Shown here one piece after another: positions 1 through 64,000 of a stretch of 64,000 bases of DNA. A model generated the notes under the pieces. That model was not told where the DNA came from. It made no database searches and saw only the letters and a program-made list of their open reading frames with translations. The stretch's first letter is position 1. Each line of letters starts with the position of its first letter. The stretch spans positions 1 through 64,000 of the forward strand of contig CAMPDV010001262.1 of NCBI GenBank assembly GCA_946699065.1. Reading direction: 5' to 3'. The position numbers were made by a program, and so were the translations under genes. Source of the DNA: Loxodes magnus. Lineage: Eukaryota > Ciliophora > Karyorelictea > Loxodida > Loxodidae.

Positions 1-3
1 GTT

Positions 4-480
4 TCATAGGCTTAATTAGAGCTTCTAAACTTATTTCTCATTAAAAATTTGCTTAAGGTCTGATTATGTCTTATTATCTCTGGCTTTGTTGCTCTAGCTT
101 AGTATTTTAGGCAAAACAAAGCTTTTAATGCCTGGAATAATTTTGCTTTACTTATTTGATTGTAAAATTTTCTTTAATTAATTTGCTACTTATTGTGATA
201 GGAAGCCAAAAACTACTTAAGGAAGCTAAGGCAGAGATCTAAGTATCAAAATAAAGCAATTTGTTTATATAATGATATAAATTTTCTGCTTAAAGGGTTA
301 TTTCTTTGTGTATTCCAAATACTACCTCAGGTAAATTCCTGCTGCTTCATTAATGATTTGAATCTCATTCCAGTATTTCTATATTTGAATTTTTTGATAA
401 GGGTGACTCTATATGAATATTGTTAACCCATGCTTAGTAAAGATATGATTGTATTATTTGGAACTAGAATAATTTAATGT
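4..480 (-). CDS. 3' part of an unknown protein gene (runs to left window edge)
   Basis: Read on the minus strand with TAA/TAG as Gln, this stretch stays open for about 158 codons and ends at a TGA at 4-6. The translation is varied and protein-like, for example 'KYWNEIQIINEAAGIYLRQY' near the middle and a Lys/Gln-rich tail. I see no domain I recognise. There is no convincing ATG. The upstream boundary near 480 is preceded by a T-rich stretch ending in AG, so this may be a last exon. If UGA can encode Trp here, the TGA at 4-6 may not be the true end and the gene could continue past the window. It is divergent from the kinase gene on the other strand, with about 700 bp of AT-rich sequence between them. 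Confidence 0.35.
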
Positions 481-1189
481 CTTTCAGCAATAAAGTAATA
501 AAAGATTTAAAATTAAAAAGAATTTACAGTTCTATAGACAGAAAGAGCATATAATAAAGAGAGTCTAAGTTTATTAAATATCTAACTGCTTATAACTCTT
601 AAATTCAATTAAGAGATTGTAAAATAATAAATTTAAGCTAGTTTAATATTTTAATTTATTCTAAATAAATCAAAAGCACTAAATAAACATCTTAAAGCTT
701 TCTAAATTCAGTTAAGAAAACATTCCCTATCAAATTAGAAAATAGATAAGAACCAAACAACTATCCAATTAATTAACTAGTTAACATTTATTTAGACTAA
801 TTAAACAAATAAAGTCTTAGTTAGAAGATAAAGTTCTATTCAAATCAATTCCTAAATTAAGTTAACTTTCTTCCTTTTTAAATTATATCAATATTCTTAC
901 GTAAAATAAATCTATAAGGATAAATTAAAATTTAATACACTATAAAGCTTAAATATTTAAATAAATAGCTAATCAAATTTGTACAAGGATACAACCATAC
1001 TTTAGTTTAGTTTTAATTATATAGCCAATAATCAAAATTAGTTTTAAAAGTTATATTGTAAATATCATTAATAACTAAATACTATCCTTTATTTAAGACT
1101 TAGCTACATTAGACTTCCTTAATTAATATTATATTATAAATTAACCTAATCCTATTTATTTATATTTGTCTAAATCTAAAATTATTATA
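481..1189. other. AT-rich intergenic stretch
   Basis: This is about 700 bp of very A+T-rich DNA between a minus-strand coding stretch and the plus-strand kinase, so it would hold the kinase promoter and perhaps introns or upstream exons of the left gene. I see no RNA gene, repeat or clear motif in it. Confidence 0.4.
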
Positions 1190-2104
<915 letters not shown>

Positions 2105-2961
2105 GATAAAGTACTTGACTTTAAATATATTGACAAGTGAGAATCAACTTGAAATTTAATAGTTAATCAAAATAATTTTGATAATTAATTTGATTATACT
2201 TTAGTATTTTATGAAAACCACTGAGATAACTAATTTTTATAAACTTTCTAAAGTTCTCTTGAAGTTAAAATAAAAACCCTATGGAAGCAAGAGTTATATT
2301 AAAATAAGTCAGAAATTCCGTAGTGACTATAAACATTTCAAAAGTAAAAAGAGTGATATGAGAATATAAAATAAGAAGAGACAGAATATAGCGAAACTAA
2401 AGAAAAACTATAATAAATTAGGAAAAATATTCAAAACTACTATGAGCCTGATCCATGCTTATTTGATTAGAAAAAAGATAGATGCATAATTAATGATAGA
2501 TTTTAGAAATTTTATAGATTATGAAAAAGCTTAACTAATTTAACAATTTCATTTCCACAAAAGCCTCAAGTTGGTTAGTTTTAAGAGTTTTCAGATATTT
2601 TAAACTCGATTCAAAGAAAACAGAGATTTGCAGATACATGATTTATAAATGCTAGTCGATTTCCTATTTATTTAAATGAGAGAATGTATAACAGACATGA
2701 TAATAAAATTTTCAAAATTAATCGTTGTGTAGATCTTTGAATTCCTTTAGGTGGATCTGTTTACTATTTTGAAATCGGCCCTTATGATATGATGTACTAT
2801 TTTAGATAAAAGTTAGGAAATCATTTTGTCTAGAGTAATAAAGAAATGTTATAGTTCTATTTTGACTTCGAGTATTTTTAGACAAAATGAGGAAAAACTT
2901 AAAATAATTATTAAATTGAAGTTTAATTAAAAATAAATATTAATCACTTAAAGTGTAATCA
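2105..2961 (+). CDS. in-frame continuation of the kinase ORF through ten TGA codons
   Basis: Exactly in the kinase frame, the sequence continues for about 285 codons without a frameshift. The translation is rich in varied residues, for example 'NYYEPDPCLFDQKKDRC' and 'GGSVYYFEIGPYDMMYYF'. It contains ten TGA codons and one TGG. Read as Trp, the TGAs give plausible contexts (VDLWIPLGG, EWYENI, FADTWFINAS). The reading is lost near 2.96 kb, where the giant inverted repeat begins. Two readings compete: a longer kinase in which UGA means Trp, or a separate decayed gene that follows the kinase in frame by chance. Ten TGAs is more than random DNA of this composition would give, and the Trp content would be high for a protein, so I hold this loosely. 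No known domain recognised. Confidence 0.35.
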
Positions 2962-3029
2962 TGTAGTATAGTTTTTTTGTAAATATTGTTGCAAATAATT
3001 TGTTTTCCCTTGGATTTTTTTTCTTTATT

Positions 3030-3926
3030 TTTTTAGATCATGATTATAGTTTTTTATTTATTTCTAATTTTTAAATCCATGAGTTATTTTGATTTAAATT
3101 TTTTTATTTTTCTCTTTTAAATTTTTACTCTTTCGATCTTTTATTAAATTATTTTTAGTATCGATATCTTTTTTTTTATTTTTCGAGTTTAATTTTTTCA
3201 AAGTTAATTATTTTATTTTTTTAGCTCAATAAAACGACTTTTTTTCTTTCAATTATATTTTCTTCTTTTTTTCTAATAAATTCTGTTATAATTTTATTTC
3301 ATTTATTTTTTAGATTTTAATTTACGAATCTCAAACAATTTTTTTCTCAAAAAAAATTTGAAAAGTACAAATTTCTTTTAAAATTTAAATGATGTCTAAA
3401 TCTTTTATATAATAGTTTCATTAAGTTTTTAGAAATATTTTTTAGACTTGTTAACAGTTTTTTCAAAGATGGATGAGAACTTCAGGAGATCTCGCTTCAG
3501 ATTTATGTCGTCTTCATAGAATCAACTTAGTTTTTCAATGATCCTTTCTATTGGTCTGAGAATTTTTAACACAAAAAGAGTTTCTTAAGAATTTTTTAAA
3601 TTTAATGATTTTTATACTCTTAATGGGCCTCGTTGATGAACGAGAATTTTTGGATCTGACTGACTTTGCTAGCTTCTTTTGGACAGATACTAGATTTGAT
3701 AAGAACTTTGACTTTTGATTGGATTGTTTTTTTAGATTAGAAACTTTCTAGTGTAGTTTTTCAACTTAGTAAAGAAAATTAAAAAGATTTGAATGTAAAT
3801 TTTTTCTTTCTAATCGTTTTTTACAAGGCTTTCATGATTTCTCTGATTGATTTCATTTTTTTTATTTTTACTTCGATACCTGATTTTTATTACAAGCTAG
3901 GGAATCTGATTTTTTATCTCGCTCAT
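3030..3926 (-). pseudogene. degraded outer-arm ORF, unknown, Lys-rich
   Basis: From an ATG at 3926 on the minus strand, 134 codons are open (TAA/TAG = Gln) up to a TGA at 3522-3524. The same frame continues in a protein-like way, with a Lys-rich C-terminal part down to about 3.03 kb. Phrases such as 'RPIERIIEKL' and 'FYEDDINLKRDLLKF' look like real protein. The mirrored copy in the right arm keeps a related frame over most of the length despite about 25% divergence, which supports past coding function. I recognise no domain. It is the outermost gene of the inverted repeat and is transcribed toward the element end. Confidence 0.35.
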
Positions 3927-4837
3927 CTTATGAAAAAGCAAAAAAAATGATTTATTTGAAAAAAATCATAAGTTTTAAAGTCTCATGACGATTTATGTTT
4001 AAAGAAAAATTTATTTCTAATGTTTAAAAAAGTCTAAGAGGAGGTTCTCCACCCAAAAAAACATAATAAATTAAAAGGCTGTATTAAGAATACAGCAGTA
4101 AACTACTTAAATAAAAAAGCATTTTTAATTTTCTTATGATGAAGCTATTTTAAACTAGCTTGATTCATCAAGCATTTAGTTGAATGAGAAGTTAGATGGA
4201 ATCAGTTTTTTGCTTAATTTTACTGAAAGTAAATTTATAAAAATTGGATGTAAAAAAAAGAATAGTTTCTAACTTTTTCTGAAATTTATAATATTTAAAG
4301 AACAAAAAGTAAAAGAAAAAGTGGTGAATTTGATTAAAAAAAAGATTAAAAGATCAAAAATTGTTAAATATAAAATTGTAAAAACATTTAAAGATCAAAT
4401 TATTATTTAAAAAATAAGTAAAAATAAAATTTTAATAGAAATATTTTTATTAAAAAGAATAATTTCTAAGAGATTAAAAATTTTTAAAAATATATAAATT
4501 TGAAATCAAATTTAAGTGAGAATCTAAAATTATTTTTAGAATAAAGATAGTTAGATTAAGGTATTAACGATTAAACATAATAAAACTTATAATAAAATTA
4601 ATAGATCTAAAAGGTAAAAATATAACTCAAGCAATCAAATAAAAATGAGTCAATAGTTATTGATTAGAAAAATATTTAAATAAAAGAATAAATAAATAAG
4701 TTAAGCAAAGACGTTTTAAATAATTTAAAAATAAATTACTAATAATATTTTCAAGTTTAGAACAAAAGTTTCGAAGGCATTAATTTATATATACTTCTGG
4801 ATTTTAATATTTTACTAGTGCTTTAGAATGATTTAAT

Positions 4838-7800
4838 CTTTATAAATGTTTGGGTTGCGAAGAAACCCAAATAAAAGATCTAAATTTTGAAAATTAAATT
4901 GCTTAAGATTTTAAAAATAGTTTAAAAATAAAAATTGTAAATTATGTAATGCAAAAATGATTTTAAATTATGATAATAAATATAAAAAGTGTTCAAATAA
5001 AAATTGCTAATAAATCTTCTTTTTTAACTTTGGTAAAGAAAATAACATGATATCATTGAAATTTTTTTAGAATTAGGATATTTAAATCAAATTGAGTAAT
5101 TATTAATTGCTTGAAGCGATTCGTAATTACAAAAAGTTTTTTAAGATTATTTAATCTAATAAAATAATGGCAAATTTTAACAATTAATAAAAATTTATTT
5201 ACCTTATCAAAAAATTTGCCACATAATTTAGACGAAATAGAAATTTTATAAATTATTGCAGGAAAATATTAATAAACTTATAAAATGGATATCAGTTGAT
5301 AAAAATTAGAATAATTAAGCTATTAATAAATAAAAAATAATAAATCATTTTAAGATTAAGTTTTTAACTAGAATTTTATAAACCTTTTAAAAATTAATAG
5401 TTAGTAATTATTAGGTTAAAGTATTTTTTTTGAACAAAAAATAAGATTGTGACCAAAGTTAATAATTAATAAAATAATATTAAAATTTTTAAGAACAAAA
5501 AGAAGAATTAAAATTTTAAACATTCAAATATATTAAATAGATTTAGAATTTAATTTAAATTTTAAGGCTAAATATAGTTAATTGAAAGTAAAAAAATAAG
5601 TATCAGATAAAAGAATGAATCAGTTTAAAATATTAACTAAATAAAAGAAAAAATAGAGAAAGATTAAGAATAAAAAATAACTAAAGCTCATAAAATATTA
5701 TGTTAACAGAAAAAATAATCAAATTAATTAAAATTTAGTGCATAACATTTAAGAGAATAAAATAAAATAATCAACTCATAAAGAAACGGTATAAATTTTG
5801 GTTAATTAATTTCAACTAAAAAATTTTTGGACCGGAAACTCCTTTCCGATTGCACGACCCGACGCTATCTTTTTATGGAATAACAGGGATATCCTGTTGT
5901 GCTCCAGGCACAGCTGCTAGGGAGCTCCATCGCTATGAGCAGCCAGGCTTCAAGCCCCTACCAAGAGCGGATAATCTCAAAGATAACGTTCCCTTCAGAA
6001 AATGACTCTGACCAGAAACTTTCTCAGCGACAGGAAAGGAACTTCTTCCTAGCCATAAAACCAGAAAGTTTAGTCACGAAGGTCATTTTCAACTCCCACC
6101 ATCTTTTCAATTATTTAAATTTTGGTTAATTTGCAGCTAAAGCAACAATTATTAATTAAGTTGGATTAAAAAATTTATAAAAGATCAAATAAAGTTTTTT
6201 GTCTGAATAAGAATAATTAAATTTTTAAAATTAAAAAGCAATTTTTTCGACATAAAATATAGCAACAATATTATTTCCTTCTATAAGGATAAGGAGACCC
6301 GATTAGTTAAAATAGATTAATAGAAGTTGATTATTTGGAGGCATTTAATCATTTAATTCTATTTAATTTCTAAATTAATAATAAAAATACCTTTAGGATT
6401 AAATTTACTTAAAATTATAGATTTTTGTAACTTTTTTAATTTTAAGCATAACTGAATGATCTAAAAACATTTGAGTTTATATTTTAAAACATAATAATTA
6501 AATTAAGATTTTACACTGGAATAACTTAAGTAATTATTAAAATAAGATTTTAGAAAATATTCTAATTAAATTTTTAGTTATAAAAATATAATTTTAGGAA
6601 GTAAAAATTTCTGGAAAGTGAAAAATATCGAACTAATGTAATTTTAAAAAGTAAAATGAACTTCAACTTTATTTATTACATTGACAATTGCTAATTCATG
6701 ATAATCTTTTTTATTTATAAATGTTTTTAGTTTAAATAAAATTTAATAAGAAATAATTACAAAAAAATAAATATTTTAATTAACTTAAAATAATCTGGTG
6801 AGTAAAAAGATTATAGCATTCGGGAATAATGCGAAATTTAGATAAAAGAAAACATTATAATTGTTCTCACTAAATAATAAAATTAAATTGAGAAAACATA
6901 AAATAGATAAATTTTAAAAAAATGAAGAAAATACATGAATTTTAACAATAATTAAACTGCAATGATTATAATTAAATTGATAATAATTCTTTGATTTTAA
7001 GAAAAACAATTATCGATTACTATGCTTAAAGAATGTAAACTTAATATATACCAACTTAATTTAAAAATTCTTAAAAATTTACAAGTTTAGAACAAATGAC
7101 ATGTTACGAGTTTTGTATAAACTTTAAATTAAAAAATAAAAAATAGTATAAAGAAAAAAAATTGTTGATAAAATAATAGTGCTACCTATGCCGTATATTT
7201 AAGAAAATAATAGTGATTGTCATGCTAAAAATTAAATAGATTAAAGAAATATGTTATTATTTAAAGCTTGAAAACTACAAAATTGTTAAAATTTATATGA
7301 AAATATTAATTTAACTAATAATTAAAAATTTAATTATGAAGCTAATATGAAAATAGTCAGTAGTTTTAATAATTTAAGTTCAATTATCCATATCTATTTT
7401 AAACATAATATTAAAATTTTGTATAAAAACCATTTAAAAATATTTGTAAAAAAGTAGAAGAAAATACCTAATAGAAAAAGATTTGATGGATGAAGAAAAG
7501 TTAGAAAATTTTTTAATATGCTCTGAATTTTAAAATTTTTATTTGAAACTATCAAAATAAGTAAATGAGGAAAAACATAATATGATTACGAAAAAATGCT
7601 TAAAAAATAAAATTGAATTTAAAAATAGAAAAATAATTAATAAAGTTAACTTAATTTCAAGTAGAAGACATAATAACATTATCAGAAAGTTAATAACTCA
7701 TAATATATTTAAAAATGCATATAAAATAAAATTTAATGTAAATTAGTATTACTAGGATCTGCTGGTACTGGAAAATGTTTTTAAACTAAATAAATAGAAT

Positions 7801-9560
7801 AAATTTTATTGAAAAATGAACTAATAAAATATGCAAAAACTAGTAAAGCTTCAAAAATAATTGATGGAGTTACTGTATATTTTTTATTTAATCTGCTAAT
7901 AAGTTGTAAATTTAAAGATTTAACATAAAAAGTAATTAACGAAAAATAAAATTAACTAAAAAATATAAATTGAATAATAATAGATGAAATAAGCAAGCTC
8001 AGTAATAATGATTATAAATTGAAAAAAGACTATAATAAATAAATTAAAACGAAAAATAATACGGAGGCTTTAATATAATTTTTGTATCAAATTTTTGATC
8101 AGTTAGCTAAAGGTAAGTAAATATTCTCAATAAAATAAAATTAAAAAAAGCAAAAAGATAAAAATGGATTAATTTAATTAAAAAAAATAAATGTGTAGTA
8201 TTTCTAGAATAATAACTGCGATAAAAGGATTAAATTTTTATAACAAATCTTTAACAAGAAATGGTGAAGTTGATAAAGAATTATATAATTATTTATAAGA
8301 AAGATTTTAGCAAATACTTAATTTAGAAGAAGTTTAAACTAAAACTTGTGTTTTTAGTACGAGAAAGGAAACATAATCTCATAATTTAAAATTTTATAAA
8401 GTTTAAATAAATCTGTTTTTTGTATCGAATCTGAAATATAAAGGCAAAATTTAAATGAATTATTAAAATTAAATAAAAGGACTTGAAAAATATTTATTTT
8501 TAAGTATTAATGCTTTAATTATGCTAACTGAAAATTTAAATACTAAATCTGGATTAATAAATGGAGCCACAAATTTCATAAGAGATATTACTTGATAGGA
8601 TAAAGACCAGTTTCAACATTAATTACTAATATGTCAATTAATATAATTTTAAATTATAAAGGCACATAAAATAATTAACTAATTAAAAAAAAGAATTTAA
8701 TAATTTGGTACGCATATTTTTGTAAAATAGAGCTTTAAACTCGATGACATTTAGGATCATAGAAAATAATTTCCTTTAATATTATGCTATGCATAAACTA
8801 TTCATAAATTTTAAGGAACTACTATTGAAAAAAATGTTTCATTTATATTGGAAACAAAGAGTTCAGTACAGGTTTAAAAGCTTTTACAATTAAAAGAATT
8901 TACGTTTAAAAGACTTTTAAACATAAAAAATACGAAAAACTTTGATTAGAGAATTTAATTAAGAAATCAATATATGAAATTAGAAAATAACTTTATAGAA
9001 ATAATTAAATAATTAAAAATTTAAGAATATTATAACTTTAAATAATCCTTTTTTCTATAATTATGGAATTATAAACAACATTACAATGATCATATAAATT
9101 AGTAAAAATAGGTAAGTTAATATGAAAAAACTACAATAACTTATAAAAATGAAGATTATTGCTTTTATAAAAGAGAGTTAAAAAAAGGAACTAATAAATT
9201 TAGAAGAATATTTAAATTATAAAAAGAAAAGGAAGATGATATAGACTTTTTAAAGACTTTAACTAAAGCCAATAAAAGATAGAGTTTCTTAAAAAATAAT
9301 GCTAAAATTTGAGTATAGAATCTGAAGTCGTATAAGAATAATGTCTTTAAAAAAACAAATATTTAAAAAGATAAAAATGTATATAAAAAAGAATGTCAAG
9401 ATGTTAATAATGAAAATGATTGAGAATAATATAATAAAGAAACAAATAAACTAACAATAATAATAGTAACTAGAAAGTAAAGAAAATTAATTTATAAGAT
9501 TTTATAATCCAAATTCTTGATGCTGATTAAATTCGTTTATCGCAATTCTATACAAATTAG
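4838..9560 (+). pseudogene. Helitron-like zinc finger / Pif1-family helicase gene, decayed (left arm)
   Basis: Order along the strand: a Cys-pair finger region (4838-5030, 'YKCLGCEE...CKLC'); a motif 'TLFITLTIANSW' at 6666-6701, like the N-terminal domain of Helitron-type proteins; then a Pif1-type helicase. The helicase has Walker A GSAGTGKC at 7755, Walker B 'IIIDEISKLS' near 7977, 'ALIMLTEN...GLINGA' at 8515-8565 and 'CYAQTIHKFQGTT' at 8785-8824. In Pif1 enzymes these bind ATP and drive 5'-3' DNA unwinding. Zinc finger, replication-like N domain and Pif1 helicase in one ~4.7 kb unit is the Helitron RepHel plan, but I could not find a clear HUH (His-x-His) motif. At least one frameshift lies between 7985 and 8515, TGA codons interrupt it, and a 294 bp GC-rich insertion splits it at 5828. 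Helicase identification is firm; Helitron is an inference. Confidence 0.6.
5828..6121. other. GC-rich insertion (~294 bp), left arm only
   Basis: Base composition jumps from about 20% to about 50% G+C over this stretch, then drops back. The right arm has no insertion at the matching place. On the minus strand a short reading from 'ATGGTGGGAGTTG' gives a few dozen plausible residues before a TGA; on the plus strand there is a 76-codon standard ORF (5899-6129). I cannot assign either, and I see no RNA polymerase III box that would make it a typical SINE. Confidence 0.5.
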
Positions 9561-11371
9561 ATAAATTGAAAGCTAGATTCTTATTAAAATATAAATTAGT
9601 GAGAAAATATGAATTTTAGAATGTTTTAAATTAGAAAATGTAAAGGAGTGATTCTTAAATAATGAATATGTGATAATTGCTAAGATTTTAAGAATAATAA
9701 TAAGATTAATAAGAAGCTTTTATCTTAAGTTTGTCTTTTAGACGATAAACTTATTTTTAAAATATTAAAATATTTAATAAATGCTAGAAATAATAATTAA
9801 TATAATTAAGATTGAGAAAATTATAAAAAAGAAATAAATAGTCCTATGATTCATTTTTTAAATACTACTTAATAATGTAACTAAAGCTAAAATATTATAT
9901 ATTCTTCTTATTTTTTACATTTACCAACAATAGAAAACAATATACATAACTTTAAAAAATTTAATCCATTTTTAATAATAAGCTTAGGATTTTAAGAGTG
10001 ATTAAAATTGAAAATGTGATAAAGCATAACTAATAAACTAATAAGGCCAAGCAACAAAATTATTATAAGTAGTATATATTATAATAGCTATTTATAGAAC
10101 TAAGTAAATAGAGTCAAATTAATCAAAATTTAAAACCAAATTTAATATAATTCATTTCTTTATTTAACTAACTTAATATAAAGAGATTAAACTTAAGCAT
10201 CAAAATATATACAAATGAAGGCAACAGTTTATCATGAAGGTGAAACTTTAGAGCAGGACTATTCTTAACGTTTAAATTAATTTTTATTTAAAAAATAAAC
10301 GATCACCATAAAATTAAATGGTAAGTTTCGAAGAACTTACATAAGTAGTAGTATTAATTTAAGAAAAATCTCATTAAATTTTACAAAATTGCATAAAGTT
10401 TTAAAAAATTGACGTAAATAATAAAATAATAACAAGAAATTTAAAAAGAAAATAATAGGAACCATCAAAATAAACTCTAAAAAAAAGCTAAAAGAGGTAA
10501 GTTTGTAATTATTCAGATTTGCTTTGAGTAAACCAAAGATGAAAAAAATGTTTTGTAAATATTTAAAAAATTTAATTTACATTTGAAAATAAAAAATAAT
10601 ATATTTATAATTTAAATATATTACAATTTAATTTTCGAAAATAACTATTTTATCTTAAAATTAAGCTTAAGTATAAATTTATATATAAATAAAATTTATA
10701 TTTACTAGCAAAAGTTTTTAAGCTTTTATTAAAAAACATTATTTGTCTCGGATGCTAAAAATTTATTTCAAAAAAGAATCCTTAATAAAATAAAAAAATT
10801 AAATTCTTCTTTATAAACTTAAAATTAAAGGGTAGTAATCAATTTACTTGATTTAATTTTAAAACCCTTAGTTATGTAGCAAATCAAGTGTATATTATAC
10901 CTGAAGTGATAACTTTGATAAATTAAAAAAAAGTTTACAAGAAAAAGTTTTCCATGTTTATTTCACAAAACTTTGAATTTTAAAATAAAAAGATAATTTA
11001 TTTTATATATTTAAAGATTTTAATAAAAAAATTTTAAAAGATATTCATTTTTCTGATTGTAACTACAAACTCTATTCATGCAAAATAAAATTTTTGCTTA
11101 TTTTCTATTGCATTAATTATTGAATTTCAAAACCGTCTTAACGGTTTTTGATTTTTCTAAGCTTCAAAATTAACTTGGAAAAAATTTATTATTTGGTTCT
11201 ATTTTTTTAATATTGTAAAAAGTTTTTTAGGTTTGCTTTTGTTGGTCGTTTATAGTCTTTATATTCTATATCAAATTTTCTGCAATCTTTAATTGAATAA
11301 AGAGTTTTGGGCCTTAAGAATAATCTTTAGAGTTTGTTTTTTATTTATTTATTTAATCTTAATTTAGTTTA
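9561..11371. other. AT-rich inner-arm stretch without an assignable gene
   Basis: After the helicase region the same frame runs on, but the translation becomes low in complexity and rich in Lys, Ile and Asn. I see no motif, RNA gene or clear ORF. A more structured patch near 10200-10270 ('atgaaggcaacagtttatca') is almost perfectly conserved in the right arm at 44519-44584, but so is its surrounding. The mirror stretch is 43431-45239. Confidence 0.4.
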
Positions 11372-12253
11372 TCTTAGTCCCTAGTATGATAACAAATTTC
11401 CACAGCAGCTCATAATTTTTTCTTCTTCATCAAAATTTTATTCTATTAATCTAATAAATCGGATGATTATAAAAATTATTCATAACTTTCTATGAAGTTC
11501 ATAAGTTTAGTTTTATTTTTTCATCTTTTTTTAATTTAGTTAACATTTTTGATTATTTTCAAATTGGTTAAAATTTTATAATAGCTTTTCATAAATCTTA
11601 TCTTCTTAATTTTAATTTACTTTATCTATTTAAATAGTTGCGCTTTCAGAATTATTAATAATTTCTTATTTGTTAAATATTCTTTTAATATTCGGTTATG
11701 TCTTCTTTAAAACATTTTCTTTTTTAAAAATTCTGTAAATAATTGATGACCCATATGAGGTCTTACTTAGATTCAAGTGCTTTAAATGATTACTCTAAAA
11801 TTCAGGAAAATGTTCCTTTTTTGCTAACATGTGCATCAAATTTAAAGTTCTAAACGCTTTATATTAATCAAATTTATCGTTTTATTAATAAATGTTTTAT
11901 ATATTTTTTGTTACTCTCCCTCGTCTGATATATTTAGGATCATACAAATCTTTAAAATAATCATGTAACTCACAGTATTTTTTTAAATATTTATTTGTTT
12001 TTAGAAAATTTCTATTATTATTGTATTTTTAACTTAGTAAAAAAATGATGACTTCGCTTTTAGTCAAATCTAAATTTGAAATCTCTTTATAAGCGTTATT
12101 TTAAATATTTCTTTCACAAATTCATTAAAAGTCTAAAATTATTCCTATTTTGCACAGCTTGTTTTCTAAAAGTTACTCATGAATAATTTTTGATGTTCTC
12201 AAATGTCCAAAAACTCCGATATCTATTACTATTAACTTTTAGTTAATCTATAC
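11372..12253 (-). pseudogene. unknown ORF with possible helix-turn-helix segment (left arm)
   Basis: Mirror copy of 42541-43430; the description there applies. The first codons differ slightly (TAG in place of CAG at the second codon, synonymous under the ciliate code), and the in-frame TGA near 12140 is shared by both arms. Confidence 0.3.
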
Positions 12254-13851
12254 ATTATTTAATTAATTAAATTTTGCTTAAATATGTAATTTGAATATTT
12301 ATATTTAGTAAGAAAACTATTTTCCTTCTTATTTAAAAAAAGAAAAAAAAGAAAAACGTTTAAATAAATTTAAATGTTTTAAAATAAATTAAAAACAAAT
12401 AATTCAAACAAAATTAAAAAAATAATTTAAATAAGAAAACCTTAATAAAATAAAAAAAGTTTATTATAAATTAAGCTACCTTTTAAATAAAATATAAAGG
12501 TAGGCAATTATTTTACTTGATTTAGAAAAAAAACTCTTAGTTATTAAAAAATCAAGTTAATATCATCCTTGTAAGCAAAACTAAGGGTTTTGAGAATCAG
12601 AATCATATGATGAAAAAAAACGTTTCAAAGATAAAGAAAAAAATATACAAGATTTTCAAAGGTAAAAATTATAATTTTTAGAAAAAAAGGCGAAAACAAT
12701 ACTAAGATTTTTTTCTTTTTCATAGACAATAAAAGCAAGAAAAGAAAAAAATATTTAGTATAATATTAAAGATTGATTTCTCTTTTAATAATTTTTAATA
12801 ATTTTGCAATAAAAAAGATTTAAAAATAAATGCAAAATCTTAACATAATATTTTTTCCATTTTCTTATAAATATTTCTAATAAATGTTAATATTATGAAA
12901 GAAGTTTAGTAATTTATATTATTATATATAACATTTTTAAACTTCTTTAAACTTTAAAACATAACAATAAGTTTACTTATAAGATTTATTCATTTTTAGA
13001 AAGAATAAGAACTATCAAATTAAAATAAACTTGTTAAAGCGTAAAAACCTAATAAAATCAGAAGATTACAAAGTGTATTAAAATACTGTAAACATTTTTA
13101 AGATTAAAAAGTAATTAGTTATAAGAATGGCTATGATTAAAGCAAAAAATCAAACAAAAACAAATATTTATCTAATTATAATTAACTTGAGAGATTCTAG
13201 AAGGATTTACCTAAATATTTTCTTAGAAATTATTTTAACTAAAATAATGAAACTAAAAATGGAGTTAGATAAATAAAATCTTAATTAATAAATTAGTAAT
13301 TTTATAAATAAGTTATAAAATTAGATATATCATTTATAAAAATTAAGGAAACCTTAAAATCAATTGTAAGGTCTATAATTATATTGATAATTATTTTAAA
13401 TGAAAGTATTTAATATAAAAAGAAAATTTGAATAATCTAAATATTTTATATGGTTAATTAATATTTTATAAGTAAATACATTAAAAGTGTGAGATTTTAA
13501 ATTTGTAAATATTAAAATTCAAAATAACTTGCTATAAATAAAAAATATTTAGAATATTAATTATTATAATTAAAGTTAAAAAAATAATGAAAAGTAAAAA
13601 TCTTCAAGCATTGCATTTCAAATATAAATAATTTTATGTAAAAACTAAGGCAGAATATGATGTAATTTATAAAATCAGAATAGCCTAAATTAACTTTAGA
13701 AGATCTATATATTAAAATTATTCTTTCGAGTTTATGATATTTTCTTTTGATAGTAAGATTAAATAATAAAAGGATTAAAGCTAGTTTTTATTTTTAATTA
13801 AAATAAAGTAATATATTGAATTAATATTGCATAATTTTTTTAATATTTAGT

Positions 13852-14886
13852 AAAAGAAGCAAATCTACACTAATTTCAAGTTGAGTTATGTTAGCTTATA
13901 ATGACATAAAACTTTTACTGTAATTAAAAATATAATTAATTATTACTTATAATAAGATGTTCTTCAGGATCACTCTAAACTTCTGTAAATCAGCGAAGCC
14001 TTAATTTTAAAATATAAGAAATAGTACGTACTTTTTTAGGATCGAGTTAAAGTAGCAGTTGGATTAAAATTCCACCACTCTCATCAAATAGTCGAAAATG
14101 TACAGAATCTTTATAATTTCGAAATGTTGCCAATTATAAAGTAACAAAACTTCTTATTCTAAAATTTATTTATAAAATCATTGTTTTCTATGGCAATTTT
14201 ATATCTACAGATCTAAATTAATGAAAGAATTTTCCTATCAAAAATAGAAAAATTTGATATTAATTTTATAATAAAACTAATTAAAATTAAGAGCTTATAT
14301 TTAAGAAATTAATATTTTCATTAATTTTTAAATATTTTAACTTTATTATTCTCTCTAACTTTGATATAAAACTTAAGATATTATAAGAATATTTAATTTT
14401 TTAACTAATTAACTGAAAAAGTTCCTGTAAATATTGATAGTCATTAAGTAAGCTTACTATTTTGCTTATCTAAAATATAAATATTTTTATGAATAAAAAA
14501 ATTAAAAATAAGATTAAAATTTTCAAAATAAATTAATAAGGAAAATATATAGCAACAATTGCTTTAATTAACATTTAAAAATCCAATTAAAACTTCATAA
14601 TAATAGAATAAAATCCTTTTAAAAGGCTAATAAAAAGTATAAATAAATGATCAAAAGTAATTTTAAATTTTAATAATTATTTAGATTAAATTAAAATTAG
14701 AAAAAATAGTAACATTTCTAGTAAAATAATTTTTTAATTTGCATACTTTGCTAGTAAATATAAGATTGAGATGTAATTGTCTGATATATTATTAATATTT
14801 TAGTTAGAAAAAATGTAATTTTATAAATATATGCTAGAATTTAAGAATGATACTTCATACAGACTTTTTTTGTAATATAAAAAGGT
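13852..14886 (-). repeat. repeat unit C: diverged, inverted relative of repeat B inside A copy 1
   Basis: Absent from A copy 2, so it is a later insertion into copy 1. Read in reverse complement it matches repeat B over several hundred bases, for example the block around 'gctgatttacagaagttta' and 'aagttttgttacttta', at perhaps 75% identity. It therefore belongs to the same ~1 kb element family as B but in the opposite orientation. It contains the palindrome 'agtacgtact' near 14026. No coding potential recognised. The mirror copy is at 39920-40950. Confidence 0.65.
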
Positions 14887-15928
14887 AAAAAATTAAGAAA
14901 TTGAATGCTATAAGTGTAATATTAAAATAGAAAATTATAAATTATTATTTTTTAATTTATAAAAATAAATAAAACAATTCTAAAATCTTCAAAACTATTT
15001 TATTTCTTAATCAATATCAGATAAATCTTTAATGCTAACAAATTTTTATTATTATAGTAAGATTTTAATTTAATCATGTATAATATCATATTGTTAATAA
15101 TTTTACGTCTTAAAACAGATTTTGATAATATAACGGGTAAATTTGATATCATTTAGAATTGCGAAGATAGGAAAATATGAAGGTTTCAAAAATAAATCTT
15201 ATAAATAAATTTATGTTGTAAGTAAAACTTGTAAAAATGCACCATGAATAGTAAAAGTATTAAACACTCAGCGAAAATTAAAAAATAGAACTATACGAGT
15301 GAAAGACTCTTTATATCAAATAATATTTTTAAAAAGTAAATATTAAAAAATTTAGAGTTAAATATCATACTATTACAAGTATTAAAAAAGTTTTACATAT
15401 TTTAAATCTAATACTCACTATTTGGAAAGATAGAAACAATTTTAAAGCTTTTTAAACTAATTTTTGAATTTAATAAAAAATTTTTATCAAAACTAGGAAG
15501 TGAAATGATTCGTAAATGTTCCTTTAATAGAAAATGTTAATTTATAAAATAATTAACTTTATATTTCTTGTTCATAAAATAATAACCTTTATTACTATTC
15601 ATATTAACTTTCATTTATTTGTTTAACTAATTTGACTAGATGAATAAATATAAAATTATTTTCTAAAATATTTATTAATTAAATACCTATATAAGCTTAT
15701 TTTCTATAAAAGTAAAATTTATATATTTTAAGCAAATTATATTAAGAAACAAAATAAAACTATAAATAGTTAAAATATAATGATATTATTAGTATAGTCA
15801 TTAAATAATTAAAGATAAATAAATAATAATTGCTAAATTATTCATTTAATTATTTAGTTAATCCTCATTTAATTTAAATTTACAGGTTATTTTAAATTAA
15901 TGCTTATTGTTTATTTTTATTTAAGGCT

Positions 15929-16231
15929 TCATTTTCTATTTAGGATCTGATTAATTCTATTAACAACAAAATGGCGCTTCCTTAATTTATTATTTAAATT
16001 TAAGAAATTATTTTATCTGATATTTTTCTATTTCTTATGTTGATTTTATTGTTTCTCAAGCAAAAAAATTACTAATTTTTCTATTTCCTCAAAAAGATTA
16101 CTGCTTTTGAACATAAAATCTTTTAGGGAGTTTGTTAAAAATTCTTTTAAGTTTGTGTTTAGAGTTTTTTAATTCTGTATTTCCAGGTGGTTAATGCTCG
16201 TCTATCAATCTTGTGCCTTACTTTCATCCAT
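15929..16231 (-). CDS. small ORF of repeat A, unknown (left arm)
   Basis: From ATG at 16231 on the minus strand there are 100 codons to a TGA at 15929-15931, with one internal TGA at codon 9. The protein begins MDESKAQD and has a helical middle (NSLKDFMLKSSNLFEEIEKL) and a basic tail. The internal TGA reads as Trp in 'QDWQTS' if UGA is sense. The mirror copy at 38571-38873 keeps the same length. The corresponding ORFs in A copy 2 (from 22583) and its mirror (from 32216) are shifted by one base at the internal TGA site. No known domain. Confidence 0.3.
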
Positions 16232-16233
16232 TG

Positions 16234-17225
16234 TATAGTATTAATCTTAAAATATATAAAATATTAGTATTTTAGAATTTTTTATTACTAAAATATCAAT
16301 CTTCTTTTACGTACTAAGTATGTACGTTAAAAATAATATAAATAATTAAGTTAATTTATATTTAATTTAATATATAATAGTTTATTTAAATATTTAAAAT
16401 AATTATTTACTATCTTTATATTTTGTACCATAAGTAGCAAACTATTACAATCTTTTGTTCTAATTATTTTCATACTTTTATCTAGCCTTTAATTTTTTTA
16501 TTTTGCAATTAGATTTATATTTTTATTTGCTATTTTAGCAAATAAAAATAAATAATCAATTGATAAATTTATTAGTTAAGAAATGTTTATCTTACTAATA
16601 GGTTTTTTATTCCAATCAATTTCATTCCCAAGATATTATCTTTTTATAACTAGTAGCTTAACTTGATCAATTGATATTATCAGTATAGTAAAAAACATTT
16701 TCAGTGTCAATGGATAAAAGTAAGTTTATCTAGTATCTTAGGTTTCTTTATAGAAATAAAGAGGATTACTAAAGTTAAAATAAAAAAATAAAGATAATTC
16801 TTTAAATATAAGTTTTTAATTTAATTTTAGAAATTAAAGAAACTACTATAAAAATAACTTCTATTTTACCATACAATTTCTTTCACTAAATTATAAAGTA
16901 GACACAATCTCCTCTATAAAAGAAACTTTAGAAATAAGTATGAAAAAATGAAGTTTTGTTACTTGACCACATTTGAAAGAATAAAGATTTTGTAATTTGT
17001 GGATTGTTCAATAAGAGAGTGTTGAAAATTTTAATCAACCAATCATAAAACTAGATTCTAAACAAAAAAATATTATTTCTTTTATTCTGAAATTAAGGCT
17101 TTGCTGATTTACAGAAGTTAAGAGTGATCTTAAGCAAATATTTATAGAAAGAAATAATTAATTAAATTTCTTTTGGCAGTAAAGTTTTATAAGATTATAA
17201 ATATACTATTGTAACTAATTTTTTA
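16234..17225 (+). repeat. repeat unit B, copy 1 (~1 kb)
   Basis: Begins 'tatagtattaatcttaaaat' and is repeated directly at 24595-25622 with the same start and a similar end near 'ataaatatactatt'. Copy 1 abuts repeat A, while copy 2 stands alone in the unique centre, so B behaves as a discrete ~1 kb mobile unit. Its ends show a weak inverted similarity ('atagtat..taatctta'). It carries an imperfect palindrome 'acgtactaagtatgtacgt' near 16312. No ORF with family signals, so it may be a non-autonomous element. Mirror copy at 37576-38567. Confidence 0.65.
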
Positions 17226-17397
17226 AGTTTTTAATTAGTTATTTTTTAAATAAAATTAAAATAAAAAGTTTTAGAAGTAGTTTTAATATCCTTCATTTGA
17301 AATAATAATATCTAAAAATTAATAAATTAGTTTATTAATTTAAATTATTGTTTAATTTATTTACTTTTATTATATATTTTTTCCTATATAATATAAA

Positions 17398-18359
17398 ATG
17401 GCTGACTTCAAAAAGGCTTTTTTTACAACCTCCTCAGAATAAGATAGAAAACCAGAAACGCATATTCTGACCACGTCTTCTTTAACTTAACACTTTTCTT
17501 AATAAAAATAACCAGAACTATCTAATAAATTAGAAGGACTTATAAAAATTACTAACTCCTACAAATTAAAATAAAGCGGATCTCTTCCATCAAAGGACAA
17601 GTAAGAACTGAGATAAAAATTCAAAACAGAAAAGTTAACACAACTCTCATCACCTCCATTGAAAACGGAAAAAAGAGACCTTTCAACCGAATCGATAAAA
17701 ATAATAACTAAAAATAAAAAATAAACGAAGAAGGTAAATTACGATAATTCAATCTAGATCCTATTACCTTTGATTTAGACAATACCGAAATCGAATAAAT
17801 GGACTCTTAGTAAATGAAACCGCTGAATCATCAACTCATTAGAAATATAAAAAAACTCGAAGAGGAATCAAATTCCCAGAAGGAAGAGATGCTTATAATA
17901 AGTAAGACTTGATAAATTATGAAGATGATGATGAAGTCCATATGGTAGACCGAAGAGCTAAAGTCGGAGTTTATGAGCAAATTGCAAGTTTAGAGAATGA
18001 TATTTGAATAATGCAAGAGCAATAAGATAAAAATTTAGTATAATTAGATTCAAGACTTAAATTATAGAAGAAAACCTGTAGAAGCTTTCATAAGGAATTC
18101 CAATGAAAATAGAGAAACAAGAAAAAACATTTCCTAGAGCAAGAAAAAATACGCTAAATTTGCAATAGCACTTGACATTTATGAAGGAAATTTCCCCAAT
18201 AGAAGAAAATAAGAATATATATCTGGAGAAATGTTGATTAATTGCAACTGAAGTAACGAGTGAGTGAATTCTTCACATCGCAAAACGGGAAAATCAAGAA
18301 AAAAAATTTCTCAACTCAGATTATAGAAAGTTAATAATCTAGATTTAGAAGTTAAATGA
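17398..18359 (+). pseudogene. diverged member of the 'ORF1-like' short-gene family (left arm)
   Basis: The start 'MADFKKAFFTTSSEQDRKPE' closely matches the N-termini of the zinc-knuckle ORFs at 29016, 55386 and 63624 (M-x-G/D-F-x-K-x-F-Y/F-T-T-S). The unit is also about the same length (960 bp against 920). After codon ~80 the reading shifts frame near 17640 and continues with a charged, Glu/Lys-rich helical part ('NIKKLEEESNSQK', 'DDDEVHMVDRRAKVGVYEQI'). A one-base loss near 17905 and a TGA near 18006 break it further; the right-arm copy does not have the 17905 loss. I cannot find the zinc knuckle of the other copies. It is less GC-rich than they are, as expected for an older insertion. Probably a dead Gag-like gene. 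Confidence 0.5.
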
Positions 18360-19129
18360 TAGATATCTGGTATCTTTATAACTATAATAACTTCAGTATT
18401 TATATAAGATATAAAGATATAAATAAAGCTAACATAAGAAACATAAATTATTATTTAAATAATAGTTAACTAAATATAGCTAAATTCCTACTATTATTAA
18501 AGTTAATTTACATTCATTTTATAACTAATTCAATTAATAATCATCAAAAGCTTAAGATAGAGTTATTATCAAACCTTTTAATTACTTATAATGCTTAAAG
18601 ATAAAATTAAGGAGATAGTCAATTAAACTGTTACCTTAGAACTACTTAAATATTAAACTAGGTAAAAGACTTATTAAATTAGATTTCAAGTTAATCAAAT
18701 AAGTACCTTTATCTAATGTAATATTGTCTATAATTAATGTTTATTAGTAGTAACTACAGTTAAGGTTATTATTCAAATCACTACTTTAAACATATCTATA
18801 ATACTACTAGTTACTATCTATTATTAAAGCTATTAATTCAAGTAATGCCTTTAATCAAATTGATATTAAGAGTTTAAACTTTATTAATTAACTAGTCTCT
18901 ATTGTATATGAATACCCTTATTATCTTATTCCTTACAAAAAGAGTTATAAATATTAAATCATACAATCTTACTAAGTAAACATCTATCCAATATTATACC
19001 TACACAAACTACAATCTTTAAGATACAAAAACAAAACATTATATTTTAAGAAATTCTAAAAACCTCTATGCATCAGTTTATTATTAATACCAGAAACTTA
19101 ATAAATACACACTCTTGCTTATTTAATGA
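18356..19129 (+). CDS. 257-codon ORF of unknown function (left arm)
   Basis: An ATG at 18356, overlapping the end of the preceding unit by four bases, opens 257 codons with TAA/TAG as Gln and no TGA until 19127-19129. The mirror ORF in the right arm (35668-36441) has exactly the same length, so there is no net indel between the copies. The product is rich in Leu, Ile, Tyr and Asn, with a hydrophobic stretch around residues 45-60 and another around 150-190, so a membrane protein is possible. The frame continues protein-like past the TGA ('IQWTKGIKSQK', then 'RFVVKDNKMMRDYEAKQANF') to about 19.5 kb if UGA is Trp. A 257-codon run without TGA can occur by chance in DNA this AT-rich, so confidence is modest. 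Confidence 0.35.
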
Positions 19130-20352
19130 ACCAAAGGAATCAAATCACAAAAAATAAGCTTTTTAGCAAGTAATTAAAAGTATAGGCCATAAGCTTAAAT
19201 TACATTAACTAAACAGAGATTTGTTGTTAAAGATAACAAAATGATGAGAGATTATGAAGCAAAATAAGCAAATTTCGTTAAAGAGTAGTGAAGGGAGATA
19301 GATAAAACAAGAAATGTTGAATAGCTTAATTAGCTTTATTAAGCTTATACTAGCTCTACTTTTTTGACTAATTTAAAAAATTTAACTGGATATCCAATTT
19401 TTTTTATTTCTTGGTAACAGAAATGGCAGATTTGCTGTCTAACTTCTCAAATATTGTGATTTGTATGATTCTTGGAATTTGTTTTAAGCTCTTTTCTATC
19501 AGCATAAAGTTAATTATAATGAAAAAATATATAAATATTATAAATAATTGTAACTAGCCACCTAATAATTGCATGGTTTTATAAAAAAATAATAAAGCTA
19601 TGAATAATTCTTAAAATTGAATAAAAATATTTAAATTAAAGTCTATTAAAACATTAATCCAATCAAATTATTTTAATCTACTTATTAAAATTTTATTAAA
19701 ATATTTGCTTACTCATAATAATCAATTTTAAAAGGTGATAACAAACTTAAAAGCTTAAGTTTTTCAATCACAAAAAGGAAATAAATTTATAAGATAGAAT
19801 AAGTTAGCAAAATAGTAACTTAAAGAAATGTTAATCTTAACTATTATTTATTTAGTATTATGAAATTAAAAATGTTTTTATGGAAACAAATGGATATCTT
19901 AAAGCTGTAATAATGTGATTATTTGATATTTTTGAATGAATATAGATCATTATTATAAATAAAAATTAACTTTAAGAAAAAATTTGGAAATATTAAGTTT
20001 TTATCCTAATTAGGTGTTATTTCTATTTTTTTAGTTTATACTTTATTAAAATCGTAACGAAATATGAATTATTAGATAAAATTAGCTAAGTTAAATATAT
20101 TTTCTCAAGATATAATTTAAAATAAATAATCATAATAAATACACCTAGTGTATATTTGTAAAAGATATTAAAAATTAAAAGTAAAAAATGATTGTTTAAA
20201 TATATCTTAATTTAGATATAATTAATGGAATCAAACAATTAAAAGTTAACTATATAATTTACATCAATAAGCAACAAATTTAAGAAGCAAACAATCAGAT
20301 ACTTCTATCTTTCTAAATTTGATGCTTGTCAAAAAAGCAGAAAAAAGTACTA

Positions 20353-22585
20353 GTATTAAAGATTGATTTCTCTTTTATTAATTTTGCAATAAAAAAGATT
20401 TAGAAAATTACAAAATCTTAACATAATATTTTTTGGATTTTCTTATAAACATTTCTAATAAATGTTAGTATTATGAAAGAAATTTAGTAATTTATATTAT
20501 TATATATAACATTTTTAAACTTTTTTAAACTTGTTAAAACTTTAGAACAAAAAGTTTACTTATAAATTGATTCACAGAAAGAATTTAAATATAAGAACTA
20601 TCTTCATTCAAATAAACTTGCTAAAGCGTACCTTATAAAATCAGAAGGATAATTACAAAGTGTATTAAAATACTGTAAACATTTTAAAGATTAAAAAGTA
20701 ATTAGTTATAAGAATGGCTATGAAGCAAAAAAATCAAACAAAAACAAACATTTATGTAATTATAATTAACTTGAGAAATTAAAATTTCTAAAAGAACTTA
20801 ATCACCTAAATATTTTCTTCAAATTATTTTAACTAATGAAACTAAAAATGGATGTAGATAAATAAAATCTTAATTAATAAGTAAATACATTAAAAGTGTG
20901 AGATTTTTAATTTCTATATATTAAAAGTAAAAATAATTTGCTATAAAAAATATTTAGAAAATTAATTATTATAACTAAAGTTAAATAAGAATGTCATAGA
21001 TGCTAATAAAAATTATTCAAGCGGTGCATTTCAAAATATAAATAATTTCACATAAAAACTAAGGCAGTATATATTGTAATTTATAAAGCTAATCTTACCT
21101 TTAGAAGATCTATATATTAAAATTATTTGTGTTTATGATTTTTCTTTTGATAGTAAGATTAAATAATAAAAGAATTAAATTAGATTTAATTTTTAATCTA
21201 AATAAAGTAATATAATATAATTTATATTGCATAATTTAGTTTTTATATTTAATAAAAGATAAATAATTCAGAATTGAAATGCTATAAGTGTAATATTAAA
21301 ATTTAAAATTATTATTTATAAAACTAAATGAAACAATTCTAAAGCCTTCAAAATTATTTTATAATCACTATCAGATCAATCTTTAACCTTAACAAATTCA
21401 CAAGTAGATTTTACTTTAATCATGTATAATATCATATTATTAATCATTTTATGTCTTAAAACAGATTTGGATCATATCATGGGGAAATTTTATATCATTT
21501 AAAATTGCCAAGATAGGTAAATATGAAAGTTTTCTAAAATTTAATTCAAATTATTAATTCATTTTCGTCGCACGCAAAACTTTTAAAAATGCCCATGAAT
21601 AATAAAAATATTAAATACTCAGCGGAAATTAAAAGGTAGAACTATACGAGTGAAAGCCTCTTTATATAAAATAATATTTGTAAAGAGTAAATAATTTAAA
21701 AATTTAGAGTATCATACTATTAGAAGAATTAAAAAAGCTTTACATATCTTAAAGCTAATACTCACTATTTGGAAAGATAGAAACAATTTTAAAGCTTTTA
21801 AATTAATTTCTGGGTTTTTAATAAAAAAGCAATCAAAACTAGGGAGTGAAATGATTCATAAATGTTCCGTTAATAGAAAATGTTAATTTATAAAATAATT
21901 AACTTTAGATTTCTTATTCATAGAATAATAACCTGCTATTCATATTAACTTTCCTTTATTTGCTTAACTAATTTGACTAGATGAATAAGTATAAAATTAT
22001 TTGCTTAAATATTTAATAATTAAATGCTTATATAAACAATTTTATTTTCTATAAAAGTAAAATTTATATGTTTTAAGCAATTTATATTAAGAAACAAAAT
22101 AAAACTATAAAATAGTTCAAAATATAATGATATTATTAGTATAGTCATTAAATAATTAAAGATAAATAAATTATAATTGCTAAATTATTCGCTTAGTGAT
22201 TTAGTTAATCCTCATTTAATTTAAATTTACTGGTTATTTTAAATTAATGTTTATTGTTTATTTTTTATTTGAGGCTTCATTTTCTATTTAGGATCTGATT
22301 AATTCTGTTAACAACAAAATGGTGCTGCCTGAATTTGATACTTAAATTTAAGAAATTCTTTTATCTAATTTTTTTTTCTATTTCTTATGTTGATTTTATT
22401 GTTTCTCAAGCAAAAAAATTACTAATTATTCTACTTTCTCAGAAATATATCTGTTTTCGAACATAAAATCTTTTAGGGAGTTGGTTAATAATTCTATTTA
22501 AGTATGTGTTGAGAGTTTTTTAATTCTGAATTTCCAAGTGGTTAATACTCGTCGTATCAATCTTGTGCCTTACTTTCATCCATCG
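20353..22585. repeat. repeat unit A, copy 2 (left arm)
   Basis: Direct repeat of 12763-16233 lacking the internal ~1 kb unit C. It has the same start and end, with many small deletions relative to copy 1. At its right end it runs into the unrelated sequence at 22586 instead of repeat B. The small ORF at its end (ATG at 22583 on the minus strand) is out of frame after codon 8 compared with copy 1. Confidence 0.8.
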
Positions 22586-23027
22586 TAAATATGATTTTTT
22601 TATATTTTTATAAGATTTTCCTTTTATAGGTTTTTGTTCAAAGTTCTGTTATTTCTTAGAAAGCATTTTTAATATAATAATGAATTTAATTTTATAGAAC
22701 AGATAGATTAATAGAATTTTTCATACTTTCAGGAAATAGTTAAAAAATAGTATAAATTATTGATAATTTTTCCTTTTATTAATAATAATAATGAAAATAT
22801 ATAAATAAATTTAGGATTATATATATTAAAAAAGGAAATTAATAAACATTTATTAGATTTAATTTAATGACTAGTTATTTGAAGCATTAAGTAAATTAAT
22901 TAAGTCTTTTATAATCAAAATCAATACTAAATATTTTTCTTCTAATTATTTTATAAAGAATCTAAATTTTTGTAATAATAGTTTCTAACAATAATAATAT
23001 AAACTTAAAGTTAGTCAATTTTTGTGT

Positions 23028-23645
23028 TTCTTGGGATTTCAACCAGTTCCTACGTACGGATTTTTTGGTATGGCCAAGTACAGTGACATTTTTTTGAAAG
23101 TGGGTGGCTACCACTATTGCTTTTCATGAGGACGCAAAGGAAGTTTTTGCTTATAAATGCCTGCTGACGTTATCACTAGTTATTTAATAATGTTCATGTA
23201 CTTTTCTAGTCTTTTCAGTTAATTTCTTTCATTATCAGCAGTTTTATAACAGATGTTGATGAGATTGGCAGAATCGACATATTTTTTAATAGTCATTATT
23301 TCAGATTATCTTAATAATATTTGTTTTTATATTTTTTACAATCTTTGTATGTAATTATTTTCAATTATTTTAATTTTTAGCTATTTATATTTTAATTTGT
23401 GAAGGAATATATTCTATGACCTTTTTCAAGTTAAATTTGAAGCTTTATTAAGATTAAAGATTAAGTTGCTCTTCCGTTACAAGTTTAATCTCGATAAGCT
23501 GATTTTTTTGAATTTTCATTAAGATTTTCTACACATTTATGTTTGTTTCCATATTTACATAATTTGATTAAAATAGCCTCTTCTTATTGGGATTTAATTA
23601 TTTGCACTTCTTAAATCATTTTTAATATCTCTTTAGGAATTTAAT
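23028..23645 (-). pseudogene. zinc-finger-like fragment next to the centre (left arm)
   Basis: Mirror of 31145-31780, without that copy's initiating ATG because the arms stop matching at this point. Read on the minus strand it keeps the same frame with conservative changes and no indel over about 110 codons (KLCKYGNKHKCVENLNEN, TCNGRATQSL). This suggests the coding reading was once real. See 31145 for the interpretation. Confidence 0.35.
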
Positions 23646-23650
23646 TGTTA

Positions 23651-24594
23651 GGCTCTTCAGTTATGACCTTTCCGATCATTTTTTTACCTTACGAGTCCGA
23701 ACTTGATTCTTCATATTTTTTTTCGACTTTGTGCATTTCCTAAACAGAAAACCTCCTAACTTTTTTATTGCGTTTTTTGAGAGTCGAATGTTCTACTCCA
23801 TCTTATTTATAATAATAAGCTTTATAAATAAAAGAAAAGATTAAAGCATAATAATAATGAAAGAAGTTGATAAAGGTAAAAATAAGAAAATAAAGTAATA
23901 AAATATCTAACATAGTTTTAAAAATAAAGATAAAAAAGAATATTAAAAAATATAAAAATAATATATTAAATTAATTATTTTTATTTTCATAATTTAAATT
24001 CATTTATAATTTATTTATTTTATCTAAGTACTATTAAAATTTTTAATCTTAACTATAGATATTCTCATACTTTTATATTTTTAATAAATAACTACTTTAA
24101 ATATTTTAATAGCTATGTAAAGAAATACCATATATCAAATAATCAAATCATTTTTTCTCAGCTAAATTAATATATATAAAGAAGAAATTATTACAAAATT
24201 AAAGTAAGTTTAAGCAAACTTAAAGATAATAAACAAACAAAAATAAATAGGCTAAATTTACAAATTATTAGCAAAATTTCTAATTAGATCATTTATAAAA
24301 TAATTAATAAAATTTTTAAAATATATAACTAAATAAAAACTCTTCTTTTAAGCAAAAATTATTAATAATATGTTGTTATACACAATAAAAGTAAATTTTG
24401 CTTTTATAAAAATTTATTAAATTAAAATTTTATCTGATAGTGATTAAGAAATAAAATAGATTTTAACTTTAAATATTAGTTTATTTAGATTAATAAACTA
24501 AAAATAATTATTTAAATTTACTATTTAAATTATAGCATCTATAACATTATATTTCTTTATTTATAAATAAAATTTACAATCAAGAAAAAGTATT
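23651..24594. other. unique centre, left part
   Basis: AT-rich sequence unique to the centre of the inverted repeat, between the end of the left arm and repeat B copy 2. The first 170 bases are slightly richer in G+C ('cgagtccgaacttgattc'). I see no ORF with family motifs and no RNA gene. Confidence 0.35.
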
Positions 24595-25622
24595 TATAGT
24601 ATTAATCTTAAAATATATCAAATATTAGTATTTTCTATTTTTTTATTACTAAATCATCTATATTTCTTCGAGCAATAAAATATCAGTCTTTTATTTACGT
24701 ACTAAGTATATACGTTTAAAATTACCTAGCTATAAATTGATAAATTAATTTATATTTAATTTAATATATAATAGTTTATTTAAACTATGTTTATATTTTG
24801 TAGCGTAAGTAGCAAATTATTACAATATTTTGTTCTAATTATTTTCATACTTTTATCTATCCTTGGAATTTTTTTTATTTTTTAATTAAATTTATATATT
24901 TATTTGCTATTTTAGCAAATAAAGAGAAATACTCAATTGATAAATTTATTAGTCAAGAAATGTTCATTTTACTTACAGGTTTTTTATTCCAATGAGTTTT
25001 ATTTACAAGATATAATATCTTTTTTAACTAATAACTTAACTTGCTCAATTGATATTATCAGTATAGTAAAGAACATTTTCAGAGTCAAATTATAAAAAAG
25101 TAATTTTATCTTGTATCTTAGGTTTCTTTATAGAAATAAAGAGGATTACTAAAGTTAAAATAAAGAAAATTAGTTTAAAGATAATTCTTTAAATGTAAGT
25201 TTTTAATTTAATTTTAGAAACTAAAGAAACTACTATAAAAATAACTTCTATTTTACCATAAAATTTCTTTCACTAAATTAGAAAGTAGAAGCAGTCTACT
25301 CTATAAAAGAAACTTTAGAAATAAATATGAACAAAATGAAGTTTTGTTACTTTACAATTTACCATATTTTGAAAGAATAAAGATTTTGTAATTTGTGGAT
25401 TATTCAATATGAGAGTGTTGCAAATTTTAATCAACCAATCCTAAAACTTGATCCTAAATAAAAAAATATAATTTTTTTTATTTTGAAATTAAGGCTTTGC
25501 TGATTTACAGAAGTTAATAGCGATTTAAGCAAATTTTTATAGAAAGAAATAATTAATTATATTCCTTTCTACAGTAAAAGCTTTATAAGATTATAAATAT
25601 ACTATTATAACTAAATTTTTAA
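24595..25622 (+). repeat. repeat unit B, copy 2 (centre, unpaired)
   Basis: Direct, roughly 90% identical copy of 16234-17225, located in the unique centre and therefore without a mirror partner. It keeps the same start ('tatagtattaatctt') and the internal palindrome near 24696. Its presence as a free-standing block defines the ends of unit B. No coding signal recognised. Confidence 0.65.
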
Positions 25623-28097
25623 TTAATTTAAATTATTTAATTTTAAAATCTAAAAAAGAAACTTTTGCTTCATTTATTCAATTGATATAACCTTATTTCG
25701 ATTAAAATTAAATTTTATTTTTATAATTCATATTTATAATAAAAAGTAATTAACTTAATTTTTTAATTCCCACAATAATGAATGCTTAAATATGGATTAG
25801 ATTTACTATAATATAATAAAATAAATTCACCTTTATTTGTTTTGTCACATATTGATAAATATTCATGATTATGGGAATCAAAAAGTAGTTTAAGAAGATT
25901 AATAATTATTAAATAAGGAAAATTAATATAAATATTTAATTAAAATTAGTTAAAAGAAACCCATGATTGGAAAAGGATAATAATCAAATCTAATTAATAA
26001 ATTTCTACTTTTATTTTAGTTTTACTCCTAATATATTTAAATAATCATATAAATAAGACTATTGCTATTAGATTCTGATCAGAAAAGTAGTATTCAATAA
26101 TTTATTCAAAAAATTTCCTAATCCAAGTATTCTCATAAAATGAAAAGCTAAATAAAGTAAAGAAAGCTTTAATTTAATTTTAATTAAAATATCTACACTA
26201 TAATTAGAAAGGAAAATAAATTAGATAGTTTGTATATATTATAAGAATATATTTTATTACATTTTCATATTTAAATTAATAATAGTTTTCAGAAAGCGTA
26301 GACAAAAATTAAATATACAAATAAAAATATCCATATAGGTTTGAATAAATAATATATTGACCAAAGTTTATTTTTTTATTTTTTCGAAAAATTCTAAACA
26401 ATTTGAGCAATTAAACAAATATCAGTAAATAGAAAAATATATTTATATACAAATCCTAAAAATTAAAAAATTTCAATAGAAGAAAAATATCTAAAAAATA
26501 AAAATTAATTAATTTACTAACTAAATAAGATTTAAGTCATTAAATTTCAAAATCTCATACTCAAAAAGTAATTAGCAATGACAAAATTTTATTTTAAATT
26601 TTAATTAAAATTCAAAAAGGATAGTTAAAGATAATTTATAATTTTAAATAGTAATAAAAATATGTATTAAGAATTTTATCTATAAAATATTTAAATCTTA
26701 ATCATAAATTTATTGAAGTTTATATAGAAAAGATTAAATAAAAACTTTTCTTTAAAAAAATTTAAAATAAATTAATTAATTAACGTAGCATCACAATTAT
26801 TTATTTTTTCACGAAATGAGTTTAAAATAATTTTTAGTGTTCTCTTAATTTAAGATTTTTTTCCTTGTATTTTGAATCTAACTCAAGTCATTATTGTTTC
26901 AAGCTTGATTTCATATTTGACACACTTCATTTTTTCCAAATTAAAGTCTGAAATAATCATATATTTTTATTTTTTTCATATGATAAATTTTCTAAAATTA
27001 GATAATTGCTATATAAAATTAAAAAACTCTCCAATTTCATTATATCTTCTTTATCTTCTGCCTTATTGTGTGATATGAAAAGGTAAAAAATTTTATTCCT
27101 TAACTAAGAGAGGATATGCCATCACTCGATTTTTGTATCAGCAAGAATCAATTAAGTTAAAACTATCCTCTTAGGCCAATCCACTTTTATCCACGACAGC
27201 TAGCTTAAAAGTCATACTGACAGTAGCCATCAACCATATTCTTTAATAATAAATATAGTATTTATGAAGAAATAAATACCATATAAATGGCAATTCATTA
27301 AATAAATTATAATATTTCTAAGACAAAATCTCTATCAATTTTTTTTCATTTTTTAAAACCTTTTTTTGATAAAATTTTAACTAAAAAATAATAAGTGCTT
27401 CGTTATTTTTAGATTACTTACTATGATAAAGACATATCCTAGAAAAAAAATTATATAAAGGGTTTAAGAAATGATTGTATTTATAAATATTTCCATTTTA
27501 GCTAAATATCTTATGTTAGTTATTTCTATCTTTCAATTATTTAAAGTAATAAAGAAAATATATAAGGAATTAGATGCGAATAGATAGATATTTTAAATTA
27601 TATAGTATTTCTTTTTATATATTTTTTCAAATTAAATATTACAAAATACAAATATTTATTTCAATTAAATTTAGCTACAAATATATATAATCAAGATTAT
27701 TTCCTACGTATATAATAATATGGTACTGCTTATAAATGACTAAAAAAGGAATAACATTTTTAGATAAAATAAAATAAAATTTAATAAAGTTTAAGAAATA
27801 GAGAAAAATAATAAGGAAGAACTATTAAAATGTGAAAAAATTGAAAAATATAAGTAAATTCAAGTTATCTATACACTTTTAAATTAAACAACTTATTCAT
27901 CTTTGGTTAATTTAACTAATTATCAATAATTAATTTTTATAAAAATATAAATTTAAAATATTTTTAGATTAGATGCCTTTAAATCTTAGTAACTTATATA
28001 AAAACAGAAAAATTATTAAAATTTGAATGCATAAATCAAAAAAAGTAAAAAGATAACAAGATTATAGAATGATAATAATAATATTAATTTATGTTTT
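25623..28097. other. unique centre, AT-rich stretch with one GC-richer patch
   Basis: About 2.5 kb, mostly A+T. The only stretch that stands out is about 27095-27240, where G+C rises ('gaggatatgccatcactcg', 'ccacgacagctagc'). It shows no tRNA fold, and no reading frame there is convincing. The 68-codon standard ORF at 26872 has no family signal. Confidence 0.35.
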
Positions 28098-29016
28098 CTG
28101 TTTTAGGAATTTTCAAACCCGTCAGGAAACAGCAGTTCATGCTCCCTGCTGTTAAATATAAAAGTTCGGGTCTCCCAATTTTAACGAGATTAGTAATTCT
28201 GATTCTTCCAGGTTTTCCCTCCTTTAACTTGCCTTAATTCCATCTTGATCTTGTATATTGAACCATCCGGGTTACAATACTTTCTTTTCATTCTTGCTTC
28301 TTCTTTTTTCTTCTTTTTTTGCTCTTTTATCCAATAGTTTCTTTATTTCTATTAAAATTTCCAACACTTCCGATAAAGATGTTATATGCTTCCACAGCAG
28401 AAACATTTCTTTTTGATTTTTAATTATTTTTCTTGATGGATTTGTTCTTTTTAGGCTTCGATTTCCATTTTTATAGCTCCAGTTTTGCTTTGATCTTTCT
28501 TAAATGTTTACAATTTCTCTTCTATTTTATGAGTCTATTATTCAGTTCAGTCTGTTTCTAAAGCTAATTTTAGAATTGCTATTCTGACTTTGTGATATGT
28601 TTCAAAAGGTGCTTAGCTCTTTTTCCTCATGAGTCTTGCTCTATTTCTTCTGCTAGGTTAAGTTAATGATTTAACTTCTCATTGTTCTTCCTTAGCTTTT
28701 TGACCTCTTCCTGGAGGTTTAATACAACTTTAATGAGCTGTTTCGTGCTCATCTAGCCTTAAAAATTAAATTCTGTAACCTCCTGGTGCAAAGCAGATTT
28801 CGCCTGTTTTCTAGGTTTCTCCTCCGACGTTGGAGTAAGCACATGAGTGCTTTTCTGAGTCTATTTCCGTTCTTCGTAATTCTATTATGTTCCAGGTTGT
28901 TAATATTATTAAGAAAAAAGCTAAGGTTAAGTGTAAGAAGACTGTCCGAGATTTGCTTCTGGTTTCCTCTCCTTCTTTAAGGAGGTAGTATAGAAACCCT
29001 TTTTGAAGCCTTCCAT
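28098..29016 (-). pseudogene. Gag-like ORF with an intact CCHC zinc knuckle
   Basis: From ATG at 29016 on the minus strand the product begins 'MEGFKKGFYTTSLKKERKPE' and is Gln-rich. It then has the conserved block 'EEKPRKQAKSALHQEV..', a helical stretch 'QLIKVVLNLQEEVKKLRKNN' and, after a one-base frameshift, a zinc knuckle CFCCGSIQHLYRKC (C-x2-C-x4-H-x4-C) encoded at about 28361-28406. A basic tail ends near 28.1 kb. Such knuckles bind nucleic acid in retroelement Gag and LINE ORF1 proteins. The unit is markedly GC-richer than its flanks and has sharp edges. A TGA near codon 137 and the frameshift make it a pseudogene as read. Related copies lie at 17398, 36438, 54468 and 63624. Confidence 0.65.
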
Positions 29017-30579
29017 TTTATTAAATTATAGAATGATTTACTAAAATTTTTATTTAATTTTCAACTTCGATAAGAGTTTTTTGTATGTATCTTAAATAAA
29101 TTTCTATATTATAAATTGATAAAGCTTTATAAATTATAATTTTTATTATATTAATTATAAATTAAAATAAGTATTAATGCTATAATTATTTTAAGATATA
29201 TTTAATTTTAATTTATTCTTAAATCATATTTATTTTTTGCTAACGAAATAGATTTTTTAATTATTCAGCAATTTTTATTTTTCTATATGTATTAGAAAAA
29301 TTTTGTATAATTTTCCATTCTAAAATTAAAAAGTTTTTTACTATTAGATATCTATTGATTTTAATGTACTTAATTATAAAAGTTAATAATCTCAATACCT
29401 CAAATTTTTTCTTAGTACTGATTTGTATTTGAATAAAAGAGTTTTTCTATTCATTTAAAAAATATAAAATAAAAATATATCACAATAATTTTTATTTTTT
29501 GAAACATCAAATTCTCCTTTTATTTATATATAAAACATTCTTTGTCTCCAACTACTATTGGAATTAAGATTAGCAATAGTAAAAATTTTATGATTTTAAA
29601 TGTATTATTATTAATTTTTAAATTTACTTAATTTAAAATCCATAAAATGCAAATTTATATTATGACCTTAAAGATAAAGAATGCTTAACCAATAGCTTTA
29701 ATTTAATCTTATATATAGTAATATTAATTATTATCTATTTTTAATAGTTTTTAGGATTTAAATGAAAAATTAATTATTTAACATTACTTTTTTATAAGAA
29801 TTACTATAAAATCTAAATTAAATAAAAGATTACTAAAAATAATAAATTATTGTTTAGAATATAGAAATGAATGATTAAGTTAGAAAAGCTAATATATTAC
29901 TTACAGTACTAAAAAGAAATCCTTAGATTAAAATTTAACAGTTTTTGGTAATAATTAAAGAATAACCTTAAATAATTTTTCTTTATAAAAATTAAAGTTC
30001 AAAATAAGTGAAATAATTGGTATTAAGATATTGATTTAAGATAAATTATGCTTTAAAGTATAAATGGAAAAAGTAAATAAAAAAATAACAGCATAAAAGG
30101 AACTTTTTTTTTATTTATAATGTCAAATAATTCCTCATTATTCATTATTCATAATTAATGAAAATTCTATTTTAAAAATTATTATATTTATTATATTTTA
30201 TACTTAATATACAATTTTTTTATTTTATAACTATCAATCAACTTTATGTTTTACATTTACTCCTAATAATCTTTTTATTCCTATTAATTGTTCTAAATTT
30301 TCAAATAAATTATAGAGTATTTATAATTAATAATTCTAAAAAATAAGTTTAAAATTAATTTTAATCTTAGCATAGCCAGTAAAATTTTTTAACAATAAAC
30401 GTCATTCAAAACAAAAATCTTGCCATATGCTTTATTTTTATCTTAACATGAGAAGATTTAAAAATATAATATTGATAAGCCATATTTTATTAATTATTAT
30501 AATATTATTTACAATAATTTAAATTTACTTTACATAATTATGTATTTCTTATTATATATTATTATAAAAAATTATTATC
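29017..30579. other. AT-rich centre stretch, nothing assignable
   Basis: About 1.5 kb of sequence close to 85% A+T between the zinc-knuckle unit and a small GC-richer patch. No motif, RNA fold or supported reading frame seen. Confidence 0.4.
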
Positions 30580-30725
30580 GGAAGAGTTCAGGAACTAGTA
30601 GTTAATCCGATGCATTGCGAGTATTCGCACTAGATGCCACCACGGGGAAAGATAGAAAAGCTCGGAAGAGACAAGCCTAATTTGCATGAAGATTCTCGCT
30701 AGTAGTATGAACATTTGAGCCCTAA
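30580..30725. other. small GC-richer patch with a short hairpin
   Basis: About 145 bp of balanced composition inside very AT-rich DNA. It includes a perfect 5-bp stem with a four-base loop, 'tgcgagtattcgca', flanked by 'gcat' and 'atgc', so it could form an extended hairpin with one bulge. It has no recognisable tRNA or snRNA signature and no good reading frame. Confidence 0.35.
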
Positions 30726-31144
30726 AGGAAAAAAGATAAAAGTAAATATAAAATATATAAAGAGACCTCGCGTAATTTTATCTAACTTATATAGATTTAT
30801 TCCTGAAAGGAATAAAGATATACAAGTATATTGGTTTGTAAAATGCAAAGTTTTATAGTTTATGTTTTATAACTAAAAGTTAAAGCTTTGATTTTGCTTA
30901 AGTTAACTCGATTATTTAAGTTTTTTCAAATCCTATTTTAAAAAGGTTACAAATTTAACGAATTTATCTTTTTAAAAATATTTCTATGAGCTTTTTTCGA
31001 GTTTTAATGATGTACAGTCGAGTTTAACCTTTTTTTTCATCTCGAAAAAATATCAAAAGGATTTTGACTATGTACTAGTGATTTTAAGGAAGCACAAAGA
31101 GATTAATGAATTTCTTCGACTTTTATTTTTCTCTTTGAGCCAAA

Positions 31145-31780
31145 ATGTAAATTCCTAAAGAGATATTAAAAATGATTTAAGAAGTGCAAATAATTAAATC
31201 CCAATAAGAAGAGGCTATTTTAATCAAATTATGTAATTATGGAAACAAACATAAATGTGTAGAAAATCTTAATGAAAATTCAAAAAAATCAGCTTATCGA
31301 GATTAAACTTGTAACGGAAGAACAACTTAATCTTTAATCTTAATAAAGCTTCAAATTAAACTCGAAAAAGGTCATAGAATAGATTCCATCACAAATTTAA
31401 AAGTAAATAGCAAAAAATGCAAATAATTGAAAATAATGACATACAAATATTGGAAAAAATATAAAAACAAGTATTCTCAAATAATCTGAAATAATGACTA
31501 TTAAAAAATATGTCGATTCTGCCAATCTCCTTAACATCTGTTATGAAAATTGCTGATAATGAAAGAAATTAACTGAAAAGAGTAGAAAAGTACATGAACA
31601 TTATTAAATAACTATGGATAACGTAAACAGGCATTTATAAGCAAAAACTTCCTGTGCATCCTCATGAAAAGCAATAGTGGTAGCCACCCACTTTCAAAAA
31701 AAGGTCACTGTACTTGGCCATACTAAAAAATCCGTACGTAGGAACTGGTTGAAATCCCAAGAAACACAAAAATTGACTAA
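31145..31780 (+). pseudogene. zinc-finger-like ORF next to the centre (right arm)
   Basis: ATG at 31145 opens 114 codons to a TGA at 31487. The product contains 'KLCNYGNKHKCVENLNEN' and then 'AYRDQTCNGRTTQSL' and 'EKGHRI'. The spacing recalls, weakly, the FLYWCH/WRKY-like fingers found in MULE-type transposases (C..C..GR..T..H), but one cysteine is not where the family has it. In another frame the following 280 bases read as protein ('KKYVDSANLLNICYENC', 'KVTVLGHTKKSVRRNW'). The left-arm copy (23028-23645) lacks this ATG. I would call it a dead fragment of a transposase-like gene, with low certainty. Confidence 0.35.
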
Positions 31781-32215
31781 CCTTAAGTTTATATTATTAT
31801 TGTTAGAAACTATTATTACAAAAATTTAGATTCTTTATAAAATAATTAGAAGAAAAATATTTAGTATTGATTTTAATTATAAAAGACTTAATTAATTTAC
31901 TTAATGCTTCAAATAACTAGTCATTAAATTAAATCTAATAAATGTTTATTAATTTCCTTTTTTTAATATATATAATCCTAAATTTATTTATATATTTTCA
32001 TTATTATTATTAATAAAAGGAAAAATTATCAATTATCAATAATTTATAGTATTTTTTAACTATTTCCTGAAACTAATGAAAAATTCTATTAATCTATCTG
32101 TTCTATAAAATTAAATTCATTATTATATTAAAAATGCTTTCTAAGAAATAACAGAACTTTGAACAAAAACCTATAAATGGAAAATCTTCTAAAATATAAA
32201 AAAGTCATATTTACA

Positions 32216-34444
32216 ATGGATGAAAGTAAGGCACAAGATTTATACGACGAGCAATAACCACTTGGAAATCCAGAATTAAAAAACTCTCAGCACATACTTA
32301 AATAGAATTATTAACCAACTCCCTAAAAGATTTTATGCTAAAAAACAGATAATTTTCTGAGGAAGTAGAAAAATTAGTAATTTTTTTGCTTGAGAAACAA
32401 TAAATCAACATAAGAAATAGAAAAAAATTAGATAAAAGAATTTCTTAAATTTAAGTATCAAATTCAGGCAGCACCATTTTGTTGTTAACAGAATTAATCA
32501 GATCCTAAATAGAAAATGAAGCCTCAAATAAAAAATAAACAATAAATATTAATTTAAAATAACCAGTTAATTTAAATTAAATGAGGATTAACTAAATAAT
32601 TAAGTGAATAATTTAGCAATTATAATTTATCTTTAATTATTTAATGACTATACTAATAATATCATTATATTTGAACTATTTTATAGTTTTATTCAGTTTC
32701 TTAATATAAATTGCTTAAAAGATATAAATTTTACTTTTATAGAAAATAAAATTGTTTATATAAGCATTTAATGATTAAATATTTAAGAAAATAATTTTAT
32801 ACTTATTCATCTAGTCAAATTAGTTAAGCAAATAAATGAAAGTTAATATGAATAGCAATAAAGGTTATTATTCTATGAATAAGAAATCTAAAGTTAATTA
32901 TTTGATAAATTAACATTTTCTATTAAAGGAACATTTATGAATCATTTCACTCCCTAGTTTTGATTGCTTTTTTTATTAAAAAACCAGAAATTAATTTAAA
33001 AGCTTTAAAATTGTTTCTATCTTTCCAAATAGTGAGTATTAGCTTTAAGATATGTAAAGCTTTTTTAATTCTTCTAATAGTATGATACTCTAAATTTTTA
33101 AATTATTTACTTTTTACAAATATTATTTTATATAAAGAGGCTTTCACTCGTATAGTTCTACCTTTTAATTTCCGCTGAGTATTTAATATTTTTATTATTC
33201 ATGGGCATTTTTAAAAGTTTTGCGTGCGACGAAAATGAATTAATAATTTGAATTAAATTTTAGAAAACTTTCATATTTACCTATCTTGGCAATTTTAAAT
33301 GATATAAAATTTCCCCATGATATGATCCAAATCTGTTTTAAGACATAAAATGATTAATAATATGATATTATACATGATTAAAGTAAAATCTACTTGTGAA
33401 TTTGTTAAGGTTAAAGATTGATCTGATAGTGATTATAAAATAATTTTGAAGGCTTTAGAATTGTTTCATTTAGTTTTATAAATAATAATTTTAAATTTTA
33501 ATATTACACTTATAGCATTTCAATTCTGAATTATTTATCTTTTATTAAATATAAAAACTAAATTATGCAATATAAATTATATTATATTACTTTATTTAGA
33601 TTAAAAATTAAATCTAATTTAATTCTTTTATTATTTAATCTTACTATCAAAAGAAAAATCATAAACACAAATAATTTTAATATATAGATCTTCTAAAGGT
33701 AAGATTAGCTTTATAAATTACAATATATACTGCCTTAGTTTTTATGTGAAATTATTTATATTTTGAAATGCACCGCTTGAATAATTTTTATTAGCATCTA
33801 TGACATTCTTATTTAACTTTAGTTATAATAATTAATTTTCTAAATATTTTTTATAGCAAATTATTTTTACTTTTAATATATAGAAATTAAAAATCTCACA
33901 CTTTTAATGTATTTACTTATTAATTAAGATTTTATTTATCTACATCCATTTTTAGTTTCATTAGTTAAAATAATTTGAAGAAAATATTTAGGTGATTAAG
34001 TTCTTTTAGAAATTTTAATTTCTCAAGTTAATTATAATTACATAAATGTTTGTTTTTGTTTGATTTTTTTGCTTCATAGCCATTCTTATAACTAATTACT
34101 TTTTAATCTTTAAAATGTTTACAGTATTTTAATACACTTTGTAATTATCCTTCTGATTTTATAAGGTACGCTTTAGCAAGTTTATTTGAATGAAGATAGT
34201 TCTTATATTTAAATTCTTTCTGTGAATCAATTTATAAGTAAACTTTTTGTTCTAAAGTTTTAACAAGTTTAAAGAAGTTTAAAAATGTTATATATAATAA
34301 TATAAATTACTAAATTTCTTTCATAATACTAACATTTATTAGAAATGTTTATAAGAAAATCCAAAAAATATTATGTTAAGATTTTGTAATTTTCTAAATC
34401 TTTTTTATTGCAAAATTAATAAAAGAGAAATCAATCTTTAATAC
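32216..34444. repeat. repeat unit A, copy 2 mirror (right arm)
   Basis: Reverse complement of 20353-22585, very similar over the whole length. It begins at the small ORF start 'atggatgaaagtaaggcaca' (ATG at 32216), where one extra base relative to the copy at 38571 shifts the frame after codon 8. Confidence 0.8.
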
Positions 34445-35667
34445 TAGTACTTTTTTCTGCTTTTTTGACAAGCATCAAATTTAGAAAGATAGAAGTATCT
34501 GATTGTTTGCTTCTTAAATTTGTTGCTTATTGATGTAAATTATATAGTTAACTTTTAATTGTTTGATTCCATTAATTATATCTAAATTAAGATATATTTA
34601 AACAATCATTTTTTACTTTTAATTTTTAATATCTTTTACAAATATACACTAGGTGTATTTATTATGATTATTTATTTTAAATTATATCTTGAGAAAATAT
34701 ATTTAACTTAGCTAATTTTATCTAATAATTCATATTTCGTTACGATTTTAATAAAGTATAAACTAAAAAAATAGAAATAACACCTAATTAGGATAAAAAC
34801 TTAATATTTCCAAATTTTTTCTTAAAGTTAATTTTTATTTATAATAATGATCTATATTCATTCAAAAATATCAAATAATCACATTATTACAGCTTTAAGA
34901 TATCCATTTGTTTCCATAAAAACATTTTTAATTTCATAATACTAAATAAATAATAGTTAAGATTAACATTTCTTTAAGTTACTATTTTGCTAACTTATTC
35001 TATCTTATAAATTTATTTCCTTTTTGTGATTGAAAAACTTAAGCTTTTAAGTTTGTTATCACCTTTTAAAATTGATTATTATGAGTAAGCAAATATTTTA
35101 ATAAAATTTTAATAAGTAGATTAAAATAATTTGATTGGATTAATGTTTTAATAGACTTTAATTTAAATATTTTTATTCAATTTTAAGAATTATTCATAGC
35201 TTTATTATTTTTTTATAAAACCATGCAATTATTAGGTGGCTAGTTACAATTATTTATAATATTTATATATTTTTTCATTATAATTAACTTTATGCTGATA
35301 GAAAAGAGCTTAAAACAAATTCCAAGAATCATACAAATCACAATATTTGAGAAGTTAGACAGCAAATCTGCCTTTTCTGTTACCAAGAAATAAGAAAAAT
35401 TGGATATCCAGTTAAATTTTTTAAATTAGTCAAAAAAGTAGAGCTAGTATAAGCTTAATAAAGGTAATTAAGCTATTCAACATTTCTTGTTTTATCTATC
35501 TCCCTTCACTACTCTTTAACGAAATTTTCTTATTTTGCTTCATAAGCTCTCATCATTTTGTTATCTTTAACAACAAATCTCTGTTTAGTTAATGTAATTT
35601 AAGCTTATGGCCTATACTTTTAATTACTTGCTAAAAAGCTTATTTTTTGTGATTTAATTTCTTTGGT

Positions 35668-36441
35668 TCATTAAATAAGCAAGAGTGTGTATTTTTTAAG
35701 TTTCTGGTATTAATAATAAACTGATGCATAGAGGTTTTTAGAATTTCTTAAAATATAATGTTTTGTTTTTGTATCTTAAAGATTGTAGTTTGTGTAGGTA
35801 TAATATTGGATAGATGTTTACTTAGTAAGATTGTATAATTTAATATTTATAACTCTTTTTGTAAGGAATAAGATAATAAGGGTATTCATATACAATAGAG
35901 ACTAGTTAATTAATAAAGTTTAAACTCTTAATATCAATTTGATTAAAGGCATTACTTGAATTAATAGCTTTAATAATAGATAGTAACTAGTAGTATTATA
36001 GATATGTTTAAAGTAGTGATTTGAATAATAACCTTAACTGTAGTTACTACTAATAAACATTAATTATAGACAATATTACATTAGATAAAGGTACTTATTT
36101 GATTAACTTTAAATCTAATTTAATAAGTCTTTTACCTAGTTTAATATTTAAGTAGTTCTAAGGTAACAGTTTAATTGACTATCTCCTTAATTTTATCTTT
36201 AAGCATTATAAGTAATTAAAAGGTTTGATAATAACTCTATCTTAAGCTTTTGATGATTATTAATTGAATTAGTTATAAAATGAATGTAAATTAACTTTAA
36301 TAATAGTAGGAATTTAGCTATATTTAGTTAACTATTATTTAAATAATAACTTATGTTTCTTATGTTAGCTTTATTTATATCTTTATATCTTATATAAATA
36401 CTGAAGTTATTATAGTTATAAAGATACCAGATATTTATCAT
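35668..36441 (-). CDS. 257-codon ORF of unknown function (right arm)
   Basis: Mirror of 18356-19129, with ATG at 36441 and TGA at 35668-35670, 258 codons in both arms. The second residues differ (MIN against MID). Properties and doubts are those given for the left copy. Confidence 0.35.
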
Positions 36442-37403
36442 ATAACTTCTAAATCTAGATTATTAACTTTCTATAATCTGAGTTGAGAATTTTTTTTTCT
36501 TGATTTTCCCGTTTTGCGATGTGAAGAATTCACTCACTCGTTACTTCAGTTGCAATTAATCAACATTTCTCCAGATATATATTCTTATTTTCTTCTATTG
36601 GGGAAATTTCCTTCATAAATGTCAAGTGCTGTTGCAAATTTAGCGTATTTTTTCTTGCTCTAGGAAATGTCTTTTCTTGTTTCTCTATTTTCATTGGAGT
36701 TCCTTATGAAAGCTTCTACAAATTTTCTTCTATTAATTTAAGTCTTGAATCTAATTATACTAAATTTTTATCTTCTTGCTCTTGCATTATTCAAATATCA
36801 TTCTCTAAACTTGCAATTTGCTCATAAACTCCGACTTTAGCTCTTCGGTCTACCATATGGACTTCATCATCATCTTCATGATTTATCAAGTCCTTACTTA
36901 TTATAAACATCTCTTTCTTCTGGGAATTTGATTCCTCTTCGAGTTTTTTTATATTTCTAATAAATTGATGATTCAGCGGTTTCATTTACTAAGAGTCCAT
37001 TTATTCGATTTCGGTATTGTCTAAATCAAAGGTAATAGGATCTAGATTGAATTATCGTAATTTACCTTCTTCGTTTATTTTTTATTTTTAGTTATTATTT
37101 TTATCGATTCGGTTGAGTGGTCTCTTTTTTCCGTTTTCAATGGAGGTGATGAGAGTTGTGTTAACTTTTCTGTTTTAAATTTTTATCTCAGTTCTTACTT
37201 ATCCTTTGATGGAAGAGATCCGCTTTATTTTAATTTGTAGGAGTTAGTAATTTTTATAAATCCTTCTAATTTATTAGATAGTTCTGCTTATTTTTATTAA
37301 GAAGAGTGTTAAGTTAAAGAAGATGTGGTGAGAATATGTGCTTCTGGTTTTCTATCTTATTCTGAGGAGGTGGTATAAAAAAAGCCTTTTTGAAGTCAGC
37401 CAT
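36438..37403 (-). pseudogene. diverged 'ORF1-like' short gene (right arm)
   Basis: Mirror of 17398-18359, with ATG at 37403. This copy keeps a base lost in the left arm near 17905, so the segment at 36791-36985 reads without interruption ('KEMFIISKDLINHEDDDEVH'). The TGA that ends that segment is shared by both arms and would read as Trp in 'ENDIWIMQEQ' if UGA is sense. The shift after codon ~80 is also shared. Confidence 0.5.
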
Positions 37404-37575
37404 TTTATATTATATAGGAAAAAATAGATAATAAAAGTAAATAAATTAAACAATAATTTAAATTAATAAACTAATTTATTAATTTTTATATTATTTCAAA
37501 TGAAGGATATTAAAACTACTTCTAAAACTTTTTATTTTAATTTTATTTAAAAAATAACTAATTAAAAACTTAAAA

Positions 37576-38567
37576 AATTAGTTACAATAGTATATTTATA
37601 ATCTTATAAAACTTTACTGCCGAAATAAATTTAATTAATTATTTCTTTCTATAAATATTTGCTTAAGATCACTCTTAACTTCTGTAAATCAGTAAAGCCT
37701 TAATTTCAGAATAAAAGAAATAATATTTTTTTGTTTAGGATCTAGTTTTATGATTGGTTGATTAAAATTTTCAACACTCTCTTATTGAACAATCCACAAA
37801 TTACAAAATCTTTATTCTTTCAAAATGTGGTCAATTGCAAAGTAACAAAACTTCATTTTGTTCATACTTATTTCTAAAGTTTCTTTTATAGAGTAGATTG
37901 CTTCTACTTTATAATTTAATGAAAGAAATTTTATGGTAAAATAGAAGTTATTTTTATAGTAGTTTCTTTAATTTCTAAAATTAAATTAAAAACTTATATT
38001 TAAACAATTATCTTTATTTTTTTATTTTAACTTTAGTAATCCTCTTTATTTCTATAAAGAAACCTAAGATACTAGATAAACTTACTTTTTTATCCATTTA
38101 CACTGAAAATGTTTTTTACTATACTGATAATATCAATTGATCAAGTTAGGCTACTAGTTATAAAAAGATAATATCTTGGGAATGAAATTGATTGGAATAA
38201 AAAACCTATTAGTAAGATAAACATTTCTTAACTAATAAATTTATCAATTGATTATTTATTTTTATTTGCTAAAATAGCAAATGAAAATATAAATTTAATT
38301 GCAAAATAGAAAATTAAAGACTAGATAAAAGTATGAAAATAATTAGAATAAAAGATTGTAATAGTTTGCTACTTATGGTACAAAATATAAAGATAGTAAA
38401 TAATTATTTTAAATATTTAAATAAACTATTATATATTAAATTAAATATAAATTAACTTAATTATTTATATTATTTTTAACGTACATACTTAGTACGTAAA
38501 AGAAGATTGATATTTTAGTAATAAAAAATTCTAAAATACTAATATTTTATATATTTTAAGATACTAT
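37576..38567 (-). repeat. repeat unit B, copy 1 mirror (right arm)
   Basis: Reverse complement of 16234-17225, almost identical, including the 'acgtacatacttagtacgt' palindrome near 38479. It joins directly to the A-unit mirror at about 38570. Confidence 0.65.
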
Positions 38568-38570
38568 ACA

Positions 38571-38873
38571 ATGGATGAAAGTAAGGCACAAGATTGATAG
38601 ACGAGCATTAACCACCTGGAAATCCAGAATTAAAAAACTCTAAACACAAACTTAAAAGAATTTTTAACAAACTCCCTAAAAGATTTTATGCTAAAAAGCA
38701 GTAATCTTTTTGAGGAAATAGAAAAATTAGTAATTTTTTTGCTTGAGAAACAATAAAATCAACATAAGAAATAGAAAAATATCAGATAAAATAATTTCTT
38801 AAATTTAAATAATAAATTAAGGAAGCGCCATTTTGTTGTTAACAGAATTAATCAGATCCTAAATAGAAAATGA
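38571..38873 (+). CDS. small ORF of repeat A, unknown (right arm)
   Basis: ATG at 38571 with 100 codons to TGA at 38871-38873 and one TGA at codon 9, which would be Trp in 'QDWQTS'. It matches the left-arm ORF at 15929-16231 in length and phase. Product unknown; a helical middle and basic end are all that can be said. Confidence 0.3.
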
Positions 38874-39919
38874 AGCCTTAAATAAAAATAAACAATAAAC
38901 ATTAATTTAAAATAACCTGTAAATTTAAATTAAATGAGGATTAACTAAATAATTAAATGAATAATTTAGCAATTATTATTTATTTATCTTTAATTATTTC
39001 ATGACTATACTAATAATATCATTATATTTTAACTATTTATAGTTTTATTTTGTTTCTTAATATAATTTGCTTAAAATATATAAATTTTACTTTTATAGAA
39101 AATAAAATTGCTTATATAGGTATTTAATTAATAAATATTTTAGAAAATAATTTTATATTTATTCATCTAGTCAAATTAGTTAAGCAAATAAATGAAAGTT
39201 AATATGAATAGTAATAAAGGTTATTATTTTATGAACAAGAAATATAAAGTTAATTATTTTATAAATTAACATTTTCTATTAAAGGAACATTTACGAATCA
39301 TTTCACTTCCTAGTTTTGATAAAAATTTTTTATTAAATTCAGAAATTAGTTTAAAAAGCTTTAAAATTGTTTCTATCTTTCCAAATAGTGAGCATTAGAT
39401 TTAAAATATGTAAAACTTTTTTAATACTTGTAATAGTATGATATTTAACTCTAAATTTTTTAATATTTACTTTTTAAAAATATTATTTGATATAAAGAGT
39501 CTTTCACTCGTATAGTTCTATTTTTTAATTTCTGCTGAATATTTAATATTTTTTACTATTCATGGGCATTTTTAAAAGTTTTGCTTATAACAAAATATAA
39601 TTTATAATTTTTATTTTTGAAACCTTCATATTTTCCTATCTTTGCAATTCTAAACGATATCAAATTTACCCGTTATATTATAAAAATCTGTTTTAATACG
39701 TAAAATTATAAACAATATGATATTATACATGATTAAATTAAATCTTACTATTATAAAAGATTGTAAAAATTAAAGATTTATCTGATATTGACTAAGAAAT
39801 AAAATAGTTTTGAAGGCTTTAGAATTGTTTTATTTATTTTTATAAATTAAAAAATAATAATTTATAATTTTCTATTTTAATATTACACTTATAGCATTCA
39901 ATTTCTTAATTTTTTACCT

Positions 39920-40950
39920 TTTTATATTACAAAAAAAGTCTGTATGAAGTATCATTCTTAAATTCTAGCATATATTTATAAAATTACATTTTTTCTAACT
40001 AAAATATTAATAATATATCAGACAATTACATCTCAATCTTATATTTACTAGCAAAGTATGCAAATTAAAAAATTATTTTACTAGAAATGTTACTATTTTT
40101 TCTAATTTTAATTTAATCTAAATAATTATTAAAATTTAAAATTACTTTTGATCATTTATTTATACTTTTTATTAGCCTTTTAAAAGGATTTTATTCTATT
40201 ATTATGAAGTTTTAATTGGATTTTTAAATGTTAATTAAAGCAATTGTTGCTATATATTTTCCTTATTAATTTATTTTGAAAATTTTAATCTTATTTTTAA
40301 TTTTTTTATTCATAAAAATATTTATATTTTAGATAAGCAAAATAGTAAGCTTACTTAATGACTATCAATATTTACAGGAACTTTTTCAGTTAATTAGTTA
40401 AAAAATTAAATATTCTTATAGTATCTTAAGTTTTATATCAAAGTTAGAGAGAATAATAAAGTTAAAATATTTAAAAATTAATGAAAATATTAATTTCTTA
40501 AATATAAGCTCTTAATTTTAATTAGTTTTATTATAAAATTAATATCAAATTTTTCTATTTTTGATAGGAAAATTCTTTCATTAATTTAGATCTGTAGATA
40601 TAAAATTGCCATAGAAAACAATGATTTTATAAATAAATTTTAGAATAAGAAGTTTTGTTACTTTATAATTGGCAACATTTCGAAATTATAAAGATTCTGT
40701 ACATTTTCGACTATTTGATGAGAGTGGTGGAATTTTAATCCAACTGCTACTTTAACTCGATCCTAAAAAAGTACGTACTATTTCTTATATTTTAAAATTA
40801 AGGCTTCGCTGATTTACAGAAGTTTAGAGTGATCCTGAAGAACATCTTATTGTAAGTAATAATTAATTATATTTTTAATTACAGTAAAAGTTTTATGTCA
40901 TTATAAGCTAATATAACTCAACTTGAAATTAGTGTAGATTTGCTTCTTTT
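39920..40950 (+). repeat. repeat unit C mirror (right arm)
   Basis: Reverse complement of 13852-14886. In this orientation it aligns directly with unit B, for example at 40660-40840 with 25345-25545, at perhaps 75% identity with indels. The indels are not multiples of three, which argues against coding function for B and C. Confidence 0.65.
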
Positions 40951-42540
40951 ACTAAATATTAAAAAAATTATGCAATATTAATTCAATATATTACTTTATT
41001 TTAATTAAAAATAAAAACTAGCTTTAATCCTTTTATTATTTAATCTTACTATCAAAAGAAAATATCATAAACTCGAAAGAATAATTTTAATATATAGATC
41101 TTCTAAAGTTAATTTAGGCTATTCTGATTTTATAAATTACATCATATTCTGCCTTAGTTTTTACATAAAATTATTTATATTTTGAAATGCAATGCTTGAA
41201 GATTTTTACTTTTTATTCTTTTTTTAACTTTAATTATAATAATTAATATTCTAAATATTTTTTATTTATAGCAAGTTATTTTGAATTTTAATATTTAGAA
41301 ATTTAAAATATCACACTTTTAATGTATTTACTTATAAAATATTAATTAACCATATAAAATATTTAAATTATTCAAATTTTCTTTTTATATTAAATACTTT
41401 CATTTAAAATAATTATCAATATAATTATAGACCTTACAATTGATTTTAAGGTTTCCTTAATTTTTATAAATGATATATCTAATTTTATAACTTATTTATA
41501 AAATTACTAATTTATTAATTAAGATTTTATTTATCTAACTCCATTTTTAGTTTCATTATTTTAGTTAAAATAATTTCTAAGAAAATATTTAGGTAAATCC
41601 TTCTAGAATCTCTCAAGTTAATTATAATTAGATAAATATTTGTTTTTGTTTGATTTTTTGCTTTAATCATAGCCATTCTTATAACTAATTACTTTTTAAT
41701 CTTAAAAATGTTTACAGTATTTTAATACACTTTGTAATCTTCTGATTTTATTAGGTTTTTACGCTTTAACAAGTTTATTTTAATTTGATAGTTCTTATTC
41801 TTTCTAAAAATGAATAAATCTTATAAGTAAACTTATTGTTATGTTTTAAAGTTTAAAGAAGTTTAAAAATGTTATATATAATAATATAAATTACTAAACT
41901 TCTTTCATAATATTAACATTTATTAGAAATATTTATAAGAAAATGGAAAAAATATTATGTTAAGATTTTGCATTTATTTTTAAATCTTTTTTATTGCAAA
42001 ATTATTAAAAATTATTAAAAGAGAAATCAATCTTTAATATTATACTAAATATTTTTTTCTTTTCTTGCTTTTATTGTCTATGAAAAAGAAAAAAATCTTA
42101 GTATTGTTTTCGCCTTTTTTTCTAAAAATTATAATTTTTACCTTTGAAAATCTTGTATATTTTTTTCTTTATCTTTGAAACGTTTTTTTTCATCATATGA
42201 TTCTGATTCTCAAAACCCTTAGTTTTGCTTACAAGGATGATATTAACTTGATTTCTTAATAACTAAGAGTTTTTTTTCTAAATCAAGTAAAATAATTGCC
42301 TACCTTTATATTTTATTTAAAAGGTAGCTTAATTTATAATAAACTTTTTTTATTTTATTAAGGTTTTCTTATTTAAATTATTTTTTTAATTTTGTTTGAA
42401 TTATTTGTTTTTAATTTATTTTAAAACATTTAAATTTATTTAAACGTTTTTCTTTTTTTAAATAAGAAGGAAAATAGTTTTCTTACTAAATATAAATATT
42501 CAAATTACATATTTAAGCAAAATTTAATTAATTAAATAAT

Positions 42541-43430
42541 GTACAGATTAACGAAAAGTTAATAGTAATAGATATCGGAGTTTTTGGACATTTGACAACA
42601 TCAAAAATTATTCATGAGTAACTTTTAGAAAACAAGCTGTGCAAAATAGGAATAATTTTAGACTTTTAATGAATCTGTGAAAGAAATATTTAAAATAACG
42701 CTTATAAAGAGATTTCAAATTTAGATTTGACTAAAAGCGAAGTCATCATTTTTTTACTAAGTTAAAAATACAATAATAATAGAAATTTTCTAAAAACAAA
42801 TAAATAATTAAAAAAATACTGTGAGTTACATGATTATTTTAAAGATTTGTATGATCCTAAATATATCAGACGAGGGAGAGTAACAAAAAATATATAAAAC
42901 ATTTATTAATAAAACGATAAATTTGATTAATATAAAGCCTTTAGAACTTTAAATTTGATGCACATGTTAGCAAAAAAGGAACATTTTCCTGAATTTTAGA
43001 GTAATCATTTAAAGCACTTGAATCTAAGTAAGACCTCATATGGGTCATCAATTATTTACAGAATTTTTAAAAAAGAAAATGTTTTAAAGAAGACATAACC
43101 GAATATTAAAAGAATATTTAACAAATAAGAAATTATTAATAATTCTGAAAGCGCAACTATTTAAATAGATAAAGTAAATTAAAATTAAGAAGATAAGATT
43201 TGTGAAAAGCTATTATAAAATTTTAACCAATTTGAAAATAATCAAAAATGTTAACTAAATTAAAAAAAAGATGAAAAAATAAAACTAAACTTATGAACTT
43301 CATAGAAAGTTATGAATAATTTTTATAATCATCCGATTTATTAGATTAATAGAATAAAATTTTGATGAAGAAGAAAAAATTATGAGCTGCTGAAATTTGT
43401 TATCATACTAGGGACTGAGATAAACTAAAT
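42541..43430 (+). pseudogene. unknown ORF with possible helix-turn-helix segment (right arm)
   Basis: With TAA/TAG as Gln, one frame gives a varied, protein-like product of about 295 codons without a frameshift. It includes 'KLIVIDIGVFGHLTTSKIIH', 'DLYDPKYIRRGRV' and 'NLSKTSYGSSIIYRIFKK'. The last has the look of a helix-turn-helix recognition segment, but I could not match it to a family and found no DDE or recombinase catalytic set. In-frame TGAs near 42680, 43291 and 43361 (a pair) would read as Trp ('DFQWICER', 'KFWWRRKN'). There is no clear initiating ATG in frame, and the first codon is arbitrary. The mirror is 11372-12253. It could belong to the same large element as the helicase. Confidence 0.35.
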
Positions 43431-45239
43431 TAAGATTAAATAAATAAATAAAAAACAAACTCTAAAGATTATTCTTAAGGCCCAAAACTCTTTATTCAAT
43501 TAAAGATTGCAGAAAATTTGATATATAATATAAAGACTATAAACGACCAACAAAAGCAAACCTAAAAAACTTTTTACAATATTAAAAAAATAGAACCAAA
43601 AAATTAATTTTTTCCAAGTTAATTTTGAAGCTTAGAAAAATAAAAAACCGTTAAGACGGTTTTGAAATTCAATAATTAATGCAATAGAAAATAAGCAAAA
43701 ATTTTATTTTGCATGAATCGAGTTTGTAGTTACAATCAGAAAAATGAATATCTTTTAAAATTTTTTTATTAAAATCTTTAAATATATAAAATAAATTATC
43801 TTTTTATTTTAAAATTCAAAGTTTTGTGAAATAAATATGGAAAACTTTTTCTTGTAAACTTTTTTTATTTATCAAAGTTATCACTTCAGGTATAATATAC
43901 ACTTGATTTGCTACATAACTAAGGGTTTTAAAATTAAATCAAGTATATTGATTATTTGCCTTTAATTTTAAGTTTATAAAGAAGAATTTAATTTTTTTAT
44001 TTTATTAAGGATTCTTTTTTGAAACAAATTTTTAGCATCCGAGACAAATAATGTTTTTTAATAAAAGCTTAAAAACTTTTGCTAGTAAATATAAATTTTA
44101 TTTATATATAAATTTATACTTAAGCTTAATTTTAAGATAAAATAGTTATTTTCGAAAATTAAATTGTAATATATTTAAATTATAAATATATTGTTTTTTA
44201 TTTTCAAATGTAAATTAAATTTTTTAAATATTTACAAAACATTTTTTTCATCTTTGGTTTACTCAAAGCAAATCTGAATAATTACAAACTTACCTCTTTT
44301 AGCTTTTTTTTAGAGTTTATTTTGATGGTTCCTATTATTTTCTTTTTAAATTTCTTGTTATTATTTTATTATTTACGTCAATTTTTTAAAACTTTATGCA
44401 ATTTTGTAAAATTTAATGAGACTTTTCTTAAATTAATACTACTACTTATGTAAGTTCTTCGAAACTTACCATTTAATTTTATGGTGATCGTTTATTTTTT
44501 AAATAAAAATTAATTTAAACGTTAAGAATAGTCCTGCTCTAAAGTTTCACCTTCATGATAAACTGTTGCCTTTATTTGTATATATTTTGATGCTTAAGTT
44601 TAATCTCTTTATATTAAGTTAGTTAAATAAAGAAATGAATTATATTAAATTTGGTTTTAAATTTTGATTAATTTGACTCTATTTACTTAGTTCTATAAAT
44701 AGCTATTATAATATATACTACTTATAATAATTTTGTTGCTTGGCCTTATTAGTTTATTAGTTATGCTTTATCACATTTTCAATTTTAATCACTCTTAAAA
44801 TCCTAAGCTTATTATTAAAAATGGATTAAATTTTTTAAAGTTATGTATATTGTTTTCTATTGTTGGTAAATGTAAAAAATAAGAAGAATATATAATATTT
44901 TAGCTTTAGTTACATTATTAAGTAGTATTTAAAAAATGAATCATAGGACTATTTATTTCTTTTTTATAATTTTCTCAATCTTAATTATATTAATTATTAT
45001 TTCTAGCATTTATTAAATATTTTAATATTTTAAAAATAAGTTTATCGTCTAAAAGACAAACTTAAGATAAAAGCTTCTTATTAATCTTATTATTATTCTT
45101 AAAATCTTAGCAATTATCACATATTCATTATTTAAGAATCACTCCTTTACATTTTCTAATTTAAAACATTCTAAAATTCATATTTTCTCACTAATTTATA
45201 TTTTAATAAGAATCTAGCTTTCAATTTATCTAATTTGTA
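43431..45239. other. right-arm mirror of 9561-11371, no assignable gene
   Basis: AT-rich mirror sequence, conserved with the left arm at long blocks such as 44519-44584. No RNA gene or family motif seen. Confidence 0.4.
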
Positions 45240-47984
45240 TAGAATTACGATAAACGAATTTAATCAGCATCAAGAATTTGGATTATAAAATCTTATAAAT
45301 TAATTTTCTTTACTTTCTAGTTACTATTATTATTGTTAGTTTATTTGTTTCTTTATTATATTATTCTCAATCATTTTCATTATTAACATCTTGACATTCT
45401 TTTTTATATACATTTTTATCTTTTTAAATATTTGTTTTTTTAAAGACATTATTCTTATACGATTTCAGATTCTATACTAAATTTTTAGGATTATTTTTTA
45501 AGAAACTCTATCTTTTATTGGCTTTAGTTAAAGTCTTTAAAAAGTCTATATCATCTTCCTTTTCTTTTTATAATTTAAATATTCTTCTAAATTTATTAGT
45601 TCCTTTTTTAACTCTCTTTTATAAAAGCAATCATCTTCATTTTTATAAGTTATTGTAGTTTTTTCATATTAACTTACCTATTTTTACTAATTTATATGAT
45701 CATTGTAATGTTGATTATAATTCCATAATTATAGAAAAAATGATTATTTAAAGTTATAATATTCTTAAATTTTTAATTATTTAATTATTTCTATAAAGTT
45801 ATTTTCTAATTTCACATATTGATTTCTTAATTAAATTCTCTAATCAAAGTTTTTCGTATTTTTTATGTTTAAAAGTCTTTTAAACGTAAATTCTTTTAAT
45901 TGTAGAAGCTTTTAAACCTGTACTGAACTCTTTGTTTCCAATATAAATGAAACATTTTTTTCAATAGTAGTTCCTTAAAATTTATGAATAGTTTATGCAT
46001 AGCATAATATTAAAGGAAATTATTTTCTATGATCCTAAATGTCATCGAGTGTAAAGCTCTATTTTACAAAAATATGTGTACCAAATTATTAAATTATTTT
46101 TTTTAATTAGTTAATTATTTTATGTGCCTTTATAATTTAAAATTATATTAATTGACATAATAGTAATTAATGTTGAAACTGGTCTTTATCCTATCAAGTA
46201 ATATCTCTTATGAAATTTGTGGCTCCATTTATTAATCCAGATTTAGTATTTAAATTTTCAGTTAGCATAATTAAAGCATTAATACTTAAAAATAAATATT
46301 TTTCAAGTCCTTTTATTTAATTTTAATAATTCATTTAAATTTTGCCTTTATCTTCAGATTCGATACAAAAAACAGATTTATTTGAACTTTATAAAATTTT
46401 AAATTATGAGATTATGTTTCCTTTCTCGTACTAAAAACACAAGTTTTAGTTTAAACTTCTTCTAAATTAAGTATTTGCTAAAATCTTTCTTATAAATAAT
46501 TATATAATTCTTTATCAACTTCACCATTTCTTGTTAAAGATTTGTTATAAAAATTTAATCCTTTTATTGCAGTTATTATTCTAGAAATACTACACATTTA
46601 TTTTTTTAAATTAAATTAATCCATTTTTATCTTTTTGCTTGTTTTTTTAATTTTATTTTATTGAGAATATTTACTTACCTTTAGCTAACTAATCAAAAAT
46701 TTGATACAAAAATTATATTAAAGCCTCCGTATTATTTTTCGTTTTAATTTATTTATTAAAGTCTTTTTTCAATTTAAAATCATTATTACTGAGCTTGCTT
46801 ATTTTATCTATTATTATTCAGTTTATATTTTTTAGTTAATTTTATTTTTCGTTAATTACTTTTTATGTTAAATCTTAAAATTTACAACTTATTAGCAGAT
46901 TAAATAAAAAATATACAGTAACTCCATCAATTACTTTTGAAGCTTTACTAGTTTTTGCATATTTTATTAGTTCATTTTTCAATAAAATTTATTCTATTTA
47001 TTTAGTTTCAAAACATTTTCAAGTACCAGCAGATCCTAGTAATACTAATTTACATTAAATTTTATTTTATATGCATTTTTAAATATATTATGAGTTATTA
47101 ACTTTCTGATAATGTTATTATGTCTTCTACTTGAAATTAAGTTAACTTTATTAATTATTTTTCTATTTTAAAATTCAATTTTATTTTTTAATTATTTTTT
47201 CGTAATCATATTATGTTTTTACTCATTTACTTATTTTGATAGTTTCAAATCAAAATTGTAAAATTCAGAGCATATTAAAAAATTTTCTAACTTTTCTTCA
47301 TCCATCAAATCTTTTTCTATTAGGTATTTTCTTCTACTTTTTTACAAATATTTTTAAATGGTTTTTATACAAAATTTCTATATTATGTTTAAAATAGATA
47401 TGGATAATTGAACTTAAATTTTTAAAACTACTGACTATTTTCATATTAGCTTCATAATTAAATTTTTAATTATTAGTTAAATTAATATTTTCATATAAAT
47501 TTTAACAATCTTGCAGTTTTCAAGCTTTAAATAATAACATATTTCTTTAAGCTATTTAACTTTTAGCATGTTAATCATTATTATTTTCTTAAATATATGG
47601 CATAGGTAGCACTATTATTTTATCAACAATTTTATTTCTTTATACTATTTTTATTTTTTTATTTAAAAGTTTATGCAAAACTCGTAACATGTCATTTGTT
47701 CTAAACTTGTAAATTTTTAAGAATATTTAAATTAAGTTGGTGTATGTTAATTTTACATTCTTTAAGCATAATAATCGATAATTGTTTTGTTTAAAATCAA
47801 AGAATTATTATCACTTTAATTATAATCATTTGCAGTTTAATTATTGTTAAAATTCATATATTTTCTTCATTTTTTAAATTAATTTATTTTGTGTTTTATC
47901 AATGTAATTTTATTATTTAGTGAGAACATCCTAAATTTTTCTTTTATCTAAATTTCGCATTATTCCCGAATACTATAATCTATT

Positions 47985-48840
47985 TACTTGCTCTAGCTAA
48001 TTAAATTTTATTTAAAAATTAATTAAAAGTGTTAATTTTCTTTTAACTAAATATTAGTAAATAACTATTGTCATGTTTGTGTTATTTGTTTATAAAACTT
48101 AAATATATATTATTCTATTTAGTTTTCTTATAAAACTAATTAAACGTTACAATTAACTCTTAAAAATTACAGTAAATGTCTTAATAGATTTTTTTAATTA
48201 CTTTTTGTTAAAAAGTATATATTATATTTGCTACTAAATATTTTGTTTGTAATGATTTCAATTAATAATTAAGTTTTTTTATTATTTTTAATTGAAATCT
48301 TCTTTTTCATTTTTATTTTTCTTCTTTATAATTCATTATTGCATTTATGTTTCTACACAAATTATAAAATATTAAATAAATTTTAATCTCTATTTTAAAC
48401 TTAAAATTTATAGAATTTATCTATACAAGGATTTATTTTTTTACTACTTTACTGATTTTTATTGTTTTAATTGGTACTTCAGAATCAAATAGCAAATAAT
48501 ATAATTTTTCTAGCTTTAATTTAGTTATTTATTTTTTCTTTATTAATTCTTTTAAATCATTAATATGTTCGTTTTCTTCTTTACTCAAATATTTTTATTT
48601 AATTATTTATTTCTAATTATTCTAAACAAATTTTAACTTCTTTTCCTTAAATAAAATATTAATTCTATTCGAAACGATCTAAGCAGTTTTTCAATTTTAT
48701 TAATAAATGGATATTTTCTGGCGTTCTATTCTATTATTCAAATTTAAATAAAATCAATCTATTTCAAATAATTATTATAAGATGTTTAAAATTAATTATA
48801 CTAAAATATCAAAATAACTACTAACTAAATGCGAAGTTAA
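47985..48840. other. ~850 bp insertion found only in the right arm
   Basis: The sequence on either side matches the left arm around 6770-6820, but these ~850 bases have no counterpart there. It is AT-rich, with no clear terminal repeats and no motif I recognise. It could equally be a deletion from the left arm. It accounts for most of the coordinate offset between inner and outer arm pairs. Confidence 0.5.
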
Positions 48841-50317
48841 TTAAAATCTTTATTTTATTGTAAGTATTTCTTATTAAATTTTATTTAAACTAAAAATATT
48901 TTTAAATTAAAAAGGTTATCATGAATCAGCATATGTCTATATAATAAATAAAGTTGCAGTTCCTTTTACTTTTTACAATTACATTAGCTCGATATTTTTC
49001 GCTTTCCAGAAATTTTTACTTCCTAAAATTATATTTTTATAACTAAAAATTTAATTAGAATATTTTCTAAAATCTTATTTTAATAATTACTTAAGTTATT
49101 CCAATGTAAAATTTTAATTTAATTATTATGTTTTAACATATAAACTAAATGTCTTTCGAGTTATGTTTAAAATTACAAAAATCTATAATTTTAAGCAAAT
49201 TTAATCCTAAAAGTATTTTTATTATTTATTTCAAAATTAAATCAAATTAAAAGATTAAATGACTCACAATAATCAACTTATATTAATCTATTTTAACTAA
49301 TCTGGTTTCCTAATCCTTATGGAAATAGAAAAGGAAATAATATTGTTGGTATATTTTATGCTGAAAAATTGCTTATGAATTTTAAAAATTTAATTATTCT
49401 TATTCAGATAAAAAACTTTATTTGATCTTTTATAAATTTTTAATCCAACTTTATTAATAATTGTTGTTTTAACTGCAAATTAATCAAAATTTACACCGTT
49501 TTCTCTATGAGTTGATTATTTTATTTTATTCTCTTAAATGGAATGCACTAAATTTTAATAAAGTTGATTATTTTTTCTGTTAAAATAATATTTTATGAGT
49601 TTTAGTTATTTTTTAATCTTAAATTTTCTCTAATGTTTCTTTTATTTAGTTAATATTTTAAACTGATTCATTTTTTTTATCTGATACTTATTTTTTTTAT
49701 TTACATTAACTATATTTAGCCTTAAAATTTTTATAAAATTCTAATTCTATTTAATTTACTTGAATGTTTAAAATTTTAATTCTTCTTTTTGTTCTTAAAA
49801 ATCTTAATGTTATTTTATTAATTATTAAATTTTTTCTTAATCTTATTATTCGTTCAAAAAAATACATTAACCTAATAATTACTAACTATTAATTTTTAAA
49901 AGGCTTATAAATTTCTAATTAAAAACACAATCTAAAAATGATTTATTATTTTTATTAATTAATAGCTTCATTATTCTAATTTTATCAACAGATATGAATT
50001 TTAAAAGTTTATTAATTTTTTCCTACAATAATCTATAAAATTTCTATTTCGTCTAAATTACGTGGAAAATTTTTGATAAGGTAAATAAATTTTTATTAAT
50101 TGTTAAAATTTCCATTATTTTAATAATTTAAACTATCTTAAAAAATTATTTGCAATTACGCATCGCTTCTAGCAATTAATAATTACTCAATTTCATTTAA
50201 ATCACCAAATTCTAAAAAATTTCATTCAGTATCATGTTATTTTCCTTTCCAAAATTAAAAAAGAAAATTTATTAACAGTTTATATTAGAGCACTATTTAT
50301 ATTTATTATAAAGCAAA

Positions 50318-50618
50318 GAGGGAAGAGCAATCCTCAAACTGAAACTGACTTAAACTCTGGTACCAGGAAGTACCATAGGTGAAGAACCAGCAAAGAGAAT
50401 ACAAGATCGAAGAGGCATCAAGTAGCATTAATGACGAAATATGCCAGATATTAAGGTCTCTTTGGGTAGCATTCCGATCGCGGCCCTATTAAAGTTATAT
50501 TCACAAGGGAATGTTAGCACTGTGGAAAGACTTCAGCAATAGTTTTTTTCAACTTTAAAAATCTTTATAAAAGAGCTGCGCACCATTGAGGTGCTACGTG
50601 CTCTATAATCTAATTTAT
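50318..50618. other. GC-rich insertion (~300 bp), right arm only
   Basis: A sharp-edged block of much higher G+C ('gtaccaggaagtaccatagg', 'attccgatcgcggcccta') inserted in the finger region of the helicase gene. The left arm, near 4985, lacks it. Size and composition match the block at 5828-6121, but I see no convincing sequence similarity between them. No supported reading frame and no pol III B box found. Confidence 0.5.
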
Positions 50619-51689
50619 TTATCATAATTTCAAATCATTTTTGCTTTACATAATTTACATTTTTTATTTTTAAATTCTCTTTAACATCGTAAGCAAAATT
50701 AATTTTCAATATTTCGATCTTTTATTTGGGTTTCTTCGCAACCCAGACATTTATAAAGATTAAATCTTTCTAAAGCACTAGCAAAATATTCAAAACCAGA
50801 AGCATATATAAATTAATGCTTTCAAAAATTTTCGTTCTAAACTTGAAAATATTATTATTTATTTATTTTTAATTTATTTAAAACATCTTTGCTTAACTTA
50901 TTTATTTATTATTTTATTTAAATATTTCGTTAATCAATAACTATTGACTCATTTTTCTTTGATTGCTTGAGTTATATTTTTACCTTTTAGAGCTATTAAT
51001 TTTATTATAAGTATTATTATATTTAATAATTAATACTTTAAGTCTAACTATCTTTATTCTAAAAATAACTTTCTATTCTTTCTTAAATTTGATTTCAACA
51101 TTATAAATATTTTCTTAATTTTTTTAATCTATTAGAACTTATTCTTTTTAATAAAAAAATACTTCTATTAAAATTTTCTTTTTACATTTTTTTAATAATA
51201 ATTTGATCTTTAAATATTTTTACAATTTTATATTTTATAGTTTTCGACTTTTTAATCCTTTTTTAATCAAATTCTCCACCTTTTCTTTTACTATTTGCTC
51301 TTTAAATATTTTAAATTTCAGATAAAGTTAGAAAATATTCTGTTTTTACAACAATTTTTATAAATTTACTTTCCTTCAGTAAAATTAACCAAAAAACTGC
51401 TTCCATCTAACTTCTCATTTAACTAAATTCTGAATAAATAAAACTAGTTTAAAATAGCTTTATCATAAGAAAAATTAAAAAAGTATTTTTTATTTAAGTT
51501 GTTAGCTGCTGCATTCTTAATACAGCCTTTTATTTTATTATGTTTTTTTGGTGGAGAACCTCCTCTTAGATTTTTTTTAAACTAAAGAAATAAATTTTTC
51601 TTTAAAAATAAAATATCATGAAACATTAAATCTAAAGATTTTTATAAATTAAATAAATAGTACGAATCTTCCAAAGTAGAAATAGATAA

Positions 51690-52260
51690 AATATAAGGTT
51701 CCCTAGCTCGGAATAAATATTTGGTATCGAAGTAAACATTAAAAAAACAAAATCGATCTGTAACTAAATTTGATTGTAACTAACTAATGAAAATAAAAAA
51801 TTTACATAAAAATCTTTTTAATTTTCTTTGTTATCTTGAAAAATTACAGTAAAAAGTTATTAATCTAAAGAAACAAATTAAATAAAAGTCTTATTTCTTA
51901 TTAATATTAGTATCAGTCCAAAAATAACTAGTAAAGTCAATTCAAATAAAAAGTATTCTAATCATAATGCTGCTTATTTAGAAACCAACAAATCTTAAAT
52001 CTTAAAAAACTCCTAAAAAATCCTTTATGCGTTTTAAAATCTCCGCCCCACTAAAAAGGCATTTGAAAAGCCTAATTTGAATCTACGAAGTAACAAATAA
52101 TCTTAAACGAGAATTCTTAAAGCACTCATTAATCTTTGAAAAAACTGTTAGCAAGCCTAAAAAATATTACTAAAAAATAAATTAAATTATTATATAAAAG
52201 ATTTAGACTTCATTTAATTTAAACTACAAAATCTTTACACTACTAATTTTTTTTGAGAAA
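51690..52260 (+). pseudogene. degraded outer-arm ORF (right arm)
   Basis: Mirror of the minus-strand ORF at 3030-3926, diverged by about a quarter. The initiating ATG of the left copy is not conserved here. A shared reading ('IYIKIFLIFF', 'YRSK') can be followed for about 150 codons, with a TGA near the start and a frame change near the end. Most length differences in the first part preserve the frame, which hints at old selection. Function unknown. Confidence 0.3.
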
Positions 52261-52671
52261 AAAATTAGTAGAGATTCGTTATTTCAAATCTAAAAAACAA
52301 ATTATAGAAAGGTATTACAGAATTATAAGAAAACAAAGAAGAAAATAAAATTGAAAGAAAAAAGTGATTTATTGCGCAAAAAAAATAAAATAATAAACTT
52401 TGATAAAATTAAACCCAAAAAATAAAAAAAAAGATATCAATACTAAAAATAATTTAATAAAAGATCGAAAGAGTAAAAAATTTAAAAGAATAATAAAAAA
52501 ATTTAAATCTAGCCTAGAAAAAAACGAAATTAAAAAATTTAAATAAAATAATTCATGGATTTTAATATTAGAAAAAAATTAAAAACTATAATCATGATCT
52601 AAAAAAATTAAGTAAAAAAATTAAAGGGAAAAAATTCTTTGCAACAATATTTACAAAAAAATTATAATTAA

Positions 52672-52895
52672 AAGCAATATTTCATACCAAATTCAGTTAT
52701 TATACTTATATACGAGAAGCTATATACAAATTCATACAACTAAATAGGATTAAAGTATTCTTACAATTGAACATACTTCTGAACTTCCCTGCTAAAAGTA
52801 TATTCACTTTCAATTACATGTTTTATCATCAATTTTATAACTAAAAACAATATTTCATACTACATTCAGTTATTATACTTATACATGACGCGGCC
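52672..52895. repeat. short direct repeat just outside the right arm
   Basis: The block 'caatatttcataccaaattc' with its following 'agttattatacttata' at 52677-52720 recurs as 'caatatttcatactacattc' plus the same tail at 52850-52890, about 170 bp later. It lies immediately beyond the end of the inverted repeat. Confidence 0.6.
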
Positions 52896-54467
52896 TTTTA
52901 ATGACTTAATAACTAATTCATATTTAAAGCATATTTAAGAAGACTAGAACATTGATTCAAGAATAGAGAATAATTTTTTAAAAGCATATTCTCCATTTGG
53001 AGAAGCTCACATAACTCATTGTTAGCTGAAATGACAACAAGAAGAATGAGAAATATTATATTTTAATATTAAATATTAATTTTGAAATAGCTTTGAGCCA
53101 ACGAGGTGATACTTATTCTAAAATTATAATTATTTTTGATTATTATTTATACATCTAATTTTAGTTGAATATTTCTAAATATAATTATTCTTCAAATCAT
53201 TTATACAATAAAGTAAGCATTTTCATTAAATTGCAACAATTAACTTTATCTTACAAAATTTTATCTTTCAAACTTACAAATATGGATCTTTAATAATTAA
53301 TAAATTAAATAAAATAGCAATAATCTACATTATATATTAAGTATTTCATTAATTTCATTTTCTATTTATTTTTCTATTATTTATTATTTAATCCTTTGTA
53401 ATAATTTAAAACTGTCTAATTTTATAAGCTAATAAGTCCTATTAATCTAAAAAAATTTACACATTTTTCCGTTATAAATATTAAATTTGAGTATTATTTA
53501 GAAATATTTTTATTTAAAGCTATTGTTTTATTAATTTTTAGAATAAATCTTAAATAATAAAAAATTAATTAAATAAGGATCTAAATAATTAAATTTAATT
53601 AAATTAATATAAGTGTATTAAATTTTTCTTAAATGAAAAAATTGCTATTTCTAATAAATTAAACTCAAATTAAAAATCATATTAAAAAAGTCAAAGTAAA
53701 ATGCCTTCTATCTTATAAGCTTTTATCATTCATAAAAAAAATTATATTATATTTGTTTAGAATGAAAAAAAAAATTTGAGCTTGCAATTTTTATTTAAAA
53801 ATCTGAATTATCATTTATAAAGGAAGCTTATAATATAGATATGGTAGAATTATATTAAAATTATTTAAAATGGATTACGTATATAATAAATGACTTTTAT
53901 ATTATATTAAAATGCTATTTAGAATGAAATAAATTTAGATAAATTCAATGTCATTTACTTTGATAGCAACTTCAATTAGAATTATTTTATAAATGATTTA
54001 TTTCATTATTATCATCTCTAAAATCACTTCAAATAATAAAAAATAAATAATTTTTATTTTCGAAATATTTTTAAATTGAAATATATCAATTTAAAAATGT
54101 TTGAAGAAAGATGTAAAAATACTTTTAAAACATAAAAAAAAATTTTAAGTTATTTTAAAATTATCACTTAGATTATTATAAGTAAAGCTCTCATGAATCT
54201 TATACTCACTTACTTCAAGCAAATGAAAATGAATTAAAAAAACATTTATTTATAAAAAATTAATAAAAATTAAAATTTAAGAAGAATGAATTTGATATTT
54301 GCATTTATAAATTATTAATAAAATAATAGATAGCTTACTTAAATTTTATATAAATTAATCTATATTTATTATGCTTTTTTATGTTATTTATTTTCTAAAG
54401 TTCTTTTTACTTAAAAAAAGTAAAAGTATTACAATTTATTTATTAAATTATTAAATAAATTGTTTAG
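52896..54467. other. flank outside the inverted repeat, no assignable gene
   Basis: Mostly AT-rich. A more balanced stretch at about 52890-53110 holds a perfect 6-bp stem with a four-base loop ('ttctccatttggagaa') and the phrase 'gagccaacgaggtgatac'. It could be a small structured RNA, but I could not assign it. The rest shows nothing. Confidence 0.35.
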
Positions 54468-55386
54468 CGGATCCAGACAGTCACCGCTTAAAAGAAGTTT
54501 TTAAGTTTGAGCAAAGTTTTTAACGAGCTCTAGAACTTGCGAGTCTTGTATTTCTTATCTTCCATCTTTTATCATTTCATTCGTTTGTCGTTTTTCCCAA
54601 TATTTCCAATTCAAGGTCCGTTTTCAATCTATAAACTTTTCCATTCTCTCTACATCAGATTTGTTTTTTCCTTTTTTTTATCTACTGTATAGCTTGCTTT
54701 TTCCCTGAATTTTCCTTTATTTTTCCGAATTATCCATAGTTCTTCCACAGATGATATTTACTTTTGCAGTAGTAGCATAGTTTCCTTATCTTAGGTCCTT
54801 TTTATTGATCCTGCTTGGAATTCTTTTCTATTTCCATCTTATCGGAACTGAAATTCTATTCTGATAGAATCTGCTAGCTTTGGAGACTCTTTTGACTTTG
54901 CAAAATGTTTTCAAACCGCTAGCTCTGGGCTTGGATCTACTGAACTTGGAAATTTGTCTGACTAAACTGTTCTTGTTAGTACTTCCATAGAGCATCGATC
55001 TCTCTTTCCTAGTTAGACATTCTGAGGTCTAATGTGTCTTACAGTCCGTGCTGGATCATTTGTGATAGTTTGTCATTCTCTTTACGAAGCTTCCTAACCT
55101 CTTCCTGGAGGTTCAGCACCACTTTGATGAGCTGTTCCATGCTCATCTGGCCAGAAGGATTAAACTCCGACACCTCCTAGTGGATAGCAGACTTCATCTG
55201 CTTTCTCGGTTTCTCTTCTGAGGTAGGGGTTTCCACGTGTTAGGCTTTCTTAAAATGTTGCTATTCTTCCTGGTTGGACTAGGTTCCAGGATATTAAGGT
55301 TAAGCGAGAGAAAGTTAATTGGCTTTCGGTTTTCTCTCCTATTTCTAGGAGGTGGTGTAAAAACCAGATCTAAAGCCTTCCACCAT
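54468..55386 (-). pseudogene. Gag-like zinc-knuckle ORF, last Cys replaced by Tyr
   Basis: From ATG at 55386 on the minus strand the product starts 'MVEGFRSGFYTTSQKQERKP'. It carries the family block 'EEKPRKQMKSAIHQEV', then 'QLIKVVLNLQEEVRKLRKEN' and a Gln-rich coiled region. Its knuckle is CYYCKSKYHLWKNY, where the fourth ligand is Tyr (TAT, one step from TGT). It is open for over 200 codons; the tail continues in another frame with one TGA ('FIDWKRTLNWKYWEK' if Trp) to 'VLELVKNFAQTQKLLLSGDC'. The unit has the same length and the same abrupt compositional edges as the copy at 28098. Loss of a metal ligand plus a frame change suggests it is inactive. Confidence 0.65.
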
Positions 55387-55794
55387 TTTTTTTCAATTTA
55401 TTTATTCAATTGATAAATATAGCATTGATGTATTTATATAAACTATTTTAACATTTTGGTATTACTATTAAAAATTTATTTATAATAGATTTTTTTAATT
55501 TAAAATCAAATATTTATGCTACTCTTCTTATAAGATTCAACTTTCTTTTTTTATTTTTATATGATTGTTTATTTTTGTAAATATAATTCTTTCTACAAAT
55601 ATTTTTCTTATTTCTTCTGTATAAATATTATTTAATATTTTTTTAAATTTATTTTACTTGAATATAGAATTAAAGTTTATTTTAAATATGAAATTATAAT
55701 TATTATTATAATAATTGATAAAAGTGGCTCTTCCATTATTAGACTATCCACAATTTTAATTGTTCAATACTTTATATAAAATACATCTTGAAAA

Positions 55795-56070
55795 TGGAGT
55801 CATGGTCAGTTTCATCTCTTTGGACCATAAAAGCAGTTCTCACTTACCTCTCCAAGTCAGATTTTCAGACGAATTTCGGTTAGTATCGAAGATTATTCCA
55901 TTTTAGGTTGCAATAATCAGCAAAAGCAGAGGAAGACATAGTCGATTATGGGTACTTAATTTTTCCAACCTCTGATGAAGCTATCCTGTTCTTAACCTTC
56001 GATACGTGGCCTTAATTCCTATGAAAGTTCCACTCGCTAAAGCAAATTAAAACTCAGGAACCTCCATATT
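55795..56070. other. GC-rich patch (~275 bp) before the LINE coding region
   Basis: A third block of raised G+C with sharp edges, similar in size to those at 5828 and 50318. On the minus strand an ATG at 56068 gives a short product ('MEVPEFQFALASGTFIGIKA') that stops at a TGA after some 80 codons. It could be part of the 5' region of the LINE that starts 140 bp further on, or an independent insertion. Not recognised. Confidence 0.4.
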
Positions 56071-56206
56071 TAAAACTATATAATACTATTTTATTGTTTT
56101 TATATTTAAGTTATCATACTTGCCATATTTTAAATTTTATTTGTTTAAGTATATGTAAAGATTAATATTATTTCTTATCAGAAATTTTCTCTATTATTGA
56201 AAAAAT

Positions 56207-59200
56207 ATGGAAAATAATTAAAAATCGCTAATTTAAACTCTTAGCGACTCTTCTTTATCTAACAATAAAGAAGCTGTGATCTTATAAAAAAAGCATAGGC
56301 AGATGTTTACACCTTCATAAATCTAGAATTTGGAAACGCTACAACTGAAGTAAATAAAATGAATAGCCAATTTAATAAGATAAATACTAAAACAATGTAG
56401 CTAATAGACAATAAATACTTTTCTTAGGGTTCCACTAAGATAACTTAAATAATCCTTGGAGCGATGTCACCAGATGAAGCACACTTTAAAAGTTGAGAAA
56501 TATACTTATCAAAAGAAAGCAAATTTTGCAGCCACAATTTAATAAAAGGTATCAAAAATATCTTCAGGAAATTTAAATATTTTAGGGATTAATAAAGATA
56601 TTTAAGATACAAAAAATACTTTAAATAATCAAAATGAAAATAATAACGGATCTATAAAATGATCCATATTTACTTAAAACTTAGAGTATAATCATGTATA
56701 GTACTCAAATTATAAATTCAACAATCTTTTAAGCCAAAAGAATTAAGAAAATTAAAATATAAAAAATCTAAATAATTTTGAAATCAAAAACATATAACTT
56801 TAAGCCTAACTTACTGAAGTAAAGGATCAAATGTAATCCTAGGAATAAGAGTTTGAAACTAGTAAAAAATAGTTCTTAAATTAGATTAAAGAACTTGAAT
56901 AATAAATATAAAATCTATCAAATAATCAAATTATTTTTAATTAAAATTTTCTATCAGCTTAAGAAAATCAGAATCAAACTAATTAAAGGATTATAAGTAA
57001 GTATGAAGCAGTAATAGAATAGTACAAAATGTATGTAAATAAAACTTTCAAGAAATTAAAGAAAATGTAAAATGTAAAATTAAATATTAAAATCTAATTA
57101 CTATAAGTAATAACTATAGTTTAAATATAATTAATTAATTTTTGAAAAAAAGCAAAATAAATCTAAAGAGATAGGAATTTAAACAGATTGTATTTCTCAA
57201 TATAATAGTTAAACTGCATAAACTGATGAAATTAATTAAATCTATTAAATAGATAAATTTTAAGAGTAGTTTAGAAGTCATTCATTAGTTCCTTAAAAAT
57301 CAAATTAATCTTCAATAATCATTTAAAATTCTTCGACATAAACTAGCTCTTATGAATTCTTGTATATGTCTTAATCTAGTTCATAGGATGTTTTAGAAGA
57401 ACTTGAGCTATATAAAAAATAATTATCTAAATTTGATTACATTTAGTAATTATATTACGAAATCGCTTAGTAAAAGAATACTATTGGGTTTGAATTATTG
57501 GAAGCTAAAGCCCAAAACCAATAGATGATAATTTAAAATTAATGACTTATAAATAAAGACTAATAACTATAAAAACAGCTAATAACTTTAAATAATCAGC
57601 TAAAAATATAAAATTAGTAGAATTTGAAATAAAACATGGAGTTTCAAGAAGAATTATAATAGAAAGATATGGAATTCCAAATATTGATATCTTAAAAGCA
57701 TAATGAAATTGAACACTTAAAAAGTTGTAATATATAATAACTACTAACCATAGAAAAATGTAATATAGACATATAAAAACAATATTATCTCAAACTTTAA
57801 TAAACAGCAGAAAATTCTACTTAAAGAGAATTACTAAGCTAAAATAAATAAATTTAGACAGATTAAAACCTTTAAATAAAATGTAATGTAGAAAATAAAA
57901 TTATCTAAACAATTAATTTATAATAAGATTAGGAAATTTAAGTTTAATGATAGCATTAAGAAGTTGAAGTTAACACTGAAAAATTGGAATAAAGTTAAAA
58001 ATTTTGTCAAACAAACTTTATAGATATAAATCACTAAAAACTTCAATAAACATATCATTTCCTTAATATGGAATTTATTTTAAATACCTAGAATAACTTA
58101 GAAAACTAGAAGAAATTATATTAAGAAAATAAGAAATTAACATCTAGTACAATAAAAATTGAATAATAAAATCAATTTTGCTAGACAAGTTTGCTTGATG
58201 AGAATTATATAAAACTCCAGTAATTCTTTCATTAGCTAAATATGAACTTCATTTGTAACAATTAAAAGTTTGAGTAAAACTTAAGAAAATAGTAAGAAAT
58301 TAATGAATAATTAACGAAAGAATTATTTTATCTAAAAACCAAGCCTTGATAAAAAGATTAAATGAGCTAAGCAAACATTAATTATATTGAAAACTAGAAT
58401 CGCACTGTTATCAAGTAATAAAATCCTTTCAAAAGAAAACATGAAGAAGATGGAATTTAAATTCCTCCAGCAAAACGCACTATTAAATGAAAAAATGAAA
58501 GAGGAAGTGAAAAGATAATACGATAATAAAATTTTCAATCTCCTCAACTATAAAACTTTATCAGACAAGGTTCGTGAAGGAGGAACTCATATTAAATAAG
58601 CAATTTTCAAGTTTTGAGGAAGTATCGAAGCTTTAAAATGAGAGATAAAAGAAGGATGATATATAACAATTAATAAGAATTAACTCAAGGCACTGTAGAT
58701 AGTAACTAAAATGTTATTAAAATAGACAATAAACTACTAGAATCTAATTCGATTTAAGTAATTTACATTTTGATCTAATATTTCCACCAACATCCTGAGT
58801 ATAAAAAAGAACTGGTACATATTTAATGAGATTCATAAGGGATTAAATATATTTGCATATATTAGGGAGGGTTCCTTGGTGGAGCGCAAAAATCTAAGAA
58901 AATAAAAATAGGACATGTAAATATAAGCTCAATAGCTAGTAAACAAACGGCATTATAATAATTCATCCTTGATAATGAATTTGACATTTTTTCAATAAAC
59001 GAAACATGAACATAATAAACATATTGCCCAATTGTTATAGAACAATATCGTACCTATTACTAAAACGCAAATAAACTTGCTGTTGGATATGTCTATTAGT
59101 AAAAAAGTAACTTGATTCTTGTTAAAATGAATTAGATTTCTCAAATCTTCCTGGACATTTTATAAGCGTGAGAGTTGGAAATTTAATAATTGCATCATGT

Positions 59201-62200
59201 TATTTGCCTACAAATGAAAAGTAAAATATTTATAAGGACATTGCATATGAATACCTTAACAATATCATAAAAAATAGAGACCAAAACCCTAATATACTTT
59301 GTGGCGACTTTAATGCCTTAATTCCTAACTATGGTAATAATTCATCACAAATCAATAATAATACTTAAAAATTACTAGACTTTATAGAAGCAAATTAATT
59401 AATAATTTTAAATGGTTAAGAGTCCAACACATTTATTCATAGAGCGAATAATTAATGCTATTGTAATGACTATTTCTTGGCAACTTAACATTTAAATTCT
59501 GATGATTTCGTTGATTATAAAGATATCCAAGATTCGGGTTTGTATACTGATCTTTTTGATTAAGTATTAAATTAAATTATAATTTAAAAAGAAGTGAATA
59601 AGATTAAGAATAACGATTATTCTTTAAAATTTCTAAACTATAGGATTTGGACACAAGAAACTATTATTAAAATCTATTTTTGGGATAATTTTATCAATTC
59701 TAGTAACTTGATTAAAACGATGTTGAAAATTAGTATAAATTCAACTGAGATCTTATTTTTATAATGCGAAGATTGCGCTTGGATCTTAAAATAAAAGAAA
59801 ATCTATTATAAATTACCAAGTTACTTAGTTATGTTATTTGTTCAAGCAAAAAAGGATAATATTGCATATTAGAACCCATTAGCTTTGTATGGATATCATA
59901 ATTAAGAAGTTGCCAAACTTTACTAGCTTAAAATTTAATCTTATATGCATTATCTTCACAAATTTTGGAATAAAAAAAATAAAAAGCTAAGGAAAAACAT
60001 AAAAATCTTAACAAAAATGCTTAAATAATGTTTAAACAAGCTAAGAATCTAATAAACTAAAAAATTCGTAATTAGATGAATTTTAACTTTAACTAACAAC
60101 AGCAATTTATTGAAAATTGGAAAACTAACGTTTTTGATAAATATTCGAAAATAAGTAAGATAGATTTTGTCTTCTCAAATAGAAAAATAGAGGGAATATT
60201 TAGAAATAAATCTTTTATCTTAAATTAGAAATTAAGTCATTTATAAAATACGCCTCTTTTTACGTGGTTTGAAATTAAAAAAATTATATCTTAGCTTGCA
60301 AATAATAAAGCTACAGGTAATGATGGTCTAAAAGCTGAACTTATTAAATATGGAGGTTAAGATTTGCATCAAAATATAACAAATTTCATTAATAACATGC
60401 TTAGAACATTCAAAATACCTAATGCGATGAAAAAAATAAACATTCTTCCGATTTTCAAAAAAGGAAGCAAAAGTAATTGATGTAATTGAAGACCTATAGT
60501 TTTATTGAACTGTCTACTTAAAAGTTATGATAAAGCACTAACATAACGACTTTATAATTATATTTATGAACAAAACATTTTACATCCAGCCTAATTTGGA
60601 TTTATTCGTAAACGCTCTACTACTTAGCAAATTTGAACTATTTAGTAAATTATAGACTTGCATCGTAGATGGTCTCATAAAAAGTAATTAATTGCTACTT
60701 TAATAGATGTAGAAAAAATGTTTGATAGCATATCTAGGAAATTACTTTTTGATCATCTTAAAAGACTTAGGCTACCTTTGGACCTAATATTGGCACTAGA
60801 ATCTTTTTACGATAATGTTGATGCTAAATTTATAATTGATTTATATCTTACAAAAACAATTAAATATAACAATGGAGTATTATAAGGAAGTAGCCATGCA
60901 CCTGTACTTGCAATTTTATACTATGATATTGTTATAAGATATTTAGAAGATAATCAGAAGAAATTAGGATTTCAAATATTATCTAAAACTTTCGTTGTAC
61001 GAGCCTTTGCTGACGAATTAATCCAAATATCCTCTTCCTAGAAAAATGCCTAAAAATTATTACAAGCTACATCTACAGTTTTTGATTGAGCAAAACTTAC
61101 AATTAATGTAGCCAAATGTGAAGTAATAGAATTCTTGAAAAAAAATCAATGAAAAGAAAGCTAACCTTCTATTAATATAAAGCTCAATGGGATTCCACTT
61201 ACTTAAAAAGATGAAGTTACCTATTTAGGATATTAGTTAGGAATAAAATAAAATTACAAATTACATTGTAAAGAAGTAGCTACCAAACACAGAGTAGCTA
61301 TTTAAAAAGCTACTGCAATATTTTCTAAATATGTTTTAGTATCCCCTCTCAGCTTCAAAACTCTTTGTAGAACTTTTATTTTGCCTAAAGTTTAATATGG
61401 AAGTGATATTACTCCGTAAGCTACTATTTCTGGAATTAAAGGAATAAAAAGCAAGATAGCAAAATTGTAAAGGCTTATCTCAAGATAGGCGTTTAGATCT
61501 TAAGAATTCACATTCAATGAGTCATGCTTTATTGACCTAAATTGGCTTCCTTTTACACATATAGCAACTCAAAATTTAATGCACTTTTATTAAAAATTAA
61601 TGTAATATAGCAAAGAAAATCCTAACTCGGATACTGCTTTTCTATTAGAAAAATGCACTAAATTTAATTTACCATACTAGAAACATATAAAGAAATGTAT
61701 CGATTTGTATAATTTTGACATTTCACATGTTTAGAATAATATGGATTTTTATAAACTCACGGAATAAAAAATAAAGCATAAATTCTTAATGGAATGTCTC
61801 TCTAGAAATACACTTATGACAACAGCAAAAAGAATTACAGACTAAATAGAAAATAATTAAAGTGTATTTCCTGAAATTACTTACACCAAATATAATAAAT
61901 ACTATATTAGAGAGACTATTTCCATCTATAAACTAAGGAATTTTTCTTATAATTTTCAATAAGAGTTCAGTAATCGCTACATTAACGTTAGATATAGCAT
62001 TATTTGCTTATGTGGCTAAGATTTTGATGAAACTGATCTTATTTTTTATTGCTAATAAAATGCAGACATTATTGAGGAACTTGAAAGTCATAAAGCTTTT
62101 AAAGAAAAAGACAAAAAGAAACTAATTCTTTATGACTAAAACTATATAAACAAACATTTTTCTAAAAATCAAATTCCTAAAATAGACAAATTAATCAAAA

Positions 62201-62349
62201 ATTTTCATTCTAAATTACTAAAAAAGCGTATTGAAATGTTTGAACTACAAGATGAGCTTTTAGAAGAGTTTCTAGAAGGAAAAAAAGACAAATTTCATCA
62301 AGACAATAAATAAAAATATATGATAGAGAAAGAACAAGAAGAAGCTTGA
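56207..62349 (+). pseudogene. LINE-type retrotransposon: coiled coil + AP endonuclease + reverse transcriptase + Cys-rich tail
   Basis: ATG at 56207 starts about 2,045 codons, in phase except for three one-base shifts near 57060, 59130 and in an A-run near 59975. In order: an N-terminal region; a long Gln-rich coiled coil (about 57.1-58.4 kb); a basic stretch; an AP-type endonuclease with 'SINETW' at 58993 and 'CGDFNA' at 59300, but 'YTDLF' where SDH is expected; a reverse transcriptase with 'KATGNDGLKAEL', 'NWRPIVLLNC', 'PAQFGF', 'DVEKMFD' (60706), 'GVLQGS' and FADE (61006) in place of Y/F-A-D-D; and a tail with 'CLCGQDFDETDLIFYC'. It ends at TGA 62347. Such proteins nick DNA and copy their RNA into it. 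The altered endonuclease His and FADE suggest this copy is inactive. About fourteen TGAs occur, several at invariant Trp positions. The closest known relatives I can name are ciliate germline LINEs such as Tetrahymena REP, by architecture only. Confidence 0.85.
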
Positions 62350-63623
62350 TTGACATTTACAAACTTTTATCTTTCAACATATTTGTAATATTTATAGTCT
62401 AAGCTATATTTATTGCAACTATGTCTCAATATTCTTAAATATTGAAACTATTATATTTTAATTAATTAATTTAAATAAAGATAATTGGCTAAAATAAGAT
62501 ATAATTTTAGCTTATGCTTGGCTTTTAATTAAGCATAATATATATAATTAATTGATTTATAAATTTTTTGACGCTAAATTTGAGTTCTAAATTCATTTTC
62601 ACTACCCGTTAAACTATTTTTCACTTATCTTAGATTATATTCAACTTTTCTCTAAAATTCCTCTTGCTCTCTCTTGCTTAGTTTCTATTTCCTTTTTTTA
62701 GTTAATTCATTATATAATAACATATGTTCATTAGATCCCAAAAAAAATCTTTGTCGATTGTTTTTTAATTTGATAAAATTCTTTCAATGTATATTTTCTT
62801 CCTTCTTTCTAATATTTCTTTAATGTTATCTTTTACTATAAAGTCTATTTATTACTTCAGTTTTTCTTATTGATTACGTATTCAGTATTCAATTTTGTAA
62901 CTGCCTCATACTATGTGTATTAGTTAAAAGTTTGGTAGATCTATTAATTCTAGCCTGCTATTGAGGTAAATGTTGCACAATTAAGATTTACATCTTTTTC
63001 TTTCTTCCATATATTATTTGCATGTACTTATGATATGAGTTTCTTCTTATACTCCAGTATTGTAGAATTTGCAAATTGATGATGTGCTATAAAGTAAAGC
63101 ATGAAGAATTGTTGATTAGGAGCAATAAGATATATAGTAGTAGGGTAATAAAATGTATTAAGAGTAAATAATAATCTATTAGATTAGTTTTAAATAGCTT
63201 ATATTAGCTAATCTAATACTTATATTATCTCATACTACAAAGAAACATATTATGCTAAGTTTACTCTTTCTATTAATTCAGAAAATAATAATAGAAGATA
63301 TTATAAATATATTTTCTTTCTTAATAGCAAACAACTTATTTTAAGAAAGAGAGTATTAATAGTGGCAAAAATATAATTTGTATTTGTATAGAATAATAGA
63401 AAGGAAGTAAGTGTAATATAAAGTAAAATAATTTAGTTATTATTAATTTGAAATGATAATTCCTAAAATAACATAATTAATAAATATAATACTAGTAAGC
63501 TATAAAAGAGAAAGTTATCTAAATGTATCAATTATTAATTATAACTAGTCTAATATCTTTATAAATTAAAGAGAAACTAAATTTAAATTAATAACTCTAA
63601 AAGCTAAAAAAATAAAAAGGAAA
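62350..63623. other. AT-rich stretch after the LINE
   Basis: Probably the LINE 3' end followed by flanking DNA. I could not find a clear poly-A tail or target-site duplication, and no gene is supported here. Confidence 0.4.
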
Positions 63624-64000
63624 ATGGAATAAAGTTTCAGGAAAGGCTTCTATACCACCTCTTCCTAAGCCAAAAAGGAAGAGAGGAAGCAGGAAACTAT
63701 CTCTTCTCTGTCTTCTTAATAATAACCTTAATCTCCTTCTTAATAAAAACCTGAAACTTAACAAGATTAACAAAAGATAACCTTAAAGACAGCCCATACG
63801 GAAACCCCAACCTCAAGTGAAAAACCGAGGAAGCAGATGAAGTCTGCTCTCCACCAGGAGGTCTCTTAATTTAATCCTTCTGGCCAGATGAGCATGGAAT
63901 AGCTCATAAAAGTAGTACTAAACCTCCAGGAAGAGGTTAAAAAGCTTCGCAAGGAGAACACGAAGTTGACGTAGCTAATCTCTCATGGAATTTAAGATAC
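63624..64000 (+). CDS. Gag-like zinc-knuckle family ORF, 5' part (runs off window)
   Basis: ATG at 63624 opens 125 codons with no TGA to the window end. The product begins 'MEQSFRKGFYTTSSQAKKEE', has a Gln/Ser-rich stretch, then 'SEKPRKQMKSALHQEV', 'NPSGQMSMEQLIKVVLNLQE' and 'EVKKLRKEN'. It is the least damaged member of the family seen at 17398, 28098, 36438 and 54468. In the other copies the zinc knuckle comes about 80-100 residues further on, which here would lie beyond the window. It is GC-richer than its surroundings and uses many TAA/TAG codons for Gln. Likely a recent insertion. Confidence 0.7.

Follow-up and report, generated by a model that had tools for sequence, protein, structure and literature searches.

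In-frame TGA codons of a Loxodes retrotransposon copy and the published UGA = Trp code of its host

Introduction

A LINE in the window, a stretch of 64,000 nucleotides of ciliate DNA, carries TGA, TAA and TAG codons inside its reverse-transcriptase (RT) frame. Are the TGAs tryptophan codons, or are they the lesions of a dead element? A reading made from the letters alone (hereafter the sequence-only reading) took them for Trp codons at diagnostic positions and proposed a code with UAA and UAG as Gln and UGA as Trp. Our results support this code through the kinases of the host, the exchange of TGA and TGG among LINE families and the published code of Loxodes. As the TGA columns of the window LINE are mostly not Trp columns, the verdict rests mainly on genome-wide evidence. 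The code is NCBI table 27, which has already been published and is not new.

Results

As expected of a LINE, RT and endonuclease domains were both found in the window copy; they lie in different frames (Table 1). Among PDB entries the RVT_1 domain matches chains of LINE-1 ORF2p and R2, and RVT_1 together with Exo_endo_phos_2 is the combination published for the L. magnus LINEs rnd-1_family-27 and -19. Comparison with a sister copy, L049, places the 3′ end of the element at about 62486 and reveals several single-base gaps between the two copies. The 'ETW' site lies in a third frame, which is neither that of the RT nor that of the endonuclease domain. Because these frames differ, and because of the single-base gaps, the window LINE is not intact. 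Its open RT frame is somewhat shorter than the roughly 790 codons first estimated.

Table 1. Features of the LINE in the window. Column residues are counts among 61 outside relatives, with each TGA set to X, unless stated otherwise
Feature	Position	Strand	Details
Exo_endo_phos_2 (LINE endonuclease)	59186..59503	+	PF14529, E 4.4e-10; frame differs from RT
RT reading frame	60061..62346	+	762 codons; 5 TGA, 4 TGG, 28 TAA, 10 TAG
RVT_1 domain	60478..61239	+	PF00078, E 7.7e-29
Stretch common to window LINE and L049	59193..62486	+	94.5% identity
TGA, third residue of endonuclease 'ETx'	59007..59009	+	H4, W3 among 17 relatives aligned there
TGG in window copy, TGA in L049	60265..60267	+	94.5% identical copies compared
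TGA in RT frame, absent from the sequence-only list	60478..60480	+	I18 P16 L16 of 61; also in L049
TGA of N-x-RPI	60487..60489	+	Y41 W17 of 61; sole RT-frame TGA with much Trp; also in L049
TAA, invariant QFGF Gln	60592..60594	+	Q 61/61
TGA in frame	60634..60636	+	R18 L14 I11 of 61; also in L049
TAA, invariant LQGS Gln	60883..60885	+	Q 61/61
TGA in frame (FDxAKL)	61087..61089	+	variable column, A11 first; also in L049
TGA in frame (NQx)	61150..61152	+	variable column; also in L049
TGA probably closing RT frame	62347..62349	+	about 140 bases 5′ of the element's 3′ end; in both copies; stop use inferred

The five TGA codons listed by the sequence-only reading (59007, 60487, 60634, 61087 and 61150) are all present in the frames that it gave, the RT frame does contain TGG four times, as it counted, and the TAA at 60592 does fall at the QFGF Gln. 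The description of the TGAs as diagnostic does not hold: against the 61 outside relatives, only the one at 60487 falls in a Trp-rich column. At 59007 Trp would be compatible with the column without being diagnostic. An excess of TGA in the RT frame was rejected, since 5 were observed and 9.1 are expected from codon-position composition (s.d. 2.8). With one of five RT-frame TGA columns holding much Trp, and with the profile scores given below for L001–L008, the LINE was likewise rejected as proof of the code; by itself the window copy would not have proved it and is weak evidence.

Across the genome, 3403 RVT_1 candidates were counted at first look, against about 2,700 copies published for L. 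magnus, and 150 of them were scored. The matches listed from these 150 have 3 to 9 in-frame TGAs each. The RT of the window LINE family is 26–29% identical to those of the three other families compared. Three LINE families were compared for TGA and TGG at the ten RVT_1 columns in which one or more of them use TGA more often than any other codon. Six of these columns hold TGA or TGG in almost every copy of each family, and at three of the six the two codons exchange, as they also do at one codon (60265) between the window copy and L049; at the other four (columns 183, 204, 243 and 270) TGA or TGG does not occur in all three families. When copies L001–L008 were scored with a profile of the 61 distant relatives, no residue scored positive at their 129 TGA cells, which amount to roughly 16 columns in 8 near-identical copies, and their 29 TGG cells scored for Trp. 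In the same kind of scoring TAA cells were best as Gln. TAG was not: it scored best as Lys in L001–L008 and as His in the window. UAA and UAG nevertheless mean Gln, as seen at the two invariant TAA columns of Table 1 and at the Gln of the eRF1 GGQ motif (below), with the scoring of TAG less clear.

The meaning of UGA is seen directly in host genes. The kinase motif D-[VI]-W-S-x-G was searched in the 705.7-Mb genome with its Trp spelled either TGA or TGG, and the reversed pattern served as control. The TGA spelling gave 697 matches (control 25) and the TGG spelling 122 (control 0), so that Trp at this motif seems to be spelled TGA more often than TGG. Eight of the 697 TGA loci were fetched, and all eight pass the Pfam Pkinase cut-off with TGA translated as X. 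Three TGAs of the kinase L074 lie opposite Trp in each of the two PDB kinases shown for it; one or two TGAs near its N-terminus have no facing Trp. UGA is therefore Trp inside genes. The kinase of the window itself (about 1286–1846) was rejected as a test of the code, its domain containing no TGA, and a helicase named by the sequence-only reading was left unconfirmed, the AAA_19 match at about 7743–8027 being under the Pfam cut-off. The Pfam scans covered the LINE frames and the window outside 20001–51999 and 58003–62299.

At least 113 genes for tRNA-Trp(CCA) with a 4-bp anticodon stem lie in two tandem arrays, on contigs C67 and C148 (65 + 48; a separate count of anticodon arms gave 66 + 48). 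Their stems read TTCGA/TCGAC and ATCGA/TCGAC with the 27.43 pair broken, giving two distinct mismatches, A.C and U.C. Outside the arrays there are at least three tRNA-Trp genes with a 5-bp stem, on C110. The anticodon is CCA in every tRNA-Trp match listed (100 of 174 and 100 of 380), and among the 100 of 380 listed in order of mismatches there is no mismatch-free UCA match. The sequence-only reading had counted a genome with only CCA-anticodon tRNA-Trp against UGA = Trp. That is nearly what was found, as the matches listed are all CCA, but the code is left standing because most of the genes have the 4-bp stem, a published route to the reading of UGA.

A changed eRF1, the other mark that the sequence-only reading had pointed to, is present. 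The eRF1 of this genome carries RAQNIKS, FLCENTF and Ala70, identical to the published table entry for Loxodes striatus, and its two gene copies (L067 and L068) agree in the motifs. Compared with human eRF1 (1dt9), L068 has Ser70 replaced by Ala, as well as E55A, T58R, S60Q and Y125F. In both genes the Gln of GGQ is encoded by TAA and Trp by TGG only. Both end in TGA, with a further in-frame TGA three codons on, an observation on two genes only.

Discussion

The host is a karyorelict ciliate. The karyorelict nuclear code, NCBI translation table 27, was reportedly described by Swart et al. 2016 and Seah et al. 2022 and 2024. The published Loxodes code has UAA and UAG as Gln, UGA as Trp and UGA as the only stop; for L. 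magnus it is published that UGA is depleted just before stops and that nearness to the poly-A sets which UGA is a stop. Because this code reads all three usual stop codons as amino acids, the TGAs of the window LINE are ordinary Trp codons of an already known code. It is nearly certain, taking these parts together, that the DNA is nuclear DNA of Loxodes (almost surely L. magnus) using table 27, with UGA as Trp in genes and as stop near the mRNA 3′ end, and that the window LINE is a decayed non-LTR retrotransposon copy that uses the code of its host. Raw sequence confirms here that a mobile element obeys the ambiguous code of its host. It shows as well how poorly a single LINE copy testifies to a code of this kind.

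If UGA were only a stop, as in a Tetrahymena-type code, the TGAs of the window LINE would have arisen by decay of a dead copy. The copy is indeed decayed, TGA is not in excess in its RT frame, and four of the six LINE TGAs lie outside Trp columns, a fifth being doubtful. However, all five RT-frame TGAs are common to the sister copy, the RVT_1 matches listed each contain several TGAs, the published Loxodes code has UGA as Trp, and the conserved Trp spelled TGA in host kinases refutes this explanation genome-wide; we regard it as highly improbable. Table 28, the Condylostoma-type code that allows UAA and UAG to be stops as well near transcript ends, has sense meanings identical to those of table 27, and published accounts report that C. 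magnum uses all three codons as stops too. The eRF1 motifs point instead to Loxodes, published with UGA as its only stop, which leaves table 28 just as little credit.

It is also unlikely, though less so, that within table 27 UGA is decoded by a cognate tRNA-Trp(UCA) instead of the short-stem CCA tRNA. The pattern matches were listed only in part, which leaves this reading some room, but those listed are all CCA, the short-stem genes are abundant, and two papers credit others with finding short-stem tRNA-Trp in Loxodes.

UGA in this genome would be decoded by tRNA-Trp(CCA) with an anticodon stem shortened to 4 bp by the 27.43 mismatch, and the altered stop-reading motifs of eRF1, including Ser70 to Ala, may assist its reading as Trp. 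The Trp meaning in the host kinases, the Gln meaning, and the tRNA and eRF1 sequences are established here; that UGA would terminate near the poly-A tail is taken from published work. It is conceivable, if somewhat doubtful, that UGA became the main Trp codon of Loxodes through multiplication of short-stem tRNA-Trp(CCA) genes, the dosage of this near-cognate tRNA, and not of a cognate one, setting the balance between Trp and stop. In a limited literature search, the tandem tRNA-Trp arrays were the sole element for which no published description was met. These arrays, and the frequency with which kinases use TGA, open a way to study how one codon can be served entirely by a near-cognate tRNA.

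Set against table 27, the codon meanings in the LINE and kinases and the eRF1 motifs agree, and no difference was found. For Parduczia, UGA is given in print as 0.120% of codons overall, a figure not directly comparable with the 697:122 ratio at the kinase motif here. A device of short-stem tRNA-Trp(CCA) and altered eRF1 was reportedly found in Blastocrithidia and Condylostoma by Kachale et al. 2023. As papers citing that work describe the device, its 27.43 mismatch recurs here, and so does a substitution at residue 70 of eRF1 (human numbering), which is Gly in Blastocrithidia and Ala here; what sets the present genome apart from it is two types of mismatch, large tandem arrays and at least three 5-bp copies elsewhere.

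Results

The assembly of L. magnus (G000) comprises 705.73 Mb over 7843 contigs; the window covers positions 1–64000 of contig C1262, and its G+C content is 16–28% (2-kb steps). The LINE of the window has Pfam matches to RVT_1 (PF00078, E 7.7e-29) and Exo_endo_phos_2 (PF14529, E 4.4e-10). Since these two matches lie in different frames and several single-base gaps separate the element from its sister copy, L049 of contig C910 (94.5% identity over 59193–62486), the LINE of the window is a decayed copy. The reverse transcriptase (RT) catalytic motif at 61006–61017 reads FADE, instead of FADD as in the sister, in line with a dead copy. LINE pieces seem to have been turned into satellite-like arrays on contigs C5131 and C20. 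The large palindrome of the window, either a natural structure or an assembly artefact, occurs with further direct repeats at spacings of about 6.35, 7.58 and 8.39 kb.

Features of the window and of other contigs of the assembly (G000)
Feature	Location	Content	Method
RT reading frame of the LINE	window, 60061-62346	762 codons; 5 TGA, 4 TGG, 28 TAA, 10 TAG	
Large imperfect palindrome	window, about 4556-51041	two arms, at about 4.6-23.6 kb and 31.1-51.0 kb, whose mirror pieces are complementary at about 90-100%	
Head-to-tail RT-bearing units	G000:C5131:5395-26349 and C20:2028-7877	period about 2532 (or 2504) bases	
tRNA-Trp(CCA) tandem array	G000:C148:155441-173050 (L039-L041)	65 genes, stem TTCGA/TCGAC	ARAGORN
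tRNA-Trp(CCA) tandem array	G000:C67:482300-491370 (L042, L043)	48 genes, stem ATCGA/TCGAC	ARAGORN

The sequence-only reading had placed TGA at diagnostic Trp positions of this LINE, and the TGAs it named are present. We aligned 61 outside relatives to the LINE with X placed at each TGA, so that the reading of the code does not bias the alignment. The column of TGA 60487 (Y41 W17 of 61) is the sole RT-frame TGA column with much Trp. The other named sites did not hold as diagnostic: the column of 60634 is R18 L14 I11, those of 61087 and 61150 are variable, and the endonuclease 'ETW' site has H4 and W3 among the 17 relatives aligning there. A further TGA at 60478, missing from that reading, falls in a column of I18 P16 L16. 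TGG sites in the RT frame fared barely better against the same relatives. In a profile test on eight other RVT_1-bearing loci (L001–L008), 129 TGA cells gave a positive score for no residue, and 29 TGG cells scored +46.7 for Trp; in the RT frame of the window Trp was outside the best residues at its five TGAs. Nor is there a TGA excess in this frame (5 observed, 9.1 expected, s.d. 2.8). Thus, the LINE of the window by itself does not show what TGA means.

Comparison among related LINEs is more telling. Each of the listed RVT_1 matches (150 scored of 3403 candidates) has between 3 and 9 in-frame TGAs, and most have 6 to 9; about 2,700 RVT_1 copies are given for the published L. magnus MAC assembly. 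We compared 29 RVT_1 sequences (the window, L001–L008 and 20 picked for diversity from the 150), which form families A (22), B (2), C (3) and D (the window and its sister). Ten columns have TGA as the commonest codon in one or more of the families A, B and C. In six of these, nearly every copy across the three families has TGA or TGG, with both codons present at three (columns 28, 69 and 218); columns 183, 204, 243 and 270 do not follow this pattern. Departures among the 176 cells of TGA-consensus columns in family A are TGG 2, TTA 2, TAA 2, TGT 1 and gaps 6. All five RT-frame TGAs of the window are also TGA in the sister, and two codons differing between them involve TGA or TGG (TGG/TGA at 60265, TAA/TGA at 61417).

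Host protein kinases were searched at the DNA level with the motif D-[VI]-W-S-x-G, whose Trp is regarded as conserved and is present in both PDB chains compared. With TGA the motif was found at 697 places (reversed control pattern, 25), which is not a number of independent genes, since several of the matches listed cluster on contig C152; with TGG it was found at 122 (control, 0). All eight TGA places fetched of the 697 scored above the Pfam Pkinase cut-off with X at TGA. In L074, three TGAs stand opposite Trp in both PDB kinases compared; its N-terminal TGAs, of which the first alignment includes two and the second one, are not opposite Trp. In translations read by eye, all four CAMK-like kinases (L072–L075) have TGA for the Trp that precedes [VA]-S-x-x-AK; for the Trp of H-x-W, two of these four have TGA and two TGG, and the Trp of PW is TGA in the kinases L069 and L070. 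The kinases, together with TGA/TGG exchange between LINE families, bear out the assignment of UGA to Trp.

The window also holds a host-type protein kinase domain at about 1286–1846 (PF00069, E 1e-36) with no in-frame TGA. Near position 1762690 of contig C2 (L066), two genes read by eye are presumably an aminotransferase, with TGA at the final W of GWKIGW, and a Pelota-like protein, with TGA at a site not known to be Trp.

A tRNA-Trp(UCA) or a changed eRF1 had been proposed as a check, and the second was found. Both eRF1 genes of the assembly are on contig C196; one (L068), aligned to human eRF1, shows E55A, T58R, S60Q, S70A and Y125F, and the other (L067) has the same motifs. Both genes end in a TGA directly behind the conserved end, and a second TGA follows in frame three codons later. 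For the catalytic Gln of GGQ both use TAA, itself a reassigned stop, and every one of their four Trp is TGG.

As for the tRNA, 174 pattern matches to tRNA-Trp-like genes with CCA or UCA anticodons were obtained; the 100 listed of these are all CCA. A pattern for UCA gave no mismatch-free match among those listed; of its 380 looser matches, the 100 listed are again all CCA. In the stretches retrieved, ARAGORN identifies two tandem arrays, which have periods of about 187 (C67) and 241 (C148) bases; anticodon arms number 48 and 66, respectively, and one of the 48 genes on C67 has a deviant D arm. The 27–43 pair is broken in both arrays (U.C on C148, A.C on C67), leaving a 4-bp stem. Three single tRNA-Trp(CCA) genes on C110 have a 5-bp stem (TTCGA/TCGAA; pairing judged from sequence). 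The 5-bp tRNA-Trp(CCA) on C110 nearly matches a tRNA-Met(CAT) about 700 bases off in its acceptor, D and T arms (L009:719-791 and L009:1494-1566), as if the two differed in the anticodon arm alone.

Discussion

The code proposed from the LINE, UAA/UAG = Gln and UGA = Trp, is right, though the evidence first offered for it was thin. It is already known in the literature: such codes are described for Condylostoma and Parduczia (PMC4967479) and the karyorelict code is mentioned (PMC10553269), and PMC11441545 is among the sources cited for the published code. Large tandem arrays of short-stem tRNA-Trp genes were not met in the part of the literature searched, and this organisation is the sole point here without a match in print there.

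Because short-stem CCA genes form arrays and UCA is absent among the matches listed, UGA is likely read by the short-stem tRNA-Trp(CCA), with the help of an eRF1 altered at stop-reading positions, by analogy with experiments on other species in the papers cited. A 4-bp-stem tRNA-Trp(CCA) is reported in Loxodes and credited to Swart et al. (PMC13092985, PMC12005148), and eRF1 of Loxodes striatus has RAQNIKS, FLCENTF and Ala70 (PMC4695839, Table 2), as do both genes here, which agrees with Loxodes as the source of this DNA. Blastocrithidia is likewise described as having a short-stem tRNA together with Ser70Gly (PMC12153298).
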